Source of the DNA: Mesostigma viride
Taxonomy: Eukaryota > Streptophyta > Mesostigmatophyceae > Mesostigmatales > Mesostigmataceae
Length of the DNA stretch: 64,000 bases
NCBI GenBank assembly: GCA_009746045.1
Contig: RPFO01000002.1
Span: 1,044,240 to 1,108,239, forward strand
Direction of reading: 5' to 3'
This document shows, piece after piece, positions 1 to 64,000 of the stretch. Position numbers and translations under genes: made by a program. Position 1 is the stretch's first letter. The number at the start of each line of letters is the position of its first letter. Below the pieces are notes generated by a model. The model did no database searches, was not told the DNA's origin, and worked only from the letters and a program-made list of their open reading frames with translations.

Positions 1-619
1 CATATGAGATTGATATCGCAATGCATGCAAGTTTCCTTGTTCAAATGTCATTTATCCTCCCGGAATGGCGCTTAAGCCAATTCCTCCCCAAACTTGGCTG
101 AGTGCACCGACTACTACCACTATTACTCTTGCTGTACTTGCAAGCAGTCGAACATCTTTTTGCATCTGTCCCAATCATGTAAACCGTTTTTTCCATGCAA
201 GCCAAAATGGCATACATGCATAACAATCTTCAGGACCACACCACCCAAAATCATAAAACGCGGCTGAGCACCGCTGGTGTGTTCTTACAAGGGAGTAAGT
301 GTGGGAAGATGCCACATGGTACCTTTCGGTACTTTTCCGTGCGGATGCCACACCCGCACAAGGCAAATTGCACGAATCACTAGCCAAGATCTCGAGTTCA
401 ATAATCATATCTGTGTCATAGAGGGAAGTGGCAGGCCTCATCAGAGACTGCAATGGAACTAGTCTCGCATGATTGAATGATATTTTTCAGTTTGACGGGC
501 GTGCTGGGCATGAGCTCCGTGTTGTCTCACTCCTCGTCTCATACAATGACGAGATTGATCAATCTGCAAACCAGCGAACTAATGAGTCACCAATGTGCTC
601 ACGCATGGGACCACATGCT
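1..619. other. No gene seen
   Basis: I see no coding pattern, RNA gene or clear repeat here. The short open frames on both strands have no family resemblance and look like chance. Confidence 0.5.
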
Positions 620-819
620 AGGTCATCAAGTCGCTCTCAGCGTTAGCCACCCTTGATTTCAAAAAACAAGGGTACACACTTCCATCTCCATTCATATTGT
701 ACCTTTGATATTCATCATCATGAACGACTCGAAAACGCGGATAAGATAACGGCAGGCTCGAGCAACCACGGTCAGGATTCTCCAGATTTCTGGCCTGCGG
801 TGGTTGTCTCATTGATATG
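620..819 (-). repeat. SINE-like repeat, family C copy
   Basis: A dispersed ~200 bp repeat. Other copies lie near 2895-3045, 40414-40546, 46365-46545, 46850-46965, 50850-51040 and 51985-52260. Its head starts with a conserved ATATCAAGGAGACAACC-like sequence, seen here as the complement ending near 819. The body holds a tRNA-like TAGCTCGAG segment and a TTCGAGTC core that resemble the A and B boxes of an RNA polymerase III promoter. The SINE assignment is inference from size, dispersion and these boxes. Confidence 0.65.
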
Positions 820-1164
820 CTCTCCAGCGACTCCTTGCATGGTTGAAGGCAGCTGCAAGGAAAAGGTCGGGCTAGCTGACACCATGGTACCCCTGCCGTA
901 AATGATGGCATGGGAACTATGGCTGCGTCCACTTTTCACAGTTGCATTTGACTGCAGAAGTAGTACTGTGACCACTTGGAGAGATACTGCCGCATGCTGA
1001 TCTGGGCGTGACTGACTGTCCCACTTATCATCAGCAGCATGCATATGCCTCATCTTCAACAGGAAGGCATGTCTTGAGCAGGGCCCCGTCATCTTGTCAT
1101 GTCGCGTTGCAGGCGACCACAACTGACCAATCCTATTATCCTAAAGGAAGCTCCCCAAGTGCGC

Positions 1165-1362
1165 GCAGCAGATAAGGCATCCCTCATGTCAGGAATACCA
1201 ACTATCAGGGTCACCCAAGCAACGCACTGAAGGCATCCCTTAAACAGGGATAGCCAGGCATCCCTTATACGAGGAATGCCAAGGCAGCTCTTATACGAGG
1301 AATACCAAGGCAGCCCTTATATGAGGAATACAAGGCATCCCTTATATGAGAAATATCAAGGT
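1165..1362. repeat. Tandem repeat, ~26-32 bp unit
   Basis: A degenerate array built on a motif like GGCATCCCTTATATGAGGAATA, repeated about six times. It runs into the 3' end of the gene at 1342-1968, so the last few codons of that gene are made of repeat sequence. Confidence 0.75.
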
Positions 1363-1968
1363 GAGGATGATCGCCGCAGCCACAGCGATGTATTGCAGAA
1401 AGAGAAGGACAAGCCCCAGGGCGCCCCAGAGCACGCGCAGCAGGAACTGGCCCGCGACAAGCGCGACGACGCCCGCGACACTGAGCGCAAACACTTTCTC
1501 AACGTCGGACATATTCCTCGAGAACTCCCCTTCTTCGTCCCCTTCCTCGACCTCGGCATTCTTCTCAGTATTGCGACGGCCGATGAAGACGCCGTCGAAG
1601 AAAGAATTCTTCTCAGCGGGGGCCGACCGGTCGCTGCTCGGTTCCTTGGTCTGCTTCCACGGCCAGGAGCTCAACAACGCGCGAGCAGCGACGCGCGAAC
1701 CGCGGGCTGACTGCGGGATCGCGGGTAGCCGAGGGCCGGATTGCCACCATAGGAACGGTCGTGCATTTAACGCATGTCCGGCGACTAACGTCGGCTCGGC
1801 TGACCGCACCTTAGCCTCAGCTGTGGAGAAATGAGCGTGTCCAACTGTGCAGAGGGCACCAGCTGGCGCCATGTGCCGGGTGCCCGAGGTCCAACATTGT
1901 CGCGCTTGAAACAAGTTTCTATCCCCGCACTGCCGGGTGTGGCTCGCAACGCTAGATACAGCAATCAT
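1342..1968 (-). CDS. Small membrane protein, possibly organelle-targeted
   Basis: A single open frame of 208 residues from an ATG at 1968 to a TAA at 1342. I do not recognise the family. The first ~105 residues are rich in Ala, Arg, Ser and Pro with few acidic residues, as in a plastid or mitochondrial targeting peptide. A stretch with FFDGVFIGRR and a run of Glu and Asp (EVEEGDEEGEF) follows near residue 140. The last ~50 residues form one long or two closely spaced hydrophobic segments (for example VAGVVALVAGQFLLRVLWG, then LGLVLLFLQYIAVAAAII). Third codon positions are strongly G or C, as in the other genes here, which argues that the frame is real. The last codons lie in a tandem repeat, so the natural C-terminus may have been altered. 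Function is unknown. An upstream exon cannot be excluded. Confidence 0.6.
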   Translation of the reverse strand: MIAVSSVASHTRQCGDRNLFQARQCWTSGTRHMAPAGALCTVGHAHFSTAEAKVRSAEPTLVAGHALNARPFLWWQSGPRLPAIPQSARGSRVAARALLSSWPWKQTKEPSSDRSAPAEKNSFFDGVFIGRRNTEKNAEVEEGDEEGEFSRNMSDVEKVFALSVAGVVALVAGQFLLRVLWGALGLVLLFLQYIAVAAAIILTLIFLI

Positions 1969-2894
1969 TGTGAAGTTTGCTGAAACAACAAAAATACAGG
2001 TGGCCTAGTGCTACAAGTTGTGTGGTAGCTGGCACAACATCGTCAGAATGGCCGTCGCACTGAAGGAAGTGCGCCGTGTTGGTCAGCGGCGTTGCTTCTA
2101 ATTACCCAGGTGCCGACAGGGTTCATTCATGTTGAAATAAAGGCAGTCGTAATTCGTAAATGCGCTCCGCCCGGTTATGAACAACCATATTCGACACCTC
2201 AGTTGCTATAAGCCAATTTCGAAGCCAACCACATCGCTAGTTTGGCAAACTTCGTTTCTACAATGCGGTGGTGCGAGCATCAAAAAAGAAGCCATATCCT
2301 GGCCATATCTACTAGGTAATTGCTCTTCATCTTTTGCCTCTGGATTGCTGCTGGCGCTCGAATTCCGATATTCCTAGGTCTTCCGGTACTAAGGTTATGA
2401 CAACAGTAGGAATAGTTATTATGTGAAAGCCCGATTTACTAGCTACCAGCTGGATGATAGTCATGATACTGATTGATCAATGCACTCTCCAAAAGACTCC
2501 AAGCAGTCTCCCTTCGAAACTTATTCCGCAGGTGTCACTAGCAGTTGGAAGCTTGATGAGTTGTTACAAGAAGTTAGAGAACTTATAGAGCTTGACCAAG
2601 GCTTGACCGGTCTGGGAAAGACATCGGAAAACACCGCGTCACGCGAGGTACAATGGCAGTAAAACCCTGGGTAAGGCAGGCCTAATTTACACCATTGCAT
2701 GAAGGTTCAAGTCGAAGCTCCCACGTAAAATAGGTCGAGAGAAGTTTTACACCGAAATCTCAAATCAGTACCATAGTTGAGGAAAATTTACTGTCGTGCT
2801 CACTGACTCGCGGAGATAGCGGTTGCGTCACGCATGCCAAAAAACTCCGGGCATCGGCGGGTGTAGAGGAAGAGGTTGTGTTATCTATGCGACA
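1969..2894. other. No gene seen
   Basis: Mixed-composition intergenic sequence upstream of the small membrane-protein gene. It presumably holds that gene's promoter, but I can point to no specific element. The short open frames have no recognisable content. Confidence 0.4.
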
Positions 2895-3045
2895 ATCATT
2901 GCAGGCCTGAAATCTGGATAATCCAGACCATGTTACTCTTGCCGGTGTATTATCCGCATTTGTCGAGTCGTTCGGGACGACGGAGATGAATGGAGTGTAA
3001 AATGTGTATCCTTGTTCGGTAAAGTTATGGCTGGCTAACGTTTTG
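2895..3045 (+). repeat. SINE-like repeat, family C, diverged copy
   Basis: This aligns by eye with the family C body: GGCCTGAAATC, a CCAGACCATG motif, TCGAGTCGTTC, GATGAATGG, GTGTATCCTTG and TTATGGCTGGCT occur in the same order. It has more substitutions than the copies at 40-52 kb and so appears older. Confidence 0.6.
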
Positions 3046-3789
3046 TTGTGTGTGACATGCAACGTCGCCCTCATTGAATAATGAACGATTATGTAAGCTC
3101 GGTACACATACGTTGGGATTCCATTTGTCCATTATAATTCCTGCTCTCTGCCTAGCCGAATGCCCCTATGCCGAATGATGAACATAGTCGAATGCCCTTT
3201 CTTGTGCTCTTCTTGTTGTTGGTAAGTGGACGTCGTTGCGGGCGGGAGCTCTTAGTAAACCAGTTTTTTATACCACGTTGTGAACTTCTCTCTATCCGTT
3301 GCGCAGTGATGGTGGCAAGCTTCACAAACCTTCTCAAAACCTGTTGAGCAGTTTTTAGGTGGCTTCCTGAGCATTAAGCCATGGAAGATTTCAAGCGAGT
3401 ACCGCCATTCGTAACCACATGGGTGACTACAATTTCATTGTGGCCAAAGAGGCTTACCGAGGTGTTTGCTCGTCTGGCAGGATTCGTGGCCCGGTGCGCT
3501 GTGTGCTCAAGGACCGCATATCCTGGAGGCAATGTGCATATCGTCACACACCTTGAAATGCGAGCCAAGAATAATCGAGCTGAATCAATTAGCTGTATAA
3601 ATGAAGTGAGACATCTGTTCCTGGAAGCATGTGGCTATATACACTGCTATGACTGCGTCATTATGCTCCGTCAATTCCGTTGTTTTTTGCAGCGCCGCCC
3701 ACAACTGTTCGGTGCTTATCAACAGGTCGTAGTCCCGGCCGGGTCTTGCAGTATCTAGAGTTATACTTCGACAATTGGAAGCATTAAAA
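3046..3789. other. No convincing gene
   Basis: A 125-codon open frame at 3381-3758 (plus) starts with ATG but matches nothing I know and has no clear codon bias. I see no repeat structure in this stretch. Confidence 0.4.
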
Positions 3790-4390
3790 AAAGTTATAAA
3801 TGACAGCATGCCTCCGTTGGGGGGTCATCTAGCACACATTCCATGGACTGATGGGGGTGGGTGGTGACTGAGCCGCGGGAATCTAATCTATGCTCTAGGC
3901 TAATTTAATTAAAATAAATCATATCATGACTCCGTTGGGAGATCATGTAGCACGTATTCCATTGCTAATGGGTGGGGGTGAGCGGAGCCGCAAAAACTAA
4001 GCTAATCTACAATAATCCTAGCTACTCTACTCAGCAAAGCGCCCCTTCCTCCTGGGGGGGCCGGGGGGGGAGGCCCACAGGGGCTGGTGTGTGGTCCTGG
4101 ACAATGGTATGCCTCCTCTTCTTGTCCTGCATAGCAGTCCAAGCAATTAAGAGAGAGGGGGGAAATGCGGTTTCAAAGTGGGCTGGGACCACTAGGTCGG
4201 CCAGCATCTGATCTGGATAGTTCATGGCAGGTCGATCTATATACCAACCCCTCTGAGTTTGTCCTTGGGGCCCGGCCAGGTCAGGATGTGCCGCCCTGGG
4301 TGGCCAAGCCGCTGGGTGGCGGCCAGGCCAAGGGCGGTGTCTACCTGGCTGGTACGTTGGAGCAAGATGTCCTACAAATGCTATCCTAGA
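3790..4390 (-). repeat. LINE family B 3' ends, two overlapping copies
   Basis: Two copies of a LINE 3' end. The coding part (about 4037-4225, minus) reads LADLVVPAHFE, then WTAMQDK and HTPAPVG, the end of a LINE protein also found near 9200-9420, 38590-38760 and 49870-50060. The 3' UTR holds a conserved segment with CTCCGTTGGGAGATCATGTAGCAC and an A/T-rich tail of AATTT-like repeats. A second UTR copy lies at 3790-3880. The assignment rests on similarity among copies within the window. Confidence 0.65.
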
Positions 4391-4439
4391 TACATTCTAA
4401 TCTCATCCCAAATACGGGGCATGCCCTTACACAAAGACT

Positions 4440-4725
4440 CTAGCGACCTATGAGTGGAAACCCCTACCTTCAGGACCTGTCGGAGCATCCTAGTATACTG
4501 TGCCGTTCAGCCGGGTGACCAGCTTGTCCGTGAGCATCCCGCATGCCACGGACATGGGGGGCCTAGGCCTCTCCGTGATTTGGAAGAAGATGATGGACAA
4601 GGCCAAGCGGGCCCAGGTCATAGAGGACAACGAGCCCCCCCCTGTGGGGAAGCGCCCGCGTGTGCGCAAGCCCGTGGGAGGCACGCCAGTGCTGTACATA
4701 GATAGATGTTGTAGTTAGTAATGCT
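4440..4725 (+). pseudogene. LINE family A protein C-terminus, fragment
   Basis: An open piece at about 4548-4718 encodes MGGLGLSVIWKKMMDK followed by QVIEDNEPPPVGKRPR. The same ending occurs at 7970-8090 (plus), 50320-50470 (minus) and 52610-52690 (minus). It resembles the last part of the LINE at 4811-7182, where GLLGLSVLRARMIDKEKW occupies the same place. It is a truncated retrotransposon piece. Confidence 0.65.
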
Positions 4726-4810
4726 GTTGGATAGATGTCGCCGACATCTATCTAACAGCATGTACACAGCACAGTAGGTAGCTGATGTAGATAGCTTACT
4801 TGTCCGGGTC

Positions 4811-7182
4811 ATGCTCTACAAGGGCAAGGGGTCCGCCGCGGATACCGGCAACTACCGCGGCGTATGCCTCCAAAGCTGCGTGCTGAAAGTCTTCATGCGT
4901 CTCCTGCTGAACCGCATGCGCGCCAGCCTCGATCCCCACCTAGGTGAGTCCCAGATGGGCTTCCGTGTTGGTCGCAATTGTGTTATGGTCACTATTACCG
5001 CGCGCCGCCTGATCGAGGAAGTGGGCCGCCTGGCCCCCGGCCTCTTGCCATTGCTATTGATCTTCGTGGATTACACCAAGGCATTCGATACGGTTATATG
5101 GGACGCCCTGTGGGTGGTCCTTCACCTGTTCCGTGTCCCATCGTACATCGTTGAGATCATCCGCCAGTTCTATGAAGGGTCCCAAGCCCAGGTCCGTACC
5201 GCCGACGGCGTCACTCCGGCGTTCCCCCTGCACTGTCACCGGGGTGTGGCAGGGCTGTGTGCTCTCCCCATATCTATTCATCATTATGCATGACCAGTGG
5301 AGGAGCCCAAGGTGTACTGGAGGGGCGGGGACCTGATGATCAACCACAAGATGTGGACGCCCCCAGCGGGCTAGAATAGCAATAGCCCTAGCTTGTAACC
5401 ATTGGAGTCACTGCCGCTAAGGCAGCCATGCCTAGAATGTTTGCCTAGCTGTGCCAACACTGACACCTAGTCACGTGCCGCCAACGCACGGTACACAACC
5501 AGCCATAGCCTTAGCCTAGTCCTAGTACAGCCATGCTACGCCCTGGCTATGTTCAGATTACTTGCCCACGCTATACTTGTTATGCTACGCTTACATGGGT
5601 CTTATTGCACCCACAGTTTGCCGGATCGTTAGCGTGTCCGTTTAGCTAACGCGCCCGATTGCGGCTGTGGCATGCCTTTGGCATGAAGGACACTGGGGGT
5701 CTCTGCCCTTTCTCCTGTAGTGCACACACAGGGATTAAAAGCACTTCGGTGCTCCGTGACTCCCCAACGGGGGCACGAGTTTAATTAATTAATTATGGTG
5801 GACTATATTATGCGGCGTGCCCAAGCCCGCTTCGCCCGGGTGGAGGGGCGCCCGCCGGGGATCGAGGTCACGGAGTACGCCAGCTACGGCGGGGTTGACC
5901 CACCCTACCGCCGGCCTGAGCGATCTGATCTACGCTGATGACACGACACTCGTGGAAACCCCGGAGTCAGCCCAACTGTGGCTAGACAGCTTTTCACTGG
6001 AAGCGCGGGCGGAGGGGCTTATGATCAGCAAGAAAACGGAGGTCATGGCCATTGGCTTCCCTGCTGGGATAGCCCCACCCACCCTCCTCTTGCTGGACGG
6101 CAGCCCCGTCCCCCCGGCGACTCGCTTCAAGCTCCTTGGCAGCTGGCTTCCCTCCACGGCCGACCGGACATCAACACCCGCATTGGCCAGGCCTGGGCGG
6201 CCCTCCGCCGCCTCGACAGGTTCTGGACCTGTCGCTACCTGAGTGAGCGACGCAAGCGCATTCTGTTCAAGGCCCTTGTAGTCCTCAGCATCCTCCTTTA
6301 TGGCTGCGAGGCGTGGACCCTGGACCAGGCGCTGAGCCAGCAGCTTGACGGCACCGTCACTCGAATGCTCCGTCATATCCTCGGCGTCCGCTACCAAGAA
6401 CGCCGGCCGCACCCGGGCCGAGCTCTACTGCGAGCTCCCTCTTGTCACCCATACCATCCGACACCGCCGCCTCCTCTTTGCCGGCCATCTTGCCCGCACA
6501 GACCAGGTGGATACCGATATGGGCCCTGCCGGGGGGCTTAAGACGGGCCAACCAGGTAGACACCTCCTCCTATGGCAGGGTCCCCTTAAGGTCCCATCGC
6601 AACCCACTGGCAAACTTGCGCGCGCCGGGCACCGGCGCGGCGCGACCCGGACCTATGTGACACAACTGCTTGAAGATGCAGGGCTTCTGGGACTATCCGT
6701 ACTCCGCGCCCGCATGATTGACAAGGAGAAATGGGCTGCCATCTGCGATAAGCACCTTCCCGAGGGGTATGCTCCTGTTTTCTCCCCACGGGCCCGGCCG
6801 CAGCCCGTTGCTAGCCAGGGTAGAAGTCCGCAGGTGGAGGTTATTGGTCCTGAGGATAGCCGCTGCACTACCGCCTCGTCTGCCATTACAGTAGAGGACA
6901 GCTCGGATGAGGATTACATCCCCATCTAGAGTGCTTAACGGTTGGGGGATGATGCAGACGATATTTGTAAACTTTTGTGTAATTATTTTTCAATGAGATT
7001 AGCATAGTACTCCGTGGCATGCCTTTGCGCATGACACGCAAGTACTTACCTACAAGTACTTACTTACTTAGATAGCTTAGACCGGTACTAAGGACTGTTT
7101 GCACCCACCCATCCCTCCATCGGGGTTAATGCTCCGTGACAGTCTCCCCAACGGGAGCACGAGTCTAATTAATTAATTAATT
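4811..7182 (+). mobile_element. Non-LTR retrotransposon (LINE family A), frameshifted
   Basis: The reverse transcriptase is recognisable but spread over several frames. YKGKG and NYRGVCL open the domain at 4811. FVDYTKAFDTV (motif A, with its catalytic Asp) lies near 5065-5097. VWQGCVLSPYLFI, in another frame, lies near 5243-5285. LIYADDTTLV (motif C, with both catalytic Asp) lies near 5923-5955. The thumb and C-terminal part follow (RIGQAWAALRRLDRFW, FKALVVLSILLYGCEAW, LLFAGHLARTDQVDT) and end at a stop near 6929. A 250 bp 3' UTR ends in a stem-loop and (TTAA)n. The 5' endonuclease region is absent, frames shift several times, and another element is inserted at 5290-5790. It is a dead copy. 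Confidence 0.85.
5290..5790 (+). mobile_element. Non-autonomous 'ORF1-tail' element inserted in the LINE
   Basis: This splits the reverse transcriptase between PYLFIIM and VDYIMRRAQARF. It begins with the last ~25 codons of a LINE ORF1-like protein (KVYWRGGDLMINHKMWTPP, then stop), followed by ~440 bp of UTR, a stem-loop and a (TTAA)n tail. ATTATG occurs at both edges and may be the target duplication. Further copies lie at 36935-37432 (minus), 39290-39552 (plus, shorter), 51290-51735 (minus) and 38100-38350 (partial). No copy has reverse transcriptase, so mobility presumably depends on a LINE with the same 3' end. Confidence 0.75.
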
Positions 7183-7960
7183 GATCCCGCATGCCTCGGC
7201 GCCGTATGTGAGGACCGCATGAGGACCAGCAAGGACCTTGAAGAGCACGCTTGCGGTCCTCGCCAAGGTCCTTCAAGTGCACCATGCAGTAGGTGTACGT
7301 TGAGGGAGCGTTGACGGGCCCATGCAGGCCAGGCCGATGCCCGTGTCCACATGCATCGTCGGCGGTGCAGGATGTCAGGGAGCATGCTGCCCAGCTATTG
7401 AAGCGATCTCGGAACGGGACCGGCTCAGTCCCATCTAGCAGCCGCGGCAGCGGCGGGCGACTGGTAGCCCCAATCACCATCGCCTCAGTTTTTACGCTAA
7501 TCTCCAACCCCACCGCCCGCGCCTCCGAGCCCAGACAGTCCAGCCAGGGTTGAATGTGCTTGGGGCGCTTGATCAGTGAGGGTGGTATCATCCGCATATA
7601 AATCAGGTCAGACAGGCGACCGGTAAACAGGGCCACCACCGCCCTTGCCGCGATCGTTAATTTAAGGATGTCCATGCAAGCCAGGCTCGAACCCCTCAGT
7701 ATATAATAAGAGCGGTAAAGCGTGCACGTGCCTGGCGCATGACGTGATCCACGACAATAATGCAAACAGGTATGGGGAGACACAACCTAGCTAGCCACAC
7801 CGCCCCGTTGTGAAGGGTGAATGGTGGGGTGGTGCCTTCCGCAGTCTGCACTAGACTACTATATACCTGTGAACCCTCATATAGGCCGGCGAATGGCAGC
7901 AATAGAAGCGCAGTGGTGGCACGCGATCCAGAGCTAGGATGGCCCAAAGAGCCTCGAAGA
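7183..7960 (-). pseudogene. LINE reverse transcriptase fragment
   Basis: A degenerate piece on the minus strand, placed tail to tail with the LINE at 4811-7182. Recognisable parts are a damaged motif C (LSDLIYMRM), LEISVKTEAMVIGATS, LLDGTEPVPFRDRF and KDLGEDRKRALQGP. These match the post-YADD region and thumb of the neighbouring LINE (LMISKKTEVMAIGF, LSERRKRILFKAL). Stops and frameshifts are present. Confidence 0.75.
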
Positions 7961-8592
7961 GCAGCTCGTAGAGGACATGGGGGGCCTAGGCCTCTCCGTG
8001 ATTTGGAAAAAGATGATGGACAAGGCCAAGTGGGCCCAGGTCATAGAGGACAACAACCCCCATGCAGTGGGGACTGCCGCGCGATTGCACACGTGGGCGG
8101 CATGCTAGACAAGACCCCTACCTAGGGTCGCGGGCACCATAGATAGTTATAGGACTGTTTTATAGATAGCTTGTAGATAGCTTAGACCGGTAGGATTGCG
8201 AGTACCCATCCAACCTTCCATCCATCCATCCATCCATCCATCCATCCATCCATCCATCCATCCATCCATCCATCCATCCATCCATCCATCCATCCATCCA
8301 TCCATCCATCCATCCATCCATCCATCCATCCATCCATCCATCCATCCATCCATCCATCCATCCATCCATCCATCCATCCATCCATCCATCCATCCATCCA
8401 TCCATCCATCCATCCATCCATCCATCCATCCATCCATCCATCCATCCATCCATCCATCCATCCATCCATCCATCCATCCATCCATCCATCCATCCATCCA
8501 TCCATCCATCCATCCATCCATCCATCGGGGTAAATGCTCTGTGACTCCCCAACGGGACGGCACGAGTTTAATTAGTTAATTAATTAATTAAT
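7960..8592 (+). mobile_element. LINE family A 3' end with CATC microsatellite
   Basis: This contains the C-terminal coding piece (MGGLGLSVIWKKMMDK), a UTR with repeated GATAGCTTAGACCGGTA-like sequence, a long CATC array (8216-8526), the stem-loop GCTCTGTGACTCCCCAAC, and a TTAATTAATTAA tail. The order equals the 3' end at 6930-7182, where the CATC tract is only a few units long. Confidence 0.75.
8216..8526. repeat. (CATC)n microsatellite, ~310 bp
   Basis: An almost perfect four-base repeat of nearly 80 units inside a LINE 3' UTR. It opens all frames on both strands (IHPS on plus, MDGW on minus). Those frames are not genes. Confidence 0.98.
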
Positions 8593-8664
8593 CCATCGGG
8601 GTTAATGCTCCGTGACTAGCGCTCCCCAACAGGAGCACGAGTTTAATTAATGAATTAATTAAAG
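8593..8664 (+). mobile_element. Second LINE 3' terminal fragment
   Basis: A short direct copy of the LINE 3' terminus (CCATCGGGGTTAATGCTCC, stem-loop, (TTAA)n) lies immediately after the previous tail. It is either a severely 5'-truncated insertion into the tail or a tandem duplication of the terminus. Confidence 0.7.
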
Positions 8665-9180
8665 AGCCTCCCAGAGGACCGGCCGTGTCAAGAACGCCTT
8701 GCAACAAAAATGAATGACCAGCGGAAAACCATCAGGGCTGGAATTATGCGACGCACCTCCTCCAGGCCCGGCGCGCGAAAAACACAGCCATGACAGTGTT
8801 ACGGCCACGACGGAAGCCCATCTGAGACGGCTCACCCAGGCGTCCATGGGTCCAGCGCAGCGCGGCGCCTGTGCAGCATCATGCGCACGAAAACCTTCAG
8901 CGAGGCGCTCGGAGCATGGCTCGGATGGACCATGGCTCCAGGCAGACGCCCCGATAGTTACCGGGGTCAGCAGCAGAACCCTTCTTGTACAGCATGCATG
9001 ACTCGGATGGCCGTCAGTGCCACTCAGCAGGCGGCACGGCTCATCAGAGAGCAGAACACGGTTCACAGAACGCCAGCAGAACGGAAGCTCCCGCACCGCC
9101 AGGTCAAGGGGCTTGAGCAGCTCCCGAGGCCGAAAGCAGCTAGGCTCATCTTAGCAGTATAGCGATCCTAGCTATCTCTC
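8665..9180 (-). pseudogene. LINE reverse transcriptase N-terminal fragment
   Basis: Minus-strand pieces in shifting frames resemble the early RT region: YRGVC-like, AALDP and ALMVFRWSFIF segments correspond to NYRGVCL, ASLDPHLG and LLLIFVDYTKAF in the LINE at 4811. It is heavily decayed. Confidence 0.55.
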
Positions 9181-9560
9181 TAACGCTGCCTCCAATCCGC
9201 TTCCACTTGGGGGGGGCGGGCCGGGTGGCTTGCCCACAGGTTCAGACTCATGGGCCTGAACAATGGTTTGCCATGTCCGCTTGTCATGCATAGCGGGTCC
9301 AAGCGAGGGTGCGATGCTCAAACTGGGCTGGGACTGTAAGGTCTCCCAGCACTGAGCTGGTGCGTGTAGGTTAAGGCCGGGCTATACCCGGCTTCCTGGG
9401 GATGTCCGTCTAGGTCCAGGCCATATATGTTGAGAGATGCTCGCCCGGGCAGGCCTACCCGCGCAAGGGGCCAGCCAAGCCAGGAGCGGTATCCACCTGG
9501 CTTGTTCTAGCAAGATGACAGTCCTACGAATGCTACATTCTACGATATCTAAGTTCATCA
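9180..9560 (-). repeat. LINE family B 3' coding fragment
   Basis: Matches the family B piece near 4037-4390 and 38590-38760. The minus strand carries a GDLTVPAQFEH-like stretch and the Pro-rich end. The + strand has the same GCTTGCCCACAGG and AACTGGGCTGGGAC landmarks. Confidence 0.55.
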
Positions 9561-9689
9561 GAAATACGAGGCATACCCTTGTACATGGACTCGAGTGGCG
9601 GATGGGTGAAAGATTCTACATTCAAAGCCTGCAGCGACATCCTAGTGACGTACCGAGCCGTCCAGTAGCGAGCGCATGGGCGGCGATTA

Positions 9690-9765
9690 AAAAGTTAAAT
9701 TGGAACATGTATCCGTTGGGAGTACATGTAGCACATCAATCCCTGAGAAGGGACATATGGCTTTT
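9690..9765 (-). repeat. LINE family B UTR remnant
   Basis: A diverged copy of the conserved UTR block (TCCGTTGGGAGTACATGTAGCAC), followed on its 3' side by the A/T-rich AAGTTAAATT tail. Confidence 0.5.
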
Positions 9766-9899
9766 TTATACATTCTGGGCTACTTCCTGCACAGGTAGGG
9801 TGTAGACTACAGCTGCTCGGGGCGCCGGTGAGCTAGCGTCCACAACTCTGTGCACACCATACGTTAAGAACCGTGAGCACCAGGACCTTGAAGAGCACG

Positions 9900-10025
9900 C
9901 GGTATGCATGGCATGGCCGAGCATTAGTGTCAAAACTGAGGCGATGGTGATTGGGGCTACCAGCTCCCCGCCGAGGCCCCGGCTGCTAGACGGGACGGAG
10001 GTCCCGTTCCGTGATCGCCACTATG
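9900..10025 (+). pseudogene. LINE reverse transcriptase fragment
   Basis: Encodes VKTEAMVIGATSSPP and LLDGTEVPFRDR, matching the segment after the catalytic YADD motif in the minus-strand copy at 7183-7960. It is short and flanked by unrelated sequence. Confidence 0.65.
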
Positions 10026-10079
10026 GCATCAATCCAAAAACGCGTTTTGGTTCCCTGGTAATTATTTCAAGATAGGCTA

Positions 10080-10940
10080 ATAGTCAGTTTGGCCTCAAAT
10101 TTGGCACCAAGGTACCTAATCAGATATCTTATGATGCCATGTGGTCAAAAAATTTTTTGGGAGTCGGCACCATGGTAACATGGTGACATTTGCTAGCATA
10201 AAATACCGCACTTTTAGCACTTTCTGGCATGCATGCCTATATGAATGACACTAAAATGAACTCAGTTGGGGCTATAACTTTGCACATGTTATAAACACAT
10301 CCCATGCAGCATGCCCACAAAGTTTCAGGCTGGTTGGATCACAAAATGGTGACAGATGCTAGCATAAATACCCCCAAAATGCAGTTTTTCAGGGTTTTCC
10401 AAGGGTTTCATCACACATATGCATATATAATGACACCAAATGAACTCAGTTGGGGTGGAACTTTGCATATGTTCTAAACACATCCCATGCAGCATGCCCA
10501 CAAAGTTTCAGGCTGGTTGGATGACAAATTGGTGACAGATGCTAGCATAAATACCCCCAAAATGCAGTTTTTCAGGGTTTTCCAAGGGTTTCATCACACA
10601 TTTGCATATATAATGACATCAAATGAACTCAGTTGGACCTGGGACTTGGCACATGTTCGAAACACATCCCATGCAGCCTGCCACAAAGCTTCAGGCTGGT
10701 TGGATGACAAACTGGTGACAAATGCTAGCATAAATACCACAAAAATGCAGTTTTTCATGGTTTTTCAAGGGTTTCATCACACATGTGCATATATAATGAC
10801 ATCAAATGAACTCAGTTGGACCTGGAACTTGGCACATGTTCGAAACACATCCCATGCAGCCTGCCCACAAAGCTTCAGGCTGGTTGGATGACAAATTGGT
10901 GACAGATGCTAGCATAAATACCACAGAAAAAGCAGCTTTC
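10080..10940. repeat. Satellite-like tandem repeat, ~184 bp period
   Basis: The landmark AAATGAACTCAGTTGG recurs at about 10254, 10438, 10620 and 10805. Each is followed by the same blocks (CATCCCATGCAGC, TTCAGGCTGGTTGGAT, ATGCTAGCATAAATACC, AAGGGTTTCATCACACAT). Units differ by a few percent, and the first and last are partial. A 134-codon frame at 10487-10891 is only an open stretch of repeat. Confidence 0.9.
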
Positions 10941-11118
10941 TATTGTTCTTACAACAAGGGTTTCATGGCAATCATTCCACCTTGGTGTACAGAAGGTTCC
11001 AAACAACACATCATTACATTATGCATCATATTTACAATGCAGGAAGGCATACTTGGGGGCACATGCCTATCGTACAATGCATTAATAACACAGCTCTAGC
11101 CAGCTAGCTAGCTATATA

Positions 11119-11290
11119 GTGGCTAATGCCACACCCGGGGGCACGTTCTCACGGCCCTGCTGCATCCTTTTCCTTTTCTTCTTCTCTGCATCTGACAGGG
11201 GCCTGCCCCCCATCTTCTCATCCACCAGCCTGGTGAGCACCCTGACGTTGGTGACTTGCGTCCGCTACCCTACCCCCATGGCACGCTTGG
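11119..11290 (-). pseudogene. C-terminal coding fragment, basic, probably transposon-derived
   Basis: The minus strand reads VTNVRVLTRLVDEKMGGRPL, then SDAEKKKRKRMQQGRENVPP, to a stop near 11119. It is preceded, after a stop, by another Lys/Arg-rich piece in a shifted frame. The composition suggests the end of a DNA-binding or ORF1-like protein. I cannot assign a family. Confidence 0.3.
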
Positions 11291-11394
11291 CCTTACGCTT
11301 GGTGAAGGTGGAGGGGTGGGTGCGACAGTTGGTCTGGGTTTTCATCACCCCCTTCCTCCAGTGCATGCGTGTGCTCCAACGCCTAAGCAGAGAA

Positions 11395-11497
11395 GCACAC
11401 ACACACACACATACACACACACACACACACGTCGATCCCTTACCCACCCACCCACACACACATACACATGTATCCACCCACCCATGCATACACGTAG

Positions 11498-11580
<83 letters not shown>

Positions 11581-11590
11581 CAGCACGGCA
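11395..11590. repeat. Compound microsatellite: (AC)n then (CACG)n
   Basis: An AC-rich run at about 11397-11430, a CCAC/ACAC mixed zone, then about 20 units of ACGC at 11500-11582. The long frames reading HTHT and HART come from this tract. Confidence 0.95.
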
Positions 11591-11606
11591 ACGCATTCAT
11601 ACATAC

Positions 11607-13463
11607 CCCTCCCTCCCTCCTCCCTCCCTCCTCCCTTCCCTCCCTCCCTCCCTCCCTCCCTCCCTCCCTCCCTCCCTCCCTCCCTCCCTCCTCCCTCCCT
11701 CCCTCCCTCCTCCTCCCTCCCTCCTCCCTCCCTCCCTCCCTCCCTCTCCCTCCTCCTCTCCTCCCTCCCTCCCTCCCTCCCCTCCCTCCTCCTCCCTCCC
11801 TCCCTCCCTCCCTCCCTCCCTCCCTCCCTCCCTCCTCCCTCCCTCCCTCCCCCCCTCCCCCTCCCTCCTCCCCTCCTCCCTCCTCTCCTCCTCCCTCCCT
11901 CCCCTCCCTCTCCCTCCCTCCCTCCCTCCCTCCCCTCCCTCCCTCCTCCCTCCTCCCTCCCTCCCTCCCCCCTCCTTCCCTCCCTCCCTCCTCCTCCCTC
12001 CCTCCTCCTCCTCCCTCCTCCCTCCCTCCTCCCTCCTCCCTCCTCCCTCCCTCCCTCCTCCCTCCCTCTCCTCCCTCCCTCCCTCCCTCCCTCCCTCCCT
12101 CCCTCCCTCCCTCCCTCCTCCCTCCCTCCTCCCTCCCTCCTCCCTCCCTCCCTCCCTCCCCCTCCCTCCTCCTCCCTCCCTCCTCCCTCCCTCCCTCCCT
12201 CCTCCCTCCCTCCCTCCTCCCTCCCTCCCTTCCTCCCTCCCTCCTCCCTCCCTCCCTCCCCCCTCCCTCCTCCCTCCCTCTCCTCCCTCCCTCCTCCCTC
12301 CCTCCCTCCCTCCCTCCCTCCTCCCTCCCCCCTCCCTCCCTCCCTCCCTCCCTCCCTCTCCTCCTCCCTCCCTCCTCCCTCCCTCCTCCTCCCTCCCTCC
12401 CTCCCTCCTCCCTCCCTCCCTCCTCCTCCCTCCCTCCCTCCCTCCCTCCCTCCCTCCCTCCTCCCTCCCTCCCTCCTCCCTCCCTCCCTCCCTCCCTCCT
12501 CCCCCCTCCCTCCCTCCCTCCTCCTCCCTCCCTCCCTCCCTCCCTCCCTCCCTCCCTCCCTCCCCTCCCTCCCTCCCTCCCTCCCTCCCTCCCTCCCTCC
12601 CTCCCTCCTCCCTCCCCCCCCTCCCTCCTCCTCTCCCTCCTCCCTCCTCTCCTCCTCCCTCCCTCCCTCCTCCCTCTCCCTCCCCTCCCTCCCTCCCTCC
12701 CTCCTCCCTCCCTCCTCCCCCCTCCCTCCCTCCTCCTCCCTCCCCCCCCTCCCTCCCTCCCTCCTCCCTCCCTCCCCCCTCCCTCCCCCTCCTCCCTCCT
12801 CCCTCCCTCCCTCCCTCCTCCCTCCCTCCCCTCCTCCCTCCCTCCCTCCCTCCCTCCCTCCTCCTCCCTCCCTCCCTCCCTCCCTCCCTCCCTCCCTCCC
12901 TCCTCTCTCCTCCTCCCTCCCTCCCTCCCTCCTCCTCCCTCCTCCTCCCTCTCCTCCCTCCCTCCCTCCCTCCCTCCCTCCCTCCTCCCTCCTCCTCCCT
13001 CCCTCCCTCCCTCCCTCCCTCCCTCCTCCCTCCCTCCCTCCCTCCCTCCTCCCTCCCTCCTCCCTCCCTCCTCCCTCCTCCCTCCCTCCTCCCTCCCTCC
13101 CCCCTCCTCCCTCCTCCCTCCCCTCCCTCCTCCTCCCCTCCTCCCTCCCTCCTCCCTCCTCCCTCCCTCTCCTCCCTCTCCTCCCTCCCTCCCTCCCTCC
13201 CTCCCCCCTCCCTCCCTCCCTCCCTTCCCTCCTCCCTCCCTACCTCCCTCCCCCTCCCTCCCTCCTCCTCCCTCCCTCCCTCCCTCCCTCCTCCCTCCCT
13301 CCCTCCCTCTCCCTCCCTCCCTCCCTCCCTCCTCCTCCCTCCCTCCTCCCTCCCTCCTCCCTCCCTCCCTCCCTCCTCCCTCCCTCCCTCCCTCCCTCCC
13401 TCCTCCTCCCTCCCTCCTCCCTCCCTCCCTCCCTCCCTCCCTCCCTCCCTCCCCCCCTCCCTC
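11607..13463. repeat. ~1.85 kb pure C/T tract (CCCT/CTCC)n
   Basis: The + strand is essentially all C and T for about 1,850 bases, as an irregular mix of CCCT, CCT and longer C runs. It keeps several frames open on both strands (up to 846 codons of Ser-Leu-Pro on plus, Gly-Arg-Glu on minus). These are artefacts of composition and not proteins. Confidence 0.97.
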
Positions 13464-14439
13464 ATTCATACACCCGTTCATTCATGCATGCAGCCGCTCA
13501 TCATTAACACGCCTCCGTTGGGAAACTCACGGGGTATGAACTATGAAACGGGCGGTAAGAAAGGAAGAAGGAGCCGCCTCCCCAACATGCCGCCCGGCAA
13601 AGGCAGCGATGGGCCGTCCAGGAGGGAAACACTGCGCTTTGCCTTGTACGCCGGGGTGCGCAGGCGACGTGCGGACACTGTCGCGTGTAAATTCGCCTGC
13701 CCGCCCCAGTCCTTCTCGGAACGCCTCCCCAGAGCATGCCGTCATGGTAAGAGCTCTGGTCGCCGGAAGCTTAAACCACAAGAATACGCCGGTTAATGAC
13801 CAGAAAATGGGGGGTTGTTGACGTTATAAACCAGTAGCTGTGGTTTTTCCCGCACCCCGAGCACACTCCAGACGGGGCCAGCAAGCCCCGCCCGCAGGAT
13901 AAACACCGGGCGATGTTGCTGCGCCCAAGCGAAGTCATATAGCTGCAAGAAAAGACGTAAAAGCGATTAAAAGCACGACATGCAGTGTTGCCCCTGTCAG
14001 CGCTCCTATAATTCTCACTTTTTCGCGGAAGGGGCGTAAAAATCGGAAACGCAAAATTAAGGGAAATCCTACGCTGGGTTTCTTTGAAATGATGTAAGGA
14101 ACTGGTAGAACGTGTTCGCTTCCACCGTCAAGTAGTTTGGGCAACGAGACCTTACCTTAAAGATGCACGGGGCTGGTCGGACGGCGAGCAAAAACTGCGC
14201 CAACTGCGTGCTTGTCCTCGTTCACACCCAATACAGCAGCGTTTCGCGAGTTTTTTTGTGAATATTATTTTTCCCTATGACAATGCCGTCCGAACAAGCG
14301 AATCCGGTACACAATGGCTTCGTATTCCGTGAGCAATAAATTTTCAGCTACCATAGCCGTGCACACCGAATTTCAGTCAACATTGCACGCGCGCACCGAA
14401 TTTCGTCAACTTTCGCGCGGGAATTACCGGGGAACCTAC
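13464..14439. other. No recognised gene
   Basis: Contains a remnant of the LINE family B UTR at about 13508-13535 (CGCCTCCGTTGGGAAACTCACGG). GC-rich frames at 13504-13821 on both strands have no recognisable motif. Nothing else is supported. Confidence 0.4.
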
Positions 14440-14640
14440 CGGCGCTGCGCCGGATTGATGTGGCTTCAAACTGCTGTGGGGCATGCTCCCCGACACCGCC
14501 GACGATGTGGATGATCCGCATCGGCCTGGCCTGGGCTAGGCTTCGCAGTTCGCTCACAACCTACTGGCACTCGAAGGACCTGGGCGAGCACCGCAAGCGA
14601 ATGCTCTTCAAGGTCCTCGTACACTATAAACACTAATTCA
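14440..14640 (+). pseudogene. LINE reverse transcriptase thumb fragment
   Basis: Encodes IGLAWARLRSSLTTYW, KDLGEHRKRMLFKVLV and a short upstream piece. This matches RIGQAWAALRRLDRFW and LSERRKRILFKALV of the LINE at 4811-7182. It is isolated and truncated on both sides. Confidence 0.75.
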
Positions 14641-17305
14641 ACCCCATTCATCTCTATCGCCTGGAACGCATTGGATATGACAAATGCGTGTACCCGATCC
14701 GTCACAGGCTTGAGCTTTCCTGGTCCACATCTCCAGGCCTGCACTAGCTGGTGAGACATAGTACAGTCGCTAGCTTGATCAGGCAACAGACCTGTGATTT
14801 ATTGAATGATGGAAGGGCACAGGGCAACCACACCTGGACACCGATGAACTCGAACGCAGAAAGTTCTTCTCAATAACAACATCCGTACATGTGATCGGAG
14901 AGCTCTAGACATCTGTGTCTCACTCGGATTATCAGAGGCGCTGAATCCCTAGCATTGCAGAAAACGTATGTATTATACACACACTGGGTCCCACTACTGT
15001 ACCAGAGATTCACATACGCAAGCCTTTTCAAGCACTGTGGTGCCAAAGTGCCAGAACTTTCAAACTTGAGCAAAGCCCCATCGATGCAGTTGAGCTCACT
15101 CACGCCTGGGCAATGCAGCTATTCCGCAAAAAGGTTACACTAGCTAGCAGGCTGCCAAAACGAGCATGCAACTATTCATGGATGAGCATACTTGACTATT
15201 CTTGGATGCCTGGATGCCTAGACGCTTGGCGTGCCAACGTCGTGCAAGGACGGCACACAGCAGCCACCGCATCCCTGGCTCTTCCTGTGCCAACCTATCA
15301 GCAGCTTGACATCCAGGGACCCTGGGGGGCTCCCCCAATCCCACAGCCACCTCTACATCCAAGGCCAGCCCTAACCCAAGATCTTGGCACCTGGCTTCTC
15401 CCACCCTCCCAGCAGGCAGCAGGTCGGAGCTCCCGCAACGATGCTAGCAGGGCTTCGCAGGATTCCAAAGTTGTAGTGGCTGGCAGGAGGGAAGCTTCCT
15501 AGGGCGTGCAATTGACCGGCAAGGCTGCAGCCATCCCATCTGCCCCTGATGACGCGCATGAGAGTAAGCACTCCCTGGCAGGAAACGCACGCACGGTGCA
15601 GGAAGCGCACCCCTTGTGTAGACATGCACGCACCGGGCATGACGCAGCCCGCCTACCAGCGATGACCCATCCGACCGGCCGTCAGGCTCGGCAAAGGTGA
15701 CCCCTCGCCAGCCAGAAATCGGCCCTCGCCAGCCAGAAATCAGCCCTCGCCGGCCACAAACCAGCCAGTCTGACACGCAGCCAGACAGCCAGACAGCCAG
15801 TCGGGCGGCCGGCATGACTCGCGGTCGAGAGACCTCGAGGTCCCACAGAGCTGAGCCCCACTCCTGTGCACGATGGCATGGCATGTTTGTGCCTTGCCAT
15901 GCGATGACATGACATGTGATGTGTGACACGATGGCAGCGGGAAGGGAGGCGTGCCGAGAACGGATGCCAGTAACGAGTGCCATGGATGCCCATTGATTAA
16001 TGCCGGCATTCCGGTACTATCAAGGAGACATTGTACTATGCTCGATGTGGCCCACGTGGTGCGAGCGGATGCACACAGATGCAGAGGGGTCTCAGCTGGC
16101 ACCCGCATGGAGTTACGCCCAAGCAAGCTGACCCCATGGGAACGTAGATGCCAGCACGTGCGCGTGCGCGGGTACGCCCATCCCACCGCATCCCTGTGGG
16201 CAGATTCCCCCCCATGTGCCGGTGACCGTACCCCTATCCCACAATGATCCCTGTCAAGAGATTAGCACTGTCAATCACAGCAAAGCAATACGGCTAGCCC
16301 GCTGCCCTTTCGCTCCAGGGGGCGCGTCGCTGTGGCGGGGCGGGGCAAGCCAACGGCACTCCAGCGTCAGAACCCTGGGATGAAAGTTGGCTGCAGGAGC
16401 AGCCCATGGGTGAATGCATGGCAGCCGATGGGCCAATATGTGCCCCCTGGAGGCGGCGGCGCCGCCAATGTCTGCCATATGCTGTCCGTTCTTGGAGTCG
16501 CGTCAGGACAACAGCCTTTGGGGGAACAGACCCGGAAAAAGGTGGAGCAGAAAAAAGAAGCAGGAGCCATGCAGGACTTCGTGCAGGGACCCATGCCACG
16601 TCGCGGTGACATCTGAGTCATCCCCTCAGCACCTGCCGCCAGTTGGTCTAAGGCCTCCTGTCCCTGCAGGCTATTTATATCACAGGAGGCCTCTCCAAGC
16701 CGCCAGGCTTTTTGTGTCCGTGCGGCTTGGGTGGCGAGCTCGCCGCAGAGGGCCCCACGACAGGCCTGCATAGTCGGCATATGCGACAAGACACCATGCC
16801 TGGATGAGCGAATCACAAGCACAGGAGTGGATCAGGCCAGGGTACGAGACTGGGCGTGCGTGAAGAAGAACCGGGGAAGCCCACGGGCGGTGAAGCGCAG
16901 GCCCTGTCACCGCCATTGCGGCCTGTAACAGGCACGCCATAGGCCTGTACTAGGCATGCCATGGACCGCATCACCAATATCGTGCCCATATGTAAAAGGA
17001 GGGCAGCGGCTTGCTCATTATGGAAAAAGGTGTCCTGTCCGCGCCACGGCGCCTGGGGAAGGGCATTCGATGATGGGCTAGAGGACGGCGTGTGGCCTGG
17101 AGAGGATCGTTGATGGCGGGTTGTCTTTTTCACCATCGTACGTCACCATCGTACCTTACCACTACTCCACTAGGGCCAACCGTACGGGTCGTGACCAACG
17201 GTAAGGTTGCTCCCGCTCCTCCCCATCCCACGCCCATGAAACCAGCCACCATCAGCCGGAATGCCGCTTACAACCGCGCATGGAAGTGACCCTCCCACAC
17301 TCTCC

Positions 17306-17336
<31 letters not shown>

Positions 17337-18639
17337 ATCCAACACACTCGGCTTGCCACCACCCTTTGCCCCCATCCCTCATGGGTGCTTGCCGGCATGG
17401 CAACGCCACCATGTGGTGCGGCCGCGGAAGGTGCGCGTGGCACCTCGCCGCAAACGCATCCGCGGAATGCTTCAGCACTTGGATGTGCAAACTGTGGGGG
17501 TGACCCCCGCGTCTGTCATCCACTGGCCCCTGCGTCTGTCATCCACTGGCCCCTGCCCCCCACCCCAACCCTTTCATCCACCCCCACTCAACCCTTCATG
17601 GCTCTGGTCCATTGGATTCCACGCACGGGGTCCATGATACAAGAAAAACCGCCGTGGCCAACCCTGCTCCCCTGCCCCTGTTGAAAGGGGCCGTGCTACC
17701 CCTCAACGGAGAGGAGAGACGGCGGTGGCCGATGCTATACCCTACCGGGGTCCGCTGATACCCTGGGACCAGGACCCAGGGGGGACCACGGGACACGCCA
17801 GGCACTCAAGCCTCCCATCGGTTAGGGTACCAAACACCGGCCAACGACATATATCTTATACTGGCAAATTGCTTAAGGACTGGATGATCTGATCGTGCCT
17901 TCTTCGCCTCCCTTGCGAGGTTACCAAAGAGCCATCGCACAACCAAGAGGTAACCAAAGAGTCATCGCACGGGAAATGGTGGGCGGAATGAAGGGGCTAA
18001 GAGGGACAACCCCCCTTGTGGCCATGGCCCAAAAATTGATTCCAACGCACGCACCCACTCCCGATTCAACGCCGAGATGCAATGGGCAGTGGCTACTGAC
18101 ACCGCCACCGGCCCAGCGGGGGGCTGATTAACAGGTGGCTGATGAACTAGATGGTTAAAGAAAGACGCTGATGTCGGTCCAGTGCATTTACCATAGCCCT
18201 TTGCAAGGTGCGAGCGTTCCAGGGGGGACCCCCGGCCCAAGGTACCCTCAATCCCCCAAAATACATAACCAGAACACGGATGACCGCCCAGGCCTCTCTC
18301 AAGGGGAGGCCACAAACTGCTCTCTCCCCCACGCAAAAGGCGGATCGCATCCCCCTCTCGCCGCGCGCTGGTCTCCACCCCGCCACCACAAGCCCAGCAG
18401 GTTGGTGGGCCGGCTATGACAGCATCCACGATCCCAGTGCCGATGTCAGCACCCCCGGGCCCATTGGGTTGGGCTGACAGGGACCCCGCCATGCCCCGCC
18501 TAAACCTCAGCCCCACCCCTGCCAGCCCGGGTGGAAAATTAACCCCCATCGCTCCGAGCTGATTGTCAGCCCACCCGCCGAACTAATAGTCAGCCCACCT
18601 GCCAGGATGCATACTCGTCCCTACCGGCCCGGGCTGACC
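14641..18639. other. Long stretch without a recognised gene
   Basis: GC-rich sequence with many overlapping short frames and no family resemblance. A small tandem repeat of CCCTCGCCAGCCAGAAATC lies at about 15700-15765, a TCTGTCATCCACTGGCCCC duplication at about 17511-17550, and a ~30-base C run at 17307-17336. The longest frame, 195 codons at 17962-18549 (minus), shows no domain or signal. This stretch also lies downstream of the secreted-protein gene and may include its 3' UTR. Confidence 0.4.
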
Positions 18640-21600
18640 TCAGCCCCGCCCCGCCGGCCGGGCCGGCCGCCGTGTCGTGGACCTGGCTGCCGCGTTGCTG
18701 TGGCGCGTGCGTGGCCGCTGCGCCGGCGCGGGCGAGGGCTTCTGCGCGACGCCCAGCTTGGGCAAGGCCAGGTTGCTCGCCAGCTCGTCGTCGGGCAGGA
18801 CGGGCCCATTCGTGGCCTTGGGGTTGTTGGGGTACGTCCACGTGATGTAGTGGTAGTTGCGCCCGTTGGGGTATCTGGGGGGGGGGGGGGGGGGGGGGGG
18901 GGGGTGCAGAGGGGGTTGGAGAGGGGAAAGAGGACAGACATGTCAATCATTATCACTCACCTCATCGTGACCATGTCGATCGAGTTGGAAAAGTGTCAGC
19001 GGTCAGAAGCAAAATGAAGAAGCCTTGAGGCAGCCTACAGCACCAACATCAAGATTAGTACTATTTACAGCCATGCATGCGGAAAAACTCACTGCCTCGC
19101 CACCGTGTTGGCCCAGGGGGGGACTTAATGCATTAAGAAACAAACAAAAACCGCAAGGTCACCAACCTGAAACACCCACTAGTTCATCAACACTACATTG
19201 CTTATCAATATCTTTCATCAGCACTATTTAACAACCATCCCATTTTCATTATCAATATCTTTCATCAACACTATTTGACAACCATCCGACATGCCTATCA
19301 ACATCTTTCATCAACACAAATCGACAACCATCCCACATGCTTATCAATACCGTTCATCAACACTAATTTATAACTAACAACAATGCCACCATCACTCACT
19401 GAATCGCCACCGTGTCGATCCAGTTGGGGATGTTAGCATTAATGAAGCTCGCGCGGCTCGGCCCCCCCCGCTTGCCAACCTCCACCCCGTTGCTCAGGTG
19501 GCTGATGCTGTTCCAGTCGTCATCCACCTCGTACAGGTACCCATTCATCTCCATCGACAAGCGGAACCGTGTCTTCCCAGTGCGCTTGATGCCCAGCTTA
19601 AGCGTGCGCCACTGCCCGAGCGGCGACGCAAAGCAGCCGTTACCGTCGCGGTTGACGCGAGAAGGGTCGTACAGCTTGCCAGAGGCCTTGCGGTAGAAGC
19701 CGCACGGGATGTGGTTGCCGCTCTTGGGATCCTGCGGGGGGAAGGGGGGGGGGGGGAGGGGGGGGGGGCATTGTATTATGTAGTGTGAGATATTTGGACG
19801 GGATGTGGTTGCCACTCTTGGGGTCCTGGGGTGGGGTGGGTAGACCGGCATGGTGGGGGTGGGGGTGGGGCATTGTGTTATGAAAGTAAGATATTTGGGC
19901 GTTCCGGTTCACAGTGTTTGATCCGAACAGATAAAAAAATGACACCATTGCATACCAAACGTTTCCTTTCAAAGCGATTAAAAACAACGCGCTGTTAAAT
20001 ACTACCACTACCATCTAATACCTAATGTCTGGAACTATCTAATACATAATACATGATCTAATAAGTTAACGTTGGTGAAACCCACGTATTATGGGCCAGG
20101 ACAAAACCCAGGCCAGACGAATAGGAATGACCTAATATAAGTTACCGGTAAAAACCAAAAGGGGGAGGGATGGGGAGGGGGCGAAAACTTGCGTTATGTG
20201 TTGCATGAACTTTCAACTAAAATGCTAACCTAAACATTGCAATATCCAAATTGCAACCTATGAACTACAAGACAGCTGTCCCACAAAACCATATATTTCC
20301 ACAGGTCCCCACACAGCAAGTATTATTCCCCAAAAGGAGCTGCCTCACATCTCCCTGGCTCCCCTCCACCGCATACAATCCATTTCAATCCCCTCCCCCC
20401 CCTTTCCCTCCCCCCCTGCCACTCTTCCCCCTGTGTTTCTCCCCCACCCCCCCACCCCCCAAAAAACGACCCACCGGCCCACCCACCCTGCCCTCTCACC
20501 CATCTACCCCCCATGAAGCCACCGAATTCGTACTATGAAGACCTACTCTTACTACACCGCCCACCTGGTACGTGCGCAGCTGGATGCCACTCCGCCCCCC
20601 CCCCACCCATCCACCCACTCCCTAGCCTAACATATATATACCCGCAATATTCAACACCCTATCTAATGACCCCCCACGAACCTGGTACGCGCGCAGCTGG
20701 ATGCCCAGGTGCGGGTATACTCGGAAGTGGTACCCCCGGTACGAGCGGAACGGCTCGTCCGCCAGAATACGCTCCATCGACCGGTAGTCCGTCGTCTGCG
20801 CAAACCCATCCCCGCTGATGGGCGCAACCTTGTTGCTCGTCGTGTCAAAGAGGCCGATCCGGAAATCCCCCGTGCCGGCCATGCAGCTCACGCTCGAGTG
20901 CGCGCAGGGGAACGCGCCCATGCAAAACTTGCCGGGGCCAGAGTACAACTCCGCGGGGCACGAGTTGCCGCCCGAGCTCTTCCACCGAAACCCGAGCGTG
21001 ACCGAGTCGCCCACCACCGAGAGCCTCTCCGGCGCAAAGTGAGTCAGCACCATGTCAGGGTGCGTCGGGTCGTACCAGGTCATCGAGTCGTCCACGTGGT
21101 CGTGCCGCAGATTCACGCCCGACCGAGACTTGTACCAGGTCGACATGAAGGGAGGCTGGCGCAGCAATCCCCCCGCCGGGACAGCGCTGGCACCCGACCC
21201 AGACCCAGCCCTACTCGGGCCTGCCGGTGTCCATGCTGCCGCCGCCCCCCCGCCAGGTGTCGCCGCGGCAGCGCCCGGGGCCGGCTTGCGCACGACGGCG
21301 ACGACGTTCGCGCTCTCGCCGGGCACCCCACTGACCGGCTTACCCCACGTAGGGGTACTGCGGGCCGGTGCCGTCTTCAGCAGGGGACCATAGGGGCTCA
21401 CGGTGGGGGGGAAGGCGACATCGTCCACACGTTCGCTGCCACCAGCCCCACCAAACACCACCTCCGTCTCCATCGAAGCCCTCCGGTCCGACGCTGGCGT
21501 GGCCGCACCACTGCTGGCGGCTGTCGAGGGCGCATCCCTCACTTGCGGCACTTTGCGAGGCTCTTGCCCCCCCTGGCCTTGTGACCTCTCTTCCTCCGTC

Positions 21601-23096
21601 TGCTCCCTCTCCCTCCGCGGTTGCTCTCGCTCCTTCGCGTCCGCCTCCCGCTGCTGCACTACCTGCTTTGCAGCGAACTCACTCTTGACCTGCTGCCGCC
21701 CGAGCATGACCTGCCGCGCGCGTTCCGCCTGCGCCAGCACCGCCGCGTCCCGTGCCGCCGCCATCCGCTGCTCCCTCTCCACCTCCTCCCTGTCGGGCCC
21801 CTGGCGCCGCGCCGCCAGCACGGCGGCCGCGGCCGCCGCCGCCTCGGCCTCCCCCCCCCATTGCGATGTGGGCCCCCTTCCTTGAGACTCGGCCTTGCGC
21901 GCGTTGGCCAGCTCCTTCCAGCGCTGCAGCATATGGCCCACCCCAGGCAAACCCGTGGACGGAGACGTCCCATAGTTCTGCGGACCGCCAAGTGTCGGAA
22001 CGGCGGACGCCGACGCGACCGCGAGGGGGTGGGGGGCGACGACGACCGCCGGGCGGGGGGTGGCGCCACCCCCTGACTGGGTGGCCGAGGAACTACTGCT
22101 CGTTGCCGCGCCGCTCTTGATCAGCTCCATGGCTTTCTTTAGCTTGTCCAGCTGGGTCCTCATCGCCACGGCGTCGCTCGCGGAGAGCGCCTGCCGTACC
22201 GGGGCCGGGTCGGGCTTCCTGGCCCCGGGCCCCGCGTAGGATAGAGTGACCGACTCGTACCCGCGCTCCTCGGGGTACAGTATCGCGACCGTGCTGATGT
22301 ACTGGGGCGTGTGCAGCTCGACCAGGGCCTCGCGCTCTGACTTTAGGAGCGTGCGGCTGAACGCCTTGATCTCCTGCGCGAGCGCGGCCCCGTCCACGTC
22401 CAGCCAGTCGTCCCTGTACTCGTAGCTCGTCTCGCCGAGGGACATGCGGAGCGAAAATAGCGCGTCGCCCAGGCGCTCGATCGTGAGCTCCATGGGGGCA
22501 GGCGCGCCCAGGGGGAGCCCGAAGCAGCCGTTGGCGCGCGTCGCGAGCCGGTAGTCGTCGAAGAGCGTGTCCGAGATCTTGCGGTAGAAGCCGCCGCGGA
22601 GGGCCTGGGTGCCTTCGTCCACGTGGGGGAAGATGCGGAAGTGGTACCCGCGCCACGTGGACAGAGGAGGGCGGCCCATGCTCTCGGTCATGGCGCCCAT
22701 GTCCTCGGCAGGGGCGAAGCCGTTTTCCAACTTGGAAGCTTGCTTCGAGTCGGTCACGGTGTCGAATAAGCCGATACGGAAGTCCCCCGCGCCGGTCATT
22801 TCCTCGCAGGACGGGGCCCCGGTGCTAGACCATGTAAGTTTTAGTGTTACACGGTCGTGGACTTCTGACAACCTCTGCGGGGCAATGTGCGTGACGATCA
22901 TCCCAGGGGCTTTTGTCTTCCAGACCATCGCATCCTCCGACGGCGAGTACTTCAAGTCGGCCTCGCGCCCACTCCAGCTATGAACCCACTTCGTTGAGAA
23001 TGGTGGCTGGGAAACCGCGGGACTGATATGAGCATGGAACAGGACACAGAGCAATGCAACCGCTAACCGAGCTAACTGGGAACGCGCCGTCGACAT
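18640..23096 (-). CDS. Secreted protein with two homologous domains
   Basis: Three exons: 20682-23096, 19400-19731 and 18640-18874, joined at CAG|GTTCGT, CAG|GAT, CA|GTGAGT and CAG|ATA junctions with matching phases, give 993 residues. An N-terminal signal peptide (about 1-30, core LAVALLCVLFHAHI) marks it for secretion. Domain A (about 31-300) and domain B (about 648-920) share QPPF-TW near the start, VTHIAPQRLS/LTHFAPERLS, GDFRIGLFDT, the block GYHFRIFPH/GYHFRVYPH, GGFYRK/CGFYRK, NGCF, and a closing TVAI-YP. The domain is not one I can name; conserved Trp and Tyr and the β-rich pattern resemble concanavalin-like jelly rolls. A Gln/Ala/Glu/Arg-rich linker (about 470-580) looks coiled-coil. 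The C-terminus is basic and Pro-rich. Exon 1 holds domain A, the linker and half of B. Function is unknown; an extracellular binding role is a guess. Confidence 0.85.
19080..19375. repeat. Intron 2 tandem repeat, ~54 bp unit
   Basis: TATCAATATCTTTCATCA, CACTATTT and ACAACCATCCCA recur about four times at 19190-19370 inside intron 2 of the secreted-protein gene. A copy of the exon 2 donor edge lies at about 19086-19125. Confidence 0.75.
19740..19870 (-). repeat. Extra copy of exon 2 acceptor edge in intron 1
   Basis: On the minus strand, CCCCAG|GACCCCAAGAG with GGCAACCACATCCCG repeats the real exon 2 start (CCGCAG|GATCCCAAGAG) exactly 94 bases upstream. The copy then runs into AAATATCTCAC, an intron motif that is also duplicated. 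G-runs flank both copies. Confidence 0.85.
20563..20590 (-). repeat. Extra copy of exon 1 donor edge in intron 1
   Basis: The last ~24 bases of exon 1 and its GT (ATCCAGCTGCGC-CGTACCAG|GT on the minus strand) recur 117 bases downstream in the intron with one mismatch. The copy would encode the same IQLR-YQ ending. Confidence 0.85.
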
Positions 23097-23470
23097 TGGC
23101 GTTGTTCTACGGGGTTCACCGCCTGTTAAATCCCGCACATTCCCGGCACGATCATAGACTGCATACACCAAGCTCACGTCACAAAGCCCCTTTGATCATC
23201 CTATTTCCACCTCCCGCTTCGTTCGGTGCTGACTGTCGGTTAAATTTACTACGTAGCCGATGGCGCGGTCAAATATTGCCCACGCAGGGTCGCCATAGCC
23301 GACTGAGTGAGCAAATTTCTCGAGCCCTTCTCGTGGCCAGCAGAGGGCCGGCCTATGTGGCAGGTGGCTGCCTTCCAGCACAGCCATCACCGCAGTGCCA
23401 ACTGACTTCTGGCATACAAGCCAAGGGGCGGTAAGCTGGCGCCTGAGATTCGGAGTGTCGTAGATTCTGA
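23097..23470. promoter_or_regulatory. Upstream region of secreted-protein gene
   Basis: Presumed promoter and 5' UTR of the minus-strand secreted-protein gene. I see no TATA box or other named element. The frame stays open upstream of the chosen ATG to about 23177, but the signal peptide fits only the start at 23096. Confidence 0.3.
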
Positions 23471-23960
23471 TCTGGCGGAGCCAATTTTCGGAAGAACCGT
23501 TAGGTTCGCCAGAATTGGCGAAGCTTATCAGGCGGAGCCAATTTTCGGAAGAACCGTCAGGTTCGCCAGAATTGGCGAAGCTTATAAGGCCGTACACGTG
23601 AGAAAACATAGGAATAGGGGATGAAAATCCGTCAATCCATCCATACATACATACATCCATACATACATCCACCGAATTTGTCCCGAATTTGCAAGCATAA
23701 GGGTGAGGTTCTTCCGAAAATTGGCTCCGCCGTAGAGTTTCAACGGGCAAGTTGCAAAACGCACGTTACTTGATAAGGCCGTACACGTGAGAAAACATAG
23801 GAATAGGGGATGAAAATCCGTCAATCCATCCATCCATACATACATACATCCACCGAATTTGTCCCGAATTTGCAAGCATAAGGGTGAGGTTCTTCCGAAA
23901 ATTGGCTCCGCCGTAGAGTTTCAACGGGCAAGTTGCAAACACGCACGTTACTTGATATGC
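23471..23960. repeat. Two nested tandem duplications
   Basis: A 56 bp unit containing the perfect palindrome-like TTCGCCAGAATTGGCGAA occurs twice (23471-23585). A ~187 bp unit (starting AAGGCCGTACACGTGAG, ending ACGCACGTTACTTGAT) then occurs twice (23586-23955). Both units share the sequence TTCGGAAGAACC or its complement. The second duplication ends 5 bases before the target duplication of the transposon at 23970. Confidence 0.9.
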
Positions 23961-23969
23961 TTCGAAATA

Positions 23970-24183
23970 GGGTTTTTGGAAATCGCATCCGGTGCTGGCC
24001 GCACCCGATGACAGATGACAATGACAAAAGGCTACGGTACGCGTCGATAAATACGGGTAACGCTTGCGAAAGGAACGGTGCGGGCCGATAAATACGGGTA
24101 ACGCTTGCAGACGCGGCGGCATGAGCCGGAAACATTGTGATCAGGGACGAAACGAACGGAAAGAGCAGCCTACTGGCTCATAC
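23970..24183 (+). repeat. Left terminal inverted repeat
   Basis: Pairs with 29197-29410 at 212 of 214 positions. It carries two direct copies of a motif beginning CGATAAATACGGGTAACG. Confidence 0.95.
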
Positions 24184-25154
24184 TACGGAGGGCGCCGACG
24201 CACATGCCTGTGCGAACTGCTAAGTCTACTGTATCGATCGCACGCGCCCCGGCGCGTAAACTTATGGTGCGTAAGTACAAATGACAGAAGAAAATGCTGG
24301 CGCGTCAACTGCCAAGCGGAGCCTCGCCACAGGATGGAAGGCAGAAAACTTCTAAGTCCATCACCAATTTCACCATGGCCAGGGCGCGAGCCGCGGGGGG
24401 ACTTTGGCCTAGTAGAATAAATTCAACTCCACACCAAAAGAATTGACGGACCGAAAGAATTTAGCGGCATCTGTTCCAGTCAAGTAGGCTGGGGAAATGT
24501 CGATCAACGGCCGAATTAGTATTGCGTTGCGGTGCTAGCTGGTAGGACAAACTCAGAGTCAAGAAAACAGGGCTGTTAGATTGGTTCCTTCGGCTGTGCT
24601 GTGGAGGGAATCCGGCGGGTTGTGCGCAACAGTTTTCATGCCTCCGATTGATTATATTCGCATGTTAATAAGTAATTTAAACCTCCATGGACGTGCGGGC
24701 ACAAGACGACGATATTTAGGCAAATATTTTATTGCAGGACGCAGGTCCCATGGTGGCATGGTCGGTGTTATGTGTCGTAAGGGCGGGGTTGCCACTTCAG
24801 GATCAGCTGCTCCGCAGATAAAGGCATGCTTGGGATGTTGTGGTTTGGGGCAGGTAAAGGCCACTAGGTGTCCTTGGCGCTTGTGACCACTGACCACATG
24901 CCGTTCACATCATGAGTTTCTACACGGCATTGGCGCCCTTCTCGGCTGCAGGCCAATTCTAGGAAGCAGGTTTTTGCTGTGCAGTGGGGTAGGGTGAGGG
25001 GTGCCGGGTGACAACCGCAGTGGCCCGGTGTCGGCAAGATGACGACCGGGAGCGCCAGAACTGTCTGCGTTGTAGCACACAAAGCTCTATGATTCATGCG
25101 TATGTGTTGTAAATTGTAATTGGATAAGGAGCAATTGAAAAATCATGCAAATTG

Positions 25155-25215
25155 AGGACTTGGTATAAATTATCTGGCCTGCGCTGGTTGTTGCATTGTC
25201 TCCTTGATAAATGGT
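25155..25215 (-). repeat. SINE family C head fragment
   Basis: Only the terminal module remains, related to GGCCTGCGCTGGTTGT and TCTCCTTGATA, with a short internal duplication. A similar scrap in the opposite orientation lies at 25985-26050. Confidence 0.5.
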
Positions 25216-25379
25216 TGCTTCTTGCCTCGACGACATATATAAGCCCTCAATGGGGCACGTGAACAGGTACTCCCGGCCACTAGTTGGTCATTATCAAGTG
25301 AAACTACGTGCATTCACACATATTAATTATTAAGTGAGACAATGATGTGAGACAACTAGAGCATATCTACTAGTGAGTA

Positions 25380-25581
25380 TATATCTAGGCAAGACTCCTA
25401 GGGTCTGGCACACTCTAGCTAGATAAGATAGACTAATAGGATTGTTTGTTACTAGATAGAATAGACGGGTTGGATTGTGTGCACCCATCCATCCATCCAT
25501 CCATCCCAACATCCATCCATCCATCCATCCATCCATCCATCCATCCATCCATCCATCCATCCATCCATCCATCCACCCACC

Positions 25582-25666
<85 letters not shown>

Positions 25667-25858
25667 ATCCATCCATCCATCCATCCATCCATCCATCCAT
25701 CCATCCATCCATCCATCCATCCATCCATCCATCCATCCATCCATCCATCCATCCATCCATCCATCCATCCATCCATCCATCCGTCGCGATTAATGCTCCA
25801 TGACTAGCTCCCAAACGGGAGCTAGCACGATTTTAATTAGTAAATTAATTAATCCATC
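25380..25858 (+). mobile_element. LINE family A 3' end nested in the DNA transposon
   Basis: Matches the 3' UTR order of 7960-8592: AGGGTCT..., ATAGACTAATAGGATTG, a CATC array interrupted by an AC array (25489-25783), a stem-loop with GGGAGCTAGCACGA, and a TTAATTAAT tail. It presumably inserted after the DNA transposon had formed, or was carried along by it. Confidence 0.7.
25489..25783. repeat. (CATC)n-(CACC)n-(AC)n-(CATC)n microsatellite
   Basis: CATC units at 25489-25573, CACC units, about 40 AC dinucleotides to ~25663, then CATC again to 25783. The long frames across it are artefacts. Confidence 0.97.
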
Positions 25859-26649
25859 TCAGGCATGCATAGTTGTCTCACTTAATCTAGTCAATCGAAT
25901 CCATCGGGGTTGACGAATTAAACTCGTGCACACAATCATACCGCGGCTTAAGAAACAATTGATCACACCACATTGGACCGCAATGCGTTGATCAAGAAAT
26001 ATCAAGGAGACAACCAGCGCAGGCCAGAAATCGAGAGATGCGTTGATCAAGAAATATAATTGCCTCCTTGATAATTGTGTCTAGTTATCTCAGTAAGTTA
26101 GACAAGTAATATCCTTGACTACTTCTGTGGAACTGAAAGTGGTCAACGAGCAAGAGGCTTTGAGGATGGATGAATTATGCGAACCTTATTATACCATGTT
26201 AGATTAGATCACAACAAACGTTCCAGCCGAATCTTGATAAGCATTGGAGTCCTAAAATATCTAGGCAAGACTTGGCAGAACCGACCAACTAATAACCCCA
26301 CGTGGATCAGGCCACGACCAATGAGGGTCTAAACAAGTCAGTTGACAAAGTCCAGGTCTCAAAATATCTCTGCACGTGGGAAACCTCATAACTAGCTCAA
26401 TACTCATCCAAAAGGCCTCAAATAAAATCCCAAACTATTACAAAACTCAGGATGTAACAACAAGTCAGATTTGGTTGTTACATATTGACATGTCAAGCAA
26501 ATGTGGGTCAGCAAGTATTGACTGTCCTCCCTAATGGTGGCGGTTGCTAGGGAACATCCAGTAATGTTATCCTGAGGGGGGGCACTCAGGGTTTAAGGGA
26601 ACTCCCGCAGCAACCTTGGGTTGGTACCACAATGCATGGCACTACCCAA

Positions 26650-26832
26650 CGCCAGCGGTGGCGGCGGCCCGGCTAAGGCGGTGGCGGCCCAAAGGAGGCG
26701 GCGGCGGCAGCGGCGGCCCGGAGGAGGGGGCAGCGGCGGCCCGAAGGAGGAGGCAGCGGCGGCGGCCCGGAGGCGGCGGCAGCAGCGGCGGCCCGGAGGC
26801 GGGAGCGGCCCGGAGGAGGCGGCGGCGGCCAT
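26650..26832. repeat. GGC-rich imperfect trinucleotide repeat
   Basis: Irregular GGCGGC, GGAGGC and CAGCGGC units inside the DNA transposon, encoding Gly/Gln/Arg or Ala/Pro/Ser runs depending on frame. No gene context is evident. Confidence 0.85.
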
Positions 26833-29196
26833 TGAAACCACCACTCAGTTGGACAGCCTACACGAGCTTTCACCAACAAAGCCGGACATGTCAAACTACC
26901 AGTGAAGATTCGCTTTTTGCACCCGAGTGGGTTGAGAGCCTGCACTACTCGTCTAGCCACTAAATCGGCACATGCCAAACCAGCCACTTCAGGCTAGCTT
27001 CAACCATGGTTGAACCACCGTCAACATGAGCGGCTCAACACATGTAGTGAACGTTGGAACTGATGGGAAGCACAGATGTCCACCGGGGGAAGTGATGGCA
27101 CCACGGCTCCATCGCAAGCAAGGGCCACTAGACCTACTGTCCACACCATGATGGCTGATTGAGCTTCAAACGTTGCCAAGAATTATGATGATGGCACCAC
27201 TGATATGCCACATCCTTGATGATAAGTGTAGCAATAGTAGCCGGGCCGCAGCAGCAAGAAGATATGTCGCATGCAGCGCCACGTAGGTCCGTCCACCATG
27301 CGCCGCACCTGCAAGTGTGGAGACTAGGGCATGGTTGCATGTCTGGGGGTGGCCTTGTACATTTGGGAGGAGTTGGCGCCACATGTATAAGTAACGCAAA
27401 GAAACCAAGAACTCAAGTCCATCGTTGAAAGAAAATACACACATGAGATTCAAGGCCACATCTCACGATCATGGAGGCAGCCAACAAGCACTACAATGGA
27501 CACCACAACTCCAACATTCCATTATAGTGCTTAAAGCCAAACACCGCAAAATGTTCGGGAGCAAGACAATGGCCCGGCACATATGTTTGAGATACTCACA
27601 TTACACTACGGCAAGAAGATGTTCAATGTTGATACGAAGTTTTATGGCCGAGGAAACGCACCAACTTACAACAAACACAGATGAAATGTAGCCAGGATAC
27701 ACATGTTGTCCCGCTTAGGATTGTTAACGTGAAGATGGATGTGCCGCAAAGGATGTAGGCAGCCTGTGGTGCATAGAAGTTGCACCTTCCCTAATGCACA
27801 TAGCAAGCGCTGCCATGCTAGCAACATTGCCAGCAAATACCTCCAAATGATCCATGAGGGCATTGACCTCGTGAAGGTGCATTGAGGTTGCAGTTTCATA
27901 TTCGCTCATGGGAGTTGGGGTTGCGAAGAAGCACTGCCAACACTTGGAGCAGACGCGGCATTGCTAGGGCAGTTGCCGTGACCAAGAGAAGCAACGAACC
28001 CGCCCCGGCCCCGCCCGGGCCCGCTTCGGAGTACCCGTAGCCTCACCGACAACGCTTCCACCAAGAGTTGCAGAGACCTTGCGTTTTGACGTGGGTGGCT
28101 CGTTGGGATGGTGTGCTCTTTGTTTACGTGGTTGTTTTCCCCGACCACGGGGTGGAGGACCTAAAGGGTTTTCTACCAAGCGAGCAGCACTTCCATCCCC
28201 TCCGAGGGAGCGTGGACGACTAGACGGAGGTACCCAGAGCGTGAGGGGTGAATGAATTGGTAGATGGGTAAAGGGAGAGTTGGAAAGATGGACAGAGGGA
28301 TGTGGGCCCACGAAGGCTTGAGGGACCATATACCATCAGCCGATGCAGCTAGCGGCAACATGCCGACCAAGCCCGTGTACAAGGTTGCTACGTTGGAGGA
28401 ATTCTTCGTGTAGGCGGGCTGGGTGAACCGGATGTAAGGACCCTCGGGTGGGACGTCGGAGGCGCGCGCTTGCAAGTAGCAGATCGAGGACGACGGCAAA
28501 ATCGAGGACGCGGGGCCTGTGTTATGGCACAAGCCATGGGGGATATGAGTATGGACGGGCCAGTCGAGGGGGACATGCATGGGATGGGGTCTGAGCAGCC
28601 GAAGGTTGGTACCCAAAGGCGCACCGATGGCACTAACAGGATGCAGAAAAGAAAAAATGGTACCCAACATGCAAGTAAATCCAATAATCAAAAGCGGCGG
28701 GTGGACAACGTGACATAGGATTTAAGTCAACACTGACGTACCATCATGGGAGCTAGACAGTGCCGAAACACAGCGACCGTGGTCGATAAGCATGCCCGCG
28801 ACAGGCGCCAACGAGAAGGCAGCAATGCAAAAGATCATCGCTACCATCGTGGCCTTTCCGCGCAGTCTGTAGTTGTCGTGGCCCGGCATCACACCCGGGC
28901 CCATCTCGACAAACTCACCAGCCAAAGGAAGTATGGCTGTTATTCAAAACGTTCGCCAAGGCTGACAAAAGTACGCGTACACCTTCTACCCTACTTCTTA
29001 GCTTTATGGACTGGGCCGTCTGGGCGGGATATCGTGTTTGAAGCCTCACCTTGGCCGTAGCGATTATTTTCCCGCCTTGTACAACGGCGTGGTGGCCAGG
29101 TTCTTTCTTACGCCACGTTCAAAATCACCGTTCATAAACACTTTACGCGGCCGCCTTGGCATGGTATGGCCCATAGGCCGCCATCTTGACCCACGA
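26833..29196. other. Transposon interior without recognised gene
   Basis: Several frames of 60-170 codons exist on both strands (for example 28173-28691 minus, and 27964-28329 minus with a basic GPPPRGRGKQPRKQR stretch). None contains a transposase motif I can recognise. It may be captured host sequence or a badly decayed coding region. Confidence 0.4.
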
Positions 29197-29410
29197 GTAT
29201 GAGCCAGTAGGCTGCGCTTTCCGTTCGTTTCGTCCCTGATCACAATGTTTCCGGCTCATGCCGCCGCGTCTGCAAGCGTTACCCGTATTTATCGGCCCAC
29301 ACCGTTCCTTTCGCAAGCGTTACCCGTATTTATCGACGCGTACCGTAGCCTTTTGTCATTGTCATCTGTCATCGGGTGCGGCCAGCACCGGATGCGATTT
29401 CCAAAAACCC
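29197..29410 (-). repeat. Right terminal inverted repeat
   Basis: Reverse complement of 23970-24183 with two mismatches. TTCGAAATA, the duplicated target, follows directly. Confidence 0.95.
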
Positions 29411-29419
29411 TTCGAAATA

Positions 29420-30383
29420 CAAATAACTGTGTCAGTCAGTCAGCGGTCGGTATATTCCAACGCCGGGTGGCCGGCACAGCTCGGCAGAGATAATCATAAC
29501 TATTTACCGTACTACTTTTCCGTATTCCAAAGGACTTTTCCTCTTGGCCAGACTCGTGCAGCCGGCATACAATCTCTACTGTACAGCATACAATCTGTAT
29601 CAGGCCACAGTTATGTATGACCGGCGTGGTCATCCATACCATGAACTGACTGACGTGCTGCCGCCTGCCGGTCACGTCGCTGGACGCTGCCTACAACTGT
29701 AGTGCCTTGAGCTACCTGCAGTTGTGACTAATGACTAGTGACTAGTGACTAGTCCTGACTGTTTTTCCGGGGAAATGGGTATTCTTATTAACCAATGGGA
29801 ATATCGTTAGGTGAAGGGGTACCACGGATCGACCAGCTGGTTACCCAATGTGTGTAGTGTAATACGTGATAGTTTGGAACTTAGAATCGACCAGGGAAGC
29901 CGTACAGGGTGTAGGAGTTAGTTGTGACTCGTGACTTTTTCGGGGAAATGGGTATATTTTATTAGCCAATTATGGACCAAAGAGGTGAGAGGGGAAATGA
30001 GTATCAGCGAAACCTAATTAAGGTGGGCACACACACGTGTGGCGGTGACAAGTGAAAGGCTAATAGGGCGCGTTGTGACTCGTGACTCATGTGCGGCAGT
30101 GCAGCGTGGGACACAACAACAACAACAACAACAACTGACTGGACTTAACGTATCCTGTGCCAGCATACCTCCCGGAGGTCGAGAAAGGCGGCTGACTGAA
30201 AAGTGACGACGGTCCCCAGAAGCGACGAGTGACGACTGACGCGAGTGAGGTTTTATCGAAGTCGTCGACTATCGATTCCGTGGGCACGAGTCGGGCAGTC
30301 GGCAGGGTCAACCAGAAACGCATTGCCAGGAATTTAGGTGGGCTACTGAGACAAGAGTCTCGTATTCTAGTTTGAATTGAAAA
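29420..30383 (+). promoter_or_regulatory. Upstream region of OLA1
   Basis: Holds the OLA1 promoter by position. I see a TGACTAG-like short tandem repeat (29727-29757), a block with GGGGAAATGGGTAT occurring twice (about 29772 and 29943), and (AAC)n at 30114-30134. No canonical TATA box stands out. Confidence 0.35.
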
Positions 30384-36278
<5,895 letters not shown>

Positions 36279-36720
36279 GGCGATGGGGGTGATCCGTTTA
36301 CATGAATTAAGTTTATAATGATAAGAAGTTCATAAGAACAATGTTCATGATTGTGTAACTAGCACGGCTAGTCAGACAGGCTCATGAGTGTCCTAGATTA
36401 TGGAAGTGTCACTTGCTCGATCAGGGGGCATATGCCCCACGTGGTCCAGGTCACTGTAAACTTTGCAGCAGCAGCAGCAGCAGCAGCAGCAGTATAGGCA
36501 GTCTCCCCACATTTTTGATTGGGGTGTTCTGTGAAACATTTCGTTGGATGCTGCATACTTTCAAAAAGCAAGTTAGCACACACTATAGTTGATTAGTCGC
36601 GTGCCTGGACTGTTGGGTCACAGAGGACGTTCACGTGTCATTATCATTCATCACTTTAATATACCGGAAGTTAATTTACATGCCATCATTAATTAATTGA
36701 TTACCACGTAACAGCGTTAG
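36279..36720. other. OLA1 3' flank
   Basis: Presumed OLA1 3' UTR and downstream sequence. It contains about nine GCA/CAG units at 36465-36492. No further gene is seen. Confidence 0.4.
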
Positions 36721-36934
36721 GGATGGGATGGGATATGGGATATGGGATATGGGATATGGGATATGGGATATGGGATATGGGATATGGGATATGGGATATG
36801 GGATATGGGATATGGGATATGGGATATGGGATATGGGATATGGGATATGGGATATGGGATATGGGATATGGGATATGGGATATGGGATATGGGATATGGG
36901 ATATGGGATATGGGATATGGGATATGGGATATTA
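36721..36934. repeat. (GGGATAT)n heptanucleotide array, left part
   Basis: About 30 units. The right end abuts the (TTAA)n tail of an inserted element, and the array resumes at about 37433. Confidence 0.97.
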
Positions 36935-37432
36935 ATTAATTAATTAATTAAACTCGTGCTCCCGTTGGGGAGTCACGGAGCACCGAAGTGCTTTTAATCC
37001 CTGTGTGTGCACTACAGGAGAAAGGGCAGAGACCCCCAGTCTCCTTCATGCCAAAGGCATGCCACAGCTGCAATCGGGCGCGGCTAGCTAAAAGGACAGG
37101 CTAACGATCCGGCAAACTGTGGGTGCAATAAGACCCATGTGAGCATATCATAGCAAGGAGCGTGGGCAAGTAATCTGAACATAGCCAGGGCGTAGCATGG
37201 CTGTACTAGGACTAGGCTATGGCTGGTTGTGTACCGTGCGTTGGCGGCACGTGACTAGGTGTGTTGGCACAGCTAGGCAACATTCTAGGCATGGCTGCCT
37301 TAGCGGCAGTGACGCCAATGGTTACAAGCTAGGGCTATTGCTATTCTAGCCCGCTGGGGGCGTCCACATCTTGTGGTTGATCATCAGGTCCCCGCCCCTC
37401 CAGTACACCTTGGGCTTCTGGGGGTCCTGCAT
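36935..37432 (-). mobile_element. ORF1-tail element inserted inside the heptanucleotide array
   Basis: A full copy of the family described at 5290-5790, in reverse orientation: TTAATTAATTAATTAA tail, stem-loop, ~440 bp UTR, and the ORF1-like end (KVYWRGGDLMINHKMWTPP on the minus strand, extended to QDPQKPK). It has GGGATAT repeats on both sides, so it landed in a pre-existing array. Confidence 0.8.
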
Positions 37433-38062
37433 ATATGGGATATGGGATATGGGATATGGGATATGGGATATGGGATATGGGATATGGGATGGGATGGGAT
37501 GGGATGGGATGGGATGGGATGGGATGGGATGGGATGGGATGGGATGGGATGGGATGGGATGGGATGGGATGGGATGGGATGGGATGGGATGGGATGGGAT
37601 GGGATGGGTGGGATGGGATGGGATGGGATGGGATGGGATGGGATGGGATGGGATGGGATGGGATGGGATGGGATGGGATGGGATGGGATGGGATGGGATG
37701 GGATGGGATGGGATGGGATGGGATGGGATGGGATGGGATGGGATGGGATGGGATGGGATGGGATGGGATGGGATGGGATGGGATGGGATGGGATGGGATG
37801 GGATGGGATGGGATGGGATGGGATGGGATGGGATGGGATGGGATGGGATGGGATGGGATGGGATGGGATGGGATGGGATGGGATGGGATGGGATGGGATG
37901 GGATGGGATGGGATGGGATGGGATGGGATGGGATGGGATGGGATGGGATGGGATGGGATGGGATGGGATGGGATGGGATGGGATGGGATGGGATGGGATG
38001 GGATGGGATGGGATGGGATGGGATGGGATGGGATGCCAGGATGGGATGGGATGGGATGGAGC
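37433..38062. repeat. (GGGATAT)n passing into (GGGAT)n
   Basis: Seven or eight GGGATAT units to ~37489, then about 110 units of the pentamer GGGAT with a single-unit defect near 37607 and another near 38036. The 200+ codon Trp-Asp-Gly-Met frames are artefacts. Confidence 0.97.
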
Positions 38063-38099
38063 TATAGCTATCTAAGACCTAGTTACAGGGTTGTGGGCA

Positions 38100-38350
38100 C
38101 CACGGCCTAAATCACTAGCTGTGGAGTGTGGATGCCAAAATCGGTCACACGCCGACTGCCCCCACTGGCTTGGGGGTGGTCTCCTTCATTACTACCCGTC
38201 TATCGTGTCGGATTGCAGCTGTGACATGCCTCTGGCACTGATTAAGGAGAAAGGAGGTAGACCTCTGCCCTTTCTTCCTGTTGTGCACACACAGGGATTA
38301 AAAGCACTTCGGTGCTCCGTGACTCCCCAACGGGAGCACGAATAATTAAT
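38100..38350 (+). mobile_element. Truncated ORF1-tail element 3' end
   Basis: Shares CAGCTGTGACATGCCT, CACACACAGGGATTAAAAGC, the stem-loop TGCTCCGTGACTCCCCAAC and a weak TTAA tail with the other copies, but is more diverged at the 5' side. Confidence 0.65.
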
Positions 38351-38444
38351 TTTACTTACCGCCACTTATCTTTGCGAACCATCTGCCTCCAGATTACAGA
38401 CATCAGGCCACTGGGGGGCTGCCCTGGCGTGAGCCCATTGCGAC

Positions 38445-38900
38445 ATTAAAAAATTAAATTAAATTATAACATGCCTCCGTGGGGAGGTCATGTAGCACAT
38501 ATTTCATGATGGATGGGGTGGAGGAAGCCGCATGATCGAACTATCCTAACTCTATCTAGAAAATCCTAACTGCACTACTCATCAAAACGCCTCCTCCGCT
38601 TGGGGGGAGGTGGCTTGCCCACAGGGTCGGGCGTGTGCGCCTTGACAATCTCCTTCCACCGCGTCTTGTCCTGCATGGCAGTCCAAAGACGGGAGAGAGA
38701 GTGGATGCGGTGCTCAAACTGGGCTGGGACCACTAGGTCGTCCAGCAACATCTGAACGTAGTTCGTGACAGGTTTCCCTACCCGTTTGGGAATGTCCTTG
38801 GGGCCAGGCCAGGTCAGAATGTGCCGCCCTGGCTGTCCAAGCCGCTGGGGGCCGGCCAGACCGAGGGTGGTGTCGACATGGGTAACACATATCCATGCCT
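38445..38900 (-). repeat. LINE family B 3' end
   Basis: The minus strand encodes LLDDLVVPAQFEHRIHSLSR, WTAMQDKTRWKEIVKAHTPD, then PVGKPPPPKRRRRF and a stop. The UTR block CCTCCGTGGGGAGGTCATG and an AAATTAAATTAAATT tail follow. This is the best-preserved family B copy in the window. Confidence 0.75.
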
Positions 38901-38944
38901 TAGTAGCGGCCTATTATCCCGGAAATCCTAGCACAGCCATGCTA

Positions 38945-39130
38945 CGCCCGTGCTATTCTGATCAGACACTCCGCAAAGGTGAAAACCTTTGCGTTCAGTG
39001 CCGGGCCGCGGAAAACGCGGAAAACGCGATCTGCAAATGAATCCGACCGGAATCGAACTGGGGACCTCTCGCACCAATTTTGCTGACTATAGGACGGACG
39101 TCTCCGGTTACCATGGCATCGCCAACTTAC
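38945..39130 (-). repeat. SINE-like repeat, family D (tRNA-like head)
   Basis: On the minus strand it contains GTTCGATTC, a perfect B-box match, near 39052-39060, in a context like the 3' half of a tRNA (CCAGTTCGATTCCGGTCGG). GCGTTTTCCGCGTTTTCCGC and TTCACCTTTGCGG follow. A second copy at 49490-49690 continues into the body shared with family C. No complete cloverleaf forms by eye, so it is not called a tRNA gene. Confidence 0.55.
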
Positions 39131-39289
39131 ACCTACAGTCATCCGCAAAAGTTCTCCTGTCCGGGGAGTGATGCAAGCCTTTCGGATTTGGTACTAGATA
39201 AATCACTCGAGATCTGTGTGTAGGAGTACTACACACGTGTCTGCACGCGAGACTTGTTCAGTCTCGCACCGTGAGACGGGCTGAACACC

Positions 39290-39552
39290 GTGCTATGGTC
39301 AGATTACTTGCCCACGCTATACTTGTTATGCTACGCTTACATGGGTCTTATTGCACCCACAGTTTGCCGGTTAGCGTGTCCGTTTAGCTAACGCGCCCGA
39401 TTGCAGCTGTGGCATGCCTAGCTTTGGCATGAAGGAGACTGGGGGTCTCTGCCCTTTCTCCTGTAGTGCACACACAGGGATTAATTAAAAGCACTTCGGT
39501 GCTCCGTGACTCCCCAACGGGAGCACGAGTTTAATTAATTAATTAATTAATC
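39290..39552 (+). mobile_element. ORF1-tail element, 5' truncated
   Basis: Begins inside the UTR (TCAGATTACTTGCCCACGC) and runs through GCACTTCGGTGCTCCGTGA to a TTAATTAATTAATTAAT tail. It agrees closely with the copies at 5290-5790 and 51290-51735. Confidence 0.8.
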
Positions 39553-39715
39553 CCGGAAAGTCCACGGGCGGCGCCCCGGCCGCGCTCATGGCCCGGGCCG
39601 GCACGCCATGTGAGAACAAAACGCCCAGGTTGGGCGGGCTCGGTGCCTGCTGAACGATCCATCGTGTCTACCTGATCTGTGCGTGCGAGGTGCCTGACGA
39701 GGCCCAGGGGCCTAT
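39553..39715 (-). pseudogene. LINE C-terminal fragment
   Basis: The minus strand reads GLVRHLARTDQVDT, then EPAQPGRFVLTWRAGPG, like LLFAGHLARTDQVDT of the LINE at 4811-7182 and the copy at 51090-51290. Confidence 0.65.
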
Positions 39716-40099
39716 GCCTAATAATAATATGGGAATTCAGTAATATGGGTGCAACTGATGTACAGAGTAAAGGAACCTTCAACCCTATATACCGACAACA
39801 AGGAGGGAGGGCGCCCTTAGCGCCCCTAGCTTCTCTCACTGCCGCAAGTGCATGGGCAGGCCACAGAGCGCTCTCTCCCCAGCATGGTGCCGGGGCGCAA
39901 CACTGTGGGTGCAATACAATTACAATTACCATGCAATACCATCGATCTAGGTAGGCTGACGCATAGCTTATGGCAGCTACAATCAAGTTTTTTTCCGGTG
40001 AAATGGGTGTTAGTTTATTTCCATATAACAGTTAAGGTGACCCAGGTATGCCAGAAATAGCCTGAAATGCCTAGTTGTGCCTAAATTGGGTTGCCCGCA

Positions 40100-42680
40100 T
40101 TAATAAGGCGCGCCCTGCGACCAAGGTAGCCATTGTACTGTAGATATATCGTCATCCGGCATACGTGTAAAGACCTGGTTCATGCCCATGAGTGCATGGA
40201 AGACTTCCAGCACTTGGGCTGGGGGTGTCATTGTTAGGGCCCGGGTCCCATACTTTGTGTTCTTCCGTCGCCAGGAGCCAGTAACGACGCATAGCCAGGT
40301 TCCAAGATGAGATAAACCGGCGGACCACGGCACCTCTCGTGTACGCGGCACGTAACGTGAATACGGTCTCGTTGCGAACTTGCCATATGGTGTGAAGCAT
40401 CGTCGTGCGGAGCCATATCCACCATTCATCTTCATCATCCTGAACGACTCGAAAACGCGGAAAAGATAACGGCAGGCTCGAGCTACCATGGTCATCCGGA
40501 TTCTCCCGATTTCTGGCCTGCGCTGGTTGTCTCTTTGATATCCATGCCATCTGGTTGGCTGTGAGGCTCGCGTCCCGTAATCCCGTGATGCCGAAAATAA
40601 CCGTAGATAGTGTGACGGTGGTGGGGGGAGCTGTAATAGCCATCCACTTGGCCCATACACCCAGCAGCCATTGCCAAACCCCTGCGAGTTGGCAGTCCAG
40701 AAATCTGTGCTCATTTGTTTCATCTGGAAAGTTGCATAAGCACGCCGCCGCGTGGGAGTACCGGTGGTGCAATTGGGAATTGACCCCGATGGCCCGATGC
40801 ATAAGCAGGTGCTGGACGTCGGTGGCCCGTTTGTCAACCAATGGGTGATCAACTGCCAAGGTAATGTTCTTGATCCAGGTGTAGCCCGGCCACTCGGGGT
40901 GCCAGCGCAGGCGACCCGGGTGCATCCTATGATTTTTATGTAGAAGTAGCCGGTATCCCCAGTCTGCCGTGTACTCGAAAGGCATTTCGTCATGGGGGTG
41001 CCGCCAGATGTGAGGACCCACCCAAATTCTAGCGGGTCTAGAGCAAGCGTGTCCAGTCGCCCCTTGCCAACATGTAGCCATGTGGTGTCGCGTATCACTG
41101 TGGTGGGGTCCAGGGGTAACATGCACGCCTGTGACAGTGACCACGGGACCACTCGAATGCGGTGACATTGAAATGCTGGAATGTAGGCGTACGATGTAAT
41201 CAATTTGCCGAGAAGTCCTTGACCGTTGGGTGTCTCCTGGAGCAATTGTATGGTAACGCCCGTCGACGCGACCGCAACGATGCAGCCCTTATGTATGGAC
41301 GTGTCGCGATCCGGGTAATAGCTCACCCATTCCCCGACTTGTAGGGGTTTGCGTGGGGTTGTCATGAGGGTATGCCATCCTGCGGGAATTGCTTGTAGAA
41401 GGTTGTCCCAAGCTGGTCGGCTGGGCATGTTTGCGATCCACGCACTGATTTCCGTGTATGTTAGGAGGCGATATCGGTCACCGTCAGCCGCGTATAAATC
41501 GATGATTCGCGTAACCGGCGGGTTGGCCGTCAAAAAGCCCTCATATGGGTTGCGGCCGCTTAAAACACCAAACACATTATGCTCACTATCGCGCAGCAAA
41601 TCATTGAAATATAATGGTTGGCGTGCCACCTCTTCCCGCGTGGTAGGGTGAGCAATTCTGTCCGGTTTTAGGTTCTTATAACCTTTCCACATACGTGCCC
41701 AGTACCATGATAAGCCTTTATACGAAGTGAGCGCACATGTAAGTATTGCTGCCCCCAAGTGCCATGATGTACCATTGTTGTGGGTATAGGTTGTGGCGAA
41801 AGCTTCTTGTGCCAACATACAACCAGGGTGTGCGTTTACGCCTATGAAAGCGGTTAGGATCTGTTTGGTGTACACTGACCATAAGCGCCACTCCATATTA
41901 TGTAAGCCCAAGCCTCCTTGAACCCATGGCATATAGGACATGTCCCGATCGATCCATCCCGGCACCGTGTGTGTTATGATACCCTGCTGTTTCCAAACAA
42001 AATTGCTGCCGATTCGTTGGATGATCTTGGTGGTGTACTCGTTAGGTGGGTGACCTTGGCAGTAGTAGAGCACTTTGGAGAATAACATTTGGTTGGTGAT
42101 GAGGACCCTGCCCCGTAGGCTGAGACGGGGAACCGCTGCCCATCTTGATGCCGCTTGGAGCATGCCTGTGAGTTTGCCACTGTGTGTTGTGTTGTCATAC
42201 AAAAAGGTGGGGTGTTCAGCAAGACGTCCATCCATAGTGCAGCCGATAGGGCAGTTGTGTAATAGGTGGTGACCGTCTGGCTGGACCCATGTCACAGGCA
42301 GATTAGGGAGTGATAAGCGGGGGGAGGATCCTCTCCCGATGTGCAGCCCCGTGGACTTTTGCACGTTACACCGCTGTTGAGAGGCCATAGCTACAATCAA
42401 GTTTCGTTTAACCCCTAAATGGTCTGAGATCCTGCCGATAAATCGGCTGGATCTTCACAATTTTGCAAACCAGATGCCATCCAACCTACCCATATCCAAT
42501 GGCTGTCCTTGGGGGCCAAGCATGTCCATGAGTTGCCCTTCGGGTTGGTATATCACAACCTCACATATATGCAGGGTAGGCCATATATAACTGCCGTCAA
42601 AGTCAGGGGGGTCAAGACGCGCGTTTTCATTTTTGGTAGAATGTGCATTTTGAATTATGTTATAAGACCTAGGCACCTAC
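40100..42680 (-). mobile_element. L1-like LINE ORF2, C-terminal part, frameshifted
   Basis: Starts within the RT: IVAMASQQRCNVQKSTGLHI, then LSLPNLPVTWV, recalls the 'N..KS..L.....LP..W' block after the catalytic motifs of plant L1 elements. RGRVLITNQMLFSKVLYY, a WKQQGI...MPWVQGGLGLHN block and YTKQIL are typical of the L1 connection region. After a frameshift near 41020, a zinc-binding RT-associated motif (CLCNFPDETNEHRFLDCQL) appears near 40690-40750. An upstream piece in another frame lies at 42455-42676. The catalytic YADD is absent, so the copy is 5'-truncated and dead. A SINE family C copy interrupts it at 40414-40546. Confidence 0.8.
40414..40546 (-). repeat. SINE family C inserted in the L1-like element
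   Basis: The ~130 bp insertion separates NQMAWI from WWIWLRTTMLHTIWQVRN in the LINE protein and keeps the frame open through it. It ends at GATGAAGATGAATGG, where other family C copies continue into their body. Confidence 0.7.
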
Positions 42681-44204
42681 CACTTCAGGGATGATAAACA
42701 ATTAGTTGCTGAACAGTTTGAGCCATTGGGGTCATCATTTGGGTGGGTATACCAGCAGTTACACCCAGTACAGCCCATAGGGGTACCGTTGGTAAAAAGC
42801 AACCAAGGGGGTAAGGGTGGGCATACTACCTACTAATATGGCCACCAACCATGCCAAACAATACATTTCCCTTCCACAATGATGGGGAAACATAACTGCA
42901 TCATCACACTGCCCTTACATGGCACCTATGTGCAGGTGCTACCTTGTCCATGCACGTAGGTAACGTGGTACGGATACCCTACGCAAGGCATGCATTCTAG
43001 GAGGCAGCCACCAACAAACTAGTGATGTTGAGCCTATTTCAGCCTGCCCTAGCAAGGATAAACTAGGCCTAAGCTGCTATAGCTTGCCAGGTGATGGCCA
43101 GCACACCTGGTGGCACATGCTGTCAATGGGAAGCTTTTACTCACCAGTTACGTGCTTGATGATGCCACAGAGACCAGCCAACTGCCTCACACTCATGCAA
43201 TATGTGTATGGGAAATGTATAACAAACATATATGGAGGTATTCAAACCCATACAGCCTCTAAAACTTATCACCATCACCCTGTGGCAGGTCAACTGACTG
43301 AGGGAAGCATCTAAGAAGGGTGTTTTAGAAAGGGGCCAGGCCAGGGTCAAGAAAGAGCATGAATAATGCAAAAAGAATGTGCTACACAAGCTAGAACGTA
43401 TATACAAACGTCAAACATCGATAGGAAAACGATGCTTAAGCTTTACCAGGCATGGATGGCGTTACCTTGGCCCAGGCGGTGGCCGCAAAATGGCGCATTT
43501 CGGCACACCAAAGTTGTGCAGCATGGTCGCTGGATTCGGCGATTTCTGGCCACCCTTGCACGTTTACGACTAATATGTATCATAAAAAGTACAAAGAAAC
43601 CGATATATCCTTTAAAATACGCCGGAAAGGTATTGCTGTCAACGTTTCTATCGTCCGGCCTGATCGCAGTTTTTTTCCAGCAAGAACGCTGCCGACACCT
43701 ATCAAATGGCATTCCCGCGAACCAGAAATTGGCCTGTATGATCTTTAGGACGTATAAAATCAATATCCTAAGTTTGGTCAGAAAATTCGAACGAAAACGT
43801 AAATGCCATGCGTGGGCGCAAGCCGCCATGGCCAGGTCGTCGTTTTCCGGAATGCACGTTGTACGTGAAAAAGTACCCTGACCCCTTGTACTTTGACCGG
43901 CCAGAACACCTCTATAACTTTGTCAGAAGTATGCAAACCCATATACCAGGCTTTAGAGTATTTTATAAACTTTCGATCTTCTCAGCTAAACTTTTCCTAA
44001 TTCTCAATAGTTTTCGCGGCATTTGGTCGCCCGAGAAGGGGCCGATGCATCGGCTGGAACTCGATTTTTGGCGGAAAATCGGCCGCAAGACCATTTAGGC
44101 CAGCCGGAGCGGCTGCTTAGGTTTTAGCGGGCAAGTGTTCGAAGCGCGTCATTGGTGAATTACTGGGGAACTTGGGTTTCCCCGCGAAACTCCAACCGCA
44201 CGTT
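42681..44204. other. No recognised gene
   Basis: Frames such as 43366-43881 (plus) have no motif I can identify. The sequence from 43440 to 44100 has the feel of a decayed transposon (GGCCGCAAAATGGCGCATTTCGG, GGAAAATCGGCCGC), but I found no terminal repeats to support that. Confidence 0.35.
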
Positions 44205-44460
44205 CAGATTTCCAAATCTCAAGTAAAGTTCGGCGCAACTTTCTGAACGGGGGCAGTTGACGAGCAGCATTCCTCCGGACGAATGAATTGCGTTCCATAC
44301 TTGCGCAAAATTTTGAAAGGTGGCTTGCGTGCAGCCCTACTAAAATTTGCGCGGACGTTCAGATTTCCAAATCTCAAGTAAATTTCAGCGGAACTTTCTG
44401 AACGGGGGTAGTTGGCGGGCAGCGTTCCTCCAGACGAATGAAATGCGTTCCATACTAAGG
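44205..44460. repeat. Tandem duplication, ~155 bp period
   Basis: The block TTCAGATTTCCAAATCTCAA through AACTTTCTGAACGGGGG to TTCCTCC-GACGAATGAA and GCGTTCCATACT occurs at 44205-44300 and 44359-44455. The spacer (CAAAATTTTGAAAGGTGGCT, GCAGCCCTACTAAAATTTGC) reappears at 47371-47415. Confidence 0.85.
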
Positions 44461-44583
44461 TAATCCACCCGGCTAAGGGCCACCTCTGGCATTCGCAGGA
44501 CTGGGCAGATTGTCATTCTGAGCACGGATTTGGAATCAGCGACATCGACTTCGCATGGTAAAATTCTTGTTGGGACCGTTTTG

Positions 44584-44612
44584 GCACGTTTTGGGGGGGG
44601 GGGGGGGGGGGG
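44584..44612. repeat. Poly-G tract
   Basis: An almost uninterrupted run of about 28 G. It is followed by AGTCGGGTTAAGGGCCACCCC, which resembles the sequence beside the G-run at 47299-47319. Confidence 0.9.
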
Positions 44613-44838
44613 CGGGGAGGCAAAGTCGGGTTAAGGGCCACCCCTGTTTTTTAGCAGGAAAAAGCAGGGGAAAGCGGGGAAAGGCCTTGGTTACATGGCT
44701 AGCGGTTTATTAAATTATTCTGCTCAGCATGCAGCGCCTAACACATGGTGGGCTTCCAGTTTGCTAGCTGCTTCCATTGACGGCTGAGAACCCTGAACTG
44801 AAGACGCAGAATAGCTGAGTGACAGACTTCGCGAGGGG

Positions 44839-45174
44839 ATGGCAGAAGACACGTCCGGGCATCCAGCATTCTCCCAGAGGATGCTGGATGCTGGCTTAGT
44901 TGACTATAGGCACTTTAAAGCCCTCGTCATCGTCACAATGAAAGACGCCGAGGGCAACGCTCCCAAGGCAACCGACTGTAGAATTGTATCATCGGCGGGT
45001 TCCTTCTCGAGGTTGTTCCAGAGGAGAAATTGCGGGAATGCAGCTGGAACGACTATCAAAAACTGTTTAACCGAAAGAGCACGCTACCATCGATGCTTGG
45101 AAGCAGCTGCGACAGCTGGCCACCTGAATTGTGTTCAAGTTTTCAATAAAGTCTTTGCATGGTTGTGTGATTGA
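44839..45174 (+). CDS. Possible small protein or gene fragment, unknown
   Basis: An 111-codon frame with a fair start context (GGGGATGGC) and residues MLDAGLVDYRHFKALVIVTM near the start. I recognise no family. AATAAA occurs near the 3' end at about 45145, which could be a polyadenylation signal. That stretch is itself duplicated downstream (45120-45360, ~113 bp period), so the end of the frame lies in a repeat. It could be a captured gene piece. Weak support. Confidence 0.25.
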   Translation: MAEDTSGHPAFSQRMLDAGLVDYRHFKALVIVTMKDAEGNAPKATDCRIVSSAGSFSRLFQRRNCGNAAGTTIKNCLTERARYHRCLEAAATAGHLNCVQVFNKVFAWLCD

Positions 45175-45365
45175 TGAGCCGTGATTTGCCATGAAGTAGT
45201 CTAACTTATTATGGCACATCAAGCGACCACATAGGGCCACCTGAATCGTATTCAAGTTTTCAATAAAGTCTTGGCATGGTTGTGTGATTGATGAGCCGTG
45301 ATTCGCCGTGAACTAGTCTAACTTATTATGGCACAACAAGCGACCACATAGGGCCACCCTGAATT
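45120..45365. repeat. Tandem duplication, ~113 bp period
   Basis: GGCCACCTGAATTGTGTTCAAG, TCAATAAAGTCTTTGCATGG and TTATTATGGCACATCAAGCG occur at 45118-45235 and again at 45236-45355, with the start of a third copy. Confidence 0.9.
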
Positions 45366-46364
45366 GTGCCAAGGTGTGTGGGTGTGTCAAAAGTGTTCGA
45401 TTGTTGTGTTACTTGCCATATCAAGCAACAACATGGAATCATAGATCCATTAAGACATATGAAGTGAGATCGACAACTATTCTATTGTAGTTGTGAGACA
45501 ACTAATTTAGTTAGACATTAGTTACTTCCATGCTCGTGGTCGTGTGCGGGTGCGGGTGCGGGTGCGGGTGCGGGTGCGGGTGCGGGTGCGGGTGCGGGTG
45601 CGGGTGCGGGTGCGTGTGCGTGTGCGTGTGCGTGTGAGCAGGATTGAGTGTGGGCAAGGGCAAGGGCAAAGTATCTAGAACCTTGATGTCTAATCACTGC
45701 AAGAAAATGTCCTCAAATGAGGACATTTTAAAGATGGATACCATTTGTAATAACTCACACACGTCAACACATCCATGGGTACGGTATGGAACCATTAACT
45801 TTTATGATATGCTCAAGAGTTGAAATGCTTTACTTCCATGAAATATGCTCATTATATAATTGTTTACGATTTATGAATGTAGGGGGGTCGTTACACGAGT
45901 GACCAAAAAGCACTCTGACAAGTCATGTTCAATGTGCTAAGAAAGAAGGCATGGCCAGGTCATGGCTGGTCCTGAAAATGCACTGAGGGTGCCCACAACA
46001 TGTCTACGTTACACCCTCGCTATCCTAGACCCTGCAGCCTGCCAGGGGGGGGGGCACAAAATGTAACTGGCAGCCAGGGACGATGGTGCAGGCCAAATAG
46101 CAGGTGTAAAGCTAGCTCAGTCCAAAGAGTGAAACAAGAAGCAAATATTTGCGTAGGCCAAGGTGAGGTCCAAGATTGTCATTAGAGGCTTGGCTGCCAC
46201 CACGGTGCTAAACCATGATGCTGAAGCCTCGCATTACATATGAAACATATTCTGAAAAGAGGCACGTATTGTAACACAATAACAATGTAAACATGACGAG
46301 CTCAAGTTTCCAAGCCAGTCTTCATCACTTGGACAAGAGTTATAGCGTTCGAAACATATGGGCA
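45366..46364. other. No gene; hexamer repeat
   Basis: Contains about 12 units of GTGCGG (45544-45615) passing into GTGTGC, and otherwise A/T-rich sequence without recognisable genes. Confidence 0.6.
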
Positions 46365-46545
46365 TCTAGTCGCTCTTCACGTAAGCCAGCCATAATTTCA
46401 ATGCACAAGGATACACATTTCCATCACCATTCATCTTCATCATCCTGAACGACTCGAACACGCGGACAAGATAACGGCAGGCTCGAGCTACCATGGTCCG
46501 GATTCTCCCGATTTCCGGCCTGCGCTGGTTGTCTCCTTGATATGG
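46365..46545 (-). repeat. SINE family C copy
   Basis: Reads, on the minus strand, ATATCAAGGAGACAACC, CGGACCATGGTAGCTCGAG, CGAGTCGTTCAGG, GATGGAAATGTGTATCCTTG, TTATGGCTGGCTTACGTG. It is nearly complete at the head end. Confidence 0.8.
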
Positions 46546-46849
46546 GCAACATCCCAGCAAGCCTTGAAAAGCTTCAGGCAGTATATGTGTTAAATCAAAC
46601 TACCACGTTGCAATTAAACACAGCGACTGCTACTTGCTGCTGTTTTGACATCGCAAGACCGTTTACCTTTTCAGTGACGCAACGGGAAAAGAAAGCACTG
46701 TCCAGCAAACTTCCGTAATTCCGCTTTGTCGCCGTTTACCGAAACAGCGATAACATTTTTGTCGCGAGGGTTTTCTAGCTCCAACTCGGACCAGCCAGCA
46801 GCAACCTCTATTGGCACCCGTGATCATTACTATCATAATACGCCGTCTA

Positions 46850-46965
46850 GGTCATCTAGTCGCTCTACACGCAAGCCACGAACACGCGGACAAGATAACG
46901 GCAGGCTCGAGCTACCATGGTCCGGATTCTCCCGATTTCTGACCTGCGCTGGTTGTCTCCTTGAT
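46850..46965 (-). repeat. SINE family C copy with internal deletion
   Basis: The head module and A-box region are present, then it jumps directly from CGCGTG to CTTGCGTGTAGAGCGACTAG, skipping the TTCGAGTC and GATGAATGG part. Confidence 0.7.
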
Positions 46966-47369
46966 AATACGCCAACCCCTTCAGGGTGACATCCGTTGTC
47001 ACGACTCGACGGCTTATGGTCGTCATAGGGAATGAACGCCGGTTCATATGGAACAGTGAACAAGCTGCTTGTCGTCTGTCGAGCTCTATGCGGAGCACGT
47101 AACCTTGTGCAACGATCGTTGCTCAATCCATACGATGCAAGTACCGACTGGATACATACGAAGCAACGACCGACAACAAGCAGCTGGAATTACGGCATGG
47201 CCTGGAGGCAACCGCTGGCCCTTCCCTTGCAGCTACGCCGCCATGCACCTGTTGTTAAATATTCTGGTCATTTCAAACCAAATTGCGCAAAATGCTGGGG
47301 GGGGGGGGGGGGGGGGGGTCCAGGGGTGGCCCTTAGCGGGTGTGGCCCTTAGCCGGGTGGATTACCTTA

Positions 47370-47600
47370 CCGCAAAATTTTGAAAGGTAGCTTGCGTGCA
47401 GCCCTACTAAAATTTGCGCGAAGTGTGGGACTGAAACTTTTTGGTAGTTGCCGTCACTTCCTCTTGTGCAAACGTGTGGGAGTGAAAATTCGTAACGGAA
47501 ACTTTTTGGTAGTTGCCGTCACTTCATTTTGCGCGAGTGTTGGGCTGAAAATTCGTAACGGAAACTTTTTGGTAGTTGGCGTCACTTCCTTTGGTTCGAC
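47370..47600. repeat. Tandem repeat, ~65-70 bp unit
   Basis: GAAACTTTTTGGTAGTTG-CGTCACTTC occurs three times at about 47430-47590. It is preceded by a copy of the 44305-44352 block. A G-run lies just upstream at 47299-47319, and (GTGA)n at 47762-47790 downstream. Confidence 0.85.
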
Positions 47601-47984
47601 TGAAAATTCGCTGAAATTCGCTGAATTCGTACCGTAGCCTAATTTTTAGTACCTCGAAGTGACGGGGCACCTAAAAATTTGCCCACAAGTACACTTGGCA
47701 GCGCGCTCACTGGGAAAAATTGTACAGCCGCTCCGGCGGGCCACTTGAACGAATTGTAATAGTGAGTGAGTGAGTGAGTGAGTGAGTGAAAGGTGAGGTG
47801 GGCTCAAGACATCGGCGAAGGCACAAGCTGATGGGCACAAGGTGCCAGAGCTGATTGAAGGTACTATATAACGCTGTGCGCTGATATCATTTCAAGTGCT
47901 GTAATGCCTAAGTTATCCCATAATCGACTGCCCCCATCTAAACAACTAGCGTGAGTGCTCTATCCCAAGGAATCGAGCCCGGGG

Positions 47985-49013
47985 GGGCTTACACAGTTTC
48001 TTGTTGACATTAAGGTCCCCGCCCCGCCAGTACAACTGGGGCTTCTCCAGGTTGGTCTTGTGGCGGATGTAGTCGGGCCACTGGTCGCGGCGTTGCTGCT
48101 TCTGGGCTGGCGTCAGGTCGTCGTCAAGCGACCAGGGGGTGTTTTCCAACTTCTTGCGCCGGTGAGACGGAGGAACCGAACTCGGGCTGCAATGTCGAGC
48201 TGAAGGTGAGGACCACTGGTGGGCCGGGGCCCAGCCTTGTCGATCCCGTGGATGGGGCAGGGGGTTACTATAGGCGCCCTGCAGTGTCGCATGCACCTGG
48301 CAGCTCCATGCGCGCCAAGAGCTGTTTCTTCAGCTAGCTTGTCTAGAACTAAAGTGTGGGGTCTCCCCCGGCTGCATGTTGAAGCGCCTGATGGAGGATA
48401 TTAAACCCGCGGCCGGCAGCGGCGACGGTCGGGGTCCGCGGCCTCGCAACGCGTGCATGTCTTCCAGCTCCTGGAGCTTGGTGGTGATGGCGGTGGTGGT
48501 AGAGCCTGCATGGTTGCCTCGATCGCTCTAGAGCAGGTCAGCCCAGGAGGTTCGAGTTGAGGGGTCATCGCTATAGCCCGGCCTACCGGCAGGTTGGGCG
48601 GCGATGGTGACCGTACGCCGGTTTGCGCGCTCGGCGATCTCGGGGACCTGCGTGGCCAGGGCGTCTACCTTGGTACGAACTGCCTCAAGTTTCACGGACC
48701 GTGCCTTAGCCGACTCCGCGGCCTTCCACCTGTGACCTGGTTAAGGAGGGCGGTCACAGTGGCTGTGGCCAGGCTCGGAAACCTTGGTGACAATGTGCTC
48801 TTGCGTAGCAGTAAACTGAGGCTGGATTGAGCTTATTATAGCACTTGCGACTCTGGCTTCGATGTTGTTGACCTTGCAATGATGGCTGCGAGAGTGTTGA
48901 GTGGGACGTCAGGCGCATTTGACAGCTAGGGCGGCGAGCTGCTCAGCCATCGGTGCCAGCAGCTCCGCCACTGCAGCTCGGATGGAGTTCGTGCTGGGGG
49001 AGGCGATATCCAT
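47985..49013 (-). pseudogene. LINE ORF1, degenerate
   Basis: An ATG at 49013 opens MDIASPSTNSIRAAVAELLA, PMAEQLAALA and similar heptad-like sequence, then a stop. Further pieces in shifted frames continue (KVDALATQVPEIAERANRR; KLQELEDMHALRGRG). The end is intact: NTPWSLDDDLTPAQKQQRRD, IRHKTNLEKPQLYWRGGDLN, then a stop. The last part matches the KVYWRGGDLMINHK ending of the ORF1-tail elements. A coiled coil followed by a conserved basic tail is what one expects of a LINE ORF1 RNA-binding protein. At least three frameshifts or stops disable it. Confidence 0.7.
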
Positions 49014-49079
49014 AGGAAGCATATGATAAATCAGCGTACAAATCCTCATGGCTAATGTATACATGCTAAATGGAATATT

Positions 49080-49235
49080 GAGCGCACTACGTACAGCTCA
49101 TCTTGGTGATCGCGCAGTCGAGTTGCTGCTCCAGCTCCTGCATGCATGCGTCCGGTCAGCGTCCACGTTCAACGGTTTTGGCTCCATAGGTCAGAATTGT
49201 CAGAATGACGACCTTGAAGAGGTCGTGTTTGCAAT
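49080..49235 (-). pseudogene. LINE reverse transcriptase thumb fragment
   Basis: The minus strand encodes KHDLFKVVILTILTYGAKTV and ELEQQLDCAITKM, matching RKRILFKALVVLSILLYGCE and LSQQLDGTVTRML of the LINE at 4811. Lying upstream of the ORF1 remnant on the same strand, it belongs to a different or rearranged copy. Confidence 0.7.
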
Positions 49236-49489
49236 CATACACTTTATCTCACTATCTTGGACGTTTGGAAACATGGAATGGCTACCGTATAATGACGTAC
49301 TGACTAGCTAGACCTTTTCAGTGGTTTTCCATTCGCGGGTATATCCTTGTAAATGGTGGGAGAGCGATCGCAGCAATGGTGCTTGAGCACCACTAGACAC
49401 TCCCGGCCAGAAGCTGTTTCCGGCCCGTCGAAACACAGTGACGCCCTGATCAAGCAGGAAGCTGTTTCCGGCCCCGCCGTCTAGTTCAT

Positions 49490-49690
49490 CTAGTTGCTCT
49501 TCACGTAAGCCAGCGCCATAATTTCGATGAACAAGGCTACTACACATCTCCATGCATCTCCATTTATTCTGATTTGGCACGCCGCAAAGGTGAAATTAAA
49601 CCATTTGCGTTCAGTGCCGGTCCGCGGAAAACGTGGAAAACGCGATCTGCGAATGAATCCGACCGGAATCGAACTGGGGACGTACCTCCA
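49490..49690 (-). repeat. SINE family D copy joined to the family C body
   Basis: The minus strand has the tRNA-like GTTCGATTCCGGTCGG head (near 49660-49680), GCGTTTTCCACGTTTTCCGC, TTTCACCTTTGCGG, then the body TTATGGCGCTGGCTTACGTG and GCAACTAGATGAACTAGACG that family C also carries. Confidence 0.6.
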
Positions 49691-49729
49691 TTTATATCCA
49701 TCATGCAATTAAATTCATCACTAGCTTGA

Positions 49730-50090
49730 AAAAGTAAGAAAGTAAATTAAATTAAATTATAACATGCCTCCGTGGGGAGATCATGTAGCACATATTCCAT
49801 GATGGATGGGGTGGGGGAAGCCGCGTAATCGAACTATCCTAACGCTAAGCTATCTAGTCTAGAAAATCCTCACTACACTACTCATCAAAACGCCTCCTCC
49901 GCTTGGGGGGAGGGGGCTCGCCCACGGCAGGGTCGGGCGTGTGCGCCTTGACAATCTTCTTCCACCTCGTCTTGTCCTGCATATGGCAGTCCAAAGGCGG
50001 GAGAGAGAGTGGATGCGGTACTCAAACTGGGCTGGGACCACTAGGTCGTCCAGCAATTAACATCTGGGTGTAGTTCGTGACAGGTTTCCC
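49730..50090 (-). repeat. LINE family B 3' end
   Basis: Same structure as 38445-38900: a VVPAQFE coding piece and Pro-rich end, a UTR block with CCTCCGTGGGGAGATCATGT, and an AAATTAAATTAAATT tail. It is slightly more damaged. Confidence 0.75.
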
Positions 50091-50129
50091 TACCCTTTTC
50101 AATGGGAAGAAAGTAAATTGCGTGTCATT

Positions 50130-50480
50130 AATTAATTAAATTAAATTAACTCGTGAGCACTCCTGTTGGGGAGTCACGGAGCATTAACCCCCATGTCCAG
50201 ATGGATGGATGCATGGATGCATGGTGCACGCAATCCTACCGGTCTAAGCTATCTACTACATAAACAATCCTATTCTATATCTATGGTGTTCGCGACCCTA
50301 CTAGGGGTCTTGTCTAGCATGCCGCCCACATGTGCAGGCGCGCGGCTTCCCCACTGCAGAAGGTTTTGTCCTCTATGACGTGGGCCCACTTAATTGGCCT
50401 AATTGTCCAGCATCTTTTTCCAAATCACAGAGAGGCCTAGGCCCCCCATGTCCTCTACTAGCTGTGCTTTGAAGGTGCGG
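50130..50480 (-). mobile_element. LINE family A 3' end
   Basis: In reverse: TTAATTAATTAAATT tail, stem-loop (CCTGTTGGGGAGTCACGGAG), short GATG units, TACCGGTCTAAGCTATCTAC, and the GGLGLSVIWKKM coding end. Confidence 0.75.
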
Positions 50481-50794
50481 GCCTTGCGGCGATGAATACT
50501 TGCGTGTCATGCGCATGGCCGGCATGCCACGGCTCTTACTATGCTAATCTCATGCATTACAAAAATAATTACACGAAAGTTACAAATAACGTCTGCATCA
50601 TGCCCCAACCATATAGTCACTAGAGGGGATCAGAATATAGTCACTAGAGGGGGATATAATCCTCATCCTAGCTTGAATGCGTGGGCTAGATATAAGTAAG
50701 TTAATTAATTAAGTACTTGTGCGTCATGCGCATGGGCATGCCACGGCCGGCCGGAGTACTATGCTAATCTCATTGAAAAATAATTACACGGAAG

Positions 50795-51045
50795 CTACAA
50801 ATATCAAGGAGACAACCAGCGCAGGCCAGAAATCGTCTGCATCATGCCCCAACCATATGTGCTCACCACTAGACACTCCCGGCCAGTTACCTAGGCTCGA
50901 AACACACGCCCTAATCAAGCAAGCTGTTTCCGGCCCCACCGTCTAGGTCATCTAGTTGCTCTTCACGTAAGCCAGCCATACTTCCAATGATCAAGGCTAC
51001 ACATTTCCATCTCCATTCATATTCATCATCCTGAACGATGAGGAT
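50795..51045 (-). repeat. SINE family C pieces
   Basis: A head module (ATATCAAGGAGACAACCAGC, here on plus at 50801-50835) and, separately, a body and 3' region on minus at 50850-51040. The mixed orientation implies two events or an inversion. Confidence 0.5.
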
Positions 51046-51089
51046 TAATGAGAATTTATACGCTGATTTGCCCTATATGTTTCCCACAT

Positions 51090-51290
51090 TCTTAGGGCGC
51101 ACAGGCGCCTGGGCCTAGCCGGGCACCTGGCCCGCACAGATCAGGTAGACACATCAGATAGACTAGCTTGCACCAAGCCCGCCCAGCCTGGACGTTATGT
51201 CCTCACCTGGCGTGCCCCAGGCCGCGCGCGGCATGCAGGGCCGCCACCCGTCGACTTTCCGTGATAGGCATGGACATGTGCTACCCTAGA
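51090..51290 (+). pseudogene. LINE C-terminal fragment
   Basis: Encodes RRLGLAGHLARTDQVDTSD, then KPAQPGRYVLTWRAPGRA, like the equivalent part of the LINE at 4811-7182. Confidence 0.7.
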
Positions 51291-51735
51291 TTAATTAATT
51301 AATTAATTAAACACGTGCTCCCGTTGGGGAGTCACGGAGCACTGAAGTGCTTTTAATCCCTGTGTGTGCACTACAGGAGAAAGGGCAGAGACCCCCAGTC
51401 TCCTTCATGCCAAAGGCATGCCACAGCTGCAATCGGGCGCGGCTAGCTAAAAGGACAGGCTCAAACGATCCGGCAAACTGTGGGTGCAATGAGACCCATG
51501 TAAGCGGGGCATAACAAGTATAGCGTGGGCAAGTAATCTGACCATAGCACGGGCGTAGCATGGCTGTGCTAGGACTAGGCTAAGGCTATGGCTGGTTGTG
51601 TACCGTGCGTTGGCGGCACGTGACTAGGTATGTTGGCACAGCTAGGCGAACATTCTAGGCATGGCTGCCTTAGCGGCAGTGACTCCAATGGTTACAATTG
51701 CTAGGGCTATTGCTATTCTAGCCCGCTGGCTACCC
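51290..51735 (-). mobile_element. ORF1-tail element, nearly full UTR
   Basis: Agrees closely with the reverse-oriented copy at 36935-37432 from the (TTAA)n tail to GCTATTGCTATTCTAGCCCG, but lacks the ORF1 codons. Confidence 0.8.
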
Positions 51736-51984
51736 TAGATGAGACGGGCTCACACCCGGGCAGCCTCCTGGTTTGTCTGTAATAAGGCCGGAGGCAGATG
51801 GTTCGCAAGGATAGATCGATGGCAAGTACTGATGAAGGAGACCACCCGCAAGTCTGTGGGGGCTCCGCGTGTGACTGCATATGGCATCCATAGCGATTCG
51901 GGCCGTGATGCCCACCGTACCCATGTAACTCTAGGACCTAGATAGCTAGGATCATCCATTCCATCCCATGTTCCCCTCGGCCCA

Positions 51985-52260
51985 CTGAGGACTTATCAAG
52001 GAGACAACCAGCGCAGGCCAGAAATCGGGAGAATCCGGACCATGGTAGCTCGAGCCTGCCGTTATCTTTTCCGCGTTTTCGAGTTGTTCAGGATGATGAA
52101 GATGAATGGTGATGGAAATGTGTATCCTTGTGCATTGAAATTATGGCTGGCTTACGTGTAGAGCGACTAGATGACCTAGACGGTGGGGCCGGAAACAGCA
52201 TGCTTGATCAGGGCGTGTGTTTCGAGCCTAACTGGCCGGGAGTGTCTAGTGGTGAGCACC
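51985..52260 (+). repeat. SINE family C, longest copy
   Basis: Starts at TATCAAGGAGACAACCAGCG and runs through the A- and B-box-like region, GATGAAGATGAATGG, GTGTATCCTTGTGC, TTATGGCTGGCTTACGTG, GGCCGGAAACAGCATGCTTG and GGAGTGTCTAGTGGTGAGC. This gives the best view of the whole unit. Confidence 0.75.
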
Positions 52261-52364
52261 ATTGCTGCGATCGCTCTCCCACCACAGTGATTTACGAGGA
52301 AATTATTTACTTATGCTCACGTGGTCAACACAGTCACGTGTCTATTGATTAATCAAGTAATCCT

Positions 52365-52746
52365 GCATGAACAACTCGAAAACACGAAAAAGATAATTAG
52401 CGGCAGGCTCGAGCTGCCATTAATTAATTAATTGATTAGACTCGTGCTCCCGTTGGGGAGTCACGGAGCATTAACCCCGATGGATGGATGGATGGGTGCA
52501 AACAGTCCTACCGGTCTAATCTATCTACATCGGCTACATACTACATCTATCTAGCAGCATCCTAACTACAACATCTATCTAGACAGCCGCACGCTGCCCT
52601 AGGGGAGCTCTCTGGCGTGCCTCCCACGGGATTGCACACGCGGGCGCTTCCCCACTGGGGGGGGCTCGTTGTCCTCTATGACCGACCTAGCTGCCATGGT
52701 CTGGATTCTCCAGGTTTCAGGCCTGCGCTGGTTGTCTCCTTGATAT
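52365..52746 (-). mobile_element. LINE family A 3' end flanked by split SINE C pieces
   Basis: TTAATTAATTAATTG tail, stem-loop, short GATG units, ACCGGTCTAATCTATCTAC and the coding end occupy about 52420-52685. SINE C sequence (AACTCGAAAACACG...GGCAGGCTCGAGCTGCCA) stops at 52420. GCTGCCATGGTCTGGATTCTCC resumes at 52690 and runs to TTGATA, so the LINE interrupted a SINE copy with GCTGCCA duplicated at the break. Confidence 0.7.
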
Positions 52747-53651
52747 AGTCACTTATAGAGGGGGGTATAATCCTCATCTGAGCTGTCCGCTACTGTAATG
52801 GCAGACGAGGCGGTATAGGTAGCGGCTAGATCCACAGAGCCCCAGGTGAGGATAGGCCCCCTAGGGGCAATAAACTCCACCTGCCGACTTCAACCAGCTG
52901 GCTAGCGATGGGCCGGGGGGGGGGGGCGGGGGGAGAAAATTCAGGAGCATGCCCCTCAGCTAGGCCGAACTAAGGTGCTAGAGATGAAGCAGGGCATAGT
53001 TCAAAGCATATGTAGCGATAGCTTCGTGCAGGTTAAGCAGATATCGATATATAGAACAAAAAAAAAAAACATCAAGATTCGTAACTGCTCCAGCCACATG
53101 TGCTATTCTGCACTGCCATGATTCATCCCTCGCCCACCACCGCCATAATCGGCCCGTCGTGTTTCAAACACAGAAAAGTGTGGCATGCACATAACTACTG
53201 CGGTCCGTAGTATGGTAAGTGCGTACTTGCAATTCACATCAATGAATTATTTAGTCTCGTGTCCCCGTTGGGGGACCACGGAGCACTGAATTCCCCACAC
53301 GTAACCCATATCGAAATACGCTGCATCCTGAGAATATGAGTACAACATTGAGTTGTCCATCTATATTTGTGTGCATGCCATGAAAAAACATGCACCAGAT
53401 CTGCAAGATGCAAAGCCTTGCATGTCGCTTCAGCAGTTTGCATCTGAATACGATAAACGCCACATCCGTCAACTGACAGAAGCTTGCAAGAGGTGTATGG
53501 CTTCATGCAAGTAGCATCATTTAAGGTTGAGTTTGGACATATGTACAATGGATGGTTTTGCACAATCTTGCAACTAGGAAGGCACTGAAAGCATACACAA
53601 CGTATCACCTGGGTTGCAACATTGCTAATCACCTAGCGCGACACGTGACGG
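52747..53651. other. No gene; LINE tail scrap and homopolymers
   Basis: A G-run near 52915, an A-run near 53058, and a diverged LINE 3' terminus (TCGTGTCCCCGTTGGGGGACC) at about 53250-53290. No coding region is recognised. The end may include the 3' UTR of the LBP/BPI gene. Confidence 0.5.
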
Positions 53652-56600
53652 CTAGCCGCAAGTGTCATCGAAGACCTGGGTATCTTCCTCACGTGTGGCC
53701 GAGTCCATCCCAACTGCGCCAACATCCACCGAGGAGCGGTGCAGGGTACAGCCCCGCACTCGTTCCAGGATGAGAGAGCCCTGCTGCGCAGCAGCACTGG
53801 AACCTCCTGGATTTGTGACCCCCGCAGACGCAAGGGGCATACCCAGATAATCGCCCAAGTCCCCAGCACTGCCATCCTCACGCATGCTAGGTTGAACCTC
53901 CATGGGCTGATTCAGCCCGCCGCCCAGCAGGCACTCGGACACTGGCGCAAAGCCCCCGATGTATGCCACGTCGGCGCAGATGTATAGGAACCGGTCACTG
54001 TAGTGCATCTCGGGCGAGCGAATGTCCACGATCGGTGTCACCGGGAGGGGGAACCCTGCTACGTGCGATTTTCACCAGGCAGCCAGGGCGGGCATTATAA
54101 GATATATCCTTCACTCTGATGTAAGTATATATAATTTTAAAGTTTTATCCTATTATACATTTATTGCCTCACTTAATATCCTATAATACATTTTGAAAGT
54201 TCCCAACGAGAGCGCAAAAGTCTAATAACAAAACTCGAGAAAGGCCGACTACCAATACACTGTGCAACGGTGGTGGCCAAGCATGGCAACCAAGACTAAA
54301 AAAATACAGTCGCAATGCAGCAACAGCTAGTACCACAGCTCCTGCTAGAATCCTAAGTTATGAATAATACCATCCTAGACAACAGCAAACCGTATCACCG
54401 AATGCTGCTGCAGCTGTACGACAAAACATTATTGATCCTAGCTGCTGCCAGGGATGGACCATCCTGTATGACCTGGCATGACTTACCGCTCCCCACGACT
54501 CTCCCCTCAACCATTGTGAACCCCCCATGACCACCCCTTACGACCCTACGCCGCCTAAAAATAATATCAACCCCCACCAACAAGCACGACACAACCACCA
54601 GCCTGCATGGAATGCCAGAAACAATGACACAAAGCATCAACATGCCATCGATTCACCCAAAACGTACCATCAATGTTCAAGCCATGCACAAGCAAATGTT
54701 CAAGCCACGAATACAGCCATCCACAAGCCACAAATACAGCCATCCACAAGCCACAAATACAGCCATCCACAAGCCACGAATACAGCCATCCACAAGCCAC
54801 AAATACAGCCATCCACAAGCCAGGAATACAGCCATCCACAAGCCACAAATACAGCCATCCACAAGCCACAAATACAGGCATCCACAAGCCACGAATACAG
54901 CCATCCACAAGCCACAAATACAGCCATCCACAAGCCACAAATACAGCCATCCACAAGCCACAAATACAGCCATCCACAAGCCACGAATACAGCCATCCAC
55001 AAGCCACAAATACAGCCATCCACAAGCCACGAAGATCTGCTACAAATACAGCCATCCACAAGCCACAAATACAGCCATCCACAAGCCACGAATACATCCA
55101 TCCACAAGCCACAAATATCTGCCACGAATACAGCCATCCACAAGCCACAAATACAGCCATCCACAAGCCACGAATACAGCCATCCACAAGCCACGAATAT
55201 CTGCCACGAATACAGCCATCCACAAGCCACAAATACAGCCATCCACAAGCCACGGATACAGCCATCCACAAGCCGCAAATATCTGCCACGAATACAGCCA
55301 TCCACAAGCCGCAAATATCTACCACGGATATATGCCACGGTCGCAAAAAATGTGTCGTACGCAGTACGCACCATACGCCAGCCGCCCGTTGACAAGTGGC
55401 AACAGCACGTCGCGCAGCATGAGGGTCACGGGCCGCTGCACGAGCGCTACGTTGACAGGGCCCACGTTGGTCCATTTGAGCGAGAGGGCGAGCGAGACGA
55501 GACGCACACGCGCGGTCACGTTGTACTCCCGGATGCCAGCAGCGCCGTCGAGGGACACGTTGGCGGCGACGGCAAACGCGGAGACGGCCGTGCCGTTGTC
55601 CAGCAGCACCTGCGAGAGAAAGGAATAAAAAAGGAGATGATACACGAATGTATGAATTTTACCCCCCTTTTCAGCGTGTGCCGGCCGTGCCCTTGTCCAG
55701 CAGTGCCTGCGTGCACAGGAGAGAAAAAGAGAAATAAAAAAGAAGAAACGCTTCAGATAGTTCTTCTTAGCGTGCGCAGGTTGTACCCTTGTCCAGCAGC
55801 ACCTGCGTGCGCCAGGAAGAAAAAGAGAGTCCATGAAGTTAAGGGGGGACCAGAGAACGGACGGTTCAACTACTACTCCTTGCATGATCAGCAGCCATAG
55901 TGATGTCGTTGTCCAGAAGCACGCGCTACTAGGAGGAACGAAACACATAGCGGGAGAGCACCTGCTAATAGGAGGATGCAACACATAGCAGGAGAGCACG
56001 TGCTACTAGGACTGAAACGCATAGCAGAAGAGCATATGCTCATAGGACAAAACAACTCTGCGGTATCATTTCCTGCCCCATGTCCCATTGGTTAAAGACG
56101 ATCCGCTCGCAGCCGTGCGGTTGTTCAGGAGTACCCGTTTGCACAGCGCGTTCAGAGGCAAAGCACACGACATTAATTTTGATGATGAATTCTTGCACGT
56201 TTGAGGCGAGAAGAATCTGCCAATACATATAACCCATATATGTACAACCAATGTATAATACATACTACTACATGCCTTTGCCATTGCCGAGCAGCACCTG
56301 TGTGCACAGGGAGAGGAGACTTCCGCAGATCATCCACCGGCGCGTCGCCGCACGAGTGCCGTCGTGACAGTCCCTTCTAATCTTATTTAAACCGATGACT
56401 GTATCAGCCGTATGATTAACCACCCACCTGCACATCCAGCTGCACGAGCGCCGTCATCTCGGCCCCTTGTACGAGTATAGTGACCCCATAACAGCAGCAG
56501 CAACCACGATGAACCACCCACCTGCACATCCAGCTGCACGAGCGCCGTCATCTCGACCACTTGTACGAGTATAGTGACCCCATAACAGCAGCAGCAAACA

Positions 56601-59600
56601 TGAAGAACCGCCCACCTGCACATCCAGCTGCACGAGCGCCGTCATCTCGATGCCCACCGCCACCACCTGGATCACCGGAGGCTCCAGCGCCGCCACATCC
56701 ACCACCATCGGTGCGTCCGGGTACGCGGCCCACAGGCCAGGCACCACCCAGCGCCAGGACTTGGTGTTGAGCGTGAGGGGGACCTTGTCCGGGAGGCGGG
56801 TCACGCGCATGGCCAGGGACCCTGCCGCCTGGAACACGGCCGCAGCGCTGTGGAGGACAGCGTCGGTTACGGCCACCGTCACCTGGGGAAAGAACGGGAC
56901 GGAGAGGATTGGGGAAGGGAATTGGGGGGGAAAGCGGGGGGGAAGCAGGGGTGGACAGCAACAGGGTGACAAGCGGGGGTGGAAAGCAGCTGGGTGGGGG
57001 AAGGGGCAGGGACGGGACGGGGGGAAATTATAGGGAAGGGCATGGATGTTATGGTGGGCATGGGGGTGGGAGTGAAAGTGGGTGGCGGGTGGGAAGAGGG
57101 GGGGGGGGGGGGGGGGGCATGGGGGGGGGGGCATAAGAAAGAGGCGGGAGGCAGGGCTGGGTGGCTGGGTTGAGGGAGTACTGTAGTAGCCTACATAGCC
57201 AAGGCAGTCCACCGTCCGAATCGTTAGTATTAATGATTAATCTTAATTCTGGACGGTCACCACCTGAAAACGCTACATAAAACCAAAAAAATGCAAATAA
57301 TCAATTCCCGAGTGTGCTCTGCCGTCTGCTTTCTAGCGACCAAACAAACACAAAGTGTAATTAAATATTCTTTGGCTGACAAATGTGCTTTACTGGCAGT
57401 AACAACGCGGCTGCCAGCTGGTTTATACCACAAAAACAAAGAATTATTGAATCGCACAGGCAGCTCAACCGTTGTTCGGTAAGCAAACAAACAAACTAGA
57501 TATTAATAAATAGGGCGGGCCATGTAGTACTTCTTCCAACCAATACAGCGTAATTATCTAATCCCCCAGGGCCTATCGGCAAAATTCAAACTAACAATGT
57601 GGACGATGTATCCTAAGGCATACTTCACAAAAGCAGGTTTCCTTCGTGTTCTTGACCGACTTGACGGCGAGACAAATCAGCACACTAACAAGCGACACCT
57701 GTCATGGCCCCCATGGAACTGAGATGGAGGCTAAGCACCGGATGCGGGATCATAATCAACACTAAGATATACCCCACAAAGAATCACGTTGTACCACATA
57801 TATCAGAGTTCGGGACACCCCATTGATAAGGTTATCCTACTATCAGGTAGGAGGCCATGTTAGATCAAATAATAAGACTACCATGCTATCAAGGAGGCCA
57901 TGTTGGATCAAATAATAAGACTACCATGCTATCAAGAAGGAGGCCATGTTAGACCAATTAATAAGGTTACCCAACTATCAAGTAGGAGGCCATGTTAGAC
58001 CAATTAATAGGATTACCATGCTATCAAGTAGGAGGCCATGTTAGACCAATTAATAAGGTTACCCTACTATCAAGTAGGAGGCCATCTTAGACCAACCAAT
58101 AAGGTTACCCTACTATCAAGCAGGAGGCCATCTTAGACCAACCAATAAGGTTACCCTACTATCAAGCAGGAGGTCATCGTACACAGCAGATGCCACATTC
58201 ACCTTCTTCCCCAGACGATTGCTGTAGAAAAGATGCCACACACATAGTTCATTGCCAAGCCCAAGACCATCCCAGTGCGTGCAGGACTGGTCCGCTAGTG
58301 CAAAGACCATAACAGTGCGCGCAGGGCTCATCCACTAGTTTAAGTCCATGCCAGAGCGGGCAGAATATCACCCCCTGCTTCTACGGTATTCCTCCACAGC
58401 TGCATCCTAGACCTGAAGCGATGCCATCAACCGCCGTACCATCTTGCCCGCCCCCTGGCAGGGTGGTGCCGGCGGTATCTGCGGGGGGGGCGGCCCTGGG
58501 GGGTCCACGTCGTGCCCTTTTTGGAAGAACTCGCCGCGCGTGCCCACGGTGAGGGTGTCGCGGGCCAGGAGGGGGTCCCCGACAAGGTCCACCCGCAGGC
58601 CGATGTCGCCCTGAACGGGGATCACCGTGGACAGCTGGCGGAGCACGCCGTCCAGGGAGGCGACGGCTGATTGGACGCCGTCGGCGATGCCGCCGTTAAT
58701 GGCCTGGGGACGGGCGGGTGGGCGGCAGTGACAGGTGTAAGTAGGCAGGTGTACAATGCTAGTGGCTAAAGCCAAAACAGTGGACGGCTTCTTGTACATG
58801 GGCATGCCTACAAAGAAGATGCCATTAAACATGAATTATGAAACAACCCAATGAAATTATGAAAGGTAACGCATCTGTAGTTATGAAAAAGGGCATGATA
58901 TATACAGTCGGGGTGTGCTGCCACACATCCTACCGAGGTGATGCGGTCGGTGAACAGGTGGAGGAACATCGAGTAGAGCCAGGAGGCGCCCCCCGCCAGC
59001 TGGACGTCCTGTTGCGGCAATTCAAAGAGGAAGGACAGGGCGGTACGCAAAGGAGGGGACAAGTAGACAGGTAAATTAAGTAGATAAATACACATATAGA
59101 TACTACTTCAAATAAATAGATCATTAAAAAAAACAACAAGCCCCCTCCAGCTGGACAGCCCGCTGCAAGCTAGACGGGAAAACAGTATCCAAAAATACAA
59201 TTAGGGGAACAAAACTTCTAAATCGGCCACCAGCTGGGCATTGAGGCAAAGAGAGGTTAGCACCTTACAACACACACACACACAGACACAAAAAAAAAAG
59301 GCAGTGAAAAAGGAGAGCACCGTGGAAGGAGACAAACAAGAACAGGAACAAAAAGGACAGGAAGAACAAGGACAGGAACACTACGGACAGGGGCAATAAG
59401 GACAGGAACAATAACGACAGGAACATTAAGGACAGGAAAAATAAGGACAGCAACAACAAGGACAGGAGCAAAATGGACAGGAACACTAAGGACAGAAAGT
59501 AACGCATCACAGCCAGCAGGGCGTCCTGCGGCTACCGGCTGATGCGTACGCGGCATGACTACAGACGTGGCCAAATACTACTGAAACGGCATGCCAGCTG

Positions 59601-61180
59601 GGTGTCCATCTCTGATGCAAACTAAGGGTTGCTTTAGTAGAAGTGGATCACATGAAAATATTCAAACCCCTATGGTTGCTCTATTAGAAGTGGATCACAT
59701 GAACACATGAAAATACCCTATATGTATACTACTAGATTCATATACATCTATGGTTGCTCAAATAGAAGTGGATCACATGAACATAGTGGATGACCTGAGC
59801 ATCAGTCATGCCGTACATCTTAGAACACAGAGCATGTTGAATAGGAGATGGATTCGATAGGGGGTGTAGAAACTGAACGATAGTCAAATGATGAAACAAA
59901 AGGGATTGAGGATGGCTCGCTGCCATGACGTGCGTGGGGACATGCAACAAAATGGTGATCCAAGAATAGCAACAATCCACAACATCAACTAGAGCATAGA
60001 TAAACACTGAAGAATCGTGGAGGTGATTGCAGTGACAACAACATGATGACAACATCAGTGCATGCGTGACATACGGCACAGTAAGCAAACGGCTAATGCC
60101 CAAACTACGAATATCGGCAAGGCGTGCCTCACAACAGATCCATCAGGGCATGCCAGTAGGGAGGGAAATTGAAATCAACCGCCAATCTGTGTGTGCTGGG
60201 AAAGAGTTTCTAACAGGGCAGCTGCCAGTGAGGGGAAATGCTGCATAGCGCGTACCATTCAGGTCAGAAAGGCTGCACCCTAGCTTTATCATTATTTACA
60301 TGAAAACATGAGACAATCATTTACATTTAATTATTATCTACTCACAGACAGGCCATGGCAGGTAACTCTCCTTGTCTCTCATCCTGATAGCATTCAGACC
60401 TGAACATGGTACAAAAAACGCTGCATCTAATGTTGAAAACATTTCTGTCAAGACAATCCTTTGAACTGACGTGAATTATGCATAATACTTACCATCACGA
60501 TGGTAGCTCTAGGGGCTAGCAAAACTAAAGGCGAACATGGCCATCCCTGGCGGACACAGGTTTTCCAGACCCGGCGGGCAACGCGACGAAATCCTCACCA
60601 ATTCCCAGCCGTCCGTCTCAAAATTAGATACCGCCAACTGCAGGTGGCCGTCCATCTCGTGCAGCGCCACGTCGGCCCGCGCGTTCATGTGAAGAACCGT
60701 CGCAACAGCGGTCCCTTTGTCGCGGACGGGGATCCACATCCACGTGCCGTTATACTCCCAGTGCAACTGGACGGTGCAGATTTTGATGTGAGCCAGCACA
60801 GAGACGCCCGCGTCCGTGAGCGTCACGTTACTGTCGCTGACGGTAATCTCTGTGACAACTATCTGAGTCAAATTAAAATCAAACATTGCGCCATACTGCG
60901 CGAATGATCGCTGGATGTCGGGTACGCTGAGCGGGACGAGCATCTCATGCAGGAGACAAAGTGCCACCTCTTTTGCGTACTGAATACCGTCCACCGACAA
61001 GGTGACTTTTACACCTGGTTGATCCGCGTCCAATTCTGGAGTTTTGTTATCTATCAGAGGCGCCAAGTCCTGCAGTGGCACGACGGGAATTGACCGCGTC
61101 TCGTCCCATCCTCGTATGGCGTACGCGCACACCGCGAGTACACAAAAGATATAAATTCGCAGCATCTGTTTCCAGTCCAT
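53652..61180 (-). CDS. LBP/BPI-family lipid-binding protein
   Basis: Six exons: 60599-61180, 58934-59008, 58413-58703, 56616-56882, 55372-55609 and 53652-54055. Donors and acceptors fit GT-AG, phases agree, and ~618 residues result. LBP/BPI proteins have two lipid-binding barrels; animal members bind bacterial lipopolysaccharide, and plant members act in defence. Seen here: a signal peptide (MDWKQMLRIYIFCVLAVCAYA), the N-terminal barrel start PGVKVTLSVDGIQYAKE, LAGGASWLYSMFLHLFTDRI (plant-like GGASWLY), SLDGVLRQLSTVIPV, then the C-terminal barrel (LHSAAAVFQAAG, KSWRWVVPGLWAAYPDAPM, PPVIQV, LALSLKWTNVGPVNVALVQ, GFPLPVTPIVDI, YICADVAYIGG). The order and exon 5-6 sequence follow plant LBP/BPI. 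About 95 residues after YIGG are unusual, so a further intron or a late stop is possible. Confidence 0.9.
54700..55340. repeat. 22 bp minisatellite in LBP/BPI intron 5
   Basis: About 28 units of AATACAGCCATCCACAAGCCAC with a few variants (ATATCTGCCACG interruptions). Because 22 is not a multiple of 3, all frames read the same repeated peptides (for example IHKPQIQPSTSH); the 300-457 codon frames here are artefacts. Confidence 0.95.
55601..56300 (-). repeat. Array of exon 5 acceptor copies in LBP/BPI intron 4
   Basis: The real exon 5 starts at 55609 (CGCAG|GTGCTGCTGGACAACGG on the minus strand). Copies of this edge with a preceding pyrimidine tract occur with exon-like starts at 55706 (GCACTGCTGGACAAGGG), 55802 (GTGCTGCTGGACAAGGG) and 56297 (GTGCTGCTCGGCAATGG). 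Weaker copies without an AG in place lie near 55918 and 56134. The first two are spaced 97 and 96 bases. Those with an AG would reach a stop within 9-12 codons. Confidence 0.85.
56425..56650 (-). repeat. Array of exon 4 donor copies in LBP/BPI intron 4
   Basis: The end of exon 4 with its donor (GTGCAG|GTGGG on the minus strand, junction at 56616) is repeated at 56522 and 56428, exactly 94 bases apart each time. Each intron copy is preceded by CGAG, so it could act as a 30 bp, 10-codon, in-frame mini-exon (MTALVQLDVQ) at 56522-56551 and 56428-56457. Confidence 0.9.
57100..57131. repeat. G-rich tract in LBP/BPI intron 3
   Basis: Two G-runs (about 19 and 10 bases) separated by CAT, part of a longer G-rich strand upstream of exon 4 (C-rich in the transcript). 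Confidence 0.85.
57847..58180. repeat. 46 bp tandem repeat in LBP/BPI intron 3
   Basis: About seven units containing AGGAGGCCATGTTAGACCAA and AATAAGGTTACCCTACTATC, diverging gradually along the array. Confidence 0.9.
59140..59620 (-). repeat. Diverged exon 2 acceptor copies and 15 bp array in LBP/BPI intron 1
   Basis: The exon 2 start (GCAACAG|GACGTCCAGCTGGC on the minus strand) has diverged echoes near 59145-59170 (CTCCAGCTGGACAGC on plus), 59511-59535 (GCCAGCAGGGCGTCCTGCGG on plus) and 59588-59610 (GCCAGCTGGGTGTCC on plus). A (GGACAGGAACAATAA)-like array fills 59340-59490. Confidence 0.6.
59625..59785. repeat. Short tandem repeat in LBP/BPI intron 1
   Basis: GGTTGCT-TA-TAGAAGTGG followed by ATCACATGAA occurs three times at about 59627, 59672 and 59753. 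Confidence 0.85.
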
Positions 61181-61913
61181 GGCAGGCGACAACCAACAAT
61201 TAAAAAAGCGTGGTTCGTAATCTCACATTTGCCTGCTTAAGTCTTAGTCAATTTGCATGGCATGACCGGAAAGGAGTACTCCGGCCGTTCGCCCGGCATG
61301 TGCGCTTATGCATTCACCCACTGCCTCCTAATTGCGTAGAATCGCGTGTCTTCTCACGACTTTCCAGCCCCACGGGCATATGCGTTCGTGTTATTCCTCG
61401 AGTGGGCCGAGCCAATTAGGTAACCACAAGCCACTTGGTTCGCTGATAGCCGATAGGCGATCAGCGATATATTACTAGGTAGGGACGCCAAGACTTGATA
61501 CGTCCTTTCGTGCTGGAAAAAGTGGTGGATCGAATCATCGAAATGAAGTGACGGATCGCGAGTTGGCATGGCACTTGGCTTGGCACTTGGCAGTGCCTGG
61601 CACGCCTTCTCCGTCGCAACGGAATCAGGCACTGGTCGGGGAAGGGTGTGCTGTGGCACCCCATCAAGGTATTCTTCAAGTAATCACGTGTAATTAAAAC
61701 GCGCTCTGGCCATCGGAATGTTTCAAGATATGACACGTGTCGCCAGGAGTCCCGCTCCTGGCCAAGGCCACATTGATCACAGCTAACCGCTAACCTCATT
61801 GTAGGCAATGGCGTCCAGGCTTTCTGTCAAATCATGGCATTCTAGCGCTGATTTGCATCGACTTTAGCTGCTATTTACGCTTCCAGCACCCCCCCCCTTT
61901 TGCCGCGAACCGA
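61181..61913. promoter_or_regulatory. Shared upstream region of two divergent genes
   Basis: 733 bases separate the ATG of the minus-strand LBP/BPI gene from the first ATG of the plus-strand DUF2062-type gene. Promoters for both must lie here. I see no defined motif and no convincing gene in it. Confidence 0.5.
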
Positions 61914-63254
61914 ATGAGAAGGGAAAGGGTGGTAGCGATGGCTGTGGCGCCACCAACAGAGCCGACCGAAACCCGGGAAAGAGGGTTGGACGCCTGGCGG
62001 AAAAACATTATAATCGGTTTCCTGCTTCGGAAGTTTGTTGACCCACTTATCCTGGCTATAAAGCGGTAAGATAATTACGTCGTCTAAATGTTGTGTTTGA
62101 TAGTGCAATGCTTTGGAGCACCTGAGAAGAGTGGAATTGGCAGGCCCCCGCATGTTTTGCTGAAGCTGTAAGGACTTTGCTGAATGCCGCTGAGGAATTT
62201 CCCTTAATTATCAATTTTTTTACCAGATTTTATGAGTGGGTTGGAATATAGGCACCTCCATGACGCGACGTACGCTGATGATCCTTCTGCTTACTCCACG
62301 GGTCATCCCATGGCATACCGGCGCGCGCGCCCACCGCAGTCCGTGTACCAAAGCGTTGCATCGGACATAAGGCCTTTGGCTATTCAGCCCAGAATGGTGT
62401 TCTAGATGCAGAGAGGAACGGCGCAATAATAACTCGCGATGCTTATCTTGGCACTCTCTACCGGCAATATGCCGCTGGTCGACAGGCTGGCTGATGCAAA
62501 TTTCTGAACTGGACTTTGGATCAGCCATACTATTTATGAGAACGGCTGCCCACCTCTCGAGCAGGTTTTCTGAATTGGACTTTAAGTTAGCCATACTATT
62601 TATGAGAACGGCTGCTCACCTCTCGAGCAGGTTCACAGCACATATTTGACAGTATATATATACATACATAGGCTAGCTGCAAGGAAGATTCTCAATACGA
62701 CAGTGCTTTCCAAATGCCCAAAATTTCTAGCTGCGGGCAACTACAGATGCTAGCTTGCTTCTCCAAGCCCTTATTTTATCAGGACATTGTCCACTGTGTC
62801 AGGGAGCCGAAGAGGGTGTGTGTGTTCTGGTGGTGGTAGTGGTGGACCGAGAAAAGAAAAAGGTTTAGGAACCGCTTCACAAAAAATATACTAGTATGGC
62901 CTTTATTGCATAACTCTATGAATTTCCACGATCGTAACGCACGATGTGAACTCGGGCACAAGGCCACATGCTAATTACTTTCCAGGGCCCCTTCGCCACA
63001 CCGCTTTGCTGCAAACCCTCCTGTCACCCCACTTTGTCCCCCGGTTTCCCACCACCCACCAACAGTCAAGCACCCAAGCAACATACCCTACCCAGACGAC
63101 CCAGAACCAAAAGTACCCACGTGGAGAAACTCTTGCTGACATCACGCACGCCTTTGCCTTCCACCCTGGTGTGTGGTTTCCAGGGGATCTGGTGCGCAAC
63201 TGCTGGCGTTGTCTCTCGCCATTGGGTTTGGGGTCGGTCTATTCCCAATCATTG
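61914..63254 (+). CDS. DUF2062-type membrane protein, first two exons (partial)
   Basis: Exon 1 (61914-62065) and exon 2 (63184-63254) join at CG|GTAAGA and CAG|GGG with matching phase to read DPLILAIKRGSGAQLLALSL, then AIGFGVGLFPIIG, ending at a good donor (G|GTAAGT). DUF2062 proteins have this arrangement: a short helix, then a 'LA.S.A.G...G..P..G' membrane hairpin. Members are small predicted integral membrane proteins of unknown function. A second ATG at 61938 would give a start of MAVAPPTEPTETRERGLDAW and is equally possible. The next exons should contain the second hydrophobic hairpin and must lie beyond the window, since I find no continuation before 64000. It is divergent from the LBP/BPI gene. 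Confidence 0.7.
62500..62640. repeat. Tandem duplication, ~70 bp
   Basis: TTTCTGAA-TGGACTTT, AGCCATACTATTTATGAGAACGG and CACCTCTCGAGCAGGTT occur twice in direct order inside intron 1 of the DUF2062-type gene. Confidence 0.9.
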
Positions 63255-63404
63255 GTAAGTGCTACCAAACCTCGAGCAGCAAACACCTGGCCTTTCAACC
63301 ACACCGTCATAGACCGTCACCCTTGTCGCAATGCATTTCTATGTTTCCATATTTCCATTATTGCCACTGCATGCCACCACGTGCACGGTCAGTGTTTGAG
63401 TAGT

Positions 63405-63660
63405 TTCCCCATGCCTTTCAATAATGCCTGCTCTCACTAATAATCTTAATCTTATTATGTTTGATTAATTACCCATGCCTCTAAATAATTCCTGTTCTCA
63501 CTTATAATCTTACTCTTATTTGTTTGATTAATTACCCATGCCTTTGGATAATTCATGTTCTCACTATTAATCCTACTCTTATTTTGTTTGAGTGGTTATC
63601 CCATGCCTTTGAATGATTCCTGTACTCGCTAATAATCTTACTCTTATATTCCGGGGGCAA
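63405..63660. repeat. Tandem repeat, ~65 bp unit
   Basis: CCATGCCTTT-AATAATTCCTG, TTCTCACTAATAATCTTA and CTCTTATTTTGTTTGATTAA occur about four times downstream of exon 2 of the DUF2062-type gene, probably in its next intron. Confidence 0.9.
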
Positions 63661-63849
63661 GGCAGGGGCGCGTTAATGCGGATTTACCCCCCCACCCCCC
63701 CTCCCTCCTCCCCCTCTCTGCCCCCCCATCCCTCACTTTTCAAAGCTCTGGCAACATGCCTCTTTGCAAAGCCTGCCCAACATGCCCACGTCATCGCTCC
63801 ATATGGTACTAATCCTTGAAAGCTCCTAACCGTTCTGCCAGTCTTAATG

Positions 63850-64000
63850 TGGGGCACATCGGCCCTTCCCTTTGTCCTTAGCCCCTCCTTTAGCCCTTCC
63901 CTTAGCCCTTCCCTGAGCCCTTCCCTCAGCCCTTCCCTCAGCCCTTCCCTTAGCCCTTCCCTCAGCCCTTCCCTTAGACCTTCCCTCAGCCCTTCCCTTA
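63850..64000. repeat. Short repeat (CCCTTAGCCCTT)n
   Basis: About twelve units alternating AGCCCTTCCCTTAGCC and AGCCCTTCCCTCAGCC, running off the window end. Confidence 0.95.

Follow-up and report, generated by a model that had tools for sequence, protein, structure and literature searches.

Copies of exon edges in the introns of Mesostigma viride as probable scars of short local tandem duplication

Introduction

Mesostigma viride is a unicellular streptophyte alga. In one 64,000-nucleotide stretch of its genome, referred to here as the window, three unrelated genes appear to carry a second copy of an exon edge, splice site included, within the adjacent intron. These exon-edge copies, or echoes, raise the question of whether they are genuine and, if so, which process leaves them behind. 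The original prediction proposed either a general process, such as tandem duplication of local sequence that is tolerated only in the intron, where splicing conceals it, or a mechanism tied to the splice sites themselves. The excerpted text of the Mesostigma genome paper, whose assembly may differ from the assembly used here (G000), describes long introns with a mean of 1141.9 bp and 30.1% repetitive sequence (PMC6947507).

Results

Genes of the window and their splice junctions

All loci were taken from the 439.9-Mb assembly G000, in which the window lies on contig C1591. The proteins of the window match three Mesvir1 records (P0121, P0001 and P0122), and exons were set by aligning these three proteins back to the window and inspecting the splice signals. 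This yields 18 junctions, from three exons of a secreted-protein gene (Mesvir1/10693, Mv13783), three of OLA1 (Mesvir1/10694, Mv13784) and six of an LBP/BPI-family gene (Mesvir1/10696, Mv13785). The secreted-protein gene lies on the minus strand with exon 1 at 20682..23096 (100% match to P0121 residues 1-805, donor after 20682), exon 2 at 19400..19731 (100% match to P0121) and exon 3 at 18643..18874 (P0121 match). OLA1 lies on the plus strand, where exon 1 (30384..30456) encodes the N-terminus of P0001, exon 2 (32501..32594) residues 25-56 and exon 3 (35231..36278) residues 57-404, the last being 100% identical to the EukProt entry jgi/Mesvir1/10694 (P0001). Exons 4 (56616..56882) and 5 (55372..55609) of the LBP/BPI gene, both on the minus strand, were placed with P0122.

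Some further features of these genes are recorded here. P0121 (20682-23096 and 18643-19731, minus strand) contains one domain twice, the copies being about 35% identical; a Pfam search with exon 1 gave no match, and a protein search with P0121 returned, among the best 7992 candidates, its own record alone. The LBP/BPI reading frame runs on upstream of the annotated start of P0122 (60740-61181, minus strand) and this stretch opens, by eye, like a signal peptide; the annotated 462-aa model P0122 may lack part of the N-terminus. Units of 4-7 bases form very long arrays at 8206-8526, 11607-13463, 25485-25782, 31857-32245, 32847-33234 and 36728-38059, the fourth and fifth of which sit inside OLA1 introns 1 and 2. 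Minisatellite arrays are found in introns at 57826-58177, 54701-55330 and 19199-19365, with periods of 23 or 46 and their multiples among others, and the unit length 23/46 recurs across unrelated introns of the window.

Echoes of exon edges in the window

For each junction, 30 exon bases were compared with up to 600 bp of the adjacent intron (match 1, mismatch -1, gap -2/-1) and with 300 dinucleotide-preserving shuffles of the same intron, and a score of at least 14 was called an echo. A copy of the exon edge was found in the adjacent intron at 7 of the 18 junctions, namely donor 1 (score 22), acceptor 2 (24) and donor 2 (17) of the secreted-protein gene, donor 2 of OLA1 (17), and acceptor 2 (14), donor 4 (30) and acceptor 5 (20) of the LBP/BPI gene. 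Exon-edge matches had been expected to exceed a shuffled-intron control, and at all seven junctions none of the 300 shuffles reached the observed score. The remaining 11 junctions scored 6-11 in the same scan, below the echo threshold, including acceptor 3 of the secreted-protein gene (7), donor 1 of OLA1 (8) and acceptor 3 of OLA1 (6). Among them LBP/BPI donor 2 scored highest, with 11, a value reached by 4% of its shuffles; the scores of the others were reached by half or more.

In the secreted-protein gene (all minus strand) the echoes lie at 20565, 19825, 19093 and 18961, at or a few bases from the places originally named. The echo of the exon 1 donor edge (20565..20588) is located 117 bp into intron 1 and comprises 24 nt of exon, 23 of them identical, followed by GT; the intron sequence that follows it does not detectably resemble the sequence following the real donor (z 0.9). 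At the exon 2 acceptor, a head-to-tail copy of about 94 bp (19798..19891, outer end approximate) consists of the intron end and 28 nt of exon (19798-19825; 26/28 identical), so that the echo starts at 19825, 94 bp from the real edge, and here the intron part is repeated too (z 8.3). The exon 2 donor edge has two echoes in intron 2, one with its junction at 19093 (19093..19115, exon-side end approximate; score 18), 307 bp into the intron, and a second with its junction at 18961 (18961..18990; score 17), 439 bp into it.

The predicted OLA1 echo of the exon 2 donor edge is likewise present (32718..32760, plus strand; score 17), with its GT at 32752, 157 bp into intron 2, and contains a small internal repeat. 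An echo of the LBP/BPI exon 2 acceptor in intron 1 was recovered in weak form (59141..59156, minus strand; 15/16 identical, 151 bp upstream), its score of 14 exceeding all 300 shuffles. Beyond these, the LBP/BPI gene carries stronger echoes that the original prediction had not listed. The exon 4 donor edge has two (56428..56556, minus strand; junctions 56522 and 56428), each with about 35 nt of exon, and the edge is matched at 30/30 bases; with a period of 94 (lags 94 and 188) they make three copies in total, in which intron sequence is duplicated too (z 28.5). The exon 5 acceptor edge also has two (55682..55802, minus strand; score 20), which start at 55706 and 55802, 97 and 193 bp upstream, in repeats at those lags. 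Thus, exon-edge echoes are real.

Every event lies on the intron side, as predicted, but the scan covered the intron side of the edges. The anticipated peak in distance near 94-97 bp did not materialise: 26 distances span 47-439 bp with a median of 101.5, five of them falling at 94-97 and 14 at 84-126. The annotated proteins P0001, P0121 and P0122 use the outermost copy of each junction in the three window genes. Intron gain of the Rogers type was considered and rejected on these proteins, since there is no new intron and the outer copy is the one used.

Echoes in other gene families

The window itself prompted the hypothesis, and counts are therefore also given without it. The sample beyond the window comprises CCT/TCP1 genes elsewhere in the genome (PF00118; loci L007-L052), whose 53 matches offered 106 possible junctions; 72 of these, predicted by a simple splice-site score, passed the cut-offs (donor 3, acceptor 0.4) and 34 were dropped. 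Of the 28 CCT matches without a locus, two on C887 and two with in-frame stops were dropped, and L009 was left out of the counts as near-identical to L008. After the CCT result, 40 introns between neighbouring matched exons of HSP70 (PF00012; L053-L072, 20 of 27 introns noted) and kinesin genes (PF00225; L073-L092, 20 of about 34) were analysed. The 34 that were clear and phase-consistent were kept; L057, L059, L060, L062, L082 and L084 had ambiguous junctions and were dropped. The total of 158 junctions thus represents three gene families and the window, and family effects are possible. Denominators are 75 and 80 instead of 76 and 82 because anchors of low complexity, or with too little intron, were left out.

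Echoes were found at 18/75 donor and 8/80 acceptor edges overall, and at 14/66 and 5/72 without the window. By set, donor edges gave 4/9 (window), 6/33 (CCT), 1/16 (HSP70) and 7/17 (kinesin), and acceptor edges 3/8, 4/38, 0/16 and 1/18. The claim of a general process holds in so far as echoes recur in the unrelated CCT and kinesin genes; uniform it is not, as donors exceed acceptors and HSP70 genes carry almost no echoes. The difference between HSP70 and kinesin introns might reflect expression level or the age of the introns.

Matching of the edges to introns of other genes was rare, at 0.35% for donors and 0.56% for acceptors in the window and CCT sets and at 0.18% for either in the HSP70 and kinesin sets; anchors straddling the donor reach up to 1.3% in this null because donors share a motif. 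Reverse-complemented edges gave no match at score 14 (0/75 donor, 0/80 acceptor), so that 26/155 edges have a direct same-strand copy nearby and 0/155 an inverted one. Window anchors of 30 bases found a match in regions at least 5 kb away in 0-0.3% of cases. Chance similarity is ruled out by the shuffles together with these far-region, cross-gene and inverted controls. The wider proposal that the echoes reflect chance, low complexity or assembly error could appeal to a window full of simple repeats and to intron ends that are in part homopolymer-like. We give it almost no credence, in view of a cross-gene null of 0.2-0.6%, the absence of inverted matches and the exclusion of low-complexity anchors; moreover, the copies are often diverged from each other and the pattern occurs in genes on many contigs.

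Background rate of local repeats

Compared with the nearby region on one side, window anchors had a copy in 13-15% of cases when placed in introns, about 5% in intergenic sequence and about 1% in exons. Across the sample, a downstream copy was found on average for 11.2% of intron anchors placed +30 to +330 from the donor, and a copy for 5.0% of those in the acceptor direction; for exon-interior anchors the figures were 1.2% on the donor side and 0.65% on the acceptor side. Similar repeats are therefore frequent within introns but hardly occur within exons, which indicates that duplication is not confined to one kind of site.

Against this background the donor edge is enriched 2.1-fold over the intron rate (CI 1.2-3.6, sign-flip p 0.006), and the acceptor edge 1.9-fold (CI 0.7-3.9), an enrichment that is not significant (p = 0.09). 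We estimate that freezing of the exon copy by selection predicts an edge-to-intron ratio of 1.6-2, a figure derived from divergences of about 7% at codon positions 1 and 2 and about 15% at position 3. As the 2.1-fold excess at -30..0 is close to this estimate, the frequency there needs no special mechanism. The anchor at -22..+8 gave 30.3% against 9.9% in introns at threshold 15, a ratio of 3.05 (CI 1.88-5.32; bootstrap P(ratio<=2) = 0.042). This excess is a hint of more than freezing and may be inflated by the shared donor motif. In the HSP70 and kinesin sets together, copies were found for 8/33 donor edges, 10/34 anchors at -22..+8 and 1/34 acceptor edges, and intron anchors between 0 and +300 had one in 1-3 of 27-34.

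A mutational process tied to 5' splice sites would place one end of each break or copy some 25 nt into the exon, so that exon edges would be copied preferentially together with their donor; R-loops, paused polymerase or spliceosome-protected RNA serving as repair template are examples of proposed agents. Such a process would explain why donors exceed acceptors and why the -22..+8 anchor stands at three times the intron rate, and it would suit the many copies that match over the exon tail and a few donor bases only. We nevertheless regard it as unlikely, since the -30..0 anchor stands at only 2.1 times the intron rate, short repeats of a similar kind are found far from the junctions within introns, 11/33 events, including most of the least diverged, have their intron part repeated, and an ending near +7 is equally expected from constraint on the real donor.

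Structure and decay of the copies

In 26 echoes, differences from the exon amount to 13/213, 16/211 and 31/208 at codon positions 1, 2 and 3, respectively (third against first and second, p = 0.002; first against second, p = 0.57). These counts are near the 1:1:2 ratio expected if the echo drifts freely and the exon drifts at third positions only. The echoes thus appear to decay like unconstrained DNA, with no sign of codon constraint in this comparison, and that of L019 has acquired an in-frame TAG. The codon-position differences do not support the echo as coding or selected sequence. If echoes were kept by selection, for example because they tune splicing as decoys or backup sites, the retention of GT and much of the donor motif in most donor echoes printed (judged by eye) would be accounted for. 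This reading is very unlikely: the codon-position pattern looks neutral, the copies range from identical to barely recognisable at distances of 47-439 bp, and one of them is partly replaced in a near-identical contig.

At score 16 or above, the intron part is clearly repeated (z >=4.5) in 8/23 donor and 3/10 acceptor events; one further acceptor event stands at z 3.8, and 22/33 events fall below z 4.5, perhaps through decay. In many of the latter the match is limited to the exon tail and a few intron bases, as expected if intron copies drift on both sides and exon and donor on one. Two events fit poorly, namely donor 1 of the secreted-protein gene (23/24) and L019 (28/30 of the edge, z -0.8), in which the exon copies are nearly unchanged and the introns that follow show no detectable likeness.

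Mobile introner-like elements, with the exon edge as their target-site duplication, would likewise leave direct repeats, mostly of 12-38 nt of exon, flanking a segment of tens of bases. We consider such insertions highly improbable, as intron anchors match the introns of other sampled genes in 0-1.2% of cases (score 14) and the segment itself is repeated after the echo in those 11 of 33 events. Introner-like elements are thus not supported among the sampled introns.

Reach of the repeats into the exon

Ungapped self-comparison (score at least 18) was used to determine how far the repeats extend, in a test on 15 donors and 4 acceptors that was framed after seeing the data. In 18/19 pairs the repeat extends just 12-38 nt into the exon. 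Breakpoints uniform for each spacing predict 9.6/19 beyond 45 nt, and one was observed; simulations were this extreme in at most 1/50,000 runs for donors and acceptors and in 9-12/50,000 for donors alone. The short exon reach is non-random. We suspect that competition between splice sites removes copies with longer exon, as an inner copy with more exon resembles the real site more. A rival view places the limit in mutation, for example because exon chromatin is protected or because an R-loop ends near the donor.

The left ends of the repeats lie at -38 to -12 in 14/76 donors, with one at -69 and none at -11 to +16; farther into the intron there are about 3 donors per 30 bp over the first 220 bp or so, and then fewer. 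This clustering is a further point in favour of the splice-tied process. In one form of this reading, splicing, or the chromatin or RNA-DNA structure of the 5' splice site, would direct local duplication, so that junctions would be hot spots, with breaks or template switches about 25 nt inside the exon, and introns would lengthen from the donor end by repeated copying of the edge. We hold this to be rather unlikely.

Turnover between near-identical contigs

Contigs C1641 and C887 carry the same CCT gene, with 2.3% mismatches over the aligned part. The C1641 intron (L008) contains a diverged echo with its donor, and C887 (L009) has a locally repeated tract at that place. Between L047 and L048 of these two contigs, 10 gaps of at least 6 bp were listed, two of which are alignment ends and two (43 and 18 bp) near-copies of adjacent sequence.

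Near-identical gene copies with equal match scores occur on separate contigs for CCT (C1641/C887) and kinesin (C622/C2), which suggests that the 440-Mb assembly retains separate haplotypes or that segments were duplicated recently. On contig C2011, GroEL-like and two DnaK-like frames span the full family profiles without interruption, and the contig may be a bacterial contaminant.

Discussion

We propose that short tandem duplications arise locally and repeatedly, and that the echoes are the scars of those that straddle exon-intron junctions, revealed by freezing of the exon copy. We assign this reading a probability of about 0.72. Short local duplications would recur with spacings mostly of about 45-130 bp, some of them straddling a junction by chance. 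Once a junction is duplicated, use of the outer site alone would leave the protein unchanged, so that surviving copies would be intronic. Purifying selection would then hold the exon copy while the intron copy decays, and an exon-intron pair might remain recognisable for as much as about double the lifetime of an intron-intron pair. Since constraint on the real donor extends only a few bases beyond the splice site, similarity would stop there too. Copies with long exon may be purged as competing splice sites, leaving mostly 12-38 nt. The duplicating step itself, taken from the literature, could be break repair, for example fill-in and joining of staggered breaks.

Of the two mechanisms in the original prediction, local tandem duplication hidden by splicing is supported by recurrence in unrelated genes, by the same repeats in intron interiors, by decay resembling that of unconstrained DNA and by the repeated intron part in a third of the events (11/33). 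The splice-tied mechanism fares less evenly: it is not needed for the frequency at -30..0, where 2.1-fold compares with 1.6-2, while the 3.05-fold rate at -22..+8 and the non-random reach speak for it. These same observations weigh against tandem duplication, as the -22..+8 excess is slightly above the freezing prediction and 18/19 pairs have a short reach, as do the unclear second intron copy in 22/33 events, the acceptor enrichment short of significance and the scarcity of echoes in HSP70 genes.

If about a quarter of 5' splice sites have a decaying twin, as in our sample (18/75), they form a natural experiment in splice-site competition, in which each twin started as an identical site with part of its exon and the outer site won. 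The twins can be dated, since the exon copy is a frozen reference, and could thus provide a clock for intron growth. If the limit of about 40 exon bases is selective, it would show how much exon a copied site can carry before it becomes dangerous. Such copies may also mislead gene prediction. Echoes may record both the growth of introns and the way in which splicing distinguishes a real site from its twin.

Vaughn and Bennetzen reportedly found in 2014 that short tandem duplications are common among rice insertions. According to PMC8355091, short tandem duplications from break repair outnumber all other short insertions in the human genome; they resemble the echoes in being head-to-tail copies of tens of bases. 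The Mesostigma case differs in being seen through splice junctions and in its bounded exon reach; its standing frequency we judge, from this one genome, to be unusually high. Among the literature matches listed, which largely lack subscription papers and so give weak evidence of novelty, none presented copies of exon edges within introns as a genome-wide phenomenon. Intron gain by tandem duplication (ATP2A1; potato RdRp) also involves duplicated splice signals and, under the Rogers model, leaves the peptide unaltered, as far as the excerpted account goes (PMC4974935). In Mesostigma, by contrast, an existing intron receives a spare copy of the exon edge near the same splice site, and no new intron arises. 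Finally, introns hold many matches to splice motifs that are presumed unused, some of them usable, according to excerpts of PMC10809524. These unused motifs and dual-specific splice sites share with the echoes the presence of extra splice-site matches in introns, whereas the extra sites of Mesostigma are copies of real sites that bring a flank of exon with them and have a clear origin.
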